Below, in pieces: positions 1 to 64,000 of a DNA stretch of 64,000 nucleotides. Each line of letters starts with the position of its first letter. Positions within the stretch are counted from its first letter, which is position 1. Under the pieces are notes generated by a model. It was given only the letters and a program-made list of their open reading frames with translations, did no database searches and was not told the origin of the DNA. Source of the DNA: Mucilaginibacter galii (GTDB taxonomy: Bacteria > Bacteroidota > Bacteroidia > Sphingobacteriales > Sphingobacteriaceae); assembly GCF_014635825.1 (NCBI RefSeq), contig NZ_BMDO01000006.1:186001-250000 (forward strand), written 5' to 3'. Made by a program: the position numbers and the translations under genes.

Positions 1-980
1 TGCCATATAACCTCAATCAAATATGAAGAGCCGATTAGAAGTAACAATTTCAATGGTATTTCGATGAAAAATGGTACTGGTATATGAAGTTGTATTAAGA
101 TTGGAAAATGAAGTATGTATATGCTATAAGAGATTGGCGCTACCTTAATAAAAATATCTAATCTGCTTACTAAAATTTTCGTCGCTTTAGTTAAGTATAT
201 TACCGATAGTAAGCAAATGAAGGCGAAACAGAATTGACGCAAAGGCAAAAATGGGTAAGATCCGAGGTCAAGTACCTTCGTGCTCGAGTAATTAAACCAC
301 CAGTTAACAGCTAGTAAAGCAATAAATAATACATAATATATAATAAGCGTTTTACAGCGTTTTAGTGTCCGATCTCCAAAAAAGTACTCCGCCAACTCTA
401 ATCCTGTCCACCATAAGATAAAGTGTGCAAAAACCAGTAGAATGTGATTGGGGAAAAGTAAATAAATACCAAAACTTAGCAAACTAAATACTCCAACTAT
501 ATGAACCCGACGTTTTGTATTTTTAATTGCACGAAAAATAAAAGGGAAAATTAGATAAAATATCCACTCATAAGACAGTGACCATAATGGCTGGTTACCT
601 AAAAAAGGATTTACTATATTACCGGGTGTTCGTCTTTGATCCTGAAGAAGAAAAAGATTTCCCAAGAATTCGGAGAGAGAAATATCTAAGCTTTGATAGA
701 TAGCGATGGAAACGATAATAGCACAAACAAATGGAAAATAAATTCGCCTAAAACGCCTTATGAAATAATCTTTCAAGTTTATATCACTTGATTTTAACGT
801 TGAATAAAAAATAACGAATCCAGATAAAAGGAAAAAAGTTGTTACAGCTTCAGTCCCAAATTTGAACAGCGAATCGAATATTGGGTTAAGTTTATTCCAT
901 AAAATCCAGTGACCAACGGCCACGTAAATGCTTGCAAAACCCCGTAGCGACTCTAAAGCATTAATCTTGTTTCTTGACAT
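1..980 (-). CDS. Acyltransferase family 3 membrane protein, 3' end cut by window edge
   Basis: Reading the minus strand from the ATG at 978-980 gives an open frame of 326 codons that leaves the window without a stop. The N-terminus has the acyltransferase-3 signature LESLRGF followed by a conserved His in VGHW near residue 23, then FFLLSGF and a basic loop with FIRRFRRIYFP. Further on are many hydrophobic segments and SYSIYILHFP, a typical late-helix motif. Family members sit in the inner membrane and transfer acyl groups, usually acetyl, to cell-surface sugars. The neighbouring glycosyltransferase supports a polysaccharide or LPS role. The region is visibly AT-rich. The substrate cannot be told. 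Confidence 0.9.
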   Translation of the reverse strand, partial: MSRNKINALESLRGFASIYVAVGHWILWNKLNPIFDSLFKFGTEAVTTFFLLSGFVIFYSTLKSSDINLKDYFIRRFRRIYFPFVCAIIVSIAIYQSLDISLSEFLGNLFLLQDQRRTPGNIVNPFLGNQPLWSLSYEWIFYLIFPFIFRAIKNTKRRVHIVGVFSLLSFGIYLLFPNHILLVFAHFILWWTGLELAEYFFGDRTLKRCKTLIIYYVLFIALLAVNWWFNYSSTKVLDLGSYPFLPLRQFCFAFICLLSVIYLTKATKILVSRLDIFIKVAPISYSIYILHFPILIQLHIPVPFFIEIPLKLLLLIGSSYLIEVIW

Positions 981-1054
981 TATTTCTATAATTAAAGCGT
1001 ACTTATCAAGACTGTAGTGCGTCAGTGAGTAAGGTGAAACTGCGTGCCAGCTTA

Positions 1055-1936
1055 TTAACCCTTAATAGCTTTCTTTAAAATTCTTAAGTAGGACCGTCTG
1101 ATATTCCAGGCTCTCACAATGTCTGCTCGTGCAGTCGAGCCATACTGCTTAGCCCACTCGGCCGTGAGGTAGCTTTGCCAAGTTCTGTAGCCTTTATGGA
1201 GAAATTTAGCTCCGATGTCCCAAGGCTTTGGAGAACCTACATAGTGTAAGATCATCTTATCAGCAACCACAGGTCTACCCTTATCTGCATACCAGGGACA
1301 ATTAAAAGACTTAGGCAGACTTGCGAAGCTTCTGCTAAAGAGTGCATTTAATATAGTTTGATCAACTGCCGCTAGTTTTTCTGAATATTGCCTGGCTACC
1401 TCTATACATTTATCTTTAATTTGGTTTTGGCGCCAATATTCCAAGTTCATCAACAATACACCTGAATTGAAATAGCGATCATCAGGCGACAGATTGAAGT
1501 CTTCTATGAAAAACTTATTTTCTAAAGCATATTTGATTTGAGCACCTGCCACAGCACCAATGGCTGTATTCTCTAACTTAACATCTTTTAGAGTTAATAC
1601 ATCTAATTCAACCGCTAAGTCCGCGTCAAGATATAAAACTGAATCCTCTTTTAATATCTCTGGTAGTAAAAGTCTTCCATAGGGTGTCCAATCGCCATGG
1701 AGCGAACGAAAAGAACCAAAATGAGCAACCGGATCAAAGTCTATACAATGTTGCTTACCCTGAAATCCTTCGTTTGCGAGTAGCTGTTCAATATTGCTCT
1801 TATCTTCCTTCAATAAGCCAGCACATAAAAACCACAAAGTTATCTGCTTCGAATCTGAACAGTTGCGAATTAATGAGGATACGGTAACACCTAACCCTAT
1901 TAATGCCAGGCGGTTGATACAGAAAGCAATGTTCAT
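1055..1936 (-). CDS. Glycosyltransferase family 8 protein
   Basis: This 293-residue protein matches GT8, the retaining galactosyl/glucosyltransferases of LPS core and capsule synthesis. The metal-binding DxD motif is seen as LYLDADLAV (DAD at 104-106). The family motif FNSGVLLMNL lies at 156-165, DQ at 192-193, and the C-terminal metal-binding HYVGSPKPWD at 231-240. There is no signal peptide, so it should act at the cytoplasmic face. Its start is an ATG. It lies in the same orientation as the upstream-located acyltransferase (74 bp apart), so both may serve one surface glycan. Donor and acceptor sugars are unknown. Confidence 0.9.
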   Translation of the reverse strand: MNIAFCINRLALIGLGVTVSSLIRNCSDSKQITLWFLCAGLLKEDKSNIEQLLANEGFQGKQHCIDFDPVAHFGSFRSLHGDWTPYGRLLLPEILKEDSVLYLDADLAVELDVLTLKDVKLENTAIGAVAGAQIKYALENKFFIEDFNLSPDDRYFNSGVLLMNLEYWRQNQIKDKCIEVARQYSEKLAAVDQTILNALFSRSFASLPKSFNCPWYADKGRPVVADKMILHYVGSPKPWDIGAKFLHKGYRTWQSYLTAEWAKQYGSTARADIVRAWNIRRSYLRILKKAIKG

Positions 1937-2018
1937 ATATTAAATTATGATGTGATAAATCCCAATCGGCATATGCCACTAAAATATATAAAATTCATAA
2001 CAATCATTGATACTTATT

Positions 2019-2480
2019 ATGGAACAGAGCAATTTCATTAAACATATTTGCCAACAAGCAATATCCGTCTGCAAAAATACAAAACTCTTTCCCTCGCTAA
2101 TGATCGCTCAGGCATGCCTGGAAAGCAATTACGGCAGATCGCGATTATCAAGTTTACACCATAACTATTTTGGTATAAAAGCAAGCGCTGGCTGGAAAGG
2201 TGATAGTGTTATCTACTCCACTCAAGAATACGTACACGGTAAAATTATAACTGTTAAACAGCCGTTCCGATCTTACTCCACCTTAACCGACGGCTTTGCC
2301 GACCGTGTAAGATTTTTACAGGTCAACAAGCGCTACACCATAAACGGAGTTTTTAGCAGCCCAACACCCGAAGAGCAGGCCAAAGCATTTTTAAAGGCTG
2401 GCTACGCTACAGACCCGGCTTACCCTCAAAAGCTCATTAGTATCATTCAAAAATACAACCTCAAACAATACGACCTGTAA
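2019..2480 (+). CDS. Glucosaminidase-domain lysozyme (GH73-like), endolysin-like
   Basis: A 153-residue single-domain protein of the FlgJ/GH73 N-acetylglucosaminidase type, which cleaves the glycan chains of peptidoglycan. The catalytic Glu is probably E35 in QACLESNYGRS, and the family motif NYFGIK follows. A late segment reads KAGYATDPAYPQKL, typical of this fold. No signal peptide is present, as in phage endolysins that need a holin. An upstream in-frame TTG at 2007 exists, but the ATG at 2019 fits better. Its stop overlaps the next start by one base (TAATG), giving a tight operon with the two following genes. No other phage gene is visible nearby. Confidence 0.85.
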   Translation: MEQSNFIKHICQQAISVCKNTKLFPSLMIAQACLESNYGRSRLSSLHHNYFGIKASAGWKGDSVIYSTQEYVHGKIITVKQPFRSYSTLTDGFADRVRFLQVNKRYTINGVFSSPTPEEQAKAFLKAGYATDPAYPQKLISIIQKYNLKQYDL

Positions 2481-2737
2481 TGCAAAACACCGTCAAATAC
2501 CTATATCACTACTTCAACTATAAGCCTCAAATAGGCATCTTATCTGCATTAACGAGTTATGTAATTGCAGTAAAAGGTTTACTCCTTACCGATGAAACTT
2601 TAAAACTTGTTGCTGCAATATCTTCCTGTGCAGGTTGTGTTGTGGGATGCGCAACTGCATTGTCCTGGATAGTTAGAGGCGTTATTGGAGGTATCAAGAT
2701 CTATCGACAATTTAAAATTAAATCTAAAAAGCAATGA
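2480..2737 (+). CDS. Small holin-like membrane protein
   Basis: An 85-residue protein with two hydrophobic stretches, roughly residues 17-37 and 42-72, and a strongly basic C-terminus (KIKSKKQ). Small size, two membrane spans, charged tail and position directly after a signal-less glucosaminidase are all typical of holins, which let endolysins cross the inner membrane. I do not recognise a named family. The start codon overlaps the preceding stop and the stop overlaps the next start (ATGA), so the three genes are very probably translated together. The holin call is inference from shape and context. Confidence 0.6.
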   Translation: MQNTVKYLYHYFNYKPQIGILSALTSYVIAVKGLLLTDETLKLVAAISSCAGCVVGCATALSWIVRGVIGGIKIYRQFKIKSKKQ

Positions 2738-3186
2738 TAAAAATCCCAATCTGGTTAAGAAAAATCTGGAAAGCTATTCAATCTTTATTTAACCACATAC
2801 CCGAAGAACTCAAAGTAGCAATTCATACCGGTGTACTAATCACCGAAAACATCAAAACATTTGTTGACTCACCGGTAGCAGACATTATAACCCTGTTAAT
2901 TCCTGGAGAAACGGATGACCGCATAAGAGTAGTTCTGCGTAAAGCTATTCCACAAATACTAATACAATTAAAATTAGCCGACAGTTGTTCCGAAATTAAC
3001 AACCCGACCGAACTAACGAGCTGCGCGATAAAAACGCTCCAAAGTTTAACCGGCGACCTAAAGAGTGCTTTCCTTCACAATCTTTCTGTATTAATAGCCC
3101 AGGTAGCTGCCGATGGCAAATTAACCTGGCAAGACGGAGCATCCATAATGGAGTGGTATTATCAAAACCGCTTTAAAACAAATTAA
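2734..3186 (+). CDS. Unknown protein of lysis-like cassette
   Basis: A 150-residue protein starting at an ATG that overlaps the preceding stop (ATGA). It begins with a basic amphipathic stretch (IPIWLRKIWKAIQSLF), has a central DSPVADIITLLIPGETDD segment, and ends with AADGKLTWQDG followed by WYYQNRF. I recall similar proteins next to peptidoglycan hydrolases in Bacteroidota and their phages, but cannot assign a function. It ends one base before the stop of the convergent acyltransferase at 3188. A role as lysis accessory or antiholin is speculation from position. Confidence 0.6.
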   Translation: MIKIPIWLRKIWKAIQSLFNHIPEELKVAIHTGVLITENIKTFVDSPVADIITLLIPGETDDRIRVVLRKAIPQILIQLKLADSCSEINNPTELTSCAIKTLQSLTGDLKSAFLHNLSVLIAQVAADGKLTWQDGASIMEWYYQNRFKTN

Positions 3187-3187
3187 G

Positions 3188-4276
3188 TTAAATTGATTTT
3201 GCGGGGTTCTTTCTGCTTATTCTCGACCATGTGAAGTTCTCGAACCGGTCTTTTTGTTTTAAAAACCAGTATTCATAACCATAATAACTTATTGAAGCAA
3301 CCGAGTAAGACGTTATAGCAATCAATGCTAGTATCACAATGAAAGGTTGCCCTTTAAAATATTTTTCAACTGCAAGAATACATAATGGATGGAATACATA
3401 TAAACCGTAGCTTATCTTGCCGGTATAAGTTAATATAGATGACTGGAAAAACCTATTAAGATAGCTTACAGTAGAAACGAGCAGGCTGATCACACACATA
3501 TAGAATACTGAAATGAAAGGCAATTTCAATACCTGTATAAAATCATTCCCCTCGCCTTTAAATAAGGCCCAATTTGTTATAAGCAAAAGCAAGGTGGCCG
3601 CCATTATGTATAAAGTTTGCCTAACATTTATCCACTTATTCCGCTCATTAAGCGCCACAAATCCACCAATTGCCAGGCAATCCATTGTAGTAAGTGTAAA
3701 GTAAAAAATGCCTGCATACCCCATATTAAGCATGATAATACGCGTAATAATGCTGCCTAATACAATTAACCCTATAGTACGCAGCAACCACTTCTCAGAG
3801 AGAAAATAAACCACAAACGGCCACACCAGGTAAAAATGTTCTTCAACAGCTAAACTCCAAAAATGATTAGGCCCTGTTAAAGACCATTTAAAAGTAAAGC
3901 CTATATTCTGAAGGTACACCCAAAATGACCAGCTTTGTGAAAACGGGACAACTTTTCCGGTAGTAAAATAAGGAACGACTATTACAAAAATTGCTAGCGC
4001 AAGATAGTAAAGAGGAAATATGCGTAAACTTCTACGGATGTAAAACTTCTTAAAGTAAGCCTCTTTATGTTTAGATATTAACAGAATACGGGTAATCAAA
4101 AATCCTGAAAGCACAAAAAACAAGATAACCCCTGTTTGTCCAAAATTACCTGCTTTATATAGGATGCGGGCAACAGCGTCATTACTTATTCCCGATTGTT
4201 TAATGTGGAATAAAACCACCATGATTGCGGCCAGGCCACGTACGCCGTCAAGTTCTTTGAAATATTTTAATTGCAT
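3188..4276 (-). CDS. Acyltransferase family 3 (OafA-like) membrane protein
   Basis: A 362-residue integral membrane O-acyltransferase. The N-terminus shows FKELDGVRGLAAIMVVLFH with the family's conserved Arg and His, then LFFVLSGFLITRILL and the basic loop YIRRSLRIFPLYY. WSLAVEEHFYLVWP is the typical mid-protein motif of OafA-like enzymes, and ISYGLYVFHPL is the late-helix motif. About ten membrane spans are expected. Such proteins O-acetylate LPS O-antigen, capsule or other glycans. A TTG start 30 bases upstream is possible; the ATG at 4276 places the conserved motif at the usual distance. It is convergent with the lysis-like cassette, with one base between stops. Confidence 0.9.
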   Translation of the reverse strand: MQLKYFKELDGVRGLAAIMVVLFHIKQSGISNDAVARILYKAGNFGQTGVILFFVLSGFLITRILLISKHKEAYFKKFYIRRSLRIFPLYYLALAIFVIVVPYFTTGKVVPFSQSWSFWVYLQNIGFTFKWSLTGPNHFWSLAVEEHFYLVWPFVVYFLSEKWLLRTIGLIVLGSIITRIIMLNMGYAGIFYFTLTTMDCLAIGGFVALNERNKWINVRQTLYIMAATLLLLITNWALFKGEGNDFIQVLKLPFISVFYMCVISLLVSTVSYLNRFFQSSILTYTGKISYGLYVFHPLCILAVEKYFKGQPFIVILALIAITSYSVASISYYGYEYWFLKQKDRFENFTWSRISRKNPAKSI

Positions 4277-4373
4277 ATACGCCTTAAATATAAGGAAATA
4301 CTTCAAAATACGCTTTCCATGTAGATTATACAGCTCTTTGTAACCTGTTAATCAATCATAATAAGCCAAGTCC

Positions 4374-4745
4374 CTAAACATCTGCAACCTGTTCGGGCAC
4401 AAAATTGATGTCGGTAGTTTGATTAAAAACTACATAGGCACGTTGCCATGGATCAGTTCCTAACAAACGCCATTTATGCCCGCTGCCAGTTGTATCTTGT
4501 GCAATAAGCACTTCGCCCGGCTTTAAAGTGAAGGTTTGTCCCTGGAATGTGGTAAACTCCAAGGTTCCTTTTAAATTTATAACAAATTGCATGGTAGGCG
4601 CAGGATGCCAGTCATAAACTGACCCTGGAGGTGATTCCTGAAAACGAATAGATTGAGCGCGGGTAATTACAGCCTCAGATACGTTTCCTGTTTTGAAATA
4701 TGAGTGCCCGTCTTTTGCGGTGTATAGTTGGTACGCTTTGATCAT
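4374..4745 (-). CDS. Cupin-domain protein
   Basis: A 123-residue cytosolic protein with a single cupin barrel. The first motif region reads SVYDWHPAPTMQFVINLKG and the second TLKPGEVLIAQDTTGSGHKW, with His residues in the expected metal-binding places. No signal peptide or extra domain is present. Small cupins of this type may be sugar-modifying, dioxygenase-like or only ligand-binding, and nothing in the neighbourhood decides. It is divergent from the small gene at 4841, so the 95-bp gap probably carries promoters for both. Confidence 0.8.
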   Translation of the reverse strand: MIKAYQLYTAKDGHSYFKTGNVSEAVITRAQSIRFQESPPGSVYDWHPAPTMQFVINLKGTLEFTTFQGQTFTLKPGEVLIAQDTTGSGHKWRLLGTDPWQRAYVVFNQTTDINFVPEQVADV

Positions 4746-4840
4746 AAACGCAATTATAATTTATTATTTGGTGACAACTTGCGATTAATTAAATTTATAT
4801 CATCTCTAAACATTGTATCTAAAGTAACTGTTTGAGTACT

Positions 4841-5167
4841 ATGAACAAAGCTGATCAATCTTTCAACGACGAATTTAAACCCGTTGCCCCGCCAGAAGCT
4901 TACCATCCTGAAGCCAGTTGGCAAGATAAGGTACTTTATGCACTTGCACAATTAGGCGAAGCTACAGCACCCGACGTAGCTGCCAAACTTACCGAATATG
5001 AGCCGGAGGAAGCACCACAGGTATTACATCGCCAGGCTGAACAAGTTTTAATGAATTTGTACGAAAAGGGTTTAATTAAAGGCGCTGAGCAAGATGGTGA
5101 GGTTAGCTACAACCTAAGCAAAATTACACAGTCCAACACAGGTGGAACCGATCCTGACTTGTTGTAA
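4841..5167 (+). CDS. Small winged-helix-like protein of unknown function
   Basis: A 108-residue acidic protein. The middle (KVLYALAQLGEATAPDVAAKL, then LYEKGLIKG and GEVSYNLSK) has the pattern of a winged-helix domain: helix, turn, second helix, wing and final strand. That suggests DNA binding or protein contact, but no named family is recognised. The start is taken at the ATG at 4841; an in-frame TTG lies 9 bases upstream. It is followed after about 20 bases by a strong hairpin terminator shared with the opposite-strand tRNA-Lys. Confidence 0.7.
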   Translation: MNKADQSFNDEFKPVAPPEAYHPEASWQDKVLYALAQLGEATAPDVAAKLTEYEPEEAPQVLHRQAEQVLMNLYEKGLIKGAEQDGEVSYNLSKITQSNTGGTDPDLL

Positions 5168-5186
5168 TAAGTTTTTAAAGAAAATA

Positions 5187-5222
5187 AAAAGAGCCTTCAA
5201 AATAATTTGAAGGCTCTTTTTG
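5187..5222. terminator. Bidirectional hairpin terminator
   Basis: Perfect 11-bp stem (5191-5201 with 5206-5216), 4-base loop, A-run before and T-run after. It can end the small gene at 4841 on the plus strand and the tRNA-Lys on the minus strand. Confidence 0.8.
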
Positions 5223-5295
5223 TGATCCCGCTGGGATTCGAACCCAGGACCACTACATTAAAAGTGTAATGCTCTACCAGCTGAGCTACGGAATC
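5223..5295 (-). tRNA. tRNA-Lys (anticodon TTT), copy 1
   Basis: A 73-nt cloverleaf reads on the minus strand. The acceptor stem GATTCCG pairs with CGGGATC, the discriminator is A, the D arm contains GCTCAGCTGGTAGAGC, the anticodon loop is CTTTTAA with anticodon TTT, and the T arm contains GGTTCGAATCC. CCA is not encoded. The sequence is identical to the copy at 5410-5482, and each is followed by its own hairpin terminator, which points to a tandem duplication. Confidence 0.97.
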
Positions 5296-5375
5296 ATTTT
5301 TATTAAGAATACGCTTAGTCCTGGAAACTAAGCTTTATTTGTAGTTAGCATAGTACAGCCTTCTACTTTTAAATT

Positions 5376-5409
5376 GAAAAGCCTTCTGCAAATCAGAAGG
5401 CTTTTTTTG
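5376..5409. terminator. Hairpin terminator after second tRNA-Lys copy
   Basis: A 12-bp stem (5377-5388 with 5394-5405) with a short loop, flanked by A-run and T-run. It lies directly 3' of the minus-strand tRNA at 5410. Confidence 0.75.
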
Positions 5410-5482
5410 TGATCCCGCTGGGATTCGAACCCAGGACCACTACATTAAAAGTGTAATGCTCTACCAGCTGAGCTACGGAATC
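5410..5482 (-). tRNA. tRNA-Lys (anticodon TTT), copy 2
   Basis: Identical 73-nt sequence to the copy at 5223-5295, with anticodon TTT and no encoded CCA. On the minus strand this is the promoter-proximal copy; a good Bacteroidota promoter lies about 30 bases upstream of its 5' end. Confidence 0.97.
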
Positions 5483-5511
5483 AACTCTTATCATTTCCGA
5501 TTAAAGTGGTG

Positions 5512-5542
5512 CAAATATAGAGTTTATTGCCTTTCCCTGCAA
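5512..5542 (-). promoter_or_regulatory. Bacteroidota-type promoter for tRNA-Lys
   Basis: On the minus strand a -33 TTG (5540-5542) is followed after 20 bases by TATATTTG (5512-5519), an exact match to the TAnnTTTG -7 consensus. The tRNA 5' end is 29 bases downstream. Confidence 0.65.
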
Positions 5543-5594
5543 AAGTTTTTCAATTAAATTTACATGTTATTTTAAGTAGTTAATTATCAGAAAC

Positions 5595-6608
5595 CTATAA
5601 CTTAAATATAGCTATTCTACCTTTATCACCGGCCAACAATACCAGTTTTCCTTTCTTAGATCTTTGACAAACGTTATAGCTTCCCGCGTCAACCGGCTTC
5701 CAATTAAGCCCGCCATCATAGCTTACGTTACTACCTGAGGTGCCGGTAGATAAAAAGACCTTACCTTCAATGTAAGTAACACACGATTGGTACCCGTTAG
5801 GCATTGTAGCCGCGAGATGAAAATTACTTCCGGTTATTTGTTCTCCATTATAGTAGCACGCAATTGAATCTCTATTCTTATCGTTACTATAATTACCTCC
5901 TACTAAAACAGTTTGTCCACCACCTGTAGCAACCGAGAAGCCACCTTTACTGGCCTGACCCTGAGCCAAAGGCATAGTAACTGGATTCCAGGTACCAGCC
6001 TTAGTTCTATACAGTAGTCGGGATACGCTTCCACCTGTTAAAACAACGGCATTAGCTTTTTTATTGACGATATAAACCGAAGTACCGCTTGCGGCGAATG
6101 CAGCTTCATTTTTTAATGCATCAGGTCCGGCAGATTCCTCAGTCCAGGTTTTCCCGCCGTCCTTAGTTTCCAGCAGTAAAAATTTCCCATTGATGGGATC
6201 TCCCATAGAAATACCGTGCATCTTATCATAAAACGCCAATCCGTCTAAAAAATAGGTTTTATCATCTTCTCGGTAACAAAGCTGCCAGCTTAATCCTCCA
6301 TCTGTGGTTTTTAAGATCACAGCAGGCGTACCCGAACTCATAATAATAGCTTCTTTCGCAGAAAATGCTTCAATATCCCTAAAATCGCTTTGCTCAAACC
6401 CTTTTACTTGTTGCCAGGTCCAGGTTTGTCCTCCGTTTGTGCTCAAAGCCACATGTCCCTTGCTTCCGCTCACCCATGCTACCTTTTCGTCAACCACTGA
6501 TAAACCTCTAATACTGGTGCTCCTGCTTTGCTCTACAATGCTTATAGTTTGAGCGCTTAGCGTATCAACGGCCAGCAAAATCGAGACAAGGAATATAATA
6601 TATTTCAT
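5595..6608 (-). CDS. Secreted YCF48/BNR-repeat beta-propeller protein
   Basis: A 337-residue protein with a signal peptide (residues about 1-19, ending SAQ). It carries repeated Asp-box-like units: LSTNGGQTWTW, LKTTDGGLSWQL, LETKDGGKTWTE and VSYDGGLNWKP. This is the sialidase/Ycf48-type beta-propeller found in many exported Bacteroidota proteins, often annotated as oxidoreductase or photosystem II assembly-like. The sialidase catalytic residues are not evident, so a binding or scaffold role is as likely as an enzyme role. It starts 6 bases after the DUF2147 gene ends, so both form one operon. Confidence 0.8.
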   Translation of the reverse strand: MKYIIFLVSILLAVDTLSAQTISIVEQSRSTSIRGLSVVDEKVAWVSGSKGHVALSTNGGQTWTWQQVKGFEQSDFRDIEAFSAKEAIIMSSGTPAVILKTTDGGLSWQLCYREDDKTYFLDGLAFYDKMHGISMGDPINGKFLLLETKDGGKTWTEESAGPDALKNEAAFAASGTSVYIVNKKANAVVLTGGSVSRLLYRTKAGTWNPVTMPLAQGQASKGGFSVATGGGQTVLVGGNYSNDKNRDSIACYYNGEQITGSNFHLAATMPNGYQSCVTYIEGKVFLSTGTSGSNVSYDGGLNWKPVDAGSYNVCQRSKKGKLVLLAGDKGRIAIFKL

Positions 6609-6614
6609 TTATGG

Positions 6615-7061
6615 CTATTTAACGCGTGTCCAAACTTCAGATCGGCCTAAAAGCGAGATACCTATATAACCCCGTATTTTTAACTTATTTACGTTCAATG
6701 TCATTTTACAGCTGTAGTCCTTACCGTTTTTAGGATCGTAAATATTACCGTCTTCATAAACGTTGTCGCCGTCAAATTTAAAGTTCTTTAGAATCTCAAG
6801 TCCTAAGATAGGGCGGCTTTGCAGGTTTTTATCCGGGTTGTTTCTGTCTAACTTGGGCTTGTCGGTAGCTTCATCGTTTGGAGATTTGAGCCAAACCAGT
6901 TTGCCATAGTACAAGTTACCTTTCTTATAAATTTGTATCTGCCCTTCTCCGCTCGGGTTTATCCATTTACCTAAAACAGCGTCAGCATTCTGCGCAAGTG
7001 CAGGCATAACATTTAACAAACTGTAAAGCAACAGCAAAAAACTCATTCTTTTCATCATCAT
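6615..7061 (-). CDS. DUF2147 family exported protein
   Basis: A 148-residue protein with a clear signal peptide (about residues 1-23, ending ALAQ). The mature part begins NADAVLGKWINPSGEGQIQI and contains YYGKLVWLKSPND, NLQSRPILGLEIL and YDPKNGKDYSCKM, the hallmark of DUF2147, a small beta-rich periplasmic family of unknown function. The last strand ends GRSEVWTRVK. It is first in a two-gene operon with the beta-propeller gene, which suggests but does not prove a shared envelope role. Confidence 0.85.
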   Translation of the reverse strand: MMMKRMSFLLLLYSLLNVMPALAQNADAVLGKWINPSGEGQIQIYKKGNLYYGKLVWLKSPNDEATDKPKLDRNNPDKNLQSRPILGLEILKNFKFDGDNVYEDGNIYDPKNGKDYSCKMTLNVNKLKIRGYIGISLLGRSEVWTRVK

Positions 7062-7133
7062 ATTTATAATTAGTTACCCGAAAGTATCAGGTATAAAGCA
7101 CTATAGCAAAACACTAATAAATTTTATTTTTTA

Positions 7134-7165
7134 TTGATGCCATTTATCATAATCTGCTATATTTG
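7134..7165 (+). promoter_or_regulatory. Bacteroidota-type promoter for tRNA-Leu
   Basis: TTG at 7134-7136, a 21-base spacer, then TATATTTG at 7158-7165. This matches the TTG / TAnnTTTG consensus. The tRNA starts about 80 bases downstream. Confidence 0.6.
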
Positions 7166-7247
7166 CAGCCCAATGCTGATAGCGGTTACAGCAGTGTGTA
7201 TCGAAGAGTAATTAGTTCGATTTCATGCAGGCTAATCACAAATAATA

Positions 7248-7331
7248 GCCCAGGTGGCGAAATTGGTAAACGTTGCGGTCTCAGAAGCCGTTGAGAATTG
7301 TCTCTTGAGAGTTCGAGTCTCTCCCTGGGCA
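7248..7331 (+). tRNA. tRNA-Leu (anticodon CAG)
   Basis: An 84-nt tRNA with acceptor GCCCAGG pairing CCTGGGC, discriminator A, the class II long variable arm expected of Leu, anticodon loop CTCAGAA (anticodon CAG) closed by a stem with G-T wobbles, and T arm AGTTCGAGTCT. CCA is not encoded. It shares its acceptor and D-arm start with the tRNA-Leu at 7461 but differs through the anticodon and variable arms. Confidence 0.95.
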
Positions 7332-7379
7332 CATTACCGTCAAAGCTTTGAAAGTTTTGATTATTCGCCAAAAAGTTTA

Positions 7380-7412
7380 AAATAGCACTCTTCATCAAGT
7401 GCTATTTTTTTT
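7380..7412 (+). terminator. Hairpin terminator after tRNA-Leu(CAG)
   Basis: A 9-bp stem (7381-7389 with 7398-7406) followed by a run of T. It lies about 50 bases after the tRNA. Confidence 0.75.
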
Positions 7413-7460
7413 GATAATGATTTTAAACAGAAATATTCGCTGTTTAATGACAAGTACCCT

Positions 7461-7544
7461 GCCCAGGTGGCGAAATTGGTAGACGCACCATCTTGAGGGG
7501 GTGGCAATCGCAAGGTTGTACGAGTTCGAATCTCGTTCTGGGCA
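7461..7544 (+). tRNA. tRNA-Leu (anticodon GAG)
   Basis: An 84-nt class II tRNA. The acceptor GCCCAGG pairs imperfectly with TCTGGGC, the anticodon stem CCATC pairs GGTGG around loop TTGAGGG (anticodon GAG), a long variable arm follows, and the T arm contains GAGTTCGAATCTC. The discriminator is A and CCA is not encoded. No separate promoter is obvious between this and the preceding terminator. Confidence 0.95.
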
Positions 7545-7552
7545 CATTTGAG

Positions 7553-7581
7553 AGACTAACTCACCGGTTAGTCTTTTTTTA
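7553..7581 (+). terminator. Hairpin terminator after tRNA-Leu(GAG)
   Basis: A 7-bp stem (7554-7560 with 7567-7573) and a run of eight T. Confidence 0.75.
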
Positions 7582-7607
7582 TTTCTTCTATTTTAAATCT
7601 CCGCCTT

Positions 7608-7886
7608 TTATCTGACCTTCTTTCGCATCATATAATGTTGAAGGGATCCCTTGTTAGGATCATTATAAGTATAACTACTGATCAGTTGCCAGCCCTGCTT
7701 CGACATGTAATTCAGCGCATCTACCAATGAAGTCATGGTATTCAATGCTTCATTATCGGTTTGCTGATCATAATTTGTACCCGACTCTTTCCCAAAATCA
7801 ATTAAAAGTTTGATCTTACTGCTAAAGTATTGAGGTGATGCTATCACAATGCAATATTGCTCAACCGCGTAACTGTTATCTTCCAT
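7608..7886 (-). CDS. Small hypothetical protein, DUF4177-like pattern
   Basis: A 92-residue cytosolic protein without signal or membrane segment. The C-terminal half (LVDALNYMSKQGWQLISSYTYN) has the helix-then-strand pattern of DUF4177-like small proteins, in which a 'GW-L-S' strand follows a helix. Acidic start and basic end (MMRKKVR). It faces the tRNA-Leu terminator and is divergent from the large gene at 8096. Family placement is tentative and function is unknown. Confidence 0.6.
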   Translation of the reverse strand: MEDNSYAVEQYCIVIASPQYFSSKIKLLIDFGKESGTNYDQQTDNEALNTMTSLVDALNYMSKQGWQLISSYTYNDPNKGSLQHYMMRKKVR

Positions 7887-8095
7887 ATAGTTTTTTGTAT
7901 AATTGTTTAATTAACATAAGCTACTTACAAAATACAGACTTATATCTGGCCGCTTCAAAGTAAGCTATTATTAATAACCAAACAATAAATCCTGTTAAAT
8001 CGGGGTTTATGTAAAAATATGTTAAACCTACACCCAAACTTAGGCTGGCAGGGTTTGGCATAGTATATTTACCGCACCAATACTAACTGTTTTAA

Positions 8096-10807
8096 ATGAT
8101 ATACCGTTACGTTATTACCCTTTTACTCTTTGTCGGCTGCTATTTACCTGTACGGGCGCAAAGCGATAGTATTAGCCTCAATACTTTAATTGAGCGGACC
8201 GGCAAAATGAACGCCGCCAGGCCCATTGAAAAAGTTTACCTGCATTTTGATAAGCCTTACTATGCAGTTGATGATACCATGTGGTTTAAAGGTTACGTTA
8301 GCGATAACTTTCACCAGGCCTCACAATTAAGCAAGGTACTTTATGTTGAATTGATGAACAGCCGCGATTCGCTGGTAAAAACACTTAGATTGCCTGTTAA
8401 GAACGGAGTAACCACCGGTAGTTTCCCCCTGCCCGAAGGCTCTTACCGGCAAGATAATTACCACATTCGTGCTTATACCAAGTGGATGGTAAATTTTGAT
8501 GCCGACTACTTTTTCAAAAAAACGATACTGGTGGGCAATGCTATCGAAAAACAGGTAAATACCCAAGTATCATTCACTAGAACGGGCAGCGAAAAGTCGT
8601 TACAAGTTACCACCCGGGTAGTATATAAAGACATGGATGGCAACCCGCTATCTAACAAAAAGGTAAACTGGGAAGTATCGAGCAATGTTGATGATGTAGC
8701 TAAAGGCCGCGGTACCACCGATCAGTCGGGTGCGCTAACCATCAGCTTTACCAACAACAAGCAAATTGATTTAACAGGCGCCAACATTGTTGCCATTATA
8801 GATTTAGGCAACCGTAAAACCGCAGGCAGTACCATATCGCTCAAACCTGTTTTAGGCAACACTGATGTTCAATTCTTTCCAGAAGGTGGATACCTGCTTA
8901 CCGGAGTACGCGGCAAGGTGGCGGTTAAAGCTTTAGCTGCCAGCGGGCTGGGAACTAACTTTACAGGTACCATAACCGACAATGCAGGTACAGTGATGGC
9001 TAATATATCTTCGCAACATGCAGGTATGGGTGTGTTTATTATTACTCCGGAGCAAGGCAAAACTTATAAAGCTAACATTACATTCGCTAATGGAACTAAA
9101 GGCACTTATGACCTGCCTAAAACACAGGACGCCGGTTTTAATGTAAGCATAAACAGCTTAGAGGGCGACAATCTAAGTTTAAAACTTTCGGCCAGTCCTG
9201 CTTTTTTTGCAGCCAATAAGGGCAAAGCATTTTACCTTATTGCTCAAAGTGTGGGCACGGTGTGCTTTGCAGCACAAACAGTGCTTAAAGAACAAGTTTA
9301 CTCTGCCGTAATTTCGCAGAATAAGTTCCCTACAGGTGTAGTACAGTTTACGCTGCTGTCATCGGCGGGAGTGCCTTTGAGCGAACGCCTTGTTTTCATT
9401 CAGCATAAAGATCAACTTAACCTAAGCCTTAGCAGCGATAAGCCCTTATACGGCGTACGGCAACGTGTTAAATTAGCAGTTACGGCTAAAAATAAAACCG
9501 CACCGGTAGAGGGCGACTTTTCTGTTGCAGTAATTGACGAAAGCAAGGTACCAGTTGATGAAGACGCAGAAACAACAATTTTATCCAGCCTGCTGTTGAC
9601 CTCAGATTTAAAAGGGTACGTAGAAAAGCCTAACTACTATTTCTCTAAGATCAATGAGAAAACAGCATCAGACCTGGATATATTGATGTTGACCCAGGGT
9701 TACCGTCGCTTTACATACACTGATGTAATTGCAAATGCATTACCGCAGGTGACATACCTGCCTGAACAGGGAATTGAGATAACCGGCACACTACGCACAC
9801 TTAATGGCATGCCGGTTAAAGGCGGAAACCTGCGTATGCTCATCCCTAACCGCTACTTTTCGGCCAATGCGGTAAGCAATCCCGAAGGACAGTTTAAATT
9901 CACAAATCTTACTTTTACAGATACCGCCAAAGTTGTCATCACTGCCAAAAACAACTACAATGCAAAAAACCTAATGCTGATGATAGATGGCAGCACCTTC
10001 CCTGCTTTGCCTAAAAACAAGCTTTACCCTGATGAGGAAACTAATATTGACAGCACCATGCATTCTTACCTGCTCAACAGCAAAAAGCGCTTGGGTAGCA
10101 TGCAGCAAATTAAGGAGGTTATTGTAAGGGCTCCTACTCCTAAAGGACCAAGCCACACTGATTACCCCGCGTTAACCGGTTTAAGTATGATGGCCGACCA
10201 CACTGTAAACGCCGATCAGCTGAAAAGCTGCTCTACTCTGCTTTTATGCTTACAAGGCATGCTGGCAGGTGTTACTTTTGAAAACAACAACTTTTACGTT
10301 AGCCGCGATTATAATCAGGGCAAAAAAGTACCGATGTCGGTTTTTGTAAGAGGAATGCCGGTTGATGTAAGCTACTTAGCCAGTTTAAACGGTGCCGACG
10401 TAGAATCTATTGAAGTATTTTTGAGGGATGAATTAGGCTTGGTTAATAACGCTTATCAAACCAACGGTGTCATCGTAATTAATACGAAAGTGCCCCCCAA
10501 AGGCACTAAAATTAGTTTGCAAGATTTGCAGGATATGATACCACAACCCAACGTAGTAAACTTTACACCTATGGGCTACAATATTTCGCGCGAGTTTTAT
10601 TCGCCCAAGTATGATGTACCTAAACCAATAGGCGTTGATTATCGCAGTACCATTTACTGGAATCCGCGCGTAAGCACAGATAAAACAGGCACTGCATCTT
10701 TAGAGTTTTATAACGCTGATGGCAAGGGCTCCTATCGTGCGGTAATTGAAGGCTGGGATAAAGATGGCAACCTTGGCCGTTTTATTTACCGGTATAAGGT
10801 ACAGTAA
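8096..10807 (+). CDS. Exported MG2 / carboxypeptidase-regulatory / TonB-plug protein
   Basis: A 903-residue protein with signal peptide (ending PVRAQ). The N-terminal part has the macroglobulin-like MG2 pattern, beginning EKVYLHFDKPYYAVDDTMW. A carboxypeptidase-regulatory-like fold lies near 585-650 (ITGTLRTLNGMPVKGG). A TonB receptor plug-like domain follows (near 700-800, with NGADVESIEVF) and the end is a beta-sandwich (SLEFYNADGKGSYRAVIEGWD). There is no outer-membrane barrel. Such proteins are common in Sphingobacteriaceae and are thought to be outer-membrane or periplasmic, perhaps helping polymer capture. The exact role is unknown. The stop touches a GC-rich palindrome. Confidence 0.85.
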   Translation: MIYRYVITLLLFVGCYLPVRAQSDSISLNTLIERTGKMNAARPIEKVYLHFDKPYYAVDDTMWFKGYVSDNFHQASQLSKVLYVELMNSRDSLVKTLRLPVKNGVTTGSFPLPEGSYRQDNYHIRAYTKWMVNFDADYFFKKTILVGNAIEKQVNTQVSFTRTGSEKSLQVTTRVVYKDMDGNPLSNKKVNWEVSSNVDDVAKGRGTTDQSGALTISFTNNKQIDLTGANIVAIIDLGNRKTAGSTISLKPVLGNTDVQFFPEGGYLLTGVRGKVAVKALAASGLGTNFTGTITDNAGTVMANISSQHAGMGVFIITPEQGKTYKANITFANGTKGTYDLPKTQDAGFNVSINSLEGDNLSLKLSASPAFFAANKGKAFYLIAQSVGTVCFAAQTVLKEQVYSAVISQNKFPTGVVQFTLLSSAGVPLSERLVFIQHKDQLNLSLSSDKPLYGVRQRVKLAVTAKNKTAPVEGDFSVAVIDESKVPVDEDAETTILSSLLLTSDLKGYVEKPNYYFSKINEKTASDLDILMLTQGYRRFTYTDVIANALPQVTYLPEQGIEITGTLRTLNGMPVKGGNLRMLIPNRYFSANAVSNPEGQFKFTNLTFTDTAKVVITAKNNYNAKNLMLMIDGSTFPALPKNKLYPDEETNIDSTMHSYLLNSKKRLGSMQQIKEVIVRAPTPKGPSHTDYPALTGLSMMADHTVNADQLKSCSTLLLCLQGMLAGVTFENNNFYVSRDYNQGKKVPMSVFVRGMPVDVSYLASLNGADVESIEVFLRDELGLVNNAYQTNGVIVINTKVPPKGTKISLQDLQDMIPQPNVVNFTPMGYNISREFYSPKYDVPKPIGVDYRSTIYWNPRVSTDKTGTASLEFYNADGKGSYRAVIEGWDKDGNLGRFIYRYKVQ

Positions 10808-10838
10808 CCCCACTCCGCCCTCCCCAAGAGGGAGGGAG
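10806..10838. repeat. Half copy of GC-rich palindromic repeat (family E)
   Basis: Single GC-rich unit with CCCTCCCC and GAGGGAGGG arms, resembling one half of the elements at 27120, 47721 and 48287. It abuts the stop codon of the preceding gene and lies 12 bases before the methyltransferase start. Confidence 0.6.
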
Positions 10839-10850
10839 CATTAATAACAT

Positions 10851-11465
10851 ATGATAACCAATAACCTGCAACAGCTATACGGCAACATCGACATATACCT
10901 GTTTGACCAGTTGCTGAAAGGCACTTATAACGGTTGCCATAATGTGCTTGATGTTGGCTGCGGTGGTGGGCGTAACTTGGTATACTTTTTACAAAACGGT
11001 TTTGAGGTATATGGTGTTGATCCTAACCCTTAAGCGGTAGAGGCGGTCAAAAATTTGTCTGCCACTTTAGCACCTGCAAACCCGCTACAAAACTTTATTG
11101 TTCATCTCGCCGAAGACATGCCGTTTGCAGATGGTATGTTTGACCTCGTAATTTGCAGTGCTGTGCTTCACTTTGCACAAAATCATGAGCATTTTGACAG
11201 TATGCTCCGCTCAATTTGGCGGGTGATGCACCCAGGAGGCTATTTATTTGTCCGGCTGGCCTCAGACATTGGCATCGAGAATAAAGTGCAGAGCCTCGGT
11301 AACGGCCGCTATCTTTTACCCGACGAATCTGAACGCTTTTTGGTAAACGAACATACTTTGTTACGCTATACCTATGAATTACAAGGCCAATTGCACGAGC
11401 CCATTAAAACGACGAATGTGCAGAACTTACGTTGTATGACCACTTGGTGCGTTCAAAAGCTATGA
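10851..11465 (+). pseudogene. Class I SAM methyltransferase interrupted by in-frame TAA
   Basis: One continuous reading frame of 204 codons with a TAA at 11031-11033. Before it: motif [18 protein letters not shown] and motif II YGVDPNP. After it, still in frame: AVEAVKNLSATL, then FADGMFDLVICSAVLHF (motif IV) and MHPGGYLFVRL. Both sides together give a complete TehB/Methyltransf_11-like enzyme, so only the one codon is wrong; family members usually carry a sense codon such as Glu there. The 3' part could restart at the TTG at 11055 but would lack the SAM site. The tail overlaps the MpaB-like gene by 13 bases. Nonsense mutation, readthrough or sequencing error cannot be told apart. Confidence 0.85.
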
Positions 11466-12214
11466 TCAAGGCTACGTATTTGCGCTTTATAATCTGTCGG
11501 CAATATCGCTTCCTTAACCAGCCAGTCCAACTTAATTAAACGGGTAAGCTTATAGCCCCATAAAACCGGTTTCAACAATGCAAATCTGCCTAAGCCCAAT
11601 AGTTCCCTAACCTGCGCAGGTACGAGCAATGTTTGCACCTGCTTCATAAGGTGGTAACGCAAAAAGCCTAAGTGTTTTCGGTATTGCTTGTACAGGTCAA
11701 TGGTAAACGTGCTTTTTAAAAAGTTATCTTGCAGTTGCTGTGCACGTGCTATTTGCCATTGGGTATAGTTATGCGGTAAACCGCTAAGTTGCATACGTTG
11801 TCCCATTCTATAAAACACATCATAAACCTCTTCCTTTTCATCGTTAGTTAAATCCCGCTCAAGTAACTCAAAAGATCGTACAGAATAATCTATGAGCAAG
11901 TATAGAACATCTCTATAAGCCCAGTCGGGTATTTGTGCGCCACGAGCAGCTTCTACCCCCTGGTGTATTGCTGTTATCTGATCTATAGCCTTTAAAGCTG
12001 CTTCATGCTCCGAAAACAGGATACGCTTGGAGTATTCTACGGTAGAAAACAAACGGCCTAACGGGTCGGCAGGTAAACGACCTGTAAAATAAAGCCAATC
12101 TACCGCCTTGTTAAGTGCAAACTCGGCTGCGGCACCTGCAAAAATAAAGAGAACCGTATCAGCCTTACCCCATATCTTTCTCACAATAGAACCTTCGTTC
12201 ACAAAAAATTTCAT
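11453..12214 (-). CDS. Oxygenase MpaB family protein (DUF2236)
   Basis: A 253-residue protein matching the MpaB/rubber-oxygenase (Lcp) fold, DUF2236. The N-terminus reads GSIVRKIWGKADTVLFIFAG, followed by DPLGRLFSTVEYSKRILF, both typical of the family. Members bind heme b and several act as oxygenases, but many bacterial ones are uncharacterised. Here the heme-ligand His cannot be fixed with certainty by eye. It follows the broken ferritin-like gene by about 50 bases in the same direction, so the two may have formed an operon. Length is somewhat short for the family. Confidence 0.8.
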   Translation of the reverse strand: MKFFVNEGSIVRKIWGKADTVLFIFAGAAAEFALNKAVDWLYFTGRLPADPLGRLFSTVEYSKRILFSEHEAALKAIDQITAIHQGVEAARGAQIPDWAYRDVLYLLIDYSVRSFELLERDLTNDEKEEVYDVFYRMGQRMQLSGLPHNYTQWQIARAQQLQDNFLKSTFTIDLYKQYRKHLGFLRYHLMKQVQTLLVPAQVRELLGLGRFALLKPVLWGYKLTRLIKLDWLVKEAILPTDYKAQIRSLDHSF

Positions 12215-12265
12215 ACAATTATTTAACGTTTTTCGCTACAAATTTATTGGTGTTTTAATCTCTCA

Positions 12266-12996
12266 CTAAGCCAGTTCGACCAAGAAAGGCGTAGTAATTT
12301 GATTGATGGTTTTTTGGTATTTAAAATTCATCTTTCTTAAAAATCCGGCAAACGTATTACCGCCGGCCTTAAATAATTTTTTATGTGCGAACCATACCAC
12401 CAGCGAAGTAGCAAAAAAGAAGCACTTGTAAAAAGCCTTACGCCATACTTTGCCAAAAGAAGACCGGTTATCAAAAATGACAGCCAGCCGCTCGGTTTGA
12501 AAGGTAATGTGGTAAGCTTCGTCTATCAAAATATCGGTGCATATTTGCTGCAACAACTCGCATTGGGTGGCATCTTTAAGCGCCTGATAAAATATCTGTG
12601 CGGTGCTTTCAATAATAATAACGGTTAGTGTCCAGGCTTCCATACTGCTGCAAAAATGCCTGAACTTACGAAATGCCGAATCGCCCAGATCTTTTTGAAT
12701 ACGAGGCTGATTAATGGCATCTAAATACATCCCTAAATTGTTGCCGTGCTTCTGCTCCTCTTTTATAAACAAGCGGACGGCATCAACATAATCAGAATCC
12801 CTTATACGCCAGGCATAACGCGTAGCAGCTTTGATCAGGTTCTCCCCTTCCGATGTTTCGCCTAATTGCCAGGCTTGAAGGGATGGCAGTATGGCGGCAA
12901 TTTCCTGCCGGTTATGGCAGGTTTTAAATTCCAGTTTACCCTTTGCTTACGGGCATTCATGGTGAAGTAGCTAATCCAGCTTTTACTTGTCTGCAT
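12266..12996 (-). pseudogene. Ferritin-like diiron protein with one-base frameshift
   Basis: The main frame (12266 to about 12946) encodes a helical protein with EEQKHG and ILIDEAYHI, diiron-type Glu/His motifs of ferritin-like proteins, but has no ATG at its head and a TAA at 12947-12949. A second frame from the ATG at 12996 encodes MQTSKSWISYFTMNARK and then runs into the first frame only if one base is added. Adding one A in the CGTAAGC stretch (near 12947-12951) gives a seamless join, ...NARKAKGKLEF.... This is a probable single-base deletion. The intact protein would be about 240 residues. Either the gene is dead, or the base is a sequencing error in a short A run. Confidence 0.75.
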
Positions 12997-13181
12997 ATTT
13001 TTAATATTAAAAGTACTTTCAAATACAAAGTAAACTTAAATAGGTTACCATTCCTAATATTATTTTCTCTTCAAGCTCTTTATTTCTATTATGTCGTGAT
13101 TAGCCCTTAGTTTGTCGCTTACACACATGCCACAGCTTATGTATGTGCCGTATGTTTGCTATACATAAATTTCAACACCAC

Positions 13182-13586
13182 ATGGCTACTCAAATCTTTT
13201 TAAACCTTCCTGTTAAGGACCTAAACAAGTCTGTCCAATTTTTTATAAAGCTGGGTTATACCTTTAATGCACAGTTTACCAACGAAAACGCCACCTGTAT
13301 GATCATCAGCGATAATATTTTCGTGATGTTGCTGGTTGAGCCGTTGTTCAAAGGTTTTACTAAGAAAGAAATCACCGATACGGCCAACGGCAACGAGTGC
13401 ATCATTTGCTTATCGGCCGATAGCAGAGCCCATGTAGACCTCATGGTAAGCAAGGCTATTGAGGCCGGCGCAACAGCACCTCACCCACCGCAAGATCACG
13501 GCTTTATGTATGGTCGTGATTTTATTGACCTCGATGGCCACCTGTGGGAATACGCCTGGATGGATCCGGCTCACCTTCAAGCATAA
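13182..13586 (+). CDS. VOC family (glyoxalase/bleomycin-resistance fold) protein
   Basis: A 134-residue single-domain protein beginning MATQIFLNLPVKDLNKSVQFF, the standard first strand and helix of the vicinal-oxygen-chelate fold. It ends with GFMYGRDFIDLDGHLWEYAWMDP, typical of the subfamily that includes 'lactoylglutathione lyase-like' proteins of unknown substrate. The metal-site Glu in HLWEYAW is kept. An upstream ATG at 13143 would add 13 atypical residues, so 13182 is preferred. A hairpin terminator follows directly. Confidence 0.85.
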   Translation: MATQIFLNLPVKDLNKSVQFFIKLGYTFNAQFTNENATCMIISDNIFVMLLVEPLFKGFTKKEITDTANGNECIICLSADSRAHVDLMVSKAIEAGATAPHPPQDHGFMYGRDFIDLDGHLWEYAWMDPAHLQA

Positions 13587-13599
13587 ACATACAACTACT

Positions 13600-13636
13600 A
13601 ACGAAAAGGTCTTCTTAACAGAAGGCCTTTTTCGTT
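13600..13636 (+). terminator. Hairpin terminator after VOC gene
   Basis: A roughly 15-bp stem (13600-13614 with 13621-13636, one bulge) with a T-run inside the second arm. It ends the VOC transcript and is followed at once by the beta-galactosidase relic. Confidence 0.7.
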
Positions 13637-13638
13637 AT

Positions 13639-13908
13639 CTAACATGCCTAAAGGGCACTGTTACCTATGTAGGCCCCGATACCGATGATGGTGCTTTGGG
13701 AAAAGCAGTGCTGCGCCGGGTTTACCAGCAAGCCGGCATCCCTGTTAGAGAACTTCCTGAAGGTGTAATTTTAGAATGGCGCGATGGCTTTTGGGTAGGC
13801 GTAAATTATTCGGGTAAACCATATACGGTTGCCCTGCCTGCTAACGCAAAGATACTGATAGGCCAAAAAGTATTGAAACCTGCTGACGTGCTGGTTTGGA
13901 AAGAGTAG
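13639..13908 (+). pseudogene. 3' relic of a GH42 beta-galactosidase gene
   Basis: From about 13639 to the TAG at 13906 the frame encodes some 89 residues that match only the C-terminal domain of GH42 beta-galactosidases: KGTVTYVGPDTDDG, then YQQAGIPVRELPEGV, EWRDGFWVGVNYSG and LPANAKILIG, ending LVWKE. The catalytic barrel and trimer domain (some 600 residues) are missing; the space upstream is an intact VOC gene and its terminator. The open frame extends back into the VOC gene but that part is out-of-frame shadow. This is a remnant left by deletion or recombination. It still has a 13-bp hairpin terminator just after it. Confidence 0.8.
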
Positions 13909-13921
13909 GTAACCAAAATTT

Positions 13922-13962
13922 ATAACAACCCGATTATTCGATTGCGGATGATCGGGTTGTTA
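13922..13962 (+). terminator. Hairpin after beta-galactosidase relic
   Basis: Perfect 13-bp inverted repeat (13922-13934 with 13950-13962). The T-run is weak. It was probably the terminator of the lost GH42 gene. Confidence 0.6.
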
Positions 13963-14077
13963 TCCATAACTTGTCTATGTATCGCCGCATCCTTAGTTCA
14001 CTCTCATTTTATTTCTTCTTACTAACACATTATATCCTTTTTAACAGTTGTATTATCGGCTATTGCCAGTTACTGCT

Positions 14078-14803
14078 ATGATTGTTAATTATACTAATAA
14101 AGGATGGGAGATTGTTACTCAGCGTGCCCACGGACTATTGGCCGCGCAGATAGCCATGCACTGGGCCGTTAAAGAACGTCCGCAGCGCTGGACAGAAACC
14201 ATACTGGCTATTGCCGAGCATGATGATGCCCGCACCGAACTGGAATCGGATGAGTTGCTTACACCACAAGGCGGCCCTCTTAATTTTGATATGCAGTTGT
14301 TCAACCCCGATCATTGCAGGTTAATGTTCAATAACTCCCTGTCAAAAAGCAGGTACATTGCGTTGTTAACCTCCATGCATATGGTGTTCTTGTTTAAAAA
14401 AGAAGAAGGCACTAACCCACTGGTTAAACCATTCCTAAAAGAACAGGAGAAATTGCAAAAACAATGGTTTAAAGAACTTAACATTGAACCAGATGAAGCC
14501 AAGTGCATCTATCATTTATTAGAGTGGTGCGATGCATTTTCGCTGCTGTTATGTCGCCACGAAGTACAACCCGAGGAGCGCACTATTGAAATTAGCCAGG
14601 GCCCCGATGGCACAACCTATCATCTCCTCTCTAAAGGCAACCAGCTAACCGTTACTCCCTGGCCTTTTGAGGATAGTTCCTTTAAGTTAAGATTAGAGAA
14701 ACGCATTATTCCGCAATTACAATTTAAGGATAATGAGGATTTTAAAAAGCAGTTTTTAGCGGCCGAGGTTGAGGAGAAATGCTGGGAGTTAAGAAAGAAG
14801 TAA
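14078..14803 (+). CDS. DUF3891 family protein
   Basis: A 241-residue cytosolic protein matching DUF3891: AMHWAVKERPQRW, then ILAIAEHDDARTELE and HLLEWCDAFSLLLCRHEVQPEER. The conserved His/Asp residues (AEHDD, WCDAFSLLLC) suggest an HD-like helical fold, but catalytic function is not established. The ATG at 14078 is preferred over a TTG at 14048 because family members begin MIVNYT-like. It stands alone between a terminator hairpin and a family D palindrome. Confidence 0.8.
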   Translation: MIVNYTNKGWEIVTQRAHGLLAAQIAMHWAVKERPQRWTETILAIAEHDDARTELESDELLTPQGGPLNFDMQLFNPDHCRLMFNNSLSKSRYIALLTSMHMVFLFKKEEGTNPLVKPFLKEQEKLQKQWFKELNIEPDEAKCIYHLLEWCDAFSLLLCRHEVQPEERTIEISQGPDGTTYHLLSKGNQLTVTPWPFEDSSFKLRLEKRIIPQLQFKDNEDFKKQFLAAEVEEKCWELRKK

Positions 14804-14826
14804 TAAAACAAGGTGGTTTAATTTTT

Positions 14827-14916
14827 ATCTCGAACGATAGTGAGAAAAACTGTTCAAAATACAATGCTAACAATAGCATTGACAAACAAGATTTCTCGTT
14901 ATCACTCGAAATGACA
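14827..14916. repeat. Palindromic repeat, family D
   Basis: Imperfect inverted arms: ATCTCGAACGATAGTGAGAAA at the left and TTTCTCGTTATCACTCGAAAT plus GAC at the right, with an inner 9-bp hairpin (14862-14881). Arms related to this occur at 37327-37353 and 21195-21222. Confidence 0.65.
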
Positions 14917-14936
14917 GCGTTGAAGTACTTTGACTA

Positions 14937-15683
14937 TTAAATTCCTAACACCTGCTTTAACTTCACATAACCCGCCTTACTCACCGGGATACGCGCACCC
15001 GATTTGAGGATGGCCAGGTGAGCGTCTTTTTCATATGGGTCTATACGGGTAATTTGCGAGATGCTTACTATATACGAACGATGCACCCGGGCAAAATGCC
15101 GTGGATCAAGCGTTTGTTCAAAAAAGTTCATGGTCTTGTTTTTAAGGAATGAACCTTCGGGAGTGAATATGCTTACATAGTCATCGTCTGCTGCCAGGTA
15201 CTCTATATCATGCACAGGAATTATCTTCACTTTTGTGCCGGTTTTTACCACTATACGCTCATGCTGGGCGGGTGATTGTGCCGCGGCTTCTAACAGAGCT
15301 TCGGTTGGTTTAGGAGATGGCTTGCTGCCCGCCTGTGCTAAGTATTTTTCGATGGCTTTGTTAAAACGTTCGCGGCTAAATGGTTTTAACAGGTAATCAA
15401 CCGCATGGGTTTCAAATGCTTTAATGGCATACTCATCAAATGCGGTGGTGAATATGACCTGGGGCGGCTGCTCCACGAGTTCCAGCATCTCAAAGCCGTT
15501 GATCTTAGGCATTTGCACATCCAAAAAAATAAGATCGGGTTGGTGCTGTATAATGGCTTTAATACCTTCAAAACCATCGCCGCATTCCTGCATTACTTCA
15601 ATTTGTTCAGTAAACGCTTGTAAATACTCCAGCACTACCATTCGTGCCAGCGGTTCATCGTCAATAATCAGTACACGTTTCAT
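14937..15683 (-). CDS. LytTR-family response regulator
   Basis: A 248-residue two-component regulator. Residues about 1-120 are a receiver domain: acidic pocket IDDEPLAR, phospho-acceptor D55 in LIFLDVQMPK, conserved FTTAFDEYAIKAF and the KPF lysine. Residues about 145-245 are a LytTR DNA-binding domain with VKIIPVHDIEYLAADDDYVSI, FARVHRSYIV and RIPVSKAGY. Its ATG overlaps the kinase stop (ATGA), so it is translated together with the kinase at 15680. LytTR regulators bind paired direct repeats upstream of targets. The likely target locus, by position, is the LiaF-like gene upstream. Confidence 0.93.
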   Translation of the reverse strand: MKRVLIIDDEPLARMVVLEYLQAFTEQIEVMQECGDGFEGIKAIIQHQPDLIFLDVQMPKINGFEMLELVEQPPQVIFTTAFDEYAIKAFETHAVDYLLKPFSRERFNKAIEKYLAQAGSKPSPKPTEALLEAAAQSPAQHERIVVKTGTKVKIIPVHDIEYLAADDDYVSIFTPEGSFLKNKTMNFFEQTLDPRHFARVHRSYIVSISQITRIDPYEKDAHLAILKSGARIPVSKAGYVKLKQVLGI

Positions 15684-16714
15684 GCCTGCGGAATCTTAAT
15701 CATGATGGTAAATATATCATCATTTAAGTAAGTTTCCACTAAATCGTTACGGGCAAAAAGCAAATAAAGGCGGCGTTGTATGCCCCTGATGCCAAAACCC
15801 GTACCATGTTGAGGGCGGGCAGTTTGCGGGTCGTAAGGATTTTGCACCATGACCACCAGGTACTTATCCTCAATTTCGGCACGAATGCTGATAGTTACCT
15901 CACCCGTAGTATCGTACAAACCAAACTTAATAGCATTTTCCACAATAGGCTGCAAGAGTAAGGGAGGCAGCATAGCTTCGTGGCAATGATCATCGCAACT
16001 AATTTCGGTTTGCAGGCGGTGGCCAAAACGTACTTTCTCAATGTCGAGGTATAGGTTGAGGTGCTGTAATTCTTCGCTTAAAGGCACCTGTTTTTGATCG
16101 TCCTTTTTAAGGGTACCACGCAAAAAGTCAGATAATTGGTGAATCATCTTCCGGGCTTCATCGGGCTTAAAACCTATCAATGCGTTGATAGAATTCAAGC
16201 TGTTAAAAAGAAAGTGTGGCTGTAATTGCTGGCGCAGGTTATACAACTCTGCATCGCGGGCCAATTGTTCAGCCTCGGCCTTACGTTTCTCATTTTCCTT
16301 TTGATCTTGCTGCACATACCATATCAGGCTTATCATGGCCATCCAGCCAATGGCTAAAAAGCTGGTAAAGAACCGCAGCGTGAGCGATTGCAGCAAAAAC
16401 ACCCGGTGTGCCTGACCCAGGTTTAAGAATGGCAGCGTCCACCTGATGGCCAATGTGCTCAAACAAGCTAAAACCACACACCAAATAAGCAGGTTAATGT
16501 AGCTCCCTTTGCCGGGCTGGTAATAACGCAGGTTATTATCAATTAACCAGCACGATGCCGCCAATGGCACTACACTTACTGCACTATCCATGCCTGCAAC
16601 GTACCACTCAAAGCCAAAGCTATGCAAAATATAGGTTTGCAGTGCCGCCCAGGCCAGTCCACCTATGGCGAACACTATGCCCAAACGGCTATATAAAGTA
16701 TATTGTGCAGACAT
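15680..16714 (-). CDS. LytS/YpdA-type sensor histidine kinase
   Basis: A 344-residue membrane histidine kinase. Four hydrophobic segments fill residues about 10-135 with no extracellular sensor domain. The His_kinase domain follows, with LRQQLQPHFLFNSLNSIN (phospho-acceptor H167) and the N-box PPLLLQPIVENAIKFG. The G-box reads GTGFGIRGIQRRL. This is the usual partner of LytTR regulators, and the stop overlaps the regulator start by four bases. The membrane region may sense lipid or envelope state. Confidence 0.92.
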   Translation of the reverse strand: MSAQYTLYSRLGIVFAIGGLAWAALQTYILHSFGFEWYVAGMDSAVSVVPLAASCWLIDNNLRYYQPGKGSYINLLIWCVVLACLSTLAIRWTLPFLNLGQAHRVFLLQSLTLRFFTSFLAIGWMAMISLIWYVQQDQKENEKRKAEAEQLARDAELYNLRQQLQPHFLFNSLNSINALIGFKPDEARKMIHQLSDFLRGTLKKDDQKQVPLSEELQHLNLYLDIEKVRFGHRLQTEISCDDHCHEAMLPPLLLQPIVENAIKFGLYDTTGEVTISIRAEIEDKYLVVMVQNPYDPQTARPQHGTGFGIRGIQRRLYLLFARNDLVETYLNDDIFTIMIKIPQA

Positions 16715-16762
16715 GCTATAGGGAGTGGTCAGTTATGTAAAAAGGTTTAGGTTGAAAGTATT

Positions 16763-16843
16763 TTAGCTTACCGGCCAGGCTAAAAAGCCAATAACTGCCG
16801 ATAAGATGGTGTAAATACTAATGATGATCAAATACCAGTTCAT
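16763..16843 (-). CDS. Candidate 26-residue single-span membrane peptide
   Basis: Between the LiaF-like gene and the kinase, on the same strand, is an ATG-started frame of 26 codons ending TAA. The peptide is almost entirely one hydrophobic helix (NWYLIIISIYTILSAVIGF) with a short LAWPVS end. It starts 18 bases after the LiaF-like stop and ends 48 bases before the kinase start. This position is that of an operon member. A random frame would rarely be so cleanly hydrophobic, but without homologues or expression data it remains a candidate. It could modulate the kinase or LiaF-like protein. Confidence 0.4.
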   Translation of the reverse strand: MNWYLIIISIYTILSAVIGFLAWPVS

Positions 16844-16861
16844 AATTCAAAAATTTTATGG

Positions 16862-17677
16862 TTAAAAACTACGGACATCTACGCCGGCAAAAATGGAGGT
16901 GCCTTTCAGTATCAATACCTTATCGGCACTTTGTGCGCCGGCGTTGCCAAAGCGTTTATCGTCTATACCGGCAAAAACAGCAGCCATATCCGAGCGTACC
17001 TGCCAGTGCGATGGTACTACTAACTTGGTTCCGCCAAAAACCTGGGTTATTTCTATGGTTACCACGCCTTTAATATCAGCGTTGGTAAAGTCTATCTCGG
17101 CACCGCCAAAAATATTCACGATCTCGCCTCCCTTAAAGTCTTTAGACATGATGATCCTTTTTACACTGCCGAACACAGCCACGGCATCAATATAATCGTC
17201 GTTCAACGTAGCCTGCCTAGGTTCGGGGGCTACGTAACCATCGGGTTTAACGGTATAATCGGCTTCCGGAACAAAAGCGGCATTGTCGGTAGTAAAAGGA
17301 TCAGCAGTAAAACCGCCGTTTTTTTTCCAGGGTTGATGCTGATTATTGCGCCTTACAATTAACCAAAGCCCTAAGGCAATGATCACGATTGGAAATATGA
17401 ATGAACGCAGATCGAACCAGGGTATTAAACGGCCCGACAAGAAAACTACACCAATGAGAATCAGTATAAAGGATGTAGGCTTTTTAAAGTCGTGCTTAAT
17501 ACCCGTGAACACACCTATTACGATGAGCAGCATGGGAAAACTAAAAATCCAACCTGGAAAAAAGAAGAAATCGAACTGGCGCAGCAGCAATAAGCTACCT
17601 ACGGCAAGCAGTATTAAGCCGGCAAAAACTTTTCCGTTGTTGCGCGGCTGGTGCGGATATGATGGTTGTATACTCAT
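16862..17677 (-). CDS. LiaF-like / DUF5668 membrane protein
   Basis: A 271-residue protein. Residues about 15-115 hold four hydrophobic segments of the LiaI/LiaF (DUF5668) type: GLILLAVGSLLLLRQF, FSFPMLLIVIGVFTG and FIFPIVIIALGLWLIV. The C-terminal half is a soluble beta-helix-like domain (VFGSVKRIIMSKDFKGG, NIFGGAEIDFTNADIKG), as in cell-wall-active antibiotic response proteins. In Firmicutes LiaF restrains a two-component system. Here it lies just upstream of a LytS/LytTR pair, so a similar sensing or regulatory link is plausible but not shown. Confidence 0.85.
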   Translation of the reverse strand: MSIQPSYPHQPRNNGKVFAGLILLAVGSLLLLRQFDFFFFPGWIFSFPMLLIVIGVFTGIKHDFKKPTSFILILIGVVFLSGRLIPWFDLRSFIFPIVIIALGLWLIVRRNNQHQPWKKNGGFTADPFTTDNAAFVPEADYTVKPDGYVAPEPRQATLNDDYIDAVAVFGSVKRIIMSKDFKGGEIVNIFGGAEIDFTNADIKGVVTIEITQVFGGTKLVVPSHWQVRSDMAAVFAGIDDKRFGNAGAQSADKVLILKGTSIFAGVDVRSF

Positions 17678-17856
17678 GACTCTGTTAATAATGATGTAAA
17701 TGTAATGGAGAACTTACAGCCAGCCTACGGTTATATGGCAACCGGCTATAGTAAGTCGGTAAACGGCATGGTTTTGTCGGTGAAATAATTTGGAAATTGT
17801 ACAAAGTGATTTTCAAACCCTGGAATTGAGGCTTGCTATTCCATAGTTCAACTATA

Positions 17857-17895
17857 AAAGAAAAGGCCTGATGTGATGATCAGGCCTTTTCTTTT
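17857..17895. terminator. Strong hairpin terminator at aguA 3' end
   Basis: A 17-bp inverted repeat (17857-17873 with 17879-17895) with A-run and T-run, overlapping the aguA stop region. It can work in both directions. Confidence 0.75.
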
Positions 17896-18967
17896 ATACT
17901 TCCGGTTCTTGCTGGCTGAGGCAGTGAAAGCTGCCCAGGCCCCAGATGATATCGGTAGAGTCGATACCAACAACCTTACGGTCGGTAAAGCATTGCTGTA
18001 AAATGTCTAAAGCTTTGTCGTCGGTAGCGCAGCGATAAGTTGGCACTACAACGGCGGCATTACTAATGTAAAAGTTAGCGTAAGATGCCGGTAGCAACTG
18101 GTCTTCATGGATGACCGGCGTAGGCATAGGCAGTTCAATTACATTTAATTGTTTGCCGTTAAGCAGGCGCATGGTTTTTAATGCTTGCAAGTTCTCCTGC
18201 AGCAGTTGGTAGTTCTCGTCGTTCTTATTCTCTTCAACCACGGTAACCACGGTATCTTCGTTCACAAAACGGGTAATATCATCAATGTGGCCGTCGGTAT
18301 CGTCGCCAATTATGCCTTCGCCTAACCAAAGCACCTGCTCCACACCGTAGTAGTTATGCAGGTATTCTTCAATTTGCTGCTGATTTAAATGCGGGTTACG
18401 GTTTTCGTTTAACAGGCAGGCGGTAGTAGTTAACAAGGTACCCTTCCCGTTAAATTCTACTGAGCCACCCTCCATCACAATACCGGGATGATACACCGGC
18501 AAGTTAAAGTGCTCGGCAATGCGGGTAGGAATCACATCGTCCAGATCAAACGGTGGATACTTGCCTCCCCAAGCATTGTAGCCCCAATCAACCACCACTT
18601 TACTTTTGGTTTCCTTGTTGATGAGAAAAGCCGGACCGTGATCGCGACACCAGGCATCGTTGGTGGGAAAATCGTAAAACTCAATGCGGTTCATATCCAC
18701 ACCGGCTTTAAGTAAGTGTGTTATAGCCGAATCCTTCAATTGCTGACTGCCCACGTTAATACGTACCAGTTCGCCTTTGGCTACTTCTTTAATAAAAGCA
18801 CAGTAATGGGCATAAATGCGCTCTAACTTGCCCGGCCACGAAGCCTCTTTATGCGGCCAGCTTAACCAGGTAGCGGTATGCGGTGCCCATTCGGCGGGGA
18901 AGGTGTAGCCTTGTGATGCAGGGAAGTCCGTTTGTCCGTAAGTCCGTAAGTCGGTCTGGTTAGTCAT
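17894..18967 (-). CDS. aguA: Agmatine deiminase
   Basis: A 357-residue enzyme of the PPAD-type amidinotransferase family. It hydrolyses agmatine to N-carbamoylputrescine and ammonia. Seen motifs: FPAEWAPHTATWLSWPH at the start, NDAWCRDHGPAF, GGSVEFNGKGTLL, GDDTDGHIDDITRF and the catalytic Cys near the end in GLGSFHC. The ATG at 18967 is chosen; a TTG lies two codons upstream. The N-terminal leader shows a tandem octamer (GTCCGTAA twice) that encodes LRTYGQ-like residues, possibly a local expansion. It is a functional pair with aguB, separated only by a palindromic repeat. Confidence 0.95.
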   Translation of the reverse strand: MTNQTDLRTYGQTDFPASQGYTFPAEWAPHTATWLSWPHKEASWPGKLERIYAHYCAFIKEVAKGELVRINVGSQQLKDSAITHLLKAGVDMNRIEFYDFPTNDAWCRDHGPAFLINKETKSKVVVDWGYNAWGGKYPPFDLDDVIPTRIAEHFNLPVYHPGIVMEGGSVEFNGKGTLLTTTACLLNENRNPHLNQQQIEEYLHNYYGVEQVLWLGEGIIGDDTDGHIDDITRFVNEDTVVTVVEENKNDENYQLLQENLQALKTMRLLNGKQLNVIELPMPTPVIHEDQLLPASYANFYISNAAVVVPTYRCATDDKALDILQQCFTDRKVVGIDSTDIIWGLGSFHCLSQQEPEV

Positions 18968-18982
18968 TGTCAATTATATAAA

Positions 18983-19071
18983 TGTCATTGCGAGGAGCGA
19001 TAGCGACGTGGCAATCTCTGTGCGCTTGGTTACCGGGCGTCGGAGATTGCCACGCTACGCTCGCAATAACA
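18983..19071. repeat. Palindromic repeat, family A
   Basis: Imperfect inverted arms GTCATTGCGAGGAGCGATAG / CTACGCTCGCAATAAC with inner GTGGCAATCTC / GAGATTGCCAC. It lies between aguB and aguA. A close relative is nested at 47771-47862. Confidence 0.75.
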
Positions 19072-19091
19072 TGGTTTTTTAGTTTTTTAAA

Positions 19092-19961
19092 TTAATCCTC
19101 GTCAATTAAACGTTTGGTGATAGGCTGATAAGTATCAATCCTTCTATCGCGCAAAAATGGCCAGTGGGTACGGTAGTGATCTGTCTTATCTAAATCCAGT
19201 TCAATGGTGGTGGTTTGTTCATCATGATGATCGCCCTGAAAGATGACTTTACCGAAAGGGTTAGACACGAAAGAACCACCCCAGAATTTCAGTCCCACTT
19301 CTTCGCCTACCCGGTTTACGCTTACTACGTGTACGCCGTTGGCAATAGCGTGCGAACGCTGGATGGTTTGCCATGCATTGTATTGCTCCGTATTGGTATC
19401 TACATCCTGAGTTGATGCCCAGCCAATGGCGGTTGGATAGAATAATATTTCGGCACCCATTAAGGCAGTGATACGGGCAGCTTCAGGATACCATTGATCC
19501 CAGCAAATCAATACGCCTATTTTGGCAAACTTGGTATTAAATATTTTATAACCTAAATCGCCCGGAGTAAAGTAAAACTTCTCATAGAAACCCGGATCAT
19601 CCGGAATATGCATTTTTCGGTATTTACCCAGATAAGCACCATCGGCATCAAGCACGGCAGTAGTATTGTGGTATAACCCTTGGGTACGCTTTTCAAATAA
19701 AGAGGCAATAATAACCACGCCCAACTCAGCTGCTACTTTCGATAGCTCATCTGTTGACGGGCCGGGAATAGCTTCGGCCAGTTGAAAATTATCGTAATTT
19801 TCTTCGTCGCAAAAGTACAAAGAAGTAAAAAGCTCCTGCAAACATACAATCTGCGCACCCTGATTAGCGGCTTCACGTACCTTTTCAATGGCTTTTTCCA
19901 AATTTTGCTGTTTATCAGCCGTACAGCTCATCTGTACCAAACCAACTTTAACTTTACTCAT
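19092..19961 (-). CDS. aguB: N-carbamoylputrescine amidohydrolase
   Basis: A 289-residue carbon-nitrogen hydrolase (nitrilase superfamily). It converts N-carbamoylputrescine to putrescine, CO2 and ammonia, the step after AguA. The Glu-Lys-Cys triad is visible: E43 in CLQELFTS, K116 in KYRKMHIP and C153 in GVLICWDQWYPE. The length and the segment PTAIGW match AguB. Together with aguA it gives the arginine-decarboxylase route to putrescine; no speA-like gene is in the window. The promoter box at 19980 lies 18 bases upstream. Confidence 0.95.
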   Translation of the reverse strand: MSKVKVGLVQMSCTADKQQNLEKAIEKVREAANQGAQIVCLQELFTSLYFCDEENYDNFQLAEAIPGPSTDELSKVAAELGVVIIASLFEKRTQGLYHNTTAVLDADGAYLGKYRKMHIPDDPGFYEKFYFTPGDLGYKIFNTKFAKIGVLICWDQWYPEAARITALMGAEILFYPTAIGWASTQDVDTNTEQYNAWQTIQRSHAIANGVHVVSVNRVGEEVGLKFWGGSFVSNPFGKVIFQGDHHDEQTTTIELDLDKTDHYRTHWPFLRDRRIDTYQPITKRLIDED

Positions 19962-19979
19962 GGGCTATAAAATTTGCCG

Positions 19980-19987
19980 CAAAAATA
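19980..19987 (-). promoter_or_regulatory. -7 promoter box of aguB
   Basis: TATTTTTG on the minus strand matches TAnnTTTG, 18 bases before the aguB ATG. No good -33 TTG is seen, so this is moderate support only. Confidence 0.4.
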
Positions 19988-20008
19988 AGAATTGTGTAGT
20001 GAATAGTA

Positions 20009-20120
20009 AGTAGTGAGTGGTTGAATAGTTAGCAGCCGGCAGTTTATTACATTTCTATGAATTGACTTTTTAGCTTAAATAGTTACACGTCTGTTACCAA
20101 CTATTCAACCACTCACTACT
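20009..20120. repeat. 22-bp perfect inverted repeat with 68-bp spacer
   Basis: Arms 20009-20030 and 20099-20120 are exact reverse complements, built from AGTAGTGAGTGGTTGAATAG plus TT. It occupies the divergent promoter region between aguB and the flippase-like gene. Confidence 0.7.
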
Positions 20121-20140
20121 CACATATACAACGAATTTTA

Positions 20141-20148
20141 TAATTTTG
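20141..20148 (+). promoter_or_regulatory. -7 promoter box of flippase-like gene
   Basis: TAATTTTG matches TAnnTTTG. It ends only 7 bases before the ATG at 20156, so the transcript would be nearly leaderless. No clear -33 element. Confidence 0.4.
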
Positions 20149-20155
20149 CCAGCAA

Positions 20156-21088
20156 ATGACTGATTCGGAAACTCTTCCAAAGCCCAAAAACTGGAAAACA
20201 ACCCTATGGAGTGTTACCAAGATTGTGCTTAAAATAGCCTTTACCGGCGCATTGCTTTATTATATCTTCAATAAGATTGATATTCAGAAAGTAAAGTTGC
20301 TGGTAGCACAAGCCAACCCCTACTGGATTATTGCTGCCATTGTATGCTTCTTTGCTTCTACCATAGTTTCGGCATCGCGGTTATTAAGCTTTTTTAAATC
20401 TATTCACCTGCATCTCGACTGGCGCTTTAACCTGCGGCTTTACCTGCTGGGCATGTTTTATAACCTGTTTTTACCCGGCGGCATTGGCGGCGATGGTTAC
20501 AAGATCTACCTGCTTAACAAGAGCTATAAACTGCCTGCAAAAAAAGTATTTTGGGCTATTTTGTTCGACAGGTTAAGCGGCTTTTGGGCAATTGGCTTTA
20601 TAACAGTGATACTCATAGCCTTTTTGCCGCAAATGGGCGTACATATAGCCATCCCCTTGGCTATTTTTGTAGTAGGAACTATCGTTTACTATGTTGTAGC
20701 TAAAAAGTTTTTTAGAGAGTATACCAATCACTTTTTTGAAGCGCATGGTAAGGCCATTGTGGTACAATCGTTACAGGTGTTAACCATTCTACTGGTGATG
20801 GTTGGTTTACACCACGAAACTAAGTTTGCACCTTACTTGTTCGCATTCCTAATGTCGTCGCTGGCAGCAGTGGTGCCATTTACTTTTGGCGGTTTGGGTG
20901 CCCGTGAATTTATCTTCAAGTACGTTATAGCCGATATTTTTCACATGAATGATGAACTGGCGGTATTTCTGAGCTTATCGTTTTATGTTATTTCGGCCAT
21001 TGTTTCGTTAACTGGTGTTTATTATGTTTTCCGCGAAGATAAATTACAGGAAGGCTTACCACCGGTTGAAGCAGATGAACTGACCTAA
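20156..21088 (+). CDS. Lysylphosphatidylglycerol synthase TM-region family (flippase-like) protein
   Basis: A 310-residue inner-membrane protein with about eight membrane spans. It matches the UPF0104/AglD-like flippase fold seen in the membrane half of MprF: FFASTIVSASRLLSFF, LYLLGMFYNLFLPGGIGGDGYK, and VVPFTFGGLGAREFIF. The GGIGGDGYK and GGLGAREF motifs are the family signature. The C-terminal lysyl-transferase half of MprF is absent. It is thought to move lipids across the membrane, substrate unknown. It stands alone with its own promoter. Confidence 0.88.
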   Translation: MTDSETLPKPKNWKTTLWSVTKIVLKIAFTGALLYYIFNKIDIQKVKLLVAQANPYWIIAAIVCFFASTIVSASRLLSFFKSIHLHLDWRFNLRLYLLGMFYNLFLPGGIGGDGYKIYLLNKSYKLPAKKVFWAILFDRLSGFWAIGFITVILIAFLPQMGVHIAIPLAIFVVGTIVYYVVAKKFFREYTNHFFEAHGKAIVVQSLQVLTILLVMVGLHHETKFAPYLFAFLMSSLAAVVPFTFGGLGAREFIFKYVIADIFHMNDELAVFLSLSFYVISAIVSLTGVYYVFREDKLQEGLPPVEADELT

Positions 21089-21194
21089 GGAACATATAGC
21101 AATTAAGGCTGGTGTGAAGTTTTAAAAACTGCAATTTAGAATGTATCAAGAAATCTTGATACTACAGCCGATAGACGCGGTATAAGGTTCTAAT

Positions 21195-21222
21195 GAAGAT
21201 CTTTCATTATCTTTCGAGATGA
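21195..21222. repeat. Half arm of palindromic repeat family D
   Basis: GATCTTTCATTATCTTTCGA with GATGA is a diverged relative of the arm at 37327-37353. It lies directly upstream of the aromatic hydroxylase start. Confidence 0.45.
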
Positions 21223-21225
21223 TAA

Positions 21226-23007
21226 ATGAGTTATGTGATGAGCGATTTTGATGATTTCAACAATCCGCAGGTTGCTGCGCTGCCCCGGCATTTAAGGCAG
21301 TATATTGTTCCGCAGCAATACAGCCGTTACACCGCTGTAGACCAAGCCGTATGGCGGTATGTAATGCGCCAAAATTACAGTTACCTAAAAGATTTTGCCT
21401 ACTATCCTTACATACCCGGCTTGCGCAAAGCAGGCCTCACCATTGAGCGCATTCCCGATTTGCAGGAAATGAACAACGCGCTTGGCCGTATTGGCTGGGG
21501 CGCGGTTACGGTTGATGGCTTTATACCTCCCGTTGCATTTATGGAGTACCAAGCCTATAAGGTGCTCGTTATTGCGGCAGATATACGCCAGCTTCATCAT
21601 ATAGAATACACACCCGCACCCGATATTATCCACGAATCGGCCGGGCACGCCCCCATTATTGCCGAACCCGATTACCACGCTTATTTGAGCTACTTTGGAC
21701 AAATAGGTGCCAAAGCTATGTTTTCGGCACAAGACTTTGAGTTGTACGAAGCCATACGCCGCCTCTCTATCCTCAAGGAAATGCCCGATGCCAACGGAGA
21801 TGCCATCATAGCCGCTGAAGAGCAGGTTGCATGGTGCCAGGCCAACATGGGCCAACCCTCTGAGATGGCCCTGCTTAGCCGCCTGCACTGGTGGAGCGTA
21901 GAATACGGGCTGATTGGCACATTGGAGAACCCTAAGATATACGGTGCCGGCTTACTTTCTTCTATAGGCGAAAGCGCTACCTGCATGAAACCGGAGATCA
22001 AAAAGCTATGGTATAATATTGATACCATTAATTACACCTACGATATTACCCGCGAACAACCCCAGCTTTTTGTAACGCCCAGTTTTCAAAATTTAATTGA
22101 CGTGCTTGATGAATATGCCAATACCATGTCTTTCAGGGTGGGTGGCATTTATGGTTTAGAAAAGGCGGTAAACAGCATGAATGTTTGCACAGCGGTTTAC
22201 AGTTCGGGCTTGCAGGTGTCGGGAGTATTTACGGGTTTTACTGCTGGCAATAACGATCAGCCTTTATTTATTAAAACCACGGGCCCTACGGCCCTGGCGG
22301 TCGACAACACACAGTTAGATGGTCATGGTAAGAACTATCACAAGGATGGCTTCAGTTCGCCCGTGGGTAAAATAACCGGTTATGATAAACCATTAGAAAA
22401 CTTTACTGCAGAAGAATTACAAACTGCCGGATTGATCTTACACCATACGACCGTTCTCAAATTTGAAGCTGGCATTGTCGTACAAGGCCGGGTGGAAAAC
22501 ATACTGTCGCAAAACAGCCAAATACAGCTCATTACCTTTACCCAATGCACTGTTACAAATGCAAAAGGACAACTGTTGTTCGATCCTTCCTGGGGAAATT
22601 ATGATATGGCCGTTGGCGAAAAAATAGTATCTGTATTTTGTGGCACTGCCGATAAAGACGCATTTGAAAACGTCACCTATAAATCTACGATAGAAACCTA
22701 TCATGCAGCATATGATGATGCTACCTTAAATTTGCAGTCTGTTTATCAGGAGGTGCGTAACATTAGGGGAAACCAAAGTGGCTACGATGCCTTAACCGGC
22801 TTGTGGCAGCAGTTACAAACTAAATTTACTGATGATTGGTTATGTTCCCTGGAAATATTAGAACTATTACATCAGGAAAACATGAATCAGGAATTACAAA
22901 AATCTATAAGCGGATTTTTGGCAAATAAGGCAGCAAAACAATTAGCATTAAGTAAACTCATTCAGGATGGCCTTGCGCTGATAGCTCATCCTATTGAGCA
23001 AGATTAA
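21226..23007 (+). CDS. Biopterin-dependent aromatic amino acid hydroxylase, long form
   Basis: A 593-residue protein. Residues about 20-290 match the catalytic domain of phenylalanine/tyrosine/tryptophan hydroxylases. The iron ligands are H136 and H141 in PDIIHESAGHAPI and a Glu (E226) in HWWSVEYGL. Residues about 290-593 are an extra C-terminal region not found in short bacterial PhhA (about 260-300 residues) and of unknown use. No regulatory ACT domain is visible. A second ATG four codons in (21238) is an equal start candidate. The SDR gene follows after 23 bases, so they are probably co-transcribed. The amino acid substrate cannot be fixed by eye. Confidence 0.88.
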   Translation: MSYVMSDFDDFNNPQVAALPRHLRQYIVPQQYSRYTAVDQAVWRYVMRQNYSYLKDFAYYPYIPGLRKAGLTIERIPDLQEMNNALGRIGWGAVTVDGFIPPVAFMEYQAYKVLVIAADIRQLHHIEYTPAPDIIHESAGHAPIIAEPDYHAYLSYFGQIGAKAMFSAQDFELYEAIRRLSILKEMPDANGDAIIAAEEQVAWCQANMGQPSEMALLSRLHWWSVEYGLIGTLENPKIYGAGLLSSIGESATCMKPEIKKLWYNIDTINYTYDITREQPQLFVTPSFQNLIDVLDEYANTMSFRVGGIYGLEKAVNSMNVCTAVYSSGLQVSGVFTGFTAGNNDQPLFIKTTGPTALAVDNTQLDGHGKNYHKDGFSSPVGKITGYDKPLENFTAEELQTAGLILHHTTVLKFEAGIVVQGRVENILSQNSQIQLITFTQCTVTNAKGQLLFDPSWGNYDMAVGEKIVSVFCGTADKDAFENVTYKSTIETYHAAYDDATLNLQSVYQEVRNIRGNQSGYDALTGLWQQLQTKFTDDWLCSLEILELLHQENMNQELQKSISGFLANKAAKQLALSKLIQDGLALIAHPIEQD

Positions 23008-23030
23008 ATTTTAAGAATCAGAATTTTACC

Positions 23031-23738
23031 ATGAATATCATTATCACCGGTGCCAGCAGCGGCGTAGGCTTCGAGGCCGTAATTGAGCTATGTTTGCAAA
23101 ACAAAAACTATAAAATTTTGGCTTTGGCCCGTTCGCAAGATAAGCTTACCCGCCTGCTCGAAATTGCCAAAGGATTAAACCCCGATTGCGTACTTTACCC
23201 TGTAACCTTTGATATTGTACATGATGATTATGCCGGGCTGCAACAGTTCGTCAACATGCATTTGGATGGACATATAGATATCCTTATCAACAACGCCGGG
23301 GCTTTAATTAACAAGCCTTTTACCCAAATGGGTGAGTTTGATTTTGTAGAAATGCTGCAAAGCAATTACCTGGGCCATGTGCGCATGATCCAAAATATGT
23401 TGCCTCAAATTAACAATGGCGGGCACATTGTAAACATTGGCAGCATGGGCGGCGTTCAGGGAAGCGTAAAATTCCCAGGCTTGGCAGCTTACTCGGCCAG
23501 CAAAGCAGCACTGCATACTTTAACCGAATGCCTCGCCTTAGAACTTGCCGACCGCAAGATCAGCGTGAACTGCCTGGCTCTGGGTTCGGCCCAAACCGAA
23601 ATGCTGGAGAAAGCTTTCCCCGACTACCAATCGCCCGTAATGGCTTTTGAAATGGGTAAATACATTGCCGATTTTGCTTTAACCGGTAATAAATTTTTCA
23701 ACGGTAAGGTGCTGCCCGTAGCGGTAACTACGCCATAA
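23031..23738 (+). CDS. SDR family NAD(P)-dependent oxidoreductase
   Basis: A 235-residue Rossmann enzyme. The cofactor loop is TGASSGVG (6-13), NNAG lies at 87-90, catalytic Ser in NIGSMGG (about S138) and YSASK with Y154 and K158. It is a classical SDR of normal length with no extra domain. It lies 23 bases after the aromatic amino acid hydroxylase. Because quinonoid dihydropteridine reductases are SDR proteins, it may recycle the pterin cofactor of that enzyme; this is inference from position. Confidence 0.9.
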   Translation: MNIIITGASSGVGFEAVIELCLQNKNYKILALARSQDKLTRLLEIAKGLNPDCVLYPVTFDIVHDDYAGLQQFVNMHLDGHIDILINNAGALINKPFTQMGEFDFVEMLQSNYLGHVRMIQNMLPQINNGGHIVNIGSMGGVQGSVKFPGLAAYSASKAALHTLTECLALELADRKISVNCLALGSAQTEMLEKAFPDYQSPVMAFEMGKYIADFALTGNKFFNGKVLPVAVTTP

Positions 23739-23774
23739 ATACATTACTTATCGTACAGGTTACTTAAAGAGATG

Positions 23775-23810
23775 ATAACCACCCGTTTTCTAAAAAACAG
23801 GTGGTTAAGT
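23775..23810 (+). terminator. Hairpin terminator after SDR gene
   Basis: Arms AACCACCCGTTTTCTA and TAAAAAACAGGTGGTT pair imperfectly around a minimal loop; a short T/A tract follows. Confidence 0.5.
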
Positions 23811-23866
23811 ATTATTAAATGCATTTTTAACTATTTTAGTGCATTAACTCTCACTTAAGTAATCTC

Positions 23867-26800
23867 ATGAAAAAACTATTACTTGCTTTATTCACCTTTA
23901 TTATTGCGCAAAGCAGCGTTTTTGCACAGCAGCACCTACTTTGGATGCAGCAGCCCAGTCTATCGCCCGATGGCAAATGGCTGGCTTTTGAGTATAAAGG
24001 CAATTTATTCAAAGTTCCCTCTGCCGGCGGTACTGCCGTGCCGCTCACCATAAACAGCGCCTATAACGGCTACCCTATATGGAGCCACGATGGTAAAACC
24101 ATTGCTTTTGCGAGCGACCGTTACGGCAATTTTGATGTGTACACCATGCCTGCTGACGGCGGTTCGGCTACACGTCTAACCTTTAGTTCGGATAAAGACA
24201 TACCCTTTGATTTTTCGCCCGATAACCAGAAAGTGTACTTCGGCACCGATCGTCATGATATCTATACCTCGGTACGTTTTCCTGGTAATGCCTATTTTAT
24301 GAAAATGTATGTGGTGCCTGTAAAAGGTGGCCGCAGCATTATGTTTAACTCCGCAGGGACAGAGTACGTGCACTTCAACAAAACAGGCGACAAGTTTATT
24401 TACCAAGACCGCAAGGGTTACGAAGACCCATGGCGCAAACATCACACCTCGGCCGTTACGCGCGATATTTGGGTATACGATGTACCTCAAAAGTCTTACA
24501 CCAAAGTTTCTACTTACGTGGGCGAAGACCGCGAACCGGTTTGGGGCAGCGGCGACAGCTTTTATTACCTGAGCGAGCGCAACGGCAATCAAAACCTTTA
24601 CAAATCTTCGTTAGCCAATACAAGCAGCATCACCCAGCTTACCACTTTTACCAAAGATCCTGTGCGCAATTTGTCGCGCGCCGACGATGGCCTGATGGCC
24701 TTTACGCAAAATGGTGAATTATTTACTTTACGCGAAGGCGGACAACCTCAAAAGATCAACATTAGCCTGAGTGCCGATTTCAACGGCGACCAGGTACAAA
24801 ACATGCCTGTACGAGGAGATGCTACCGAAATTGCGGTATCTCCAAACGGCAAAGAAGTAGCACTGGTTTACCGCGGCGAAATTTTTGTTACTTCGGCCGA
24901 TGGTAATATTACTAAGCGCATTACCAATACGCCTTACCAGGAACGCATGGTACAATTTAGCCCTGATGGCCGCACGCTGATGTACTCAGTTGAAAACGCC
25001 GGATCGTGGGATATTTATAAAACCACGCTATCGGTTAACTCAGAGCCTTACTTTTTTGCGGGCACAACCTTAAAATCGGAGCCTGTGGTGAATACGGATA
25101 AGGACGAATTTCAGGCCGTATTTTCGCCCGATGGAAAAAAGATAGCTTATCTGGAAGAAAGGAACATTGTAAAGGTGTATGACCCTGCCACTAAAAAAAC
25201 GGTAACCGTTTTACCGGCCGGCGTGAACTTTTCATACTCAGATGGAGATCAGTATTTCTCCTGGTCCCCCGATAGCAAGTACCTGCTCATTCAATCTGAA
25301 GAAGGCGCCTTTGGCCGTAGTGAAGTAGCCTTGGTTAAAGCCGACGGTACAGGTCAGCGCCTAAACTTAACCGAAAGCGGTTTTGATGATGGGCATGCGC
25401 AATGGGGTTTAAATGGTAAAATGATGTACTGGTTAAGCGATAAGCTGGGAATGAAAAACCTGTCGAGCGGCTCGCAAACTGATATCTATGCTATGTTTTT
25501 CGATCAATCGGCCTGGGACAGATTCCGCTTGAGCAAAGAAGATCTGGACATCCGTAAGCAGGAAGAGAAACGCGATTCGCTGGATAAGGTTGCCAGTAAA
25601 CCCACCAAATCTACCCCAGCTAATGCCAAAACACCGGCAGGTGTTGCGCCTTATGCTTACGAGCCAAACTTCAAGAACCTCGACGACCGCGTTATTCGTT
25701 TAACTGTGGGCTCGGCCAGTATTTCTGATGATGTGCTTTCTAAAGACGGCGAGAAACTTTTCTATCTGGCCAAGTATGACAAAGGTTACGACTTATGGCA
25801 AACCATGGCCCGTACCAAAGAAACCAAAGTATTAGCAGCACTGAATGCCAGTGGAGGATCTTTAGAGCTAACGCCCGATGGTAAAAGCCTGTTCGTGTTA
25901 GCCAGCGGTAACGTAATGAAGGTAAACGTTGAGGATGGCAAAATTACGCCGGTAAAGATCAACAGCACTATGGATCTGGATGCCGCTGCTGAGCGTAGCT
26001 ACGTGTTTGAGCATGCCTGGAAACAGGTAGGCAAAAAGTTCTTCGACCCTAAATTGCAAGGTGTGGATTGGAACTATTATCATACCGCTTACGCCCAATT
26101 TTTACCGCACATTAATAACAACTACGATTTCCAGATCCTGCTAAGCGAACTGCTGGGCGAACTCAACGGCTCACATACCGGCGGACGTTACTCGCCGGTA
26201 TTCCCTAACGCAGATCAAACCGGTGCTTTAGGTTTACTGTATGATCAAAGCAAAGGCGGCAACGGGTTGGTAGTGACCGATATTATTACCGGCGGCCCCT
26301 TTGACGTAGCCCGTACTAAAATGAGAAAAGGCTATGTGATTGACAAAATTGATGGCGACGCCATAACCGACGATTCCGACTGGGCAAAACTACTTAACCA
26401 CAAAGTTGACAAGTATACCCTCATTAGCTTCCACGACCCTAAAACCAATACCCAGTACCAAGAAAACGTAAAACCGGTTAGTCCGAGTTTTGAGCGCAGC
26501 GTATTACTATACAACCGCTGGGTGAAACGCATGGAACGCATGACCGACAGCCTGTCTAACGGCCAAGTAGGCTATGTGCATGTTCAAGGCATGAACGATC
26601 CAAGTTATCGTGTAACTTTCGACAAAGTATTAGGTAAGAACTATGGCAAAAAAGCGCTGATCGTTGATACCCGCTTTAACGGAGGCGGCTGGCTGCACGA
26701 TGATTTGGTGACTTTCCTGGGTGGAAAGAAATATATGGAGTTGCGCCCGCAGGGTCACCCCACTGAAGGTGGCGAGTCTTTAGGCAAGTGGAACAAACCA

Positions 26801-27121
26801 AGCTGTGTACTCATGAGCGAGGGCAACTACTCTGATGCCTTTATTTTCCCCTGGGCTTATAAAGAATTGAAATTAGGTAAGCTCATTGGTATGCCGGTGG
26901 CAGGTACCGGTACCGCCGTATGGTGGGAACGCCAAATAGACGGCACGCTGGTTTTCGGCATTCCTATGGTATCAACCTGGGGTATTGGTGCCACCCACCC
27001 TACCGAGAACGCCCAGGTAGAACCCGATATTAAAGTGCAAAACGATTATAATAAGGTACTTTCCGGCGAAGATCAGCAACTGGAAACCGCGGTTAAGGAG
27101 ATGTTGAAAACGGTGAAGTAA
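23867..27121 (+). CDS. Tricorn-like S41 family protease
   Basis: A 1084-residue exported protein with signal peptide (ending SVFAQ). The N-terminal about 650 residues form WD40/PD40-like beta-propellers with repeated SPDGK units (PSLSPDGKWLAF, FSPDGRTLMYSV, FSPDGKKIAYLE). A linker near 570-595 is rich in K, P, T and A. Then come the tricorn C1 helix region with FEHAWKQVGKKFF, a PDZ region near 780-850 and the S41 peptidase core with GWLHDDLVTFLGG and the Ser-Asp in SEGNYSDAFIF. The length matches archaeal tricorn (about 1070). It should degrade peptides in the periplasm. Its stop is the first base group of a 37-bp palindromic arm. Confidence 0.93.
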   Translation: MKKLLLALFTFIIAQSSVFAQQHLLWMQQPSLSPDGKWLAFEYKGNLFKVPSAGGTAVPLTINSAYNGYPIWSHDGKTIAFASDRYGNFDVYTMPADGGSATRLTFSSDKDIPFDFSPDNQKVYFGTDRHDIYTSVRFPGNAYFMKMYVVPVKGGRSIMFNSAGTEYVHFNKTGDKFIYQDRKGYEDPWRKHHTSAVTRDIWVYDVPQKSYTKVSTYVGEDREPVWGSGDSFYYLSERNGNQNLYKSSLANTSSITQLTTFTKDPVRNLSRADDGLMAFTQNGELFTLREGGQPQKINISLSADFNGDQVQNMPVRGDATEIAVSPNGKEVALVYRGEIFVTSADGNITKRITNTPYQERMVQFSPDGRTLMYSVENAGSWDIYKTTLSVNSEPYFFAGTTLKSEPVVNTDKDEFQAVFSPDGKKIAYLEERNIVKVYDPATKKTVTVLPAGVNFSYSDGDQYFSWSPDSKYLLIQSEEGAFGRSEVALVKADGTGQRLNLTESGFDDGHAQWGLNGKMMYWLSDKLGMKNLSSGSQTDIYAMFFDQSAWDRFRLSKEDLDIRKQEEKRDSLDKVASKPTKSTPANAKTPAGVAPYAYEPNFKNLDDRVIRLTVGSASISDDVLSKDGEKLFYLAKYDKGYDLWQTMARTKETKVLAALNASGGSLELTPDGKSLFVLASGNVMKVNVEDGKITPVKINSTMDLDAAAERSYVFEHAWKQVGKKFFDPKLQGVDWNYYHTAYAQFLPHINNNYDFQILLSELLGELNGSHTGGRYSPVFPNADQTGALGLLYDQSKGGNGLVVTDIITGGPFDVARTKMRKGYVIDKIDGDAITDDSDWAKLLNHKVDKYTLISFHDPKTNTQYQENVKPVSPSFERSVLLYNRWVKRMERMTDSLSNGQVGYVHVQGMNDPSYRVTFDKVLGKNYGKKALIVDTRFNGGGWLHDDLVTFLGGKKYMELRPQGHPTEGGESLGKWNKPSCVLMSEGNYSDAFIFPWAYKELKLGKLIGMPVAGTGTAVWWERQIDGTLVFGIPMVSTWGIGATHPTENAQVEPDIKVQNDYNKVLSGEDQQLETAVKEMLKTVK

Positions 27122-27245
27122 CACCCCTCCCAACCCTCCCCAAAGGGGAGGGCTTTAAAAGATAAGTCATTTTAGTATATTCGGAATAACAACTTCCTCT
27201 AAACAAGAAAAGCCCTCCCCTTTGGGGAGGGTTGGGAGGGGTGTT
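27120..27245. repeat. GC-rich palindromic repeat (family E) with 37-bp perfect arms
   Basis: Arms 27120-27156 and 27209-27245 are perfect reverse complements, and each arm contains its own CCCTCCCC/GGGGAGGG hairpin. Both arms overlap the stop codons of the convergent genes (tricorn TAA and purD TAA), so the element fills the gap exactly. It probably also ends transcription in both directions. Confidence 0.85.
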
Positions 27246-28518
27246 ACAACAAATCAAACCCAATATCTTTTCTAAAGTACTTACCGTCATAATAAATACG
27301 GCTGGCATCCAGTGTGGATTGTTGCAGGGCGGTAAACAGATCATCCTGCAAAGAGGTAATGGCCAGCACCCGTCCGCCGGTAGTAATTACATCATCCCCT
27401 TGCATACCTGTACCCGCGTGGAAAGCGATGGAACCACGTACGTTATCTAACCCGCTAATTACTTTGTCTTTCAAATACTCGCCAGGGTAACCACCTGCTA
27501 CGCAAACTACGGTGGCCGCAATTTTGGGCGAAATGGAGAATTGCTTTTCTACCAAATTACCTTCTGCTACGCCCATCAGTAAATCAACTAAGTCAGATTC
27601 TATGCGGGGCAATACGCTTTCAGTTTCAGGGTCGCCCATGCGGCAGTTGTATTCAATGGTGTAGGGGTCGCCATCACAATTCATCAACCCTATAAAAATG
27701 AAGCCTTTGTAAGGTATGCCTTCTTGTTTTAAACCTTCTACGGTAGGGATCACAATGCGCTCTTCTACCTTTTGCATAAAGGCGGCATCGGCAAATGGTA
27801 CGGGAGATACTGAGCCCATGCCGCCGGTATTCAAGCCTGTATCGCCCTCGCCTATACGTTTATAGTCCTTGGCTTCGGGTAGTATTTTGTAGCTGTTGCC
27901 ATCTGTGAGTACAAAAACCGATAGCTCAATGCCTTGTAAAAATTGTTCTACTACTACTTTCGAACTGGCTTCGCCAAATTTTGCTTCGGTCAGCATTTCT
28001 ACTAATTCCTGCTGTGCTTCCTGTAATGAAAGGCATATTAAAACGCCTTTACCCGCAGCCAATCCATCCGCTTTTAAAACTATGGGTAAGCCTTGGGTAG
28101 CCAGGTAAGTTAAGCCATCCTGCAAAGTGTCGCGCGTAAACGTGCGCGATGCCGCTGTAGGGATGTTATGACGCTGCATAAACTGTTTAGAAAAATCTTT
28201 GCTGCCCTCTAATTGTGCGGCTTCGCGCTGCGGACCAATTACCGGGATGCTTTTCAGTTGTTCGTCATCCAAAAAGAAATCATGAATACCTTTTACCAGC
28301 GGTTCTTCGGGTCCAACCAAAACCAGGTTAATCCCGTTAGCCAATACAAAAGCTTTAATGCCTTCAAAATCGGTAACCTTCAAATCAACGTTGGTACCAA
28401 ACTGGCCTGTACCGGCATTACCGGGTGCTATAAAAAGTTTTTCGCATTGCGGGCTTTGGGTAAGTTTCCAGGCAAATGCACTCTCGCGGCCGCCCGAACC
28501 AATTAACAGGATATTCAT
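27244..28518 (-). CDS. purD: Phosphoribosylamine-glycine ligase
   Basis: A 424-residue ATP-grasp enzyme of purine synthesis. It joins phosphoribosylamine and glycine to make GAR. Seen: MNILLIGSGGRESAFAWKL at the start, GPEEPLVKGIHDFF, the ATP-binding KADGLAAGKGVLIC, NTGGMGSVSPVPF and the metal-binding YNCRMGDPETESVLPR. The ATG at 28518 fits the family; an in-frame start 30 bases upstream would add ten odd residues. It stands alone, convergent with the tricorn gene and divergent from secA. Confidence 0.96.
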   Translation of the reverse strand: MNILLIGSGGRESAFAWKLTQSPQCEKLFIAPGNAGTGQFGTNVDLKVTDFEGIKAFVLANGINLVLVGPEEPLVKGIHDFFLDDEQLKSIPVIGPQREAAQLEGSKDFSKQFMQRHNIPTAASRTFTRDTLQDGLTYLATQGLPIVLKADGLAAGKGVLICLSLQEAQQELVEMLTEAKFGEASSKVVVEQFLQGIELSVFVLTDGNSYKILPEAKDYKRIGEGDTGLNTGGMGSVSPVPFADAAFMQKVEERIVIPTVEGLKQEGIPYKGFIFIGLMNCDGDPYTIEYNCRMGDPETESVLPRIESDLVDLLMGVAEGNLVEKQFSISPKIAATVVCVAGGYPGEYLKDKVISGLDNVRGSIAFHAGTGMQGDDVITTGGRVLAITSLQDDLFTALQQSTLDASRIYYDGKYFRKDIGFDLL

Positions 28519-28547
28519 GGCGGTAAAGATAGAATTTTTGAGTAGCA

Positions 28548-28628
28548 AGTATCAAGTATTTAGTAGCAAGATTAGGTGCTTATATCACCGGTAAATGTCT
28601 TGATACTTGCTACTAAATACTTGATACT
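28548..28628. repeat. 23-bp perfect inverted repeat
   Basis: Arms 28548-28570 and 28606-28628 are exact reverse complements with a 35-base spacer, made of AGTATCAAGTATTTAGTAGC plus AAG. It lies between the divergent purD and secA. A TTG at 28621 inside the arm and TACCTTTA at 28643 give a weak promoter candidate for secA. Confidence 0.7.
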
Positions 28629-28718
28629 CCCTGCAAATTTCCTACCTTTACCTGCCATAATGGCCTTTACAACCTATTGGCGCAATTGTTGGTTTAGACG
28701 GAATATATTTTATTGAAC

Positions 28719-31700
28719 ATGTTAGGATTTATTAGTAAGCTTTTTGGAAGCAAATCGGAGCGCGATGTTAAAGCCATCCAGCCACTGGTTGAAAAAATAA
28801 AAAGCGAATTTGCCAAGCTCGAAAATATCAGCAACGATGAGCTACGGGCCATGACCATCAATTTTAAAGAAAGAATTGCACAGGGTTTGGCCATCATTGA
28901 TGAGCAGATTGCTGCCATTAAAAGTGATATAGAAACCAATCTGGATATGGATGTAAATGCCAAGGTTGATTTGTATACCCGTATTGATAAGCTGGAAAAA
29001 GATCGCAATAAGGAACTTGAAGTTATTTTATTAAATATATTGCCCGAAGCTTTTGCCGTAGTTAAAGAAACAGCAAAACGTTTTTCGGCAGGCAATGGCA
29101 TTGAAGTTACCGCTACTGAATTTGACCGCTACTTAGCCTCTAAAAAAGGTAACGTGGTACTTAAAGGTGATAAAGCTCACCACAGTAGCACCTGGAAGGC
29201 TGCCGGTAACGATGTTACCTGGAACATGGTACATTACGATGTTCAGTTGATAGGTGGTACCGTACTGCACAGCGGTAAAATTGCCGAGATGGCCACAGGT
29301 GAGGGTAAAACGCTGGTAGCAACACTACCTGCTTACTTGAATGCACTTGCCGGACAAGGCGTACACATTGTAACCGTGAACGATTACCTGGCACGCCGTG
29401 ACTCGGAGTGGATGGGCCCGTTGTACGAGTTCCACGGTTTATCGGTTGATTGTATTGACAAGCACGAGCCAAACTCTGAGGAGCGCCGCAATGCTTACCT
29501 GGCCGATATTACTTTTGGCACCAACAACGAGTTTGGTTTTGATTACCTGCGTGACAATATGACACGCACACCTGAAGAATTGGTACAGCGCAAACTGCAC
29601 TTTGCCATGGTGGATGAGGTTGACTCCGTGTTAGTGGATGATGCCCGTACCCCTTTAATTATATCAGGCCCTATACCTCGTGGCGATGAGCACGAGTTTT
29701 ATATGCTGAAACCACGTATAGAGCGTTTGGTGAATGCACAAAAAGCATACATCAACACTGCTTTAAACGAAGCTAAAAAACAAATTGCCGAAGGTAAAAC
29801 CGGCATTGATGATGGTGGTTTAGCATTATTGCGCGCGCACCGTGGTTTACCTAAGAGCAAAGCCTTAATTAAATTTTTAAGTGAGGGCGGTAACCGTACC
29901 GTACTGCAAAAAACGGAGAATAGTTACATGCAAGACCAGGGCAAGGATATGCCTAAGGTTGATACAGAACTGTTCTTCGTTATAGACGAAAAAAACAACT
30001 CGGTAGAACTGACCGAAAAAGGTATTCATCTGATCACCGCATCTGGCGAAGACACTAATTTCTTCGTGATGCCTGATGTAGGTACCGAAATTGCCAAGAT
30101 TGAAAAATCAGACCTTTCTGCCGAAGATAAACTGGCGCATAAAGATGAACTGATGCGCGATTTTTCTATCAAGTCTGAGCGTATACACTCCATTAACCAA
30201 TTGCTAAAAGCCTATACCCTGTTTGAAAAGGATACCGAATACATCCTGGATGAAGGTAAAGTGAAAATTGTAGATGAGCAAACCGGCCGTGTATTAGATG
30301 GCCGCCGTTACTCTGATGGTTTACACCAGGCTATTGAGGCTAAAGAAAATGTGAAGGTAGAAGATGCTACCCAAACCTTTGCCACCATTACGCTGCAAAA
30401 CTATTTCCGTATGTACCACAAGCTTTGCGGTATGACGGGTACTGCCGTAACTGAAGCCGGCGAGCTTTGGGAAATTTACAAACTGGATGTGGTAGAAATA
30501 CCAACCAACGTAAAAGCCCAGCGCGATGACCGTCAGGATTTGGTATACCGCACCATGCGCGAAAAATATAATGCCGTAGCCGAAGAAATTGTAAAACTGA
30601 CCGAAGCCGGCAGACCAGTACTGGTAGGTACTACCTCAGTAGAAATTTCGGAGTTACTAAGCCGTATGCTGAAACTGCGTGGCATCAAGCATAACGTACT
30701 GAATGCTAAGATGCACCAGAAAGAGGCCGACATTGTGGCCGAAGCTGGTCAGGCAGGTACTGTTACTATAGCCACCAACATGGCCGGTCGTGGTACAGAT
30801 ATTAAGCTTGGTAAAGGTGTTAAGGAATCGGGTGGTTTAGCCATTGTAGGTACCGAACGCCATGAATCTCGCCGTGTTGACAGGCAGTTGCGTGGTCGTG
30901 CCGGTCGTCAGGGAGATCCGGGTTCTTCACAGTTCTTTGTATCGTTGGAGGATAACCTGATGCGTTTATTCGGATCGGAGCGTATCTCCAACCTCATGGT
31001 GCGTATGGGTATTGAAGAGGGCGAAGTAATTCAGCACTCTATGATCTCTAAATCTATTGAGCGTGCGCAAAAGAAAGTAGAAGAAAACAACTTTGGTATA
31101 CGTAAGCGTTTGCTGGAGTATGATGATGTGATGAACTCACAGCGTACCGTAGTTTATGCTAAACGTAAAAACGCCTTGTTTGGCGAGCGTTTGGAAGTAG
31201 ACATCAGCAACACCATTTACGATGTGGTTGAGGATGTGGTTACTGAGTACAAAGAAGCTAACAACTATGAAGGTTTCCAACTGGAAATGATCCGTTTGTT
31301 CTCTGTTGATCCGGAAATTACCCAGGAAGAGTTTGCCGCAGCTAATTTGAATAACCTGATAGAAGGCACCTCAAACGTAGTAACCGACTTTTACAAACGT
31401 AAAACCGAAGCTATATCTGAGCAGGCTTACCCTGTTTTGAAAGATGTATACGAAACCCGCGGCGAGTACGTGGAAAACATTGTGGTGCCATTTACCGATG
31501 GTGTACACGGTATACAGGTAGCCGTTCCGTTGAAAAAAGCAGTTGAAAATCATGGTTTGGAAGTGTTCAAGTCTTTTGAGAAGAACGTAACCTTGTACCT
31601 GATAGACGATGCATGGAAAGAGCATTTGCGTGAAATGGATGAGTTGAAGCAATCGGTACAAAATGCCGTTTACGAGCAAAAAGATCCGCTGTTGGTTTAT

Positions 31701-32015
31701 AAGTTCGAAGCATTCCAACTATTCCGCCAAATGCTGGCTACGGTAAATAAAGAATTGGTGAGCTTCCTGTTCAGAGGTGGTATTCCGGTTCAGCAAGCTC
31801 CCGAAGAAATTCGCGAAGCCCGTCCTGAGCCTAAGACCGATATGCGCCAAATGCGTATGAGCAAACCTGAACTTGATACAGATGGCACTGTTATACAGCT
31901 TGAGGATCAGGAACCACAAAAACAAGTGCCCGCTAAAGCCGAGCAACGCATTGGCCGTAACGACCCCTGCCCTTGCGGTAGCGGTAAAAAGTTTAAAAAC
32001 TGCCACGGCGCGTAA
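28719..32015 (+). CDS. secA: Preprotein translocase ATPase SecA
   Basis: A 1098-residue motor of the Sec pathway, longer than the about 900-residue E. coli protein, as usual in Bacteroidota. The Walker A box is [14 protein letters not shown] near residue 195, and the DEAD-like box is [17 protein letters not shown]. Helicase motif regions [13 protein letters not shown] and [16 protein letters not shown] are present. The C-terminus has the zinc-binding SEC-C tail ([17 protein letters not shown]) for SecB or ribosome binding. Insertions near residues 370-440 account for part of the extra length. The ATG at 28719 is preferred over a TTG two codons upstream. Confidence 0.97.
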
Positions 32016-32040
32016 GGAGTTAATCAAATAAATACAATCG

Positions 32041-32122
32041 TATCATTGCGAGGTACGAAGCAATCCTATGTGCAGGCAAACAGCCTTAAAAGCGCATATT
32101 GCTTCGAACCTCGCAATTGATG
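32041..32122. repeat. Palindromic repeat, family B
   Basis: Arms ATCATTGCGAGGTACGAAGC and GCTTCGAACCTCGCAATTGA, nearly perfect reverse complements around about 40 bases. A perfect-armed copy lies at 52413-52502. It follows the secA stop. Confidence 0.75.
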
Positions 32123-32162
32123 TTATAAGAGGTAATGCATAAGTTCAAAAACACTAAATATG

Positions 32163-32224
32163 GTCAGTCTGAGCCTGTGGAAGACTTAGCCGAACGCATA
32201 ATGCTTCGACAAGCTCAGCATGAC
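32163..32224. repeat. Palindromic repeat, family C, overlapping SPOR gene 5' end
   Basis: Arms GTCAGTCTGAGCCTGTGGAA and TTCGACAAGCTCAGCATGAC pair with few mismatches. The right arm lies inside the open frame of the SPOR-domain gene. A copy in the opposite arm order occurs at 51873-51947. Confidence 0.75.
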
Positions 32225-32683
32225 ATTTTTTTTAAATTAACTTTTATTACTTATGTGTTGATACTTTTCAGCATACAGGTTAGCCATGCCCAAACTGCAC
32301 CCACCCGCGGCCATTTAGAGATTATTAAGGATTCCCGCATAGATTCTCTCATTGCTCATCGCTATACCGTTGGCAAAGGTGGTTCAAGCCGTACAGCCAG
32401 CAGCAGTATATCGGCATACGGTTACCGTGTGCAGTTTTACAGCGGACCTAACCGTAAGGAGGCTTTTAATGCGCAGAACCGGTTATTGCAAATGCATCCC
32501 GAGCTGCGGACTTACATCAATTACAAGGAACCCAACTTTAAAGTAAAAGCAGGTGATTTTCGTAGTCGGCTGGAGGCTACAAAACTCATACAAGACCTTA
32601 AAGGCATATTTTCCAGCCTGTTCATCATATCCGAAAGAATTAATCCGCCGAAACTGGCCGATCCAAATACCACCCCGCAATGA
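32201..32683 (+). CDS. Exported SPOR-domain protein
   Basis: A 160-residue protein. After a short odd leader comes a signal peptide core (LTFITYVLILFSIQVSHAQ). The C-terminal about 75 residues are a SPOR domain, a fold that binds denuded peptidoglycan: YGYRVQFYSGPNRKEAFN, then FKVKAGDFRSRLEATKL. The start is uncertain. The open frame reaches an ATG at 32135, but that and the ATG at 32201 read through a family C palindrome, so the residues before the signal core are repeat-derived. The stop overlaps the M20 start (ATGA), giving an operon. Confidence 0.82.
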   Translation: MLRQAQHDIFFKLTFITYVLILFSIQVSHAQTAPTRGHLEIIKDSRIDSLIAHRYTVGKGGSSRTASSSISAYGYRVQFYSGPNRKEAFNAQNRLLQMHPELRTYINYKEPNFKVKAGDFRSRLEATKLIQDLKGIFSSLFIISERINPPKLADPNTTPQ

Positions 32684-33864
32684 TCAAAGAACAAATACAA
32701 GAGCTTTCTCAAAAAGTATTTAACGATGTAGTGGCCAACCGCCGTCATTTGCATGCACATCCCGAATTATCATTTAACGAGGTAGCCACCTCGGCTTATG
32801 TGGCAGCCAAGTTAGATGAACTGAACATCCCTCATGTCCGCATGGCCGATAACGGTATTGTGGGCTTGTTGAAAGGGAGCAAACCATCCGACCAGGTAGT
32901 TGCCCTTCGTGCCGATATGGATGCCTTACCTATTCTGGAAGCTAACGACGTGCCTTACAAATCGACCAATCCTGGCGTAATGCATGCTTGTGGTCATGAT
33001 GTGCACACTTCTTCATTATTGGGTACCGCTACGATACTAAGCAATTTGAAAGATCAGTTTGCCGGTACTATTAAATTTATATTCCAGCCTGCCGAGGAGA
33101 AATTGCCCGGCGGTGCAAATTTGATGATACAGCAGGGCGTGTTAGAAAATCCTAAGCCCCATGCGGTATTAGGCCAGCACGTAATGCCGTTGATTGATGC
33201 CGGCAAGGTAGGTTTCCGTGCCGGTAAATATATGGCCAGCACCGATGAGATTTATGTAACCGTAAAAGGTAAAGGCGGCCATGGTGCGCAACCACAACAA
33301 AATATCGACCCGGTTATTATTACCGCCCATATGCTTACAGCCCTGCAGCAGGTAGTAAGCCGCTTTGCCGACCCTAAAAGTCCGTCTGTATTATCGTTTG
33401 GTAAAGTGATTGCCAATGGGGCTACCAACATTATCCCCAACGAGGTTTACCTGGAAGGCACTTTCCGTACTATGGACGAGAAATGGCGTAACGAAGCACA
33501 CATCCGCATGAAGAAAATGGCCGAAGGCATTGCCGAAAGCATGGGTGGCAGCTGCGATTTCAACATCGTGCGTGGCTATCCGTTCCTCATCAACGAAGAA
33601 AAACTAACCGCCTCCGTACGTGGCCATGCCGAAGATTACCTGGGGAAAGAGAACGTATTAGACCTCGACATCTGGATGGCAGCCGAAGATTTTGCCTATT
33701 ACTCGCAGGTAGCCGACAGTTGCTTTTACCGCCTGGGTACCCGCAATGAAAGCCGTGGCATCACATCAGCAGTACACACCCCAACTTTTGATGTGGAAGA
33801 AAGTGCGTTGGGTGTAAGTACTGGTTTAATGGCTTACATGGCGTTGAAGCAATTGGGTAACTGA
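32680..33864 (+). CDS. M20 family amidohydrolase
   Basis: A 394-residue zinc peptidase/amidohydrolase of the IAA-amino-acid hydrolase/hippuricase type. The N-terminus is NRRHLHAHPELSFNE, metal-site motifs are RADMDALPI and HACGHDVHTSSLLG, the catalytic Glu is in FQPAEEKLPGGA and a dimer-domain motif reads GKGGHGAQPQQNIDP. The last ligand is His in AVHTPTF. There is no signal peptide, so it is cytosolic. It overlaps the SPOR gene by four bases and ends at a bidirectional terminator. The substrate is probably an N-acyl amino acid. Confidence 0.93.
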   Translation: MIKEQIQELSQKVFNDVVANRRHLHAHPELSFNEVATSAYVAAKLDELNIPHVRMADNGIVGLLKGSKPSDQVVALRADMDALPILEANDVPYKSTNPGVMHACGHDVHTSSLLGTATILSNLKDQFAGTIKFIFQPAEEKLPGGANLMIQQGVLENPKPHAVLGQHVMPLIDAGKVGFRAGKYMASTDEIYVTVKGKGGHGAQPQQNIDPVIITAHMLTALQQVVSRFADPKSPSVLSFGKVIANGATNIIPNEVYLEGTFRTMDEKWRNEAHIRMKKMAEGIAESMGGSCDFNIVRGYPFLINEEKLTASVRGHAEDYLGKENVLDLDIWMAAEDFAYYSQVADSCFYRLGTRNESRGITSAVHTPTFDVEESALGVSTGLMAYMALKQLGN

Positions 33865-33881
33865 TAAAGCAACAATAGGAA

Positions 33882-33913
33882 ACAAAAAGAGCTGCTAATG
33901 CAGCTCTTTTTGT
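33882..33913. terminator. Bidirectional hairpin terminator
   Basis: Perfect 14-bp stem (33882-33895 with 33900-33913) with a 4-base loop and A/T-runs. It separates the convergent M20 and TlpA genes. Confidence 0.85.
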
Positions 33914-33920
33914 TTAAACC

Positions 33921-34640
33921 TCACTTTTCATCTTTAACTAACACCTCAGCGAGTTTTACATCCAAAGCATCGCCGCGCAAATTCTTGGCTATCAACTTCC
34001 CAGCAGGGTCAACTAAGAAACTTTGAGGTACGGCTTGTATACCGTAAAGCTTAGCCACTTGATTATCCCAATATTGCAGGTCAGACACCTGATACCACGC
34101 TAAACCATCAGCTTTAATAGCACTCAACCAGGCTTCCTTCTTTCTATCGAGCGATACGCCAACGATCACCAGATTTTTAGATTTAAACCTGTTATAAAGT
34201 TTCACCAGTGCCGGATTAGCTTGCCGACAGGGTACACACCAGGAAGCCCAGAAGTCAATCAGCACATAACTACCCCGGAACTGACTTAAGCTCAATAGAT
34301 GGCCATCGGCATCGGTTGATGTAAAATCAGGCATGGTGTTACCAATAATTACATTTTTCATTCCCTCCAGTTGCCGGCCAAATTTCAACCCGGCAGGACT
34401 TTGCTTTAAGCTGTTGCCCAAGAGTTTAAATAACGGTTCTATGGTTGTATAATCGTACGTAAAGGATAATCCTTTTACCATCCTCAGGCTTTTGGCATCG
34501 TTTGGATGTTTAACAATGTACGAACGAATGGTATTAACCTGTGCCGTGTCTTCGTTTGCTGTTAATACACCAGCATTACAGATAATTGCATAAGCACTCC
34601 ACAAGATTATGGTCAGTAAAATATATTTCACAGTAGTCAT
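33921..34640 (-). CDS. TlpA-like thiol-disulfide protein, short paralogue
   Basis: A 239-residue exported protein with N-terminal signal/anchor (YILLTIILWSAYAIICNAG). Residues about 105-235 are a TlpA/ResA thioredoxin fold with active site WASWCVPCRQ. A cis-Pro region is AVPQSFLVDP. From about residue 60 on it aligns along its whole length with the neighbour at 34714 (GMKNVIIG, LDRKKEAWLSAI, LIAKNLRGDALD), but it lacks that protein's N-terminal DUF4369 domain. The two arose by tandem duplication. The active site is CVPC instead of CGPC. It follows the long paralogue by 73 bases on the same strand. Confidence 0.9.
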   Translation of the reverse strand: MTTVKYILLTIILWSAYAIICNAGVLTANEDTAQVNTIRSYIVKHPNDAKSLRMVKGLSFTYDYTTIEPLFKLLGNSLKQSPAGLKFGRQLEGMKNVIIGNTMPDFTSTDADGHLLSLSQFRGSYVLIDFWASWCVPCRQANPALVKLYNRFKSKNLVIVGVSLDRKKEAWLSAIKADGLAWYQVSDLQYWDNQVAKLYGIQAVPQSFLVDPAGKLIAKNLRGDALDVKLAEVLVKDEK

Positions 34641-34713
34641 AATTAAGATAAAAGCAAAACAGGCATTACTTTTTAAAGCAATGCCTGTCTTATTATTATT
34701 GATAATTCAACGG

Positions 34714-35874
34714 TTATTCTTCAGCTTTCACTTTTTCTTGCTTAGCCAACACTTCGGCCAGCTTGGCATCCAACGCATCGCCGCGCAGGTTTTTGGCTAT
34801 CACTTTACCGTTAGGGTCTAAAAGGAAGTTTTGGGGGATGGCTTGTACGCCGTACAGTTTGGCCAAATCGTTATCCCAAAATTTAAGGTCAGATACCTGT
34901 GTCCATTGCAAGCCATCTTTGTGGATAGCGGCCAGCCACTTGGCTTTGGCATCCGGGCGGTCTAACGATACGCCTAAAATGGTAAAGTTGCGGTCTTTGT
35001 ATTTGTTAAAGGTGCGTACCACATTAGGATTTTCCTGGCGGCAAGGGCCGCACCATGATGCCCAAAGATCAACCAGCAGGTATTTACCTCTGAACGATGA
35101 CAGTTTCACCATAACGCCATTGGTATCGGCCATGGCAAAATCAGTAGCGGTAGCGCCAATGGCTACGTTTTTCATACCGGCCAGTTGGGCAGCAAACTTT
35201 TTACCGCTTTCGCTATCTTTAATTGTGGGCGACAAGGCGGCAAATATCGGTGCTATCTCGGCATAATCTGTACTGTAGGCCAGGTTACGGATGAGGTTTA
35301 AACTGATCAATGATTTAGGATAGGCTTTAACAAACTTCTTGCTGATCCCGTCAGACAGTTCGTCAGCTTTCTTATCCATTGCATCCATCTCAGCCTTAAA
35401 CTCGGCCGATTCGCGCTGGGCTGGCGTGGCCGCTTTACGCTTGGCGCTCATGGCAGCATAAATATCGTTCACCGGCTTGTTGGCCAGTTTATAAGCTTCG
35501 TTCTCTATATTGGTTTGAGTACCTCCTACCGTAGCTGTTTGCATAGAATCAACCGCATTCTTAACGGTAATTACACCCGGTTCCAGGTAAATTTGCTGAT
35601 AATCGCGGGCTTTGCTCATGCCGGTACCGGCCCTGTTCATGATCAGGTAAGCCTGGGAAGGTATCTTAGCAGTTTCGCCTTTAAACTCAAATTCACCATT
35701 TTTAATGGCAACCGAATCATCAATGGTTTTGCCATCTTTACGGTACTCAAGGTAAGCCATTGCAGGGGTGCTTACCGCACCTACTTTTCCTTTAACGGTG
35801 AAAGCTCCGGTCGGGGCCTGGGCCATGGCGGCTAAAGGCAGGGCGGCCAATAATGTAAAGACTGCTTTTTTCAT
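34714..35874 (-). CDS. TlpA family thioredoxin with N-terminal DUF4369 domain
   Basis: A 386-residue protein with signal peptide (ending AMAQ). Residues about 25-120 form the DUF4369 beta-domain (FTVKGKVGAVSTPAMAYLEY). A helical linker rich in K, A and E lies near 130-190. The thioredoxin domain near 245-380 has the active site LWASWCGPCRQ and the Pro loop AIPQNFLLDP. Such proteins are periplasmic or lipid-facing reductases in Bacteroidota, perhaps in cytochrome or envelope disulfide repair. It is the longer, probably ancestral, member of the duplicated pair with 33921. Confidence 0.93.
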   Translation of the reverse strand: MKKAVFTLLAALPLAAMAQAPTGAFTVKGKVGAVSTPAMAYLEYRKDGKTIDDSVAIKNGEFEFKGETAKIPSQAYLIMNRAGTGMSKARDYQQIYLEPGVITVKNAVDSMQTATVGGTQTNIENEAYKLANKPVNDIYAAMSAKRKAATPAQRESAEFKAEMDAMDKKADELSDGISKKFVKAYPKSLISLNLIRNLAYSTDYAEIAPIFAALSPTIKDSESGKKFAAQLAGMKNVAIGATATDFAMADTNGVMVKLSSFRGKYLLVDLWASWCGPCRQENPNVVRTFNKYKDRNFTILGVSLDRPDAKAKWLAAIHKDGLQWTQVSDLKFWDNDLAKLYGVQAIPQNFLLDPNGKVIAKNLRGDALDAKLAEVLAKQEKVKAEE

Positions 35875-36113
35875 ATATTTTTAAGTGTATGTAAATCGTG
35901 TATTCACAAATCTAATATTGTAAAACGTTAAATCCAACAGCTAATCAAGCTTTTATCAATATTAAAAAAAGACTACCAAATAAGTAGAATATTTTACGCA
36001 ATTATAAATATTCATGCTTGGAAAACTGGCAGCCCCTTTCTATTTTTTCTGATGCACTATCCAATTCCCTTAAAAAAATCATAAATTGCAACTTTACTAA
36101 AATACATCGGGCC

Positions 36114-37181
36114 ATGACCACAGAAACCCTTGACATTAAGATAACTAAAGCCGCACAATCGCGCCTGGCACAAACAGATTTTAGCCAGCTGGTGTTTGGC
36201 CATACTTTTACCGACCATATGCTGGTGGCCGATTATGCCGACGGCGAATGGAAGAACTTTGAAATTGTACCTTATGGCGAAATTGGCCTGAGCCCTGCTA
36301 TCTCGTCTTTACACTACGGACAAGCGTTTTTTGAAGGCCTGAAAGCTTATAAACATCAGGATGGCCAGGTATCGGTTTTCCGCCCTGACAAGAATGCAGC
36401 CCGTTTTAATAAATCGGCACAGCGCCTTTGCATGCCCGAACTGCCCGAAGAGATGTTTATTCAAAGCATTGCAGCTTTGGTAGATGTAGAGCGCAATTGG
36501 ATACCTACAGCAGAAAACCACGCTTTATACATTCGTCCGTTTATGTTTGCTACCGATCCGTTTTTGGGTGTGGTGCCATCAAAAACGTACAAATTCATGA
36601 TACTTACCTGCCCGGTTGGGCCTTACTTTACTAAACCGTTGCGTGTTAAGTTTGAAACTAAGTTTACCCGCGCTGCCGAAGGTGGTTTTGGTTACGCCAA
36701 AGCAGCCGGTAACTACGCAGGTGCTATGCTGCCTACCCGCCGTGCCGTTGAAGAAGGCTTTGACCAAATGATATGGACCGATGCTAAAGAGCATTTATAC
36801 GCCGAAGAAATGGGTGCCGCCAACGTGATGTTTTTTATCGACGGTACGTTAGTAACCCCCTCAACCCGCGATACTATTTTAGATGGTGTTACGCGCGATA
36901 CCGTAATAGCCATGGCTAAAGACTGGGGCATCCCGGTGGAAGAACGCCGCATTTCTATTGCGGAAATTGTGGAAGGCGCTAAAAACGGCAAACTAACCGA
37001 TGCCTTTGGTGCCGGTACCGCTGCCACTATTGCCCCGGTAGGTTCGTTAAATTACGAAGGTGAAGAGTACCCGCTAAGCGACCCTGCCACCCGCGAGTTT
37101 TCTAACCGTGTGTTCAATACCCTGAACGACATTCGTTATGGCCGTACGGAAGACACACACGACTGGAATTACATGGTGTAA
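36114..37181 (+). CDS. ilvE: Branched-chain amino acid aminotransferase
   Basis: A 355-residue class IV PLP aminotransferase that interconverts Val, Leu and Ile with their 2-oxo acids. Seen: SLHYGQAFFEGLKAYK, RPDKNAARFN, YIRPFMFATDPFLGV, the PLP-lysine in YAKAAGNYAGAM and EMGAANVMFFIDG. GAGTAATIAPVG is the phosphate-binding turn. The open frame starts at 36018, but the ATG at 36114 gives the normal family length. The 240-base gap upstream is AT-rich and holds only promoter-like sequence. A strong terminator follows at 37213. Confidence 0.95.
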   Translation: MTTETLDIKITKAAQSRLAQTDFSQLVFGHTFTDHMLVADYADGEWKNFEIVPYGEIGLSPAISSLHYGQAFFEGLKAYKHQDGQVSVFRPDKNAARFNKSAQRLCMPELPEEMFIQSIAALVDVERNWIPTAENHALYIRPFMFATDPFLGVVPSKTYKFMILTCPVGPYFTKPLRVKFETKFTRAAEGGFGYAKAAGNYAGAMLPTRRAVEEGFDQMIWTDAKEHLYAEEMGAANVMFFIDGTLVTPSTRDTILDGVTRDTVIAMAKDWGIPVEERRISIAEIVEGAKNGKLTDAFGAGTAATIAPVGSLNYEGEEYPLSDPATREFSNRVFNTLNDIRYGRTEDTHDWNYMV

Positions 37182-37212
37182 ATGACCACATTCCCCAAAA
37201 GTGGGAGTATAA

Positions 37213-37254
37213 AAAATAATCAGGCGCTTCTTTTCAGAAGCGCCTGATTATTTT
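37213..37254. terminator. Strong hairpin terminator after ilvE
   Basis: Perfect 18-bp stem (37213-37230 with 37237-37254), 6-base loop, A-run and T-run on the flanks. Confidence 0.85.
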
Positions 37255-37260
37255 AGATCA

Positions 37261-37353
37261 TGTCATATCAAGTATTAACGAAAAACCATGTTACTCCTAC
37301 AACATGGTTAATTACAATATCCAACAAGATCTCTCACTATCGTTCGAGATGAC
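37261..37353. repeat. Palindromic repeat, family D (partial)
   Basis: The right arm AGATCTCTCACTATCGTTCG plus AGATGAC (37327-37353) matches the family D arm at 14827. An inner 9-bp hairpin lies at 37285-37310. The left end keeps only TGTCAT-like sequence. Confidence 0.55.
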
Positions 37354-37366
37354 TTCTAATATTTGA

Positions 37367-37846
37367 CTATTCCTCTTCTTTCAGGGGCACAACCATAACC
37401 GGTACATCAGCATGACGTACCACATCTTCGGCTACGCTGCCCATTAGCAAGCGGTCGAAACCACTGCGTTTGTGGGTGCCAATAATGATAAGGTTAGCAC
37501 CAAAAGTGGCGCTGCAATTAATAATACCATCGGCACTCGAACCATAATCGGTATATTGGGTAACCTCCATATCGGTGCCATATTTAGCAATGATGCGGTT
37601 AAGCAGGCTATCGGCAGCTTGGTTTTGGGTTTCCATCAGTTCAACACTGTTAATATCGGCAGCACCTTCAAAGGGCATCCCAAAACCGGTATCATTTATT
37701 GGCGTAACTGCAGCGGGGATAGGCTCCACAATACTTACTATACCCACCGAGGCATTTAGTTTACGGGCCAGGTCGAAACCATATTGTGCGGCATGATCGG
37801 CATACTTGCTGTCGTCAATACCTATCAGTATTCTTGTAATATCCAT
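37367..37846 (-). CDS. Universal stress protein (UspA family)
   Basis: A 159-residue single Usp domain. It begins RILIGIDDSKYADHAAQYGF and ends with the ATP-binding motif GTHKRSGFDRLLMGSVAEDV, then VPVMVVPL. The G-x2-G-x9-G(S) pattern is present, so it belongs to the ATP-binding UspFG/MJ0577 type. It probably has a role in stress or low-energy adaptation. It stands alone, after a family D repeat, and no promoter was clear. Confidence 0.93.
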   Translation of the reverse strand: MDITRILIGIDDSKYADHAAQYGFDLARKLNASVGIVSIVEPIPAAVTPINDTGFGMPFEGAADINSVELMETQNQAADSLLNRIIAKYGTDMEVTQYTDYGSSADGIINCSATFGANLIIIGTHKRSGFDRLLMGSVAEDVVRHADVPVMVVPLKEEE

Positions 37847-38064
37847 ATTTTAAGGTTTTATGGTGTGTAATTAATAACAGTTGAAGCGTAATATGTTTTT
37901 TATCCACTCCAATACTTCAAATTATACAGGTGTACGGGGGCTATGTTTAAATAATATTTGTCCTGAAACAAAATTTATCCGTCAAATAAACCGGTTCAAT
38001 GATGGTTTACTACCACTTATCTAAAAAAATATTAATTCTGATTAATCACTTCTAATTTTACGCC

Positions 38065-38517
38065 ATGAAACCATTACTGGTGCTTTTAAGCGTTTTTGGG
38101 CTAAGTTGTTTATTCACATATTATTATACAGGCTGGAGTACTGCAAACTTGAGGCAGAGCGGCTGCGTGGCCATGGCCGCCATGATGGCCTTTACATCGG
38201 TAGCTCATTGGGTGTTTTGGCGCGGCATGATGCTGATGATACCCAGTATTATTCCTTATAAAAAAACCATGGTGTACTTTACCGGTGTTGTAGAGCTATT
38301 GGCAGCGGCCGGCTTACTGCTACCGGCCACAAGACTTGTAACGGGCATTTTGCTCATCCTGTTCTTTATAATCATTCTCCCGGCAAATATCATAGCCGCC
38401 AGGCAGCATATTAACCTGGAAAAAGCAAATTATATGGGCAGCGGCCTAAATTACCTTTGGTTTAGGGTGCCCTTACAATTATTTTTTATAGCCTGGGTTT
38501 ACTGGTGTGCGTTGTAG
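38065..38517 (+). CDS. DoxX-like membrane protein
   Basis: A 150-residue inner-membrane protein with four hydrophobic spans. The pattern FTSVAHWVFWRGMMLMIPSIIPYKK, then YFTGVVELLAAAGLLLPATR (GVVEL....GLLLP) is typical of DoxX/SURF-like small proteins. Function in this subgroup is not known. It stands alone; the 200-base gap upstream is AT-rich with no clear structure. TAATTTTA just before the ATG is a weak -7 candidate. Confidence 0.8.
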   Translation: MKPLLVLLSVFGLSCLFTYYYTGWSTANLRQSGCVAMAAMMAFTSVAHWVFWRGMMLMIPSIIPYKKTMVYFTGVVELLAAAGLLLPATRLVTGILLILFFIIILPANIIAARQHINLEKANYMGSGLNYLWFRVPLQLFFIAWVYWCAL

Positions 38518-38630
38518 TGCTGCCATTATATGCCTATCGTACACATCACTCTCACCATATTAAGCACCATGCCATATCTTCAACCGCCGCTCTTCGGAAC
38601 TAAATGCAGGAGCAGTCAATTTTAACACTA

Positions 38631-39938
38631 TTAATCCTGTAACAAGCCAACAGCATCTTTTTCGGTACCCAGGTAGCTCCAGCGTAAACCTTTAATGTAT
38701 TTATTGAGTGCCTGGTTAATTTGGGCCGGCGTTACGTTGTTGATCAAATCGGGCATGCGTTCGGCATACATATAATCGCCCATAACTTCAGCAGTGCCCA
38801 GGTTGCCGGTTACCGCTTCTGAGCTTTGCTGTTTCATATAGTTGGAGGTAATGTAACCACTTTTCATATCGCGCAGGCCGGCATTGGTAAGCGTAGAATT
38901 TTTAATACGATCAATACAGTTGAGCATTATTTTGGCGGCTTCTTTTGGGTTTGTAGTACTTACATACATCATAGCATAAGGCATTTGCTGCATTACAGAA
39001 TATGCACCCGGTGCGTACGACAGGTTGTACTTAGTACGCAATTGCGAAAAAAGAACACCACTCAACCCGTTAATTCCCATACGAAACGGCACATAATCGG
39101 GGCTGCTCATTACCGGTGCATTCATCATAGCGTTTAAATAGTTGGTGGCGATGTCGCGCTTTTCGGCCAGTATTTTTTGCCCTTCCCATTGGGGTGCCTG
39201 GTATGCGGCCGGCTGGTATGGAGCTTCGGGCAGGTTGGCAAAGGCAGCTTTCACTTTTTGCTCCAACTGCTCACGGGTAATTTTACCGGCTACCACTAAA
39301 AACATGCGTTTTTTATTCAGCAGTTTATAATAGTACGCTCTCAGGGCATCAGCGTTCAAGGCCGATACTGCTTCTTCGGTACCATCGGGATCATAAGCGT
39401 AAGGTGTGCCTTCAAAAGCACCTTTCATGGCCAGCTTTTCAATACGATCGTCGGGGTTGGTAGCGCTGCTGCCAATAGCGGCCAGCAGTTTGGCTTTAAG
39501 CAGTTCTACCTCGCCGGCTTCAAACGAAGGTTCGGTAACGGCGCGCGAGAACAGGTCCCATCCAAGGTCAAAGTATTTGGCTACACAGTTGAGGCTAATA
39601 TTGCCATAATCGTAAGTTGATGAACCACCAATATTAATGTTGTAGTTATCGGCCATGTCTTTAAACGTGTTGGCACCATACTTTTTTACACCACACTCTG
39701 TAGTGGCTTTCAGGGCAAAGTTTTCTATACCTGCCTGGCCGGCGGGGTAATTGGTATTGCCGCCACGGTAATACATACGCACGCTGATCACTTCTTTGAC
39801 GGTGGGTTTAAATATCACCTTTAAGCCGTTTACCTCAAACGAGGTAGTGGTTAAAGTACTTACACTTTCGGTAGTTTGGGCTAAAACAGGCAGTATGCAG
39901 GTGGCCGCTATAATTAGGGTAGCAATGATTTTTTTCAT
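38631..39938 (-). CDS. M16 family peptidase, non-catalytic partner
   Basis: A 435-residue exported M16 (pitrilysin/insulinase) protein with signal peptide (ending PVLAQ). Two M16 half-domains are present. The zinc motif HxxEH is replaced: at the right place the sequence reads GQAGIENFALKATTECG. The R/Y pair of the partner subunit is kept (LRTKYNLSYAPGAY). Such partners pair with a zinc-bearing subunit, here the gene directly upstream (10 bases apart), to form the closed peptidase chamber in the periplasm. Confidence 0.9.
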   Translation of the reverse strand: MKKIIATLIIAATCILPVLAQTTESVSTLTTTSFEVNGLKVIFKPTVKEVISVRMYYRGGNTNYPAGQAGIENFALKATTECGVKKYGANTFKDMADNYNINIGGSSTYDYGNISLNCVAKYFDLGWDLFSRAVTEPSFEAGEVELLKAKLLAAIGSSATNPDDRIEKLAMKGAFEGTPYAYDPDGTEEAVSALNADALRAYYYKLLNKKRMFLVVAGKITREQLEQKVKAAFANLPEAPYQPAAYQAPQWEGQKILAEKRDIATNYLNAMMNAPVMSSPDYVPFRMGINGLSGVLFSQLRTKYNLSYAPGAYSVMQQMPYAMMYVSTTNPKEAAKIMLNCIDRIKNSTLTNAGLRDMKSGYITSNYMKQQSSEAVTGNLGTAEVMGDYMYAERMPDLINNVTPAQINQALNKYIKGLRWSYLGTEKDAVGLLQD

Positions 39939-39948
39939 GGAATTTAAA

Positions 39949-41316
39949 TTATTTAGAAGCTACAAATTCGGCCGGTACCTGTGAACGTAATTGTGGGTTA
40001 ACCAGTAAGCCTGCGCAATAAGGTTTGTTCTTGATGTACTTGCGCACATACTCCTGCAAATTGGCCCGGCTAACTTTTTTCAGGTTTTCCTGGTAAGTGG
40101 TAAAATAATCAATGGAAGCAGATGCCCACCAAAACGAAAGTGTTTTCACAAAATCGGTAGTTACCTCGGCCTCTTCCGTTTGCCTGATGCCTAATTTGAG
40201 TTTAGCGGTTTCAATTTGCTCGTTGCTTACATAATCGTCGGCATCAAACAAGGCTATCTGCCTTTTTACCTCGGCCAGACACTCGCTTATTTTTGAAGGA
40301 TTAGGCACCACAAACAGCGTAATAGGCCCCGAATGGCTCAACGTTAAATAACCAATATTGGCCTGTAATGCCAGGCCCGATTGCACGAGCGACTGGCTCA
40401 ACCGCGATGAGTTTTGATTCAAGATATATGAAAATACGTCGGCAGCATAAGTGGCCGGAATATCGGTGCGGGTATCGGGCCCTATCCAGGTAATTTCGAG
40501 TACCGGTACCTGGGTAAGGTTAGATACCACAAAGAAGTTATCAATCTTTTGCAACGGCTTAATCTCCGGGATAGGCCATTTTTTAAACGGATCAAAGTCC
40601 GACGATTTCCAGCTGCCATAAATAGCGGTCACCTGCTTAAAAACATCTTCATGCAGTACATCGCCGGCTACGGTAAGCAGGCAATTGTTAGGATAATAAT
40701 ATTTGTTCTTGATAGAATCCATTTGCGCAGGTACGGCATTGCGGATCACATTATGGTTACCAATAGGATTCTTGCGGCTGTACAGATCGCCCCACAAATG
40801 GCGATCCATAGCCTCGCTCAACGCATAACCCGGGCTTGATTCCTGACGCTGAAACTCCCCATCTACCACAATATTCTCGCGGGCCATTTCCTTGGCATCA
40901 AACTTAGGATAACGGATGGCAGAGTTCATGAACTTCAAACCATCCTTCAAATTAAACTTGGGCAGGGTAAAAAAGTAATCTACGTTTTCAAACGTGGTAG
41001 AACCATTAAAATCTATACCCAGTTCGCTTACGCGATCCATGAATTCTTCCTGGCTTTTATAATCTTTATTAGCTTTAAAAAACATGTGCTCATACAAATG
41101 GCTTAGCCCGTTGAAGGCCGGCGTTTCGGTGTAAGAACCGTTTTTACTGGTAATCATAACGGTGGCCAGGGGCACGCTATTATCTTCTACCACCAATACA
41201 TCAAGTCCATTGGGCAACTTGCGCAAAAACATATTAGCAGGCAGTTTGCTTTGCGCCTGCAGACCTGTAGCTAAAAGCAAAAGCAGGCTAAAGAGCAATA
41301 AAAGTCTTTTTGTCAT
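39949..41316 (-). CDS. M16 family zinc peptidase, catalytic subunit
   Basis: A 455-residue exported M16 peptidase with signal peptide (ending GLQAQ). The inverted zinc motif HLYEH lies in FNGLSHLYEHMFFKAN, with the third ligand Glu further on in the ARENIVVDGEFQRQE region. It forms an operon with the non-catalytic M16 partner 10 bases downstream. The ATG at 41316 is preferred over a TTG three codons upstream. It probably degrades short peptides in the periplasm. Confidence 0.92.
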   Translation of the reverse strand: MTKRLLLLFSLLLLLATGLQAQSKLPANMFLRKLPNGLDVLVVEDNSVPLATVMITSKNGSYTETPAFNGLSHLYEHMFFKANKDYKSQEEFMDRVSELGIDFNGSTTFENVDYFFTLPKFNLKDGLKFMNSAIRYPKFDAKEMARENIVVDGEFQRQESSPGYALSEAMDRHLWGDLYSRKNPIGNHNVIRNAVPAQMDSIKNKYYYPNNCLLTVAGDVLHEDVFKQVTAIYGSWKSSDFDPFKKWPIPEIKPLQKIDNFFVVSNLTQVPVLEITWIGPDTRTDIPATYAADVFSYILNQNSSRLSQSLVQSGLALQANIGYLTLSHSGPITLFVVPNPSKISECLAEVKRQIALFDADDYVSNEQIETAKLKLGIRQTEEAEVTTDFVKTLSFWWASASIDYFTTYQENLKKVSRANLQEYVRKYIKNKPYCAGLLVNPQLRSQVPAEFVASK

Positions 41317-41481
41317 AAGGTTCAAATAAAGGGCTTAAGCTAAATAACATTATTCATTTATAAAACTCCGGGCAGCACAAAGCCGAATTTTAACTTTTGA
41401 GTAATGCCATTCATTTAGAGTTGAACGCTGACCGCGTATTTAATAATATATGCGCTCATGCACAGGCAAAACTGAAATGCC

Positions 41482-41489
41482 TACATTTG
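41482..41489 (+). promoter_or_regulatory. -7 promoter box of small gene
   Basis: TACATTTG matches TAnnTTTG exactly and ends 4 bases before the ATG at 41494, which would give a leaderless transcript. No -33 TTG at the usual spacing. Confidence 0.4.
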
Positions 41490-41493
41490 TACT

Positions 41494-41691
41494 ATGAAAC
41501 ATGAAGAAGTAGTTGCTGCGCTTAAAACAATTGCCGATACCCAAACAGCAGCAGGTATAAGTAAAGATGACTTGCAAGACCTCAAAAAGTATAACCTTAT
41601 AGACATTGATGCAACCGAAAAAGTTCCGGTTTGTACCTTAACCAAAAAAGGAAGGGTTATGCTTAAAGCCAATTCAAAAGACAGCAAGTAG
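41494..41691 (+). CDS. Small conserved-looking hypothetical protein
   Basis: A 65-residue basic protein: MKHEEVVAALKTIAD, then GISKDDLQDLKKYNLID and CTLTKKGRVMLKANS. The arrangement of two helices followed by 'L-TKKGR-ML' resembles the end of a winged-helix or MarR-like domain, so nucleic-acid contact is possible. No family is recognised. It has its own promoter box and no neighbour close on the same strand. Confidence 0.6.
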   Translation: MKHEEVVAALKTIADTQTAAGISKDDLQDLKKYNLIDIDATEKVPVCTLTKKGRVMLKANSKDSK

Positions 41692-41829
41692 GCAAAACTT
41701 TGCGTGCTGCTTACCCGTACTTTATAAGCGAGCAAAGTTTGTAACGTAACCATTACCGAATTTTAACGCACACATTCTACTGAAAATAGTTATTTTGGGC
41801 AGTGTATTTAATCCATACACTGCTTTTTT

Positions 41830-43467
41830 ATGCGCTCTAAAAAATTTCAAGTCCTGCTTAGCGGGTTAAGCCTTTGTACTGCGCTAACGGCATCGGCCCA
41901 AACAGGTAACTTAAGTGCAGCCAGCTATACAGGTTACGTAAAAACTTTAGCGTCTGATGCTTTTGAAGGCCGCAAGCCTTTTACCCGCAGCGAAACCAAA
42001 ACCATTAACTACTTAGAACAGCAATTTAAGGCCCTCGGCTTGCAGCCTGGTAATAAGGGCAGCTACTTTCAGCCGGTACCCATGGTGGCTATCACTACTA
42101 ACCCTGCTGCTAATATGGCCATTACAGGGCCCGACAGTAATTTTGAACTGGAAGGCTTGAAAGATTATGTATTGTGGACACGCCAAACTGCACCATCTAT
42201 TAACCTTAACAATGAGGAACTGGTATTTGCCGGTTTTGGTATTACCGCACCCGAGTTTAACCACGACGATTATGCCGGGCTTGACGTAAAAGGCAAAGTG
42301 GTAGTAGTACTGGTGAACGACCCGGGGTATTATGATGCCCAACAGTTTAAAGGTAAAACCATGACCTACTATGGCCGCTGGACCTATAAGTATGATGAAG
42401 CTGCCCGCCATGGTGCAAAAGGCTGCTTAATTGTACATGATACCGGCCCGGCTGCCTATGGCTTCGGCGTGGTGCAAAACAGCTGGAAAGCAACCAAACT
42501 TTACCTTGACCCGCGCGGACACGAAAGCTATAAATGTGCTATTGAAGGCTGGCTAACCCTGCCCGCCACAGAGCATATCTTACAGGCCGCGGGTACTAAT
42601 TACAAGGCCTTGTTAGCGCAAGCCCTGCGTACCGACTTTAAAGCCAAACCTTCGCCGCTTAAACTGAGCACATCTTTAACGGTGGCTACCGAGTACAAGG
42701 AATCGCACAACGTGATAGCCAAAATACCGGGCAGTAAAAAGCCCGACGAGTGCATTATTTACTCTGCACACTGGGATCACCTGGGCATAGGCAAGCCCGA
42801 TGCCAAAGGCGACAGCATCTACAATGGTGCAGGCGACAACGCCACGGGCACAGCCGCGTTGCTCACCTTGGCTAAAGGCTTCAAATCCATGAAGACCAAG
42901 CCCGATCGTACGATCATCTTCCTTTCGGTAACGGCCGAAGAGCAGGGCTTGTGGGGTTCGGCCTATTATGCCGAAAACCCGGTATTTCCGAAAGAAAAAA
43001 CCGTGGCCGATATTAACATGGATATGCTGTTTCCCTACGGTAAAACCATGGATGTATCTTTAATAGGCGCAGGACAATCGGAACTGGAAGATTACCTGAA
43101 GGATGCCGCCAAGCAACAGGGCCGCTATGTAGCTCCAGAGCCGGATCCATCGAAAGGCCTATATTTCAGGTCGGATCATTTCAACTTTGCTAAAATAGGC
43201 ATCCCCGCCCTGTATATAGAAACCGGCATAGACATTCCCGGAAAAGGTAAGGCCTACGGCCGACAGCTACAGGATGACTTTACCACAAACATATACCACA
43301 AACCGGGCGATGAATACAACGCCGCCACATGGAATGTAACCGGCACCCTACAAGATCTGCAATTGTTGTTTTCGGTTGGTAAAAAACTGGCTTACTCCAG
43401 CACCTTATGGCCTAAATGGAAAGCAGGCTCGGAGTTTAAAGCTATCCGCGATAAGTATATGAAATAG
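41830..43467 (+). CDS. M28 family exported aminopeptidase
   Basis: A 545-residue protein with signal peptide (ending TASAQ). An inserted PA-type domain lies at about 110-225 (LVFAGFGITAPEFNHDDYAGL, KGKVVVVLVNDPG). The di-zinc M28 core follows: IIYSAHWDHLGIG (His, Asp), NGAGDNATGTAAL (bridging Asp), TAEEQGLWGSAYY (catalytic Glu pair), DINMDM (Asp) and a late His in RSDHFNFAK. It should act as a periplasmic aminopeptidase or Zn-dependent exopeptidase. Its stop overlaps by 26 bases the convergent small membrane gene. Confidence 0.92.
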   Translation: MRSKKFQVLLSGLSLCTALTASAQTGNLSAASYTGYVKTLASDAFEGRKPFTRSETKTINYLEQQFKALGLQPGNKGSYFQPVPMVAITTNPAANMAITGPDSNFELEGLKDYVLWTRQTAPSINLNNEELVFAGFGITAPEFNHDDYAGLDVKGKVVVVLVNDPGYYDAQQFKGKTMTYYGRWTYKYDEAARHGAKGCLIVHDTGPAAYGFGVVQNSWKATKLYLDPRGHESYKCAIEGWLTLPATEHILQAAGTNYKALLAQALRTDFKAKPSPLKLSTSLTVATEYKESHNVIAKIPGSKKPDECIIYSAHWDHLGIGKPDAKGDSIYNGAGDNATGTAALLTLAKGFKSMKTKPDRTIIFLSVTAEEQGLWGSAYYAENPVFPKEKTVADINMDMLFPYGKTMDVSLIGAGQSELEDYLKDAAKQQGRYVAPEPDPSKGLYFRSDHFNFAKIGIPALYIETGIDIPGKGKAYGRQLQDDFTTNIYHKPGDEYNAATWNVTGTLQDLQLLFSVGKKLAYSSTLWPKWKAGSEFKAIRDKYMK

Positions 43468-43621
43468 ATATAGAAGATGAAGGCCGGGAACTATTTCCGG
43501 CCTTTTCTTTTTGCTGCTGGCTGCAAGAACGAATAAAAAATATCACATATAGCCATACCAGCCCTTTAACCAAAAAGAACAGAAAACCAACCACACCAAT
43601 ACGTTTAAGCCATTTGATCAT
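43442..43621 (-). CDS. Small membrane protein, unknown
   Basis: A 59-residue frame from the ATG at 43621. The first part, MIKWLKRIGVVGFLFFLVKG followed by LVWLYVIFFI, is basic then hydrophobic, giving one membrane helix with a charged, Ser-rich tail. I recall similar short 'KRIG..GF.FF..KGL.WL' proteins in Sphingobacteriaceae but they have no known role. It is convergent with and overlaps the 3' end of the M28 gene by 26 bases. Confidence 0.55.
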   Translation of the reverse strand: MIKWLKRIGVVGFLFFLVKGLVWLYVIFFIRSCSQQQKEKAGNSSRPSSSISISYTYRG

Positions 43622-43842
43622 GAGGAGGATTGTTAAGCTTGACAAAGGTAACCACTAAACGCAAGATCAGGTAACAACCGTCACTTTGATTGAACAGTGA
43701 AATAACTAAAAAATCACTCTCTTCGAAGGTTGGTCCAACCCATATTTACCCGGTCCGTGAACCATCTGTTACCAATGAGTAAATATGTAATTTTGTGAAG
43801 AAACATGAAGATTTATGATAGAAATCCGTAGAATTTCTAAAG

Positions 43843-45606
43843 TTACTTTTTAGCTGATTTCCCCAACATTAGCTCTTTAATAAACTTAACAGGGGCACTG
43901 CCATAACTCAAAAATTTCTCGTTAAATTCCTTCACCGAATACTTGTCGCCCATCTTCTTTTTGTAAGCATCGCGCAGGTCTACTATCTCTTTATAACCTG
44001 TATAATAGCTGGTAAGCTGTACACTGCTTACACTCACACGTTTCCACTTTCCTTCGGCTTCGGCTTGTTGTTGAAAAGCTTCGCGGGTAAGCAACTTAAT
44101 GGCTTGTTCCTTACTCATATTATTGCAATGCACGCTATAATCGAGTATGGTATTGCACACCGAGCGCAGGTTCCATTTATACCACATGAGGCGCATTTCG
44201 GGCTCATTGTTGCCGTAACCGGCATCCAGCATCATCTCTTCACTGTAAACGGCCCAGCCCTCTATCATTGCCCCATTTTGTAACACCGATTTAATAAGAC
44301 TTGGCGTTTTGTTGGAATAAACTAACTGCGTATAATGCCCCGGTATAGCCTCATGAATGCATAAGATCTGCAGCAGGTACTGATTATATTCCCGCAGGTA
44401 ACTCTCCGCACGTTCTGGTGCCCAGCCAGCTAAACTGCCTACGTTAAAATAGGTATTGCCACCCTTGTCATATGGTCCCGGCGAACTTACCGATGCTCCT
44501 GCTACGCCCGCCATGTAGGCAGGTTCCTTACGCACTATTAAGGGTTTGCTTGCATCCTGGGTCAGCAGATCTTTAGCTTTTACAAACTCAGTTAACTTAG
44601 GTATCAGCTTCTCAATAGCCGGTTGAAACTCTTCGGGTTTAACATGTTTTGTAGATAAGGTGTCTATTATTTTACCGATCAACTCTAACGAATCTTTAGG
44701 CATAGGTTGCTTACCAAAGTACTTGGGCCATAGCTGCTTGCTAAGCTTTCCCATCTCCTGGTGCAAAAACTTTTTACGTTCGGTTGCTGCATTAAACACT
44801 TGTTGTGCCGTAAATGCCGGCTGTATCTGATACTTAAATTTATCCTGGTACAATTCCTGTCCTAAGCGGAAACTCCTTGGTTTAGTACTTTTAATGTTGG
44901 TTAAAAAAGCAGTGAAACCCTTGATCGCATCAACCGATAATTTGGCACGTACAAGCATAAGTTTCTGTGTGGCTGCCGGTATCTTGCTTTTCTTGAGTGA
45001 GTCTTCAAAATCTTTATCAAATACGCCCAAACCGCCATTCAACTGATCGATAGTAAGGCTCGTGAGTTCGGGGACCGGATTTTTGACCTGCTTCTGCGCT
45101 TCTTTATAGTAGGCAGGTATGTTATTCATCTTTTCGTAGAAGTTCCGCAGGCGCTTATCTAAGGGGGCGTAATGTTCATTCAAAATGTAGGCAAAAGTGC
45201 CTATTACGTTGTAAGTATTAGGGTTCCACTCCCAGGCCTTGAGGGTTTGCAGGTTCCACTGCATTTCCTGCAACTCATTCTGGATAAGCTGGTAATCAAT
45301 CTTTTTACTATCTGAAAGAATATTAGGATCGTAATGAAGCAGCGAATCTGTTTCAACCTTCGTAAAGCTGATCATCTTTTGACGCTGCGATTCGGAAGGC
45401 ACCAGCAGCAAGCTATCATACTGATGATAACCGGTTTGCGTGGCACGGTCGGGTTCAAGTTTCCAAAGCGCTTCCAGGAAATGGTTGGTATAGCCGGTAA
45501 ATGCTGCCTCGTCCTTATTCATTTCGGCCATGCCGCCGCCATCCTTTTTACAGGCAATAAGGAAGAGGGCCAGTACAACTATAGCTGATAATATTTTATT
45601 GATCAC
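43843..45606 (-). CDS. DUF885 family lipoprotein (putative metallopeptidase)
   Basis: A 587-residue protein. The N-terminus is a lipoprotein signal with lipobox LFLIAC, Cys at about residue 19, so it is membrane-anchored, probably in the periplasm or outer membrane. The DUF885 hallmark is LCIHEAIPGHYTQLVY, an HExxxH-like zinc site, with further GWAVYSEEMM. The family includes carboxypeptidase-like enzymes. The length is typical. It stands alone, and 230 bases of AT-rich gap follow its 5' end before DinB. Confidence 0.88.
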   Translation of the reverse strand: MINKILSAIVVLALFLIACKKDGGGMAEMNKDEAAFTGYTNHFLEALWKLEPDRATQTGYHQYDSLLLVPSESQRQKMISFTKVETDSLLHYDPNILSDSKKIDYQLIQNELQEMQWNLQTLKAWEWNPNTYNVIGTFAYILNEHYAPLDKRLRNFYEKMNNIPAYYKEAQKQVKNPVPELTSLTIDQLNGGLGVFDKDFEDSLKKSKIPAATQKLMLVRAKLSVDAIKGFTAFLTNIKSTKPRSFRLGQELYQDKFKYQIQPAFTAQQVFNAATERKKFLHQEMGKLSKQLWPKYFGKQPMPKDSLELIGKIIDTLSTKHVKPEEFQPAIEKLIPKLTEFVKAKDLLTQDASKPLIVRKEPAYMAGVAGASVSSPGPYDKGGNTYFNVGSLAGWAPERAESYLREYNQYLLQILCIHEAIPGHYTQLVYSNKTPSLIKSVLQNGAMIEGWAVYSEEMMLDAGYGNNEPEMRLMWYKWNLRSVCNTILDYSVHCNNMSKEQAIKLLTREAFQQQAEAEGKWKRVSVSSVQLTSYYTGYKEIVDLRDAYKKKMGDKYSVKEFNEKFLSYGSAPVKFIKELMLGKSAKK

Positions 45607-45723
45607 GTGTTAAGATGCTTGATGTAGATGCTATAAACCTACAAAATTACCCTCATAAATAGTAATTATCTGCAATATATGGAACCAAGCGACACTTGAA
45701 CTGTTACTCAATAAAAGATAATT

Positions 45724-46203
45724 ATGCCCAACAATAATCAGATACTAACCGACGAAATAACCCACCTCCTGAACGGTGGTAATGCTCATGCAAAACTTGA
45801 CGATGCCCTGAATGGCCTGCCTGCCAACCAACGGGGCGAACGCCCCTACGACCTGCCGTACAGCATATGGCAACTGGTGGAGCACATCCGCATTGCACAA
45901 TGGGATATGCTGGAGTTTAGCAAGGATGCCAGCCACCAATCGCCTAAATGGCCGGATGAATACTGGCCTAAAGAACCGACACCACCTAACGAAGCGGCCT
46001 GGAACGCAGCCATTCAACAAATTAAAAATGATTTAAATGAACTGATCGGGCTGGTAAAAACCGGTGATTTGTATACGCCCATACCACATGGCGAAGGCCA
46101 AACCCTGCTACGCGAAGCCCTGCAGGCGGCCGATCATACGGCTTATCATGTGGCCGAGATCATTGTATTAAGGCGATTACTGGGCAGTTGGAAAAATTCC
46201 TGA
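45724..46203 (+). CDS. DinB family protein
   Basis: A 159-residue four-helix protein of the DinB/YfiT superfamily. Metal-site His residues can be seen: SIWQLVEHIRIAQWDML (first), and QAADHTAYHVAEII (second and third). DinB-like proteins often bind a divalent metal and may act as thiol-dependent transferases. It begins with an ATG, MPNNNQILTDEITHLL. The stop overlaps an 18-bp perfect palindrome (46197-46214). No partner is adjacent. Confidence 0.85.
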   Translation: MPNNNQILTDEITHLLNGGNAHAKLDDALNGLPANQRGERPYDLPYSIWQLVEHIRIAQWDMLEFSKDASHQSPKWPDEYWPKEPTPPNEAAWNAAIQQIKNDLNELIGLVKTGDLYTPIPHGEGQTLLREALQAADHTAYHVAEIIVLRRLLGSWKNS

Positions 46204-46342
46204 AATTTCAGGAAAGTTCCTGTAAATTATAAAAAAGCACAAAAAACCTCAAAAAATTAGAAATGAACTTTACGTCAAATTTTTGGAGTTAATTTGTCAG
46301 TTCCGGCGGTAAAAATTTATAGCGAACCAAAATCTTGAAAGT

Positions 46343-46374
46343 AAAAAAGGACACCTATTGAGTGTCCTTTTTTT
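46343..46374. terminator. Bidirectional hairpin terminator
   Basis: A 9- to 12-bp stem (46343-46354 with 46362-46373), A-run before and T-run after, between convergent DinB and alpha/beta hydrolase genes. Confidence 0.75.
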
Positions 46375-46388
46375 GATTAAGTTTTTTG

Positions 46389-47681
46389 CTATTTTAAACT
46401 CTTGATGAAGTCTACCACGGCGGTAGTAAGTTCGGGTTTAATGGGAAGGTTGGGCTGGTTGTAGGTAGCCATGTTGGCCGCCGTGGCTGCCGGTGCTTCT
46501 TTGAGCACATAGTTCATACCAGTGATGGTTACCAACCTGGCGTCCGATTTCACTTTCTTCAACTTCTCTGCATCAGCTATGCTCACTTGCACGTCGTTAG
46601 TGCCCTGGATAATGAGTACGGGTATTTTCAGTTTCTTGATCTCCTTCATGGGGTCAAAACGCATCCAACTCATGAGGTAAGGCTGCACGCTTACCCGGGC
46701 CACGCTGTACAAGGCAGGGTCTACCTTGTCGTAAGTTTTTCCGCGGCGCATGCTATCGGTAATGGTTTTAAAGCCTTTGGTAATGTATTCGGGCTGAGAT
46801 TTCAGTTGCTCGGTCATGATCTTATCGCCGGTCTGGCTTTCGCCTTCCACCGAAATAAAGCCGTTAACCGGCTGACCGGCCGAGGCCAACATACCCACCA
46901 GCGATCCTTCGCTGTGGCCTAAAATAATCACTTTAGAAAAACGCTCATCATCGTGCAACTGGGTAGTCAGTGCTACGGCATCATCCACGTAATCATCAAA
47001 GCGCAGTTTTGATTCTCGGGCGGCATTTACCGTTTCGCCTACCAGGCGTTTATCGTAACGTAAGGAGGCAATGCCATTTTTAGCCAGGGCTGCCGCCAGT
47101 AGCTTGTATGTATCGGGGCGCTGATTTAATTTGGGCTTATTACCGTCCCTGTCGGTTGGGCCAGACGATGCAATAATGAGCACGATGGGCACTTTACCGC
47201 CGGCTTGTGCGGGCAATGCCAAGGTACCCCGAATAACGCCGGATAGGGTTTTTAACTCAAAAGGGGTTTCGTTGGTAGAAGCGTCGGCCGTGGCCGTAGC
47301 AGGTTGCGCATCAGCTTTCAAGTTATCGAAAAGCAAACCACTGATCTTGCCGCCCGCGTTTAAGCTGATCTTCATGGCCAGGCTCGACTTTTGAAAATCG
47401 GCCTTATAAGTGGCCACACTGCTTTCCATGCTTTGATAAGTTGCCTTTTGCAAACCACCCAGCTGGGTTTGCAACTGCCCCAGCATTTCGCGGTTCTTTT
47501 GCAGCGGCATTTGTGTTTTCACTTCGGGGGCAAACATACCAAACACACTATCGGCTTGGTTACGGTTGTAGTAAAACATAAATTTGTTTAGCGCCTGGTG
47601 GTAAGCCGCAGGTTCTGACGCCTGTGCAAAAGCACTACTAAAACTTATGAGCAAGGTTAATATAGCGAGTATTCGTTTCAT
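46389..47681 (-). CDS. DUF3887 plus alpha/beta hydrolase, altered catalytic His
   Basis: A 430-residue exported protein with signal peptide (ending AFAQ). Residues about 25-110 are a DUF3887-like domain and about 135-430 an alpha/beta hydrolase with IIASSGPTDRDGN (oxyanion region), nucleophile elbow ILGHSEGSL and Asp in GTNDVQV. The position that normally holds the catalytic His (family motif GMNHVLK) reads GMNYVLK: codon TAT at 46509-46511 instead of CAT. With Tyr there the protein may be inactive or changed in chemistry. A promoter with exact -7 lies just upstream. Confidence 0.9.
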   Translation of the reverse strand: MKRILAILTLLISFSSAFAQASEPAAYHQALNKFMFYYNRNQADSVFGMFAPEVKTQMPLQKNREMLGQLQTQLGGLQKATYQSMESSVATYKADFQKSSLAMKISLNAGGKISGLLFDNLKADAQPATATADASTNETPFELKTLSGVIRGTLALPAQAGGKVPIVLIIASSGPTDRDGNKPKLNQRPDTYKLLAAALAKNGIASLRYDKRLVGETVNAARESKLRFDDYVDDAVALTTQLHDDERFSKVIILGHSEGSLVGMLASAGQPVNGFISVEGESQTGDKIMTEQLKSQPEYITKGFKTITDSMRRGKTYDKVDPALYSVARVSVQPYLMSWMRFDPMKEIKKLKIPVLIIQGTNDVQVSIADAEKLKKVKSDARLVTITGMNYVLKEAPAATAANMATYNQPNLPIKPELTTAVVDFIKSLK

Positions 47682-47699
47682 TCTAAATTATTTCGGTTG

Positions 47700-47731
47700 C
47701 AAATATAACGAAATATAGAAGCCCCTCCCAA
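47700..47731 (-). promoter_or_regulatory. Promoter of alpha/beta hydrolase, -33 inside repeat
   Basis: On the minus strand TTG (47729-47731), a 21-base spacer and TATATTTG (47700-47707) fit the Bacteroidota consensus. The TTG belongs to the GGTTGGGAGG arm of the neighbouring GC-rich palindrome. Confidence 0.5.
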
Positions 47732-47904
47732 CCCTCCCCGGAAGGGAGGGCTTTAAAAAAACTTAACTACATGTCATAGGAGCGATAGCGACGTTGCAAT
47801 CTCCAACGACAGGCGACTAAGCTTAAATAGATTGCCACGCCATCGCTCGCAATTGACACATGACCGGGAAAGCCCTCCCACCCGGGGAGGGTTTGGGAGG
47901 GGCT
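47721..47904. repeat. GC-rich palindrome (family E) with family A palindrome nested inside
   Basis: The outer arms (47721-47754 and 47870-47904) are CCCTCCCAACCCTCCCC-type reverse complements. Inside, 47771-47862 is a complete family A palindrome (GAGCGATAGCGACG / CGCCATCGCTCGC). The right outer arm reaches the stop codon of the DUF1634 gene. Confidence 0.75.
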
Positions 47905-48284
47905 TATCCTGCATGCCCTGTTAAAGCACTTGCTATGATAATGCCTAATACCAACAGACTAATTGCCGTATAAAGCCAGTCTTTTTCTAATAAAAAACCA
48001 ATTAATGAGAATAGTACCCTGATTACAGGGGTGGCAATGAGTAATATAATGCCAGCTTGTATAATGGCGCGGCCGCGCAGGGTGAGTATGCCGTTCCATA
48101 TACCCGAGGGACTGTGCACAAAATCGGGTACGCCTACAAACTTGCTGTAACTGGCGGTTTCGCCGCTATGGCGGTACCAGTAAAAGCATCCGCCAATAAA
48201 AACAACCGACATAGAGATGATGACCCCTAAGCGCAGTACCCAGCCTATGATTTGCTGTATGTCTAAGTCGCTGATCTTTTTCAT
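47904..48284 (-). CDS. DUF1634 membrane protein
   Basis: A 126-residue protein with three hydrophobic spans: IIGWVLRLGVIISMSVVFIGG, then AIIQAGIILLIATPVIRVLF and WLYTAISLLVLGIIIASAL. This is the DUF1634 family, which is usually encoded beside a TauE/SafE permease, as here. It probably works as a partner or accessory of that transporter. The ATG at 48284 lies just outside a GC-rich palindrome that supplies the purine-rich leader; the TTG at 48299 within the repeat is less likely. The stop lies at the edge of a second such palindrome. Confidence 0.85.
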   Translation of the reverse strand: MKKISDLDIQQIIGWVLRLGVIISMSVVFIGGCFYWYRHSGETASYSKFVGVPDFVHSPSGIWNGILTLRGRAIIQAGIILLIATPVIRVLFSLIGFLLEKDWLYTAISLLVLGIIIASALTGHAG

Positions 48285-48286
48285 AA

Positions 48287-48414
48287 AGCCCCTCCCCAAC
48301 CCTCCCCGGGAAGGGAGGGCTTATTTTTATTTTTATAATTTATAATAATACAACTTTGAATTAACCCCGCTGCTGTTCAAAAGCCCTCCCTCCCGGGGAG
48401 GGTTGGGTGGGGCT
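48287..48414. repeat. GC-rich palindrome (family E) between TauE and DUF1634 genes
   Basis: Arms with CCCTCCCCGGGAAGGGAGGG at the left and CCCTCCCTCCCGGGGAGGG at the right plus GTTGGG/CCCAAC ends. It fills the whole gap, touching the TauE stop (TAG at 48413-48415) and the DUF1634 start side. Confidence 0.8.
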
Positions 48415-49249
48415 ATATCCTATGATTTAACCCGTTATAGATCATTTGCCCTGCCAAAAAAGTGACGATAACTGCAAACACCCAACGCAAGCCTTTTGAC
48501 GAGGAAGCTTTTACCAAAATTTTTGAACCGGTGAGTGCACCCAGCAACACCCCTATCACCACCGGCATAGATAAACCCGGGTCTATATAGCCGCGTTGCA
48601 GGTAAACCACAGCGCTGGCCGCGGCCGTTACGCCTATCATGAAGTTACTCGTGGTGGTAGATACCTTGAAAGGGATGCGCATAATACCATCCATAGCTAC
48701 CACTTTTAACGCGCCCGAGCCTATGCCCAGCAAGCCCGATATAACGCCGGCAAACAGCATCATGAAAAAGCCGCCGCCTACGTTTTGCACACCATAACTT
48801 ACGGTTTGATCGTTTACCGGGTAGCTACTGTTAAGCTTCAGTTTTTCGGCCCATTGGCTTTTGGGTGGATGAATCTGTTCCTTTTTAGGTTTTAACGACA
48901 TGAAGGCCGAAAAGATAAGAATGACACCGAAGATAACTGCTATTACACTGGTTTGAATATGCAAAGCCAGCATGGCACCGGCCATGGCGCCAATGGTGGT
49001 GGCAATTTCGAGGAACATGCCTAAACGAATATTGGTAATACCTTCTTTAACATAAGCTGCTGCCGAACCTGAGGAAGTAGCAATAACTGAGATCAGGGAT
49101 GCGCCAATGGCATAATGAATGTTAACGTTGAGCAGCAAGGTAAGCAGCGGTATAATTACCACTCCACCGCCCAGGCCGGTTAACGAGCCTACCAGCCCTG
49201 CTACGTACGAACCCGCCAAAACAATTAGTGTAAGTACAGCTACCGACAT
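48413..49249 (-). CDS. TauE/SafE family sulfite exporter-like permease
   Basis: A 278-residue inner-membrane protein with about eight spans. Two copies of the family motif are visible: GLVGSLTGLGGGVVIIPLL near the start and VISGLLGIGSGALKVVAM in the second half. TauE/SafE proteins export sulfite, sulfoacetate or other organosulfur anions. It is paired with DUF1634 on the same strand, and their gap is a GC-rich palindrome. The exact anion cannot be told. Confidence 0.9.
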   Translation of the reverse strand: MSVAVLTLIVLAGSYVAGLVGSLTGLGGGVVIIPLLTLLLNVNIHYAIGASLISVIATSSGSAAAYVKEGITNIRLGMFLEIATTIGAMAGAMLALHIQTSVIAVIFGVILIFSAFMSLKPKKEQIHPPKSQWAEKLKLNSSYPVNDQTVSYGVQNVGGGFFMMLFAGVISGLLGIGSGALKVVAMDGIMRIPFKVSTTTSNFMIGVTAAASAVVYLQRGYIDPGLSMPVVIGVLLGALTGSKILVKASSSKGLRWVFAVIVTFLAGQMIYNGLNHRI

Positions 49250-49339
49250 AGGCCCTCTTTTGTTTAAGGCGCTAAATTATTCAAATATCTTTTGGATGCG
49301 GTAGTTTTATAAAAAATGAAGTCGTGGAAAAGGTGTTAA

Positions 49340-49402
49340 TGTAAACGCCGTAAGGGGTAACTAATTATGTTAACGAAATAGTTACCCCTTACGGCGTTTA
49401 CA
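49340..49402. repeat. 23-bp perfect hairpin with 17-base loop
   Basis: Arms 49340-49362 and 49380-49402 are exact reverse complements built from TGTAAACGCCGTAAGGGGTA plus ACT. No T-run follows, so a simple terminator is not the best reading. It lies between the TauE start and the SRPBCC stop. Confidence 0.8.
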
Positions 49403-49431
49403 ATATCAGGCACTGTTTGTACCTGTATCTA

Positions 49432-49881
49432 TTATTTGCTCAAATATTCATGCAAATCGTTCAAAGCCTTTTCCCAGCCTTCCTGGTGAGGGTTTATCGA
49501 CTCGTCATCTAAAAAGTTTTCCTGTACTACTTTTAGCTTACTGCCCTCGCCATCGGCAACAAACATAATGGTGAGTTCATGCTCGCTTGGTTTAACCACA
49601 CCCTCGGGTACGGTCCAGTTCCAGCTATAGGCCAGGCGTTCGTTATCTTTAACCTCGTGGTATTCGCCGGTTATTACCAGCGCGGTCTTACCATCGCCGG
49701 CTTCAAACTCATATTTAAATTTACCGCCTTCTTTTACATCAAGCTCTACGTTAGTAAGCTTATGCTCCGACGGATGCCACCATTGCTTCAAATCATCAGG
49801 CGTTATCCACGCCTTATATAATTCTATTACGGGTACAGAAAAATCTTTCTCTGCACTTAACCTCGTTGCTGTATTTTCCAT
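49432..49881 (-). CDS. SRPBCC (AHSA1-like) domain protein
   Basis: A 149-residue START-like fold of the AHSA1 group. Motifs: FSVPVIELYKAWITPDDLKQWWHP at the start, VKEGGKFKYEF in the middle and EGWEKALNDLHEYLSK as the final helix. Such proteins bind small hydrophobic ligands or chaperone partners and are often regulated by ArsR factors, but none is nearby. It is divergent from the UbiD-like gene at 49992. Confidence 0.88.
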   Translation of the reverse strand: MENTATRLSAEKDFSVPVIELYKAWITPDDLKQWWHPSEHKLTNVELDVKEGGKFKYEFEAGDGKTALVITGEYHEVKDNERLAYSWNWTVPEGVVKPSEHELTIMFVADGEGSKLKVVQENFLDDESINPHQEGWEKALNDLHEYLSK

Positions 49882-49959
49882 AGCGTAAAATTATTTTCTT
49901 TTAGCAATACATATTACATGCCAATAATGAAATGAGCATTCCATAAACTTAAATTTGAG

Positions 49960-49967
49960 TACTTTTG
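49960..49967 (+). promoter_or_regulatory. -7 promoter box of UbiD-family gene
   Basis: TACTTTTG matches TAnnTTTG, 24 bases before the ATG. No TTG at the expected spacing, so support is moderate. Confidence 0.35.
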
Positions 49968-49991
49968 AAGTCTAATTAGCATCTACCATTC

Positions 49992-51830
49992 ATGGGTTAC
50001 CGTAGCTTACAATCTTGCATTGCCGATCTTGAAAAACATGGCCGCCTCATACGCATTAAAGAGGAAGTAGACCCTTATTTGCAAATGGCCGCCATACACC
50101 TCCGCGTGTATGAAAATGAAGGTCCGGCTATTTTATTTGAGAATGTAAAAGGAAGCCAGTTCCCGGCGGTGAGTAACCTGTTTGGTACACTGGATAGGTC
50201 ACGTTTTATTTTCAGGGATACACTTGACAAGATCAAGACCCTGGTTGATTTAAAAACCGACCCCATGAAAGCGCTTAAACGGCCTTTTAGTTATGCTAAT
50301 GTAGCCCTTACGGCCCTCTCGGCCCTGCCCATGAAAACCGGCAAAAGCGCCCCAATCAATTTTGGCCGCACGCAAATAAGCGCCCTGCCCCAGGTGGTAA
50401 ACTGGCCTATGGATGGCGGCCCCTTTGTGACCATGCCGCAAGTGTATACCGAAGACGCCGACAAGCCGGGCATCATGAACGCCAACCTGGGCATGTACCG
50501 CATTCAACTGGGTGGCAATGAGTATGTAATGGACCAGGAAATTGGATTGCACTACCAGCTCCATAGAGGCATTGGCGTGCATCAAACTAAAGCTAATGCC
50601 AAAGGGCAGCCCCTTAAAGTGAGCATATTTGTTGGTGGCCCGCCATCGCACCCGGTAGCAGCCGTAATGCCGCTGCCCGAAGGTCTTTCAGAAATGACCT
50701 TTGCCGGGGCTTTGGGCAACCGCCGGTTCCGTTATTTTTATGATGCCGAAGGCTTTTGCATATCGGCCGATGCAGATTTTGTAATTACCGGCACCGTAAT
50801 GCCGCACGAAAATAAGCCCGAAGGCCCCTTTGGCGACCATTTGGGTTATTACAGTTTGCAGCACCCTTTCCCGCTCATGAAGGTGCATAACGTGTATCAC
50901 CGTAAAGATGCCGTATGGTCGTTCACGGTGGTGGGCCGCCCGCCGCAAGAGGATACCAGCTTTGGCGCATTGATCCACGACATTACAGGCTCCGCCCTGC
51001 CCTCAGAAATACCGGGCTTACATGCCGTTAATGCCGTTGATGCGGCCGGTGTGCACCCGTTATTGTTTGCCATAGGCAGCGAACGTTATACCCCGTATTT
51101 AAAAGAACGCCGCCCGCAAGAGATACTCACCATTGCCAATCATATTTTAGGCAAAAACCAGCTTAGCTTAGCTAAGTACTTGTTTATTGCAGCCAAAGAA
51201 GACGACCCTGCCTTAAACATTAATAATATTGAAGCATTTTTAAAGCACGTGCTGGAACGTGTTGACTTAACCCGCGACCTGCACTTCTACACCCGCACTA
51301 CCATTGATACTTTAGATTACAGCGGCAGCAGCTTAAACAGCGGCAGCAAAGTAGCCATAGCTGTGGCAGGCGAAAATAAACGCGAATTATGGACCGAGTT
51401 ACCGGCCAATTTTAGCTTACCACGCCCATTCAACATCTTTAAAATGGCAATGCCGGGTGTATTGGCTGTTGAGATTCCGCAGTTTATTCATGAAGATGAC
51501 ATTGCCGATGCTCTGATTATGCTGGATGATTATGTAAAAGATACCGACCTTACCGGGCTACCGCTAATGGTGTTGTGCGATGATGCAGGTTTTACTGCGC
51601 AAACCATCAATAACCTGGTTTGGGTAACCTTTACCCGCAGCAATCCATCGCATGATATTTACGGCATCCGCAGCTTTACCGAGCACAAGCACTGGGGCTG
51701 CCATGGTCCGCTCATTATTAACGCCCGTAAAAAACCGCACCATGCGCCTGAATTGGTTAAAGACCCGGCGGTGGAGAAGTTTGTGGATAAAATGGGTGAA
51801 AAGGGTGGTAGTTTGTATGGGGTGATATAA
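49992..51830 (+). CDS. UbiD family decarboxylase
   Basis: A 612-residue protein of the UbiD family, which uses prenylated FMN to decarboxylate aromatic acids in quinone synthesis and elsewhere. Seen: MGYRSLQSCIADLEKHGRLI at the start, the core substrate/cofactor motif NKPEGPFGDHLGYYS and FVGGPPSHPVAAVMPLPEG. The C-terminal region (DIYGIRSFTEHKHWGCHGPL) extends beyond E. coli UbiD (about 497 residues). No UbiX homologue is in the window. The quinone or other substrate remains undecided. Confidence 0.92.
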   Translation: MGYRSLQSCIADLEKHGRLIRIKEEVDPYLQMAAIHLRVYENEGPAILFENVKGSQFPAVSNLFGTLDRSRFIFRDTLDKIKTLVDLKTDPMKALKRPFSYANVALTALSALPMKTGKSAPINFGRTQISALPQVVNWPMDGGPFVTMPQVYTEDADKPGIMNANLGMYRIQLGGNEYVMDQEIGLHYQLHRGIGVHQTKANAKGQPLKVSIFVGGPPSHPVAAVMPLPEGLSEMTFAGALGNRRFRYFYDAEGFCISADADFVITGTVMPHENKPEGPFGDHLGYYSLQHPFPLMKVHNVYHRKDAVWSFTVVGRPPQEDTSFGALIHDITGSALPSEIPGLHAVNAVDAAGVHPLLFAIGSERYTPYLKERRPQEILTIANHILGKNQLSLAKYLFIAAKEDDPALNINNIEAFLKHVLERVDLTRDLHFYTRTTIDTLDYSGSSLNSGSKVAIAVAGENKRELWTELPANFSLPRPFNIFKMAMPGVLAVEIPQFIHEDDIADALIMLDDYVKDTDLTGLPLMVLCDDAGFTAQTINNLVWVTFTRSNPSHDIYGIRSFTEHKHWGCHGPLIINARKKPHHAPELVKDPAVEKFVDKMGEKGGSLYGVI

Positions 51831-51872
51831 AACTCCGTTGTCAGTATTTGGAAGAACTGGTTAAGCGGCGAA

Positions 51873-51947
51873 TGCTTCGACAAGTTCAGCATGACACATG
51901 CGAAAGTAAAAGTAGCTAACCGTGTCAGTCTGAGCTAGTCGAAGACT
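51873..51947. repeat. Palindromic repeat, family C
   Basis: Arms GCTTCGACAAGTTCAGCATG and CAGTCTGAGCTAGTCGAAGA, related to 32163-32224 but with the two arm types in the opposite order. Confidence 0.7.
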
Positions 51948-52250
51948 TAGCAAAGCGGCAAATGCCAAGTTTGTACTTTCAAATTAGTCTGTGCCCTTTT
52001 AGGATTGGGACGTGCTTTGCCTCACGGCAGTGGATGCTACTTTTCTTTTATACAAAAGAAAAGTAACCAAAAGAAACTTAGCGAAGCGATCTCATGAACA
52101 CCAAAAACAAATAATTGTGAATAAACTTGCGGCTACGTTTATTTGCTACTTGATGCTGTGGTTCTATTAGGGCTTGTGCTAACCGCAAAACACTGATGCC
52201 GCGGAAAAAAGAATTTGGGTAGTGCTCTTTGTCTTAGAATAACTTTATAC

Positions 52251-52377
52251 CGCCCGTACAGGCGTCCACGCCTGTACGTATTCTGGTGTAAGCGTCCACG
52301 CTTACGTTACCGCAATCAGTTTCGCAAGCGTAGACGCTTGCCCAAAAAGCATTCAGGCGTGGACGCCTGAATGGGCG
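52251..52377. repeat. Four consecutive short hairpins inside an outer pair
   Basis: Hairpins at 52256-52277, 52288-52305, 52324-52341 and 52351-52372 have perfect stems of 9, 7, 7 and 9 bp and 4-base loops (TCCA, TCCA, TAGA, TGGA). Their cores are variants of GGCG/AGCG-N4-CGCC/CGCT. The outer CGCCC (52251-52255) pairs with GGGCG (52373-52377). Confidence 0.8.
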
Positions 52378-52412
52378 ATTTGAATTGAAAATTGATAACT
52401 TTTAAACCAAAA

Positions 52413-52502
52413 ACGTCATTGCGAGGTACGAAGCAATCTCTTCAAGATAGGTAAGCCGTCGACTTTTCTACGCAGGGATTGCTTCGTACCTCGCAATGAC
52501 GT
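52413..52502. repeat. Palindromic repeat, family B, 26-bp perfect arms
   Basis: Arms 52413-52438 and 52477-52502 are exact reverse complements, containing GTCATTGCGAGGTACGAAGC. A diverged relative is at 32041-32122. Confidence 0.85.
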
Positions 52503-52514
52503 ATAGAAGCTTAA

Positions 52515-52556
52515 AAATACAGAAAGCCGATTCATGTGAACCGGCTTTCTGTATTT
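52515..52556 (-). terminator. Hairpin terminator of FtsB/DivIC-like gene
   Basis: Perfect 15-bp stem (52515-52529 with 52542-52556), ending in a T-run on the minus strand, at the gene's stop codon. Confidence 0.8.
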
Positions 52557-52858
52557 TATTCTTCTTTTTTCTTTTCTTTAACAATCACGAACACATCCTC
52601 GTTTGCTTTTTTCATGAGGTATCTTTCACGGGCAAATTTTTCGAGTTTGGCCGGATTGGAAGTCAATTCGTCAAGTTCTTTGCTTACCTGGGCAGTTTCT
52701 TTGGTGTAAAAGTCGCGTTCCTGCTCCAGCTTGTTCAATTGCTGGCGCTGCTCATACTGGCTGTACAGATCATTTTTGTCGAAAAACAACATCCAGACAA
52801 TAAATACTACGGTTACCAGGAAAAACTTATTCTTAAGCAAGTCTACGGCGCGTTTCAT
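52556..52858 (-). CDS. FtsB/DivIC-like septum formation initiator
   Basis: A 100-residue protein with one membrane span (FFLVTVVFIVWMLFF) followed by a coiled coil (YEQRQQLNKLEQERDFYTKE) and the conserved end ARERYLMKKANEDVFVI, all typical of FtsB/DivIC cell-division proteins, which form a complex with FtsL and FtsQ/DivIB. The start is uncertain: the ATG at 52858 is chosen, but in-frame ATGs at 52882 and 52885 would add 8 or 9 residues. It follows the RhlE helicase start region on the same strand without overlap; the helicase gene lies upstream. Confidence 0.85.
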   Translation of the reverse strand: MKRAVDLLKNKFFLVTVVFIVWMLFFDKNDLYSQYEQRQQLNKLEQERDFYTKETAQVSKELDELTSNPAKLEKFARERYLMKKANEDVFVIVKEKKKEE

Positions 52859-52924
52859 ATTCGGAACTGATTTGAAATTCATCATAAATGTATGCGGAAT
52901 TATTGAATTTGACAAAGTCTCAAA

Positions 52925-54250
52925 TTAACTTTTTGGGGCCGGTTTGCCCGAGCCTGATGACCTGCGGTTACCGCCGCCACCACTACCACCGCCAAAGCTG
53001 CGCCTGTTGCCGCCGCCGCTATTGCGACTGCCATCACTCGAACGGCCATTACGACTACCACCGCTACCTTGGTTTTTCATTTCTTCCTTAATACGGTCAA
53101 CGCTGTTCATCTGCTTCATGGGGTAAGGATGCGCATCGTTTACCGGAATGGAAACAGCGATCAATTTCTGAATATCCTTCAAAAACTCTCTTTCCTCATG
53201 GTCGCAAAACGAAAACGCAATGCCGCTGGCACCAGCGCGGCCTGTACGGCCAATACGGTGTACGTAGGTTTCGGGCACGTTAGGTAACTCGTAGTTAATT
53301 ACGTGAGTCAAATCATCCACATCAATACCACGGGCGGCAATATCGGTAGCTACCAATATACGGGTAGTACGGTTCTTAAAGTTGCTTAAAGCACGCTGAC
53401 GTGCATTTTGCGATTTATTACCGTGTATAGCTTCGGCAGTGATGCCTTCGCGGATGAGGTCTTTAACCACCTTATCGGCACCATGCTTGGTACGGGTAAA
53501 TACCAGGGCAGTTTTAATGTTTTTATCTTTCAGAATGTGGGTCAGCAGATTTCTCTTTTCGCCTTTATCCACAAAATACATTTCCTGCTGTATAGTTTCG
53601 GCGGTTGATGATACCGGGGTAACTTCTACCTTTTCGGGCTTGTTCAAAATGGTATCGGCCAGTTGCTGGATTTCTTTAGGCATGGTAGCCGAAAAGAACA
53701 GCGTTTGACGTTTTTGCGGTACTTTGGCAATTACTTTTTTAACATCGTGCACAAAGCCCATATCCAGCATACGGTCGGCCTCGTCTAATACCAAAAACTT
53801 AACCTGGTCAAGGTGAACATATTTTTGGTTCATCAAATCGAGCAAACGACCGGGGGTAGCTACCAAAATATCAACACCACGGCGCAGTGCTTCAGTTTGA
53901 GGGTTTTGCGATACACCACCGAAAATTACCAGATGCTTTAAACCGGTATGACGGCCGTAAGCTGCCAAACTTTCATCGATCTGGATGGCCAGTTCGCGGG
54001 TTGGGGTTAAAATAAGTGCCTTAATAGTTTTTTGCTCTTTATGCTGAGCACGCTCATTGTAAAGGATCTGTAATAAGGGGATAGAAAATGCCGCAGTTTT
54101 ACCAGTACCGGTTTGCGCGCATCCTAACAGATCTTTACGATCTAATATGATAGGGATTGATTGTTCCTGTATAGGGGTGGGTTGAGTATATCCCTCGGTT
54201 TTTAGCGCTTTAAGGATAGGCTCAATTAAATTTAAATCTTGAAATAACAT
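52925..54250 (-). CDS. DEAD-box RNA helicase, RhlE type
   Basis: A 441-residue helicase. Q motif region is [13 protein letters not shown], motif I AQTGTGKT, motif [15 protein letters not shown], motif III FSATMP, then [18 protein letters not shown] and [12 protein letters not shown] (motif VI). The tail from about 395 is Gly/Ser/Arg/Asn-rich ([14 protein letters not shown]), an RNA-binding extension typical of cold-adapted or ribosome-assembly helicases. The low-complexity tail gives spurious open frames on the other strand. A -7 box lies about 90 bases upstream. Confidence 0.94.
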
Positions 54251-54342
54251 GTAATGTAACTAACGTATATGTAAAGCTGTACGGACTGCACAGTATTATG
54301 ATGAGTTTAGCAACCCGCGATTAATTATGCGGATTGGTAGCA

Positions 54343-54350
54343 CAAAGATA
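54343..54350 (-). promoter_or_regulatory. -7 promoter box of rhlE-like gene
   Basis: TATCTTTG on the minus strand matches TAnnTTTG. The -33 TTG candidate (54366-54368) has a short 15-base spacer. The leader would be about 85 bases. Confidence 0.35.
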
Positions 54351-54366
54351 CGTTTTATTTAGATAC

Positions 54367-54398
54367 AAAAAAAGCAGGCGTTTTAGGCCTGCTTTTTT
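54367..54398. terminator. Hairpin terminator of carbonic anhydrase gene
   Basis: A roughly 12-bp stem (AAAAAAGCAGGC / GCCTGCTTTTTT) with 7-base loop, directly 3' of the minus-strand carbonic anhydrase stop. Confidence 0.8.
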
Positions 54399-54399
54399 G

Positions 54400-55080
54400 C
54401 TAATTCTTTTTCTCGAACTGATAGATGGAATCCATCCCCGTGCTGTCGCTTGCGTTTACCTTTAAATCGGTAATAAGCCCGGTATCAAGTGCATATACCC
54501 AACCATGCACGTGCAGTTCCTGGCTACGTGCCCAGGCACCTTGCACGATGGTGGTTTTGCATAGATTGTTAACACCTTCTATCACGTTGAACTCAACCAT
54601 GCGGTCAAATTTTGTTTTTTCGTCGGTTATGGCATCCAACTCGGGCGCATGTTTTTGGTAAACATCTTTAATGGCGCGCAACCAGTTGTCAATTAAGCCA
54701 AACTGTTTGTTACCCATGGCAGCCTGCACCCCACCACAGCCATAGTGGCCAACAACAATTACGTGTTTTACTTTAAGCACGTTTACTGCATAATCGAGTA
54801 CCGATAGCAGGTTAAGATCGGTATGCACAACTACGTTGGCAATGTTACGGTGTACAAATATTTCGCCGGGGTTGGTGCGGGTAATTCTATCGGCAGGTAC
54901 ACGGCTATCGGCACAGCCAATCCATAATACGGGAGGCGTTTGGCCGTTAGCCAGCTTTGTAAAAAACTGAGGATCTTCCTGAAGTGCTTCTTCAACAAAT
55001 TTCTGGTTACCCTCCAACAGGCTTTCGTAGCTAATGTGGCTGGTATCGTGAAGTTCTAAATTACTTGGCTTATTGTCCAT
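54400..55080 (-). CDS. can: Beta-class carbonic anhydrase
   Basis: A 226-residue beta-carbonic anhydrase that interconverts CO2 and bicarbonate. Zinc ligands and active residues are clear: C56, D58 and R60 in IGCADSRVPAD, and H112 and C115 in VVGHYGCGGV. The N-terminal part has SYESLLEGNQKFVEEAL. The length is that of Can/YadF. It is cytosolic. It stands alone with its own terminator. Confidence 0.95.
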   Translation of the reverse strand: MDNKPSNLELHDTSHISYESLLEGNQKFVEEALQEDPQFFTKLANGQTPPVLWIGCADSRVPADRITRTNPGEIFVHRNIANVVVHTDLNLLSVLDYAVNVLKVKHVIVVGHYGCGGVQAAMGNKQFGLIDNWLRAIKDVYQKHAPELDAITDEKTKFDRMVEFNVIEGVNNLCKTTIVQGAWARSQELHVHGWVYALDTGLITDLKVNASDSTGMDSIYQFEKKN

Positions 55081-55144
55081 AAGTGACTGTTTTGGTTACT
55101 AAAAATTAAATATAGAATATTTATTCAGCAGCAAGAACTAAACA

Positions 55145-56599
55145 CTAAAAAGCCTGGATTGTTCCGGCTTTATAATATAGCTCTGCCAGTGTTTTCTGGT
55201 AGCCCGAAATCATGCTTTCGAGCTTTATACGCATATCAATTAACTTGGTTTCCCGGCTGTTGATCAGGAACAGCGTACTTTCGCCCAATTCAAATTTCTG
55301 GTTCTCGCCCTGTAACAGCAAGTTTTGATTTTTAACGCTCTGCAACTGTACGGTTAGCTGCGACTCGTAAGCCTGTAAGTCGTTATAGGAGGTGCGGATG
55401 TTGTTACTGACTTCGCGGCCCGATTGCTGCAGATCGAAATCAATTTCCTGCCGCTTGATCCTCACTTCGCGGAGCTTTCCACGTTCGGCACGTAAAAAGA
55501 GCGGGAACGCAAACTCCAGCCCTATTTTATGATTGTTCCAGTTGAAATCGTAATTATCGGGCACGTTGCTCACCAATGATCTACGGCTGGACAGCAACGA
55601 GCCGCTGATGTTGATCTTAGGTTTGAGCATTTCCTGGCGATATGCCCTTTCAACATCAAGCTGGCTGCCCTTGGTACGCAGTTTTACCAGTTCGGGGTGC
55701 TGTTGTGCGGCCCGGCTCACCAATGTATCCAACGCTAATTTGCCCACATGCTCCACATTACCATTTAACCTTTGCGGAATGGCATCTTCCGGCAGCTCAA
55801 GAGGGTTGCCCTGATCGTTCCATAAATGGTTAGAGAGAATGAGACGCGCATTTTGCAACTCCACCTTATTTTTTTCGAATTGTATCAGGCGTTCCTGTAC
55901 CGTAACATAAGCCTCAACCGAATCGATAGACGCCTTATCACCAATAATGGTTTGCGTACTTACCGCCTTAAAACGGCGCTGTGCAAGCTCAACACCTTCG
56001 CGGGTTAAAACCAGTTGGCGATAGGCATAATACCAGCTCCAGTAATCTTTGGCAATGGCATACCATGTGCTGTTAATTTGCTTCACCATTTCGGCCTCGG
56101 CATACTGCACCATAATTTTCGACTGCCGCAACGTGCTGCGCCTGGCATCAATAATTAAACCCTGACCAAGCGGTATACTCAAGCCCACACCCGTTAAGCC
56201 CGATAGGCTGGTATGGGTTTCGGGGTTGGTATAATAGCCTACATTACGGTCGTAACCAACCTTAAGATCGGCACCAGCCAGCCACAGGGGCACTTTGAGT
56301 TCGCTGGTCCAGTGGTTATAATATTCGGAGCCGCCAAATAGCTTACGCCCAAAGTTAGCTTTCAAGTTAGGATCAAAATACCCTAATGATTGTAGCACAT
56401 TGGCGCGGGCAGCATCGGTTAGCAAAGCGGCCTGCTTTATAATGGGATGATATTTGAACACCATCATCTGCAAATCTTCAAGCGCAAAAACCTTAGCCGT
56501 ATCGGCGATAGGCTTGTTCTGTGCATTTGCTGTATTTAAGCAAACATATAGTAACCAGAACAGGGCACCTATATGATAGCGAAATTTCTGTTTCTTCAT
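55145..56599 (-). CDS. TolC family outer membrane efflux protein
   Basis: A 484-residue protein with signal peptide (ending NTANAQ). It shows the repeated helical/barrel architecture of TolC-like channels: VFALEDLQMMVFKYHP early, long amphipathic helices in the middle (AQRRFKAVSTQTIIGDKAS) and FELGESTLFLINSRETKLIDM near the end, a typical TolC motif. It is the outer channel of the exporter whose adaptor lies 20 bases upstream. It is last in the operon TMD-adaptor-TolC. Confidence 0.92.
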   Translation of the reverse strand: MKKQKFRYHIGALFWLLYVCLNTANAQNKPIADTAKVFALEDLQMMVFKYHPIIKQAALLTDAARANVLQSLGYFDPNLKANFGRKLFGGSEYYNHWTSELKVPLWLAGADLKVGYDRNVGYYTNPETHTSLSGLTGVGLSIPLGQGLIIDARRSTLRQSKIMVQYAEAEMVKQINSTWYAIAKDYWSWYYAYRQLVLTREGVELAQRRFKAVSTQTIIGDKASIDSVEAYVTVQERLIQFEKNKVELQNARLILSNHLWNDQGNPLELPEDAIPQRLNGNVEHVGKLALDTLVSRAAQQHPELVKLRTKGSQLDVERAYRQEMLKPKINISGSLLSSRRSLVSNVPDNYDFNWNNHKIGLEFAFPLFLRAERGKLREVRIKRQEIDFDLQQSGREVSNNIRTSYNDLQAYESQLTVQLQSVKNQNLLLQGENQKFELGESTLFLINSRETKLIDMRIKLESMISGYQKTLAELYYKAGTIQAF

Positions 56600-56619
56600 A
56601 TATAAATTCTGTTCTTGTA

Positions 56620-57996
56620 CTATTTCTTATCTTTTTCCTTGTCTTTATCGGTATCAGGCTCTTTCTCCAAACTTGGCGGAAAACCGTTTAACTGACGCCA
56701 TATTTCGTACCATACGGGCACACTGCGCAGAATAATGCGGCCGTAAACGCCCGACCCCTGGCGCAGCTGCGTAGGCCATGGCTCATCTTTTTTAGGCGTT
56801 GGCGTTTCCTGCTTAACCAGCAAACGGTACTTGCCGCCCGAACTGCTTACCTTATCAATGGCAAACACACGGCCTGCAAACGTACCCACCGCTACCGATG
56901 GCCAGCCCGAAAACTGGATGGAAGGCCAACCCTCAAACTGCAGCCTTACGGTGCTGGTATCTAAAACCAGCGGTACATCCATGGCGCTTATGTAAATTTC
57001 GGCGGCTACCAGTGGTTCTTTGGGTTGCAGGGTGGCTACGGCCTCACCTTCTTTAATGGTTTCGCCTATACCGGCCTTGAGCGTTTTTACCACGAAGCCG
57101 CTTTGCGGAGCTCGCACTACATAAAGACCCCGCCTGAATGATACGTTGGCAATATCGTTGCGCAGTTTGGCAATTTCGCCCTGTACGCTTGCACGCCCGG
57201 AAACGGCCGAACCAAGGTCTGATTGTGCCTTAGCTAAAGTTTCCTGGTATTTAGCCTGAATATTATCAAGCTCGATACGGGCGTTAATTAATCCCTGCAC
57301 CGAGTTATTCAATTTATTTTGCTGCCCTACTACCTTGGCCCGGTCTTCCTGCAACTTAAGCCTGCGGGTTTCAATATCGGTTAGGGAAAATAAGCCGTTA
57401 CGGTAACCGGCTTCGTAACGGGCTAACCGTGCTTTGCTGGTTTCATAAAAGTTTTTGACGGCAACCAGGTCGGCGCTATCAATATCCACGTAGTTTTTTG
57501 CCTGCTGCACCTTATTTTTTGCCGCATTCAGCTGAAAGCGTAAACCATTGGCAAGCGCCTGTATTTGTGCATTGGTGGCTACTATTTTTTGCGCAGCGGC
57601 GGTTTCGCTACCGCGCTTGGCATTAAGCTGCTCGTTCAACCGCGTGGGCAATTCGGGGTCAAAGTAAGACTGGCTGGTTTCTGACAGTACCAGTATGGTA
57701 TCACCCTTTTTCACTTCCTGCCCTTCGCGCACGGCCCAATGCTCAATACGCCCGCCAATTTGATTTTGCACGTTTTGCGGGCGGTCTTGCGGCCTTAAGG
57801 CGGTAACCGTGCCACGGCCCGGTATGGTTTGTCGCCATGGCAGTAACAGTATAATAATAAATACAATGAGTACGCCTAACAGCATGCGGCCCAGTAAGCG
57901 TGCTCCTTTGGCAGGTAATATCTTTTTAGCAGATTCTACAGAGAGCTGCTCCCAATTTTCGAGCTGCTCTAAAAATTTAGGTTCCTTCTTATTCAT
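56620..57996 (-). CDS. HlyD-family membrane fusion (adaptor) protein
   Basis: A 458-residue adaptor. One N-terminal membrane span (LLGVLIVFIIILLLPW) follows a cytosolic start. Then come a biotinyl-lipoyl-like hinge (IPGRGTVTALRPQDR, GQEVKKGDTILVLSE), a long coiled coil and the second hinge half (VVRAPQSGFVVKTLKAGIGETIKEGE). A charged C-terminus (PDTDKDKEKDKK) is unusual. ATG 57996 has AGGAG 7 bases upstream and overlaps the preceding gene by 8 bases; an ATG at 58014 is possible. It links the membrane component to TolC. Confidence 0.92.
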   Translation of the reverse strand: MNKKEPKFLEQLENWEQLSVESAKKILPAKGARLLGRMLLGVLIVFIIILLLPWRQTIPGRGTVTALRPQDRPQNVQNQIGGRIEHWAVREGQEVKKGDTILVLSETSQSYFDPELPTRLNEQLNAKRGSETAAAQKIVATNAQIQALANGLRFQLNAAKNKVQQAKNYVDIDSADLVAVKNFYETSKARLARYEAGYRNGLFSLTDIETRRLKLQEDRAKVVGQQNKLNNSVQGLINARIELDNIQAKYQETLAKAQSDLGSAVSGRASVQGEIAKLRNDIANVSFRRGLYVVRAPQSGFVVKTLKAGIGETIKEGEAVATLQPKEPLVAAEIYISAMDVPLVLDTSTVRLQFEGWPSIQFSGWPSVAVGTFAGRVFAIDKVSSSGGKYRLLVKQETPTPKKDEPWPTQLRQGSGVYGRIILRSVPVWYEIWRQLNGFPPSLEKEPDTDKDKEKDKK

Positions 57997-58993
57997 GTTT
58001 GTGCTCCTGATCATCTAATTCTAAATCGGTTACTACAGCCAGTTTTTCGGCACCGGTGGCCATATCAAATACGGTGTTCATGTTGGTCATCAGTTTTTCG
58101 ATAGCGTAACTGATCTGCACAATAATTACCTCGGCAGCCACAAACTGACCGAAAGACATTTGACGCAACACCACAAAATAAGACCCTAACAATAAGAGGC
58201 CGCCCATAAGCAGGGTGCGTATGGCTACCCCACTGGCAAAAAAGCGTTTAAGTATAGAGAAGTGACCGTTACGTGCATCGAGGTATTTGGCAGTAAGTTC
58301 GTCGGTTTTTTGAATGATCTCTTCCCGCTTTTCGCCACTTTGGCGGTAAGGCTCCAAATCGGCAGCTACTTGCTCTAAGTAAGCTACCACCTCGTATTTG
58401 TATTCAGATTCTTCGATGCTGGTATCAACCCCCGGCTTAAAATACAACCATAAAATAAGGATGATAGAAAGGATAACCAGTATACCAAAGGCGATAAAGA
58501 ACGGGTGATAGAACGATAGTAAGATGGCACTGAAGAATATTTGTACCGCCGCCGCTACAATATCAACCAGTAGTTTGGTTAATCCTTTTTGAATGGTAAG
58601 GATATCAAAAAAGCGGTTAACCAGTTCGGGGGGGTGCTCCCCTTCTAAGGCTTGCCTTTTAATGCGTGGCAGCCTGAAAGCAAATTCTAAAGCAGTTTTG
58701 GCAAATATCTTTTGCTCCACAACTTCTACTAAAGAGAGTTGGCCTATAAGCAGTAACCCGCCTATAACAATGCCCAGTAATATTACCGCAATAAGTACAT
58801 AGGTAGAACTGTATAAGGCACCGTTTGAGAGCAGGTTGAATACGGCAGTGGTACCAAGGGGCAGTGTGAGGCCTATAAGCCCGATAAGCCCTGCATAAAT
58901 AAATATATAATTGATGGTTGAACGCTCGTAATGCAAAATACGAACAAGTCTTTGCCAGGGGGTAAACGTTTCTTTCTGGTGGTGATTTTTCAT
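57989..58993 (-). CDS. ABC exporter transmembrane domain without ATPase domain
   Basis: A 334-residue protein with six hydrophobic spans in ABC-exporter type I (TMD) order: FIYAGLIGLIGLTLPLGTTA, VLIAVILLGIVIGGLLLIGQ, and later FAFRLPRIKRQAL (coupling-helix-like) and SFGQFVAAEVIIVQISYAIE. It resembles the membrane half of HlyB-type exporters. The chain ends (EKLAVVTDLELDDQEHKHE) just where the nucleotide-binding domain would start; no Walker A, signature or Walker B motif is seen, and the next gene overlaps its end. It begins two bases after a possible 34-codon frame. The energy source is not encoded here. Confidence 0.85.
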   Translation of the reverse strand: MKNHHQKETFTPWQRLVRILHYERSTINYIFIYAGLIGLIGLTLPLGTTAVFNLLSNGALYSSTYVLIAVILLGIVIGGLLLIGQLSLVEVVEQKIFAKTALEFAFRLPRIKRQALEGEHPPELVNRFFDILTIQKGLTKLLVDIVAAAVQIFFSAILLSFYHPFFIAFGILVILSIILILWLYFKPGVDTSIEESEYKYEVVAYLEQVAADLEPYRQSGEKREEIIQKTDELTAKYLDARNGHFSILKRFFASGVAIRTLLMGGLLLLGSYFVVLRQMSFGQFVAAEVIIVQISYAIEKLMTNMNTVFDMATGAEKLAVVTDLELDDQEHKHE

Positions 58994-58995
58994 TT

Positions 58996-59100
58996 CTAAT
59001 ATTTCGTGGATCTGCGCTGCGGATATGGTGAAGCCTGGCCTGCGTAAACAGGCGGAGCTTTTTCACCATGACTAACCATATGGCCGGCCTGGTAATTCAT
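58996..59100 (-). CDS. Candidate 34-residue peptide upstream of exporter
   Basis: An ATG-started frame of 34 codons ends TAG two bases before the start of the exporter membrane gene. The peptide is Pro/Tyr/Ser/Gln-rich with a basic end (GHMVSHGEKAPP, AGQASPYPQRR) and no hydrophobic core or Cys. AGGA lies 4 bases before the ATG (weak value in Bacteroidota, which rarely use SD pairing). It could be a leader peptide, an exported substrate or a chance frame. Position is the main support. Confidence 0.3.
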   Translation of the reverse strand: MNYQAGHMVSHGEKAPPVYAGQASPYPQRRSTKY

Positions 59101-59394
59101 ATCATCCTAAATTTTAATGTTGGCCTTCCTGCGGCAAAAGCTGTTTAGGTGGCCAACAATTGTTTAAGCCATGGGGCAGTTATACGATATACGCGGCAAT
59201 CAAATAAATGCTTCGTTTGTAAGCGTAGATGTAGCATCAACTCACAAAAGTTGATTACCATGCGTTTTAGTACAACAGGTAAGAAGAGTTTAAAGGCATC
59301 CGATAGTTCGCGTTAATGCATATAAAGGCATTAAGCTCCCACTTTAATGGCGACAGCAAAAGCTGCCTATCTTTTTAAAGAAAATACGGTGGCT

Positions 59395-59742
59395 TTAAAC
59401 TATACGGCTATCCGGAGGCGGGGTAGGCACCGAAAAGTAGTGAACGGGCTGGTAAAGCTCGTGATTGATGCAACGTATTTTAGCTTTTTGCACAAATACA
59501 GGTACCTGCACGGGGTGGTATGTCCATTGAATATCCTCGTCGAAAAACTTTTTATCCTTACCGGCATCCTTATCAGGATCGTCTTTTTCGTTCTTGGTTT
59601 CCTGCTCCAACTGCATAATTGCAGCGTTAACAGTTTTATTATTCATGGCTAAAAACACAGGCGCTACCGAGATGATCATCTTCGAGATAAAGATCATCAT
59701 GAACAGTATACATACAAATATTTTATTTGCCCTGATTTTCAT
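59395..59742 (-). CDS. Small exported hypothetical protein with PPP-rich end
   Basis: A 115-residue protein. The N-terminal FVCILFMMIFISKMIISVAPVF is a signal or membrane anchor. The middle is charged (EQETKNEKDDPDKDAGKDKKF), and the end reads YFSVPTPPPDS. I recall similar short proteins with a VPTPPP end in Sphingobacteriaceae, of no known role. It lies 294 bases upstream of the possible 34-residue peptide on the same strand; the gap shows nothing clear. It faces away from the GNAT gene. Confidence 0.65.
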   Translation of the reverse strand: MKIRANKIFVCILFMMIFISKMIISVAPVFLAMNNKTVNAAIMQLEQETKNEKDDPDKDAGKDKKFFDEDIQWTYHPVQVPVFVQKAKIRCINHELYQPVHYFSVPTPPPDSRIV

Positions 59743-59833
59743 TTAGCTGCAATGATAAAACTTTTTTAGTAGATAAAATTCGCATTTTGCCATAAATTAC
59801 AAAGGTTTAACAAATTCTAACGCAAAATTAATA

Positions 59834-60250
59834 TTGGATAACCTGCATATAGAACAAATAAGACCCGAGCTAACCTGGCGATTGCGCCAGGAGGTTTTGT
59901 ACCCATCCGAACCACTTTATGCTATGAAAATGGATGAAGACAGCCATGGGCTTCACTTCGGTGCATTTTATAACGAGCGGTTGGTGAGTGTGGTTTCATT
60001 ATTTCAAACCGGTAACAGTTTTCAGTTCAGGAAGTTTGCGGTATTGCCAAATATGCAAGGGAAAGGCGTGGGGAAAGCGTTGCTGCAATACATCATTGGC
60101 TTTGCCAAAGTGCAGGGCGGCCAGCGTATATGGTGCAATGCGCGGTCTACCGCTGTAAAGTTTTACCAGAAAGCCGGCTTTGTAACCACCGGTCAAACTT
60201 TTTCTAAACAGGGCTTCGATTATGAGATTTTCGAATTACTGCTAACGTAA
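59834..60250 (+). CDS. GNAT family N-acetyltransferase
   Basis: A 138-residue GNAT domain. Strand 4 and the acetyl-CoA loop read FRKFAVLPNMQGKGVGKALLQYI (Q/R-x2-G-x-G motif), and the following helix and ARSTAVKFYQKAGF are typical. It starts with TTG at 59834; no ATG exists before residue 31 and homologues start at about this point, so TTG is favoured. The substrate is unknown. Confidence 0.88.
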   Translation: MDNLHIEQIRPELTWRLRQEVLYPSEPLYAMKMDEDSHGLHFGAFYNERLVSVVSLFQTGNSFQFRKFAVLPNMQGKGVGKALLQYIIGFAKVQGGQRIWCNARSTAVKFYQKAGFVTTGQTFSKQGFDYEIFELLLT

Positions 60251-60251
60251 A

Positions 60252-60283
60252 AGAGCCGGTAAGTTCCCACACAAACCGGCTCT
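60252..60283 (+). terminator. Weak hairpin after GNAT gene
   Basis: A 9-bp stem (60252-60260 with 60275-60283) without a T-run. A rho-independent role is uncertain. Confidence 0.45.
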
Positions 60284-60439
60284 GCTAAACTATTAACTAC
60301 TAAAAATTTACTCAGCACAAAACAACATAGTTGATATGAACTTTATATTAACACATTAATAAGTTTAAGCCTTCTGAAATCTTTAGGAGCGTGAAGACAT
60401 TAATTATAAGTTCATAGTGCATTCCCTTAAGGGTAGCAT

Positions 60440-60469
60440 TTGGGAGGGGCATTGCTTTTTATATATTTG
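60440..60469 (+). promoter_or_regulatory. Promoter of M42 peptidase gene
   Basis: TTG (60440-60442), 19-base spacer, TATATTTG (60462-60469): a full match to the Bacteroidota consensus, 32 bases before the ATG. Confidence 0.6.
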
Positions 60470-60501
60470 CTACCAGTACTTTATAAGTTTAGAAATAAAA
60501 A

Positions 60502-61620
60502 ATGACCGAAAATAATAACGAAAATAAGCCACAACACATTTCTGTGGTTAACGAAACATCGCTTTCATTCTTCGAAAAATACATTAACAACCCCTCGCCT
60601 ACCGGTTTTGAGTGGAAAGGCCAGGAACTTTGGCTTGAATATTTAAAGCCATACATCGACACGCACTATGTAGACAACTACGGTACCGCTGTGGGTATTA
60701 TTAACCCGGAGGCCGAGTACAAGGTAGTAATTGAGGCTCATGCCGATGAGATTTCATGGTTCGTAAATTATATTACCAGCGATGGTTTAATTTATGTGAT
60801 CCGCAACGGCGGGTCTGACCACCAGATTGCCCCCTCTAAAAAAGTAAACATTCATACCGATAACGGCATTGTAAAGGCAGTATTTGGCTGGCCGGCCATC
60901 CATACCCGCCAGGGCGGCGAAAAAGAAGAAGCCCCTACCCTGAAAAACATTTTCCTGGATTGCGGCTGTATATCTAAAGAAGAGGTGGAAGCCATGGGCA
61001 TACATGTTGGCTGCGTAATTACTTATGAAGATGAGTTTTCGGTACTGAACAACCGCTACTACATGGGCCGTGCCTTAGATAACCGTGCCGGAGGTTTCAT
61101 GATTGCCGAGGTAGCACGTATGTTAAAGGAGAACAACGTTACCCTGCCTTTTGGCTTATACATTGTGAACGCCGTACAGGAAGAAATTGGCTTGCGCGGT
61201 GCTGAAATGATAGCCCACAAAATAAAACCGCACGTGGCCATCGTGACCGATGTTACCCACGATACGCAAACGCCGATGATTAACAAGATTACACAAGGCG
61301 ACCTGGCTTGTGGGCGCGGACCTGTTATTTCTTATGCGCCTGCCGTGCAAAACAATTTAAATAAGTTGCTGATAGAATCGGCCCAGAAGGCAGCCATACC
61401 TTTTCAGCGCCAGGCCTCATCGCGCTCAACAGGTACCGATACCGATGCCTTTGCTTACTCAAACGATGGCGTGCCTTCGGCCCTGATATCGTTGCCACTG
61501 CGTTATATGCATACTACGGTAGAACTTATCCATAAGGAAGATGTGGATAACGTGATCAGGCTTATTTATGAAACTTTGTTGAATATTGAAGCCGGACAGG
61601 ATTTTCGCTATATCAAATAA
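60502..61620 (+). CDS. M42 family metallopeptidase
   Basis: A 372-residue aminopeptidase of the M42 (TET/glutamyl aminopeptidase) family. The metal ligands lie in VIEAHADEISWFV (His), MGRALDNRAGG (Asp), NAVQEEIGLRGA (Glu pair) and VTDVTHDTQ (Asp). The late His is probably in RYMHTTVELIHKEDV. No signal peptide is present, so it is cytosolic and may form a large self-compartmentalising complex that trims peptides. It has its own clear promoter. Confidence 0.93.
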   Translation: MTENNNENKPQHISVVNETSLSFFEKYINNPSPTGFEWKGQELWLEYLKPYIDTHYVDNYGTAVGIINPEAEYKVVIEAHADEISWFVNYITSDGLIYVIRNGGSDHQIAPSKKVNIHTDNGIVKAVFGWPAIHTRQGGEKEEAPTLKNIFLDCGCISKEEVEAMGIHVGCVITYEDEFSVLNNRYYMGRALDNRAGGFMIAEVARMLKENNVTLPFGLYIVNAVQEEIGLRGAEMIAHKIKPHVAIVTDVTHDTQTPMINKITQGDLACGRGPVISYAPAVQNNLNKLLIESAQKAAIPFQRQASSRSTGTDTDAFAYSNDGVPSALISLPLRYMHTTVELIHKEDVDNVIRLIYETLLNIEAGQDFRYIK

Positions 61621-61696
61621 ATAAACAATAAAATTAACACATTTATAATACGTATTTTAAGCCTTAAAAGGCATATTTAATTATATTTACACCACT

Positions 61697-62593
61697 ATGA
61701 AACCTACATTATTAATATTGGCCGCAGGTATGGCCAGCCGCTATGGCAGCATGAAACAGGTTGATGGCTTTGGCCCAAATGGCGAAACCATTATTGATTA
61801 CTCAATTTACGATGCCATTAAAGCTGGTTTCGGTAAGGTAAGCTTCATCATCCGCGAAGAATTTTTAGATTCTTTTAAAGCTATTTTTGAGCCTAAGCTG
61901 GCCGGCCGTATTGAAACTGATTATGTGTTTCAAAGCTATGACCTTACCCAGTTTGGTATCGACAAAACTATTGAGCGTGCTAAACCATGGGGTACTGCCC
62001 ACGCAGTATTAGCTGCACGTAACCAAATTAATGAGCCTTTTTGCGTAATTAACGCTGATGACTTTTACGGTTACGAAGCATTTGAAAAAATGGCCGAGTT
62101 TTTAACCACCGAAGTAGCCGATGATAATTACTCATTAATGGGTTACCAGGTAGACCGTACGCTTTCTGACTATGGTTCGGTATCGCGCGGTGTATGTAAG
62201 GTAGAAGACGGTAACATGGTTGAAATTAACGAGCGTACCGAAGTTTACTTTAAAGACGGCGATGTATTTTATAAAGATGGTACCGGCGAACACCAGTTAC
62301 CTAACGATACCCGCGTATCTATGAATTTCTGGGGCTTTACGCCGGCAGTATTTAAACAAAGCGAAGATATGTTCAAACGTTTTGTTGATGCTAATGAGAC
62401 CAACCCTAAAGCCGAATTCTTTATTCCTTTAGTGGCCGATGAGCTGATCAAATCGGGTACTGCCAAGTTCAAAGTGATCCCGACCGGTAATAAATGGTTT
62501 GGTGTTACTTATAAAGAAGATAAGCCCATTGTACAAGCCAGCATTTCTGAACTGGTAGAGAATGGTACTTATCCTGCCAACTTGTGGTCATAG
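61697..62593 (+). CDS. Sugar-phosphate nucleotidyltransferase family protein
   Basis: A 298-residue nucleotidyltransferase. The nucleotide-binding loop is ILAAGMASRYGSMKQ, and PFCVINADDFYG is the metal-binding motif (DD). It resembles the NTP_transferase family that makes NDP-sugars, but no left-handed beta-helix acyltransferase domain is present. A specific sugar cannot be assigned. It stands 76 bases after the M42 gene, with a strong terminator behind it. Confidence 0.88.
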   Translation: MKPTLLILAAGMASRYGSMKQVDGFGPNGETIIDYSIYDAIKAGFGKVSFIIREEFLDSFKAIFEPKLAGRIETDYVFQSYDLTQFGIDKTIERAKPWGTAHAVLAARNQINEPFCVINADDFYGYEAFEKMAEFLTTEVADDNYSLMGYQVDRTLSDYGSVSRGVCKVEDGNMVEINERTEVYFKDGDVFYKDGTGEHQLPNDTRVSMNFWGFTPAVFKQSEDMFKRFVDANETNPKAEFFIPLVADELIKSGTAKFKVIPTGNKWFGVTYKEDKPIVQASISELVENGTYPANLWS

Positions 62594-62604
62594 TTGCCTA
62601 ACCG

Positions 62605-62655
62605 CATAAGCATAAAAAAACCGCTTCAAATGGAGCGGTTTTTTTTATGCTTATG
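62605..62655. terminator. Long hairpin terminator
   Basis: Near-perfect 21-bp inverted repeat (62605-62625 with 62634-62655), with A-run and T-run inside the arms, between two convergent genes. Confidence 0.85.
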
Positions 62656-62663
62656 TTTATCGT

Positions 62664-64000
62664 TTAAAGCTGAACATTGTTAGTTGCATTGTCTTGCGAA
62701 GCAGTTCCCTCAAATTTACTTTCGCAGGCAAACCCAAACAGGCAGCGTTCTTTGATCATGGTGGCCACTTCATCAGGTACGAATTCCTCCCATCCCGGTG
62801 CACCTTCCTTAATTAATTGCATTACTCTATCGGTTTGTACATGCAGGTTTTTCTCGCTGTAATCTTTAATATCGGCTACCTTGTCATTTACGATAAGATA
62901 CTCAAACAGGTCTATTAAGTGTTTGGGCGGGGTAAACTTTAGCCCTGTTAATATTTCACCGTTGTGATAGGTTGGGTAAATAAAAAGCTTCACCTTACGG
63001 CTAAACAAAGTGGCAAACGATTCGAGGATACCACCCGGTAGGTCGGTGTAATGCTCTTCGGTAAATATGTATTCTAAGTTAGGGTAACCCACTACTACGC
63101 CCATTTTCAACTTAGTGATCTTAGACAGGTAGGCCACCAGCTTATAGTACTCATGAAAATTTGAAATGAGCACCGTTTGCCCAAGCGAGCACAAGATGTC
63201 TACCCTATCGAGAAAGTCCTTTTCATCAATCTCAGCGGTCAGGTCGGCATTCCTTTCTTTTAAGGCTTGAAGGGTAAGTTCGGTAACTACCTCAACCTTG
63301 GTTTTATCAACGTCGGGTTCCTGTAAAAACTGCTCAACACCCCGGTTAAGCATATCCAAATGCACATTGATCAACGGGCGGAACCGACCGCGCACTACCA
63401 CGATATGCTTTTTGTATAAAATTTCTGACGGCTGGATGTTCTTACCATCTGGCCCGAATAAAGCAGCATCTGAGAAACCATATTTAACGAGGTGCAGGCT
63501 CATGAGGCGGTTATCCACCTTATCAAAACCCGGCCCTTCAAAGCGGATCATATCTATCTGGATCCTGTCGCGCGACAAGTTATCCATCAAGGAAAGCAGG
63601 AATACCGGCGGCACATGGTTATAATAAAAACAGGCATACATAAGGTTAACCCCTAAAATACCCACAGCCTCCTGCTGCTGATAGTTCTCGTTATCGAGCA
63701 GTTTTACGTGCACTACCACATCGTGCGATACGCCGTTGGGCTCCAGTTGAAAACGAACGCCCATCCATCCGTGACCTTCATTGGTCTTATGATAGTTAAG
63801 GGCCGAGAAAGTACCCGAGAAAGCAAAAAAAGTGGTTTTATCTCCGCGTTGCTGGGACAGCCGCTCTAATATAAGCCCGTACTCATGATCGAGCATAGAG
63901 ATCAGGCGCTGTTCGCTCACGTAACGTTTAACCTGCTGTGAGCCGTAAATGGCATCAGAAAAAGTCATATCGTAAGCCGACATGGTTTTGGCAACCGTGC
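62664..64000 (-). CDS. Large conserved protein of unknown function, 5' end cut by window edge
   Basis: The frame runs from the stop at 62664 to the edge without a start; residues ...TVAKTMSAYDMTFSDAIYG show that the Met at 63983 is internal. About 445 residues are seen. Motifs include FFAFSGTFSALNYHKTNEGHGW, then GVNLMYACFYYNHVP and DILCSLGQTVLISNFHEYYKL. I recall this family as widespread and often labelled, without good proof, as a nicotinate/nicotinamide-nucleotide adenylyltransferase-like protein; no HxGH nucleotidyl motif is visible here. Function is best given as unknown. Confidence 0.75.
   Translation of the reverse strand, partial: TVAKTMSAYDMTFSDAIYGSQQVKRYVSEQRLISMLDHEYGLILERLSQQRGDKTTFFAFSGTFSALNYHKTNEGHGWMGVRFQLEPNGVSHDVVVHVKLLDNENYQQQEAVGILGVNLMYACFYYNHVPPVFLLSLMDNLSRDRIQIDMIRFEGPGFDKVDNRLMSLHLVKYGFSDAALFGPDGKNIQPSEILYKKHIVVVRGRFRPLINVHLDMLNRGVEQFLQEPDVDKTKVEVVTELTLQALKERNADLTAEIDEKDFLDRVDILCSLGQTVLISNFHEYYKLVAYLSKITKLKMGVVVGYPNLEYIFTEEHYTDLPGGILESFATLFSRKVKLFIYPTYHNGEILTGLKFTPPKHLIDLFEYLIVNDKVADIKDYSEKNLHVQTDRVMQLIKEGAPGWEEFVPDEVATMIKERCLFGFACESKFEGTASQDNATNNVQL

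Follow-up and report, generated by a model that had tools for sequence, protein, structure and literature searches.

The RAYT protein of E. coli and of other REPtrons binds single-stranded REP DNA and cuts it near the hairpin, a reaction reported to need both the GTAG tag and the tyrosine, and it is able to transfer the strand (PMC8266576). Among TnpA_REP proteins, subclass 2.6 corresponds to RAYT group 5 of Bertels, is found mostly in Bacteroidetes and is described as associated with REPs of 'atypical secondary structures', without GT[AG]G, that were found by manual inspection (PMC6006769). In that account, this subclass and class 3 stand alone among RAYT-like groups in having flanking structures characterized only as atypical (PMC6006769). 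Its members are reported to share the motifs NH[LIV]H, WQ and YIH[QN]NP, a HUH-Tyr distance of about 82 and a length of about 179 (PMC6006769, Table 1), as well as a 21-aa insertion between alphaC and beta4 (PMC6006769).

Here, we examined a block of four hairpins lying in a 64-kb stretch of DNA, hereafter the window. The block is most probably a non-autonomous REPIN/BIME formed by two inverted REP half-units around a variable spacer, with a 173-aa RAYT (C1:1151650-1152168) as its likely partner, and it very probably relies on a dedicated hairpin-cutting transposase whose gene lies elsewhere in the genome. As far as our searches reach, the element is known in kind and new in form, owing to its two-hairpin REP and its CGCC tag; among the titles and abstract openings listed in searches of an open-access library, none names this layout.

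The four perfect stems that an earlier note on this DNA had placed at 52251-52377 are all present, with lengths of 11, 8, 8 and 11 bp, and their loops measure 4 nt, as claimed, when the innermost T-A pair is open (2 nt if it is closed). The cores of the hairpins, from H1 to H4, are indeed related (GCGTCCACGC, GCGTCCACGC, GCGTAGACGC and GCGTGGACGC) and constitute the only occurrences of GCGTNNACGC in the window. The outer clamp described by the same note exists as letters, CGCCC at 52251-52255 and GGGCG at 52373-52377, but is really a 4-nt tag (CGCC / GGCG) followed by the basal base of the outer stem, positions 52255 and 52373 being paired within the outer hairpins H1 and H4, respectively. The whole block is an inverted repeat with 43-nt arms that are 77% complementary. 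Its features are given below, with scores from R1, a covariance model trained on 48 half-units from many genomes.

52251..52377, no strand assigned: complete four-hairpin element (REPIN/BIME-like) made of two inverted half-units; two facing R1 matches, 76.8 and 68.5 bits
52251..52305, + strand: left half-unit with tag, outer hairpin, linker and inner hairpin; R1 76.8 bits, E 1.2e-14; in the R1 training set
52251..52254, + strand: tag CGCC, at the foot of the left outer hairpin on its 5' side; conservation within the family begins here, identity outside being at chance level
52255..52278, + strand: outer hairpin H1, 11-bp stem; perfect inverted repeat
52288..52305, + strand: inner hairpin H2, 8-bp stem; perfect inverted repeat
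52306..52323, no strand assigned: central spacer, variable; length and sequence vary across the nine full copies
52324..52377, - strand: right half-unit, inverted; R1 68.5 bits, E 7.2e-13; in the R1 training set
52324..52341, - strand: inner hairpin H3, 8-bp stem; perfect inverted repeat
52350..52373, - strand: outer hairpin H4, 11-bp stem; perfect inverted repeat
52374..52377, - strand: tag at the foot of H4 (CGCC on this strand); placed by the edge alignment of family copies

The fold of a 167-nt stretch containing the block reaches -82.7 kcal/mol, whereas 200 shuffles give -41.9 (sd 4.0; z -10.2). The view that the block is more ordered than ordinary intergenic palindromes is supported. The multi-arm junction proposed for single-stranded DNA or RNA was rejected as the resting fold, one long hairpin being more stable with RNA and DNA parameters and on both strands. 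Because the whole block is an inverted repeat, the minimum-energy fold of the isolated top strand pairs H1 with H4 and H2 with H3, reaching -81.2 versus -54.8 kcal/mol for four arms with RNA parameters and -44.4 versus -36.9 kcal/mol with DNA parameters; four separate hairpins are thus less stable by 26 and 7.5 kcal/mol, respectively, and the bottom strand likewise favours the long hairpin over four arms. The four-arm form is possible with a protein bound or on a growing strand.

The block belongs to a repeat family of its own genome. A BLAST query of 167 nt containing the block matched the source assembly of the window (G000; 4.86 Mb, 26 contigs) 26 times, a single place often being counted on both strands, and R1 identified 24 half-units at 14 places. 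Nine of these places are complete fours, consisting of facing half-unit pairs of 117-130 bp whose spacers vary, so that the grouping in fours is conserved and the hairpins are not the single, ungrouped ones whose finding would have spoken against the initial description. The others comprise a back-to-back pair next to the RAYT gene, a solitary outer hairpin (C1:365246) and lone half-units at C1:109662, C2:62856 and C1:860717, the inner stem of the last having decayed. No ORF of at least 120 aa overlaps 13 of the 14 places, which are extragenic by this measure; at the fourteenth, the overlap is with a single mechanical ORF that runs antisense to the neighbouring gene. The edges of the family are sharp: in an ungapped alignment of 22 edges at the tag, pairwise identity amounts to 0.23-0.35 in the six bases directly outside and to 0.69, 1.0 and 0.91 at tag positions 1, 2 and 3, respectively. 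Tags at these edges read CGCC (12), CGCA (5), TGCC (3), TGTC (1) and CGCT (1), giving the consensus CGCC. The number of copies in the genome is small compared with REP families, a point against the REPIN/BIME reading.

The architecture was read from 73 half-units picked by a perfect-hairpin search (12 from G000 and 61 from other genomes). Each is composed of a tag, a 24-nt outer hairpin (23 nt in the 3-nt-loop type), a linker of 8, 9 or 10 nt (in 12, 47 and 14 half-units, respectively) and an 18-nt inner hairpin (17 nt in the 3-nt-loop type), the consensus of alignment A1 being CGCCCGTTCAAGCGTCCACGCTTGAACG-linker-GTAAGCGTCCACGCTTAC. Read from the tag inwards, the loop region is GTCY in 70/73 outer and 70/73 inner hairpins, and the two hairpins therefore have the same polarity; they are also of the same loop type in all 73 cases (3-nt in 10/10, 4-nt in 63/63). 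The stems covary, with changes on both sides in 12 of 17 pairs versus 6.0 in shuffles, and in 94 cells versus 20.0. The proportion of paired cells, 99.6%, is biased upward because the half-units were chosen by a perfect-hairpin search; the double changes are not explained by that selection alone. A pyrimidine precedes the tag at 19 of the 22 edges of G000, where it was first noticed by eye, and then in 46/60 half-units of other genomes, possibly reflecting a cutting preference. Neither GTAG nor GTGG occurs among the 22 edges or the 73 half-unit tags, which leaves the family outside the GTAG REP superfamily, and the CGCC-type tag, the two hairpins and the linked RAYT leave it outside the CGTC REP superfamily, in which a CGTC tag goes with a single hairpin and without a transposase. 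The family has what defines a REPIN/BIME, namely many extragenic copies, an inverted pair with a variable spacer, and a RAYT flanked by the same units.

The Pfam Y1_Tnp profile matches four places in the genome. A TnpA_REP-like Y1 transposase, which the earlier note had named as the gene to look for, is present and is flanked by the same hairpins; it does not adjoin the window copy and sits on another contig (G000:C1:1151650-1152168). On the 5' side of this gene, a complete four-hairpin block stops 51 nt short of the ATG; on the 3' side, the back-to-back pair starts 6 nt after the stop codon. The 173-aa product scores 105.8 bits against NCBIfam NF047646 (REP_Tyr_transpos, 'REP-associated tyrosine transposase'; cutoff 80) and carries NHLH at 56, WQ at 120 and YIHNNP at 141, as well as SS, with a HUH-to-Tyr distance of 85; an alignment of 39 sequences shows no variation at the two His of HUH, at Trp120 or at Tyr141. 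In motifs, length and spacing, the protein fits subclass 2.6 / group 5. A Foldseek search of the PDB with its AlphaFold model (mean pLDDT 92) ranked first 4er8, the structure of a TnpA_REP in complex with a REP hairpin (E 3.1e-7, TM 0.56, rmsd 6.1), followed by the IS608 and ISDra2 transposases, and 4er8 was the sole PDB match of a sequence profile at E <= 0.01. The model displays a helix at 97-107 and then a short strand at 127-129.

G000 has only one gene of the close RAYT clade. The RAYTs at C11 (L019) and C13 (L020) were rejected as partners, since other hairpins and no R1 half-unit are found there. The C13 locus holds two RAYT copies in tandem, one of them a truncated near-copy of the other (L020, 3103-3405 and 3490-4089), with a different single hairpin on each side.

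Across 149 genomes of the genus, G000 included, some RAYT match (E <= 0.001) was found in 127, and the close clade, delimited at >=67% identity (last member 65% by tblastn) and with a fork support of 100/97, in 28, again including G000. Flanks were inspected for the best match per genome, i.e. 28 of the 36 listed clade matches: R1 half-units adjoin the clade RAYT in 28/28 genomes, on both sides in 25 and on one side at L029, L034 and L042. Most of these loci (25/28) served in R1 training; of the three loci outside it, two (L031 and L048) have half-units on both sides and one (L034) on a single side, and the partial RAYTs L170 and L171, from two further genomes and also outside training, again have them on both sides. 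The loop type and the RAYT have a common history, as the 3-nt type, present in 9/30 clade members, takes 2 changes on the RAYT tree versus 8.0 with shuffled labels. At L044 and beyond (G055:C2, about 1033900-1039700), at least eight half-units lie within 6 kb around the RAYT.

RAYTs of lower identity mostly have other hairpins (L019, L020, L051, L052 and 36 of 72 related records, L053-L088), the sole R1-like exception being L064 with 45, 43 and 37 bits, all others scoring at most 16.5. This locus (1812-2573), from a Flavipsychrobacter MAG, encodes a RAYT of 42% identity with R1-like double hairpins on both sides. Two different hairpins per side occur at some other RAYTs (L052, L060, L157 and L162) and a single one at some (L020 and L062), so the double form is frequent and not universal.

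R1 matches occur in 28/28 genomes with the clade versus 70/121 without it, and the median number of half-units per genome is 17 versus 2, with at most 38 candidates scored per genome; the P values of this coupling (2.8e-6 and 1.4e-10) overstate it because the genomes are related. A strict correlation between RAYT and hairpins was rejected, as 27 of the 121 clade-free genomes contain at least ten half-units, one of them (G106) holding a partial clade RAYT. G004 has 18 half-units and no RAYT match at E <= 0.001. The family can therefore persist without the clade RAYT, or it is moved by another enzyme: in clade-free genomes, the repeats either outlasted a RAYT that was lost or depend on a different enzyme. 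For genomes lacking the clade, further RAYTs of the genus were tried as partners (10 loci from 6 genomes) and rejected, with best R1 scores of 29.5 and 25.9 bits and no clear half-unit.

The abundance of half-units in those 27 genomes is also what one would cite for a domesticated or relic family, in which the units are immobile, the RAYT is kept as a host gene, and the hairpins are fossils or binding sites of a chromosome protein. This scenario, which we consider rather unlikely, further draws on the description of TnpA_REP as a domesticated transposase (PMC8266576) and on one orthologous site that holds a full copy in G036 and G147 and a half-unit plus a broken one in G076. It is opposed by the maintenance of the palindromes through double changes, by the retention of both His of HUH and of the Tyr in the RAYT of G000, and by the state of the window site in relatives. 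From a 3-kb query around the block, the best-matching 29 of 148 relatives were fetched, and no R1 unit was found at the window's place in these 29, even at E 1; one of them (L137) has a lone GCGTNNACGC there. The site being unoccupied in these relatives, copies came or went within the genus, and the block was either gained in the G000 lineage or lost elsewhere. In at least five of them (G143, G123, G005, G139 and G140), both neighbour genes are adjacent without the block, the gap by alignment ends being 42-800 nt versus about 725 in G000. No clean empty site or exact junction was seen among the 29, because the intergenic DNA of the relatives does not align, and neither a target duplication nor a new insertion was seen.

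The copy of G036 was considered as a polymorphism and rejected, since it is at least partly common to G076 and G147. At these loci (L175, L176 and L177 for G036, G076 and G147), the element of G036 and G076 is enclosed by a larger inverted repeat, with one arm on each side, as though it were drawn to palindromes.

Several other repeats surround the block. An intergenic repeat of ~240 bp at 51990-52230 has two other long copies, C2:161346, without hairpins, and C2:62932, followed by a half-unit; their comparison as empty and filled site can only be suggestive because the flanks are too diverged. The window copy and the half-unit at C2:62856 have their left flank in common, and this pair therefore represents one event plus a larger duplication. 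To the right of the block, 52410-52510 contains a separate palindromic repeat of ~90 bp (CGTCATTGCGAGG ... CCTCGCAATGACG) with 76 genome matches, both strands counted, while another interspersed repeat at 51863-51966 (GCTTCGACAAG..TCAGCATGACA) has dozens of matches and forms tandem arrays near C1:767091-767670 and C9:60783-61318.

The position of the block between convergent genes, ending at 51830 and 52556 and probably encoding, to judge by their translations, a UbiD-like and a septum-type protein, raises the question of an action mainly as RNA. The block would then be a terminator or a protector of mRNA 3' ends, kept for that role whatever its origin. Both strands fold strongly, one terminator-like site exists on the - strand (stem 52373-52350 then CTTTTTGGGC), and REPs of other bacteria are reported to stabilise mRNA or end transcription (PMC6006769). 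However, terminator-like sites are not in excess, with 2 versus 1.4 expected in 51700-52700, and an intrinsic terminator, taken as a stem and T run above chance, was rejected on this count; moreover, the T run falls in the linker, whose sequence is not conserved. Nothing in 51700-52700 reached an Rfam gathering score for a known structured RNA. A role at the RNA level also leaves unexplained the sharp tag edge, the RAYT linkage and the loops that track the RAYT tree, and we regard it as improbable. Lastly, a mere chance cluster of GC-rich palindromes with no family, to which the 89 occurrences of GCGTNNACGC in the genome versus 51 for the reversed control pattern might lend some colour, can be dismissed in view of the 14 places with conserved layout, the fold z-score, the BLAST/R1 family, the covariation, the sharp edges and the restriction of R1 matches (E <= 1e-5) to 9 of 151 genomes sampled from the bacterial family, all of the window's genus, with none in 24 other genera.

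The preferred reading thus remains a REPIN/BIME served by a RAYT. The suggestion that the block is a protein-binding or transposition substrate stands in its second part as the best interpretation, because the block is ordered and grouped in fours and the genome has a hairpin-flanked Y1 gene; both binding and transposition are what we infer by analogy, as are cleavage, copying and movement by the RAYT. In the mechanism that we envisage, a strand exposed in replication or repair would let the tag and hairpins fold, the HUH/Y1 RAYT would bind the tag and hairpin pair and cut near the hairpin foot through Tyr141, and the unit would be copied or inserted elsewhere as single-stranded DNA. Either strand is a possible substrate because each carries one tag-first half-unit. 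By analogy with E. coli and other REPtrons, the CGCC tag would serve as the guide, in the role of the GTAG of other REPs, and the double hairpin as the binding site.

A plausible, albeit tentative, extension is that the substrate of group 5 RAYTs in Bacteroidota is bipartite, with a CGCC-type guide and two hairpins whose centres are ~30 nt apart, hence the four-hairpin REPINs. If so, the loop type common to both hairpins would imply that one protein surface reads both, through two molecules or in two steps, and this bipartite reading would differ from the single-hairpin complex solved for E. coli. The layout and its natural variants, which change in step with the enzyme, make substrate recognition in subclass 2.6 testable with short oligonucleotides. 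They also indicate that a REPIN can be assembled from composite REPs and that its tag need be neither GTAG nor CGTC.

How the element stands among the known systems nearest to it can be summarized as follows. It resembles the ends of IS200/IS605 elements by the HUH/Y1 fold and by subterminal hairpins with a guide at their foot (PMC6006769), but the Y motif of the RAYT is YIHNNP and not the Y---Q given for that family (PMC6006769), and the single clade gene of the genome provides no evidence of moving as a unit. CGTC-tagged REPs are described as having similar tag letters, an arrangement mostly in inverted dimers and a presence in Bacteroidetes as well (PMC3733652), along with features of their own, namely one 8-9 bp stem, a short tail mostly fitting CCA and no linked transposase (PMC3733652), whereas the present family has CGCC at 12/22 edges and a linked RAYT. 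With the GTAG REPIN/BIME of E. coli, Pseudomonas and Stenotrophomonas, as these sources present them, it shares short palindromes, a 5' tag, inverted pairing, a variable spacer, an extragenic location and a RAYT gene that has these units at its flanks (PMC8266576, PMC2817692, PMC8049555). It differs from them by a CGCC tag instead of GTAG or GTGG, by two hairpins per REP at nearly fixed spacing, and therefore four per REPIN, and by 24 half-units in this genome versus hundreds. With subclass 2.6 / group 5 as described, the RAYT shares NHLH, WQ, YIHNNP, SS, a HUH-to-Tyr distance (85) close to that reported, relatives in named Bacteroidota records and flanks without GT[AG]G; whereas the structures of that subclass are described as atypical (PMC6006769), the layout is resolved here as a tag and two hairpins that are joined by a linker and have a common loop type.
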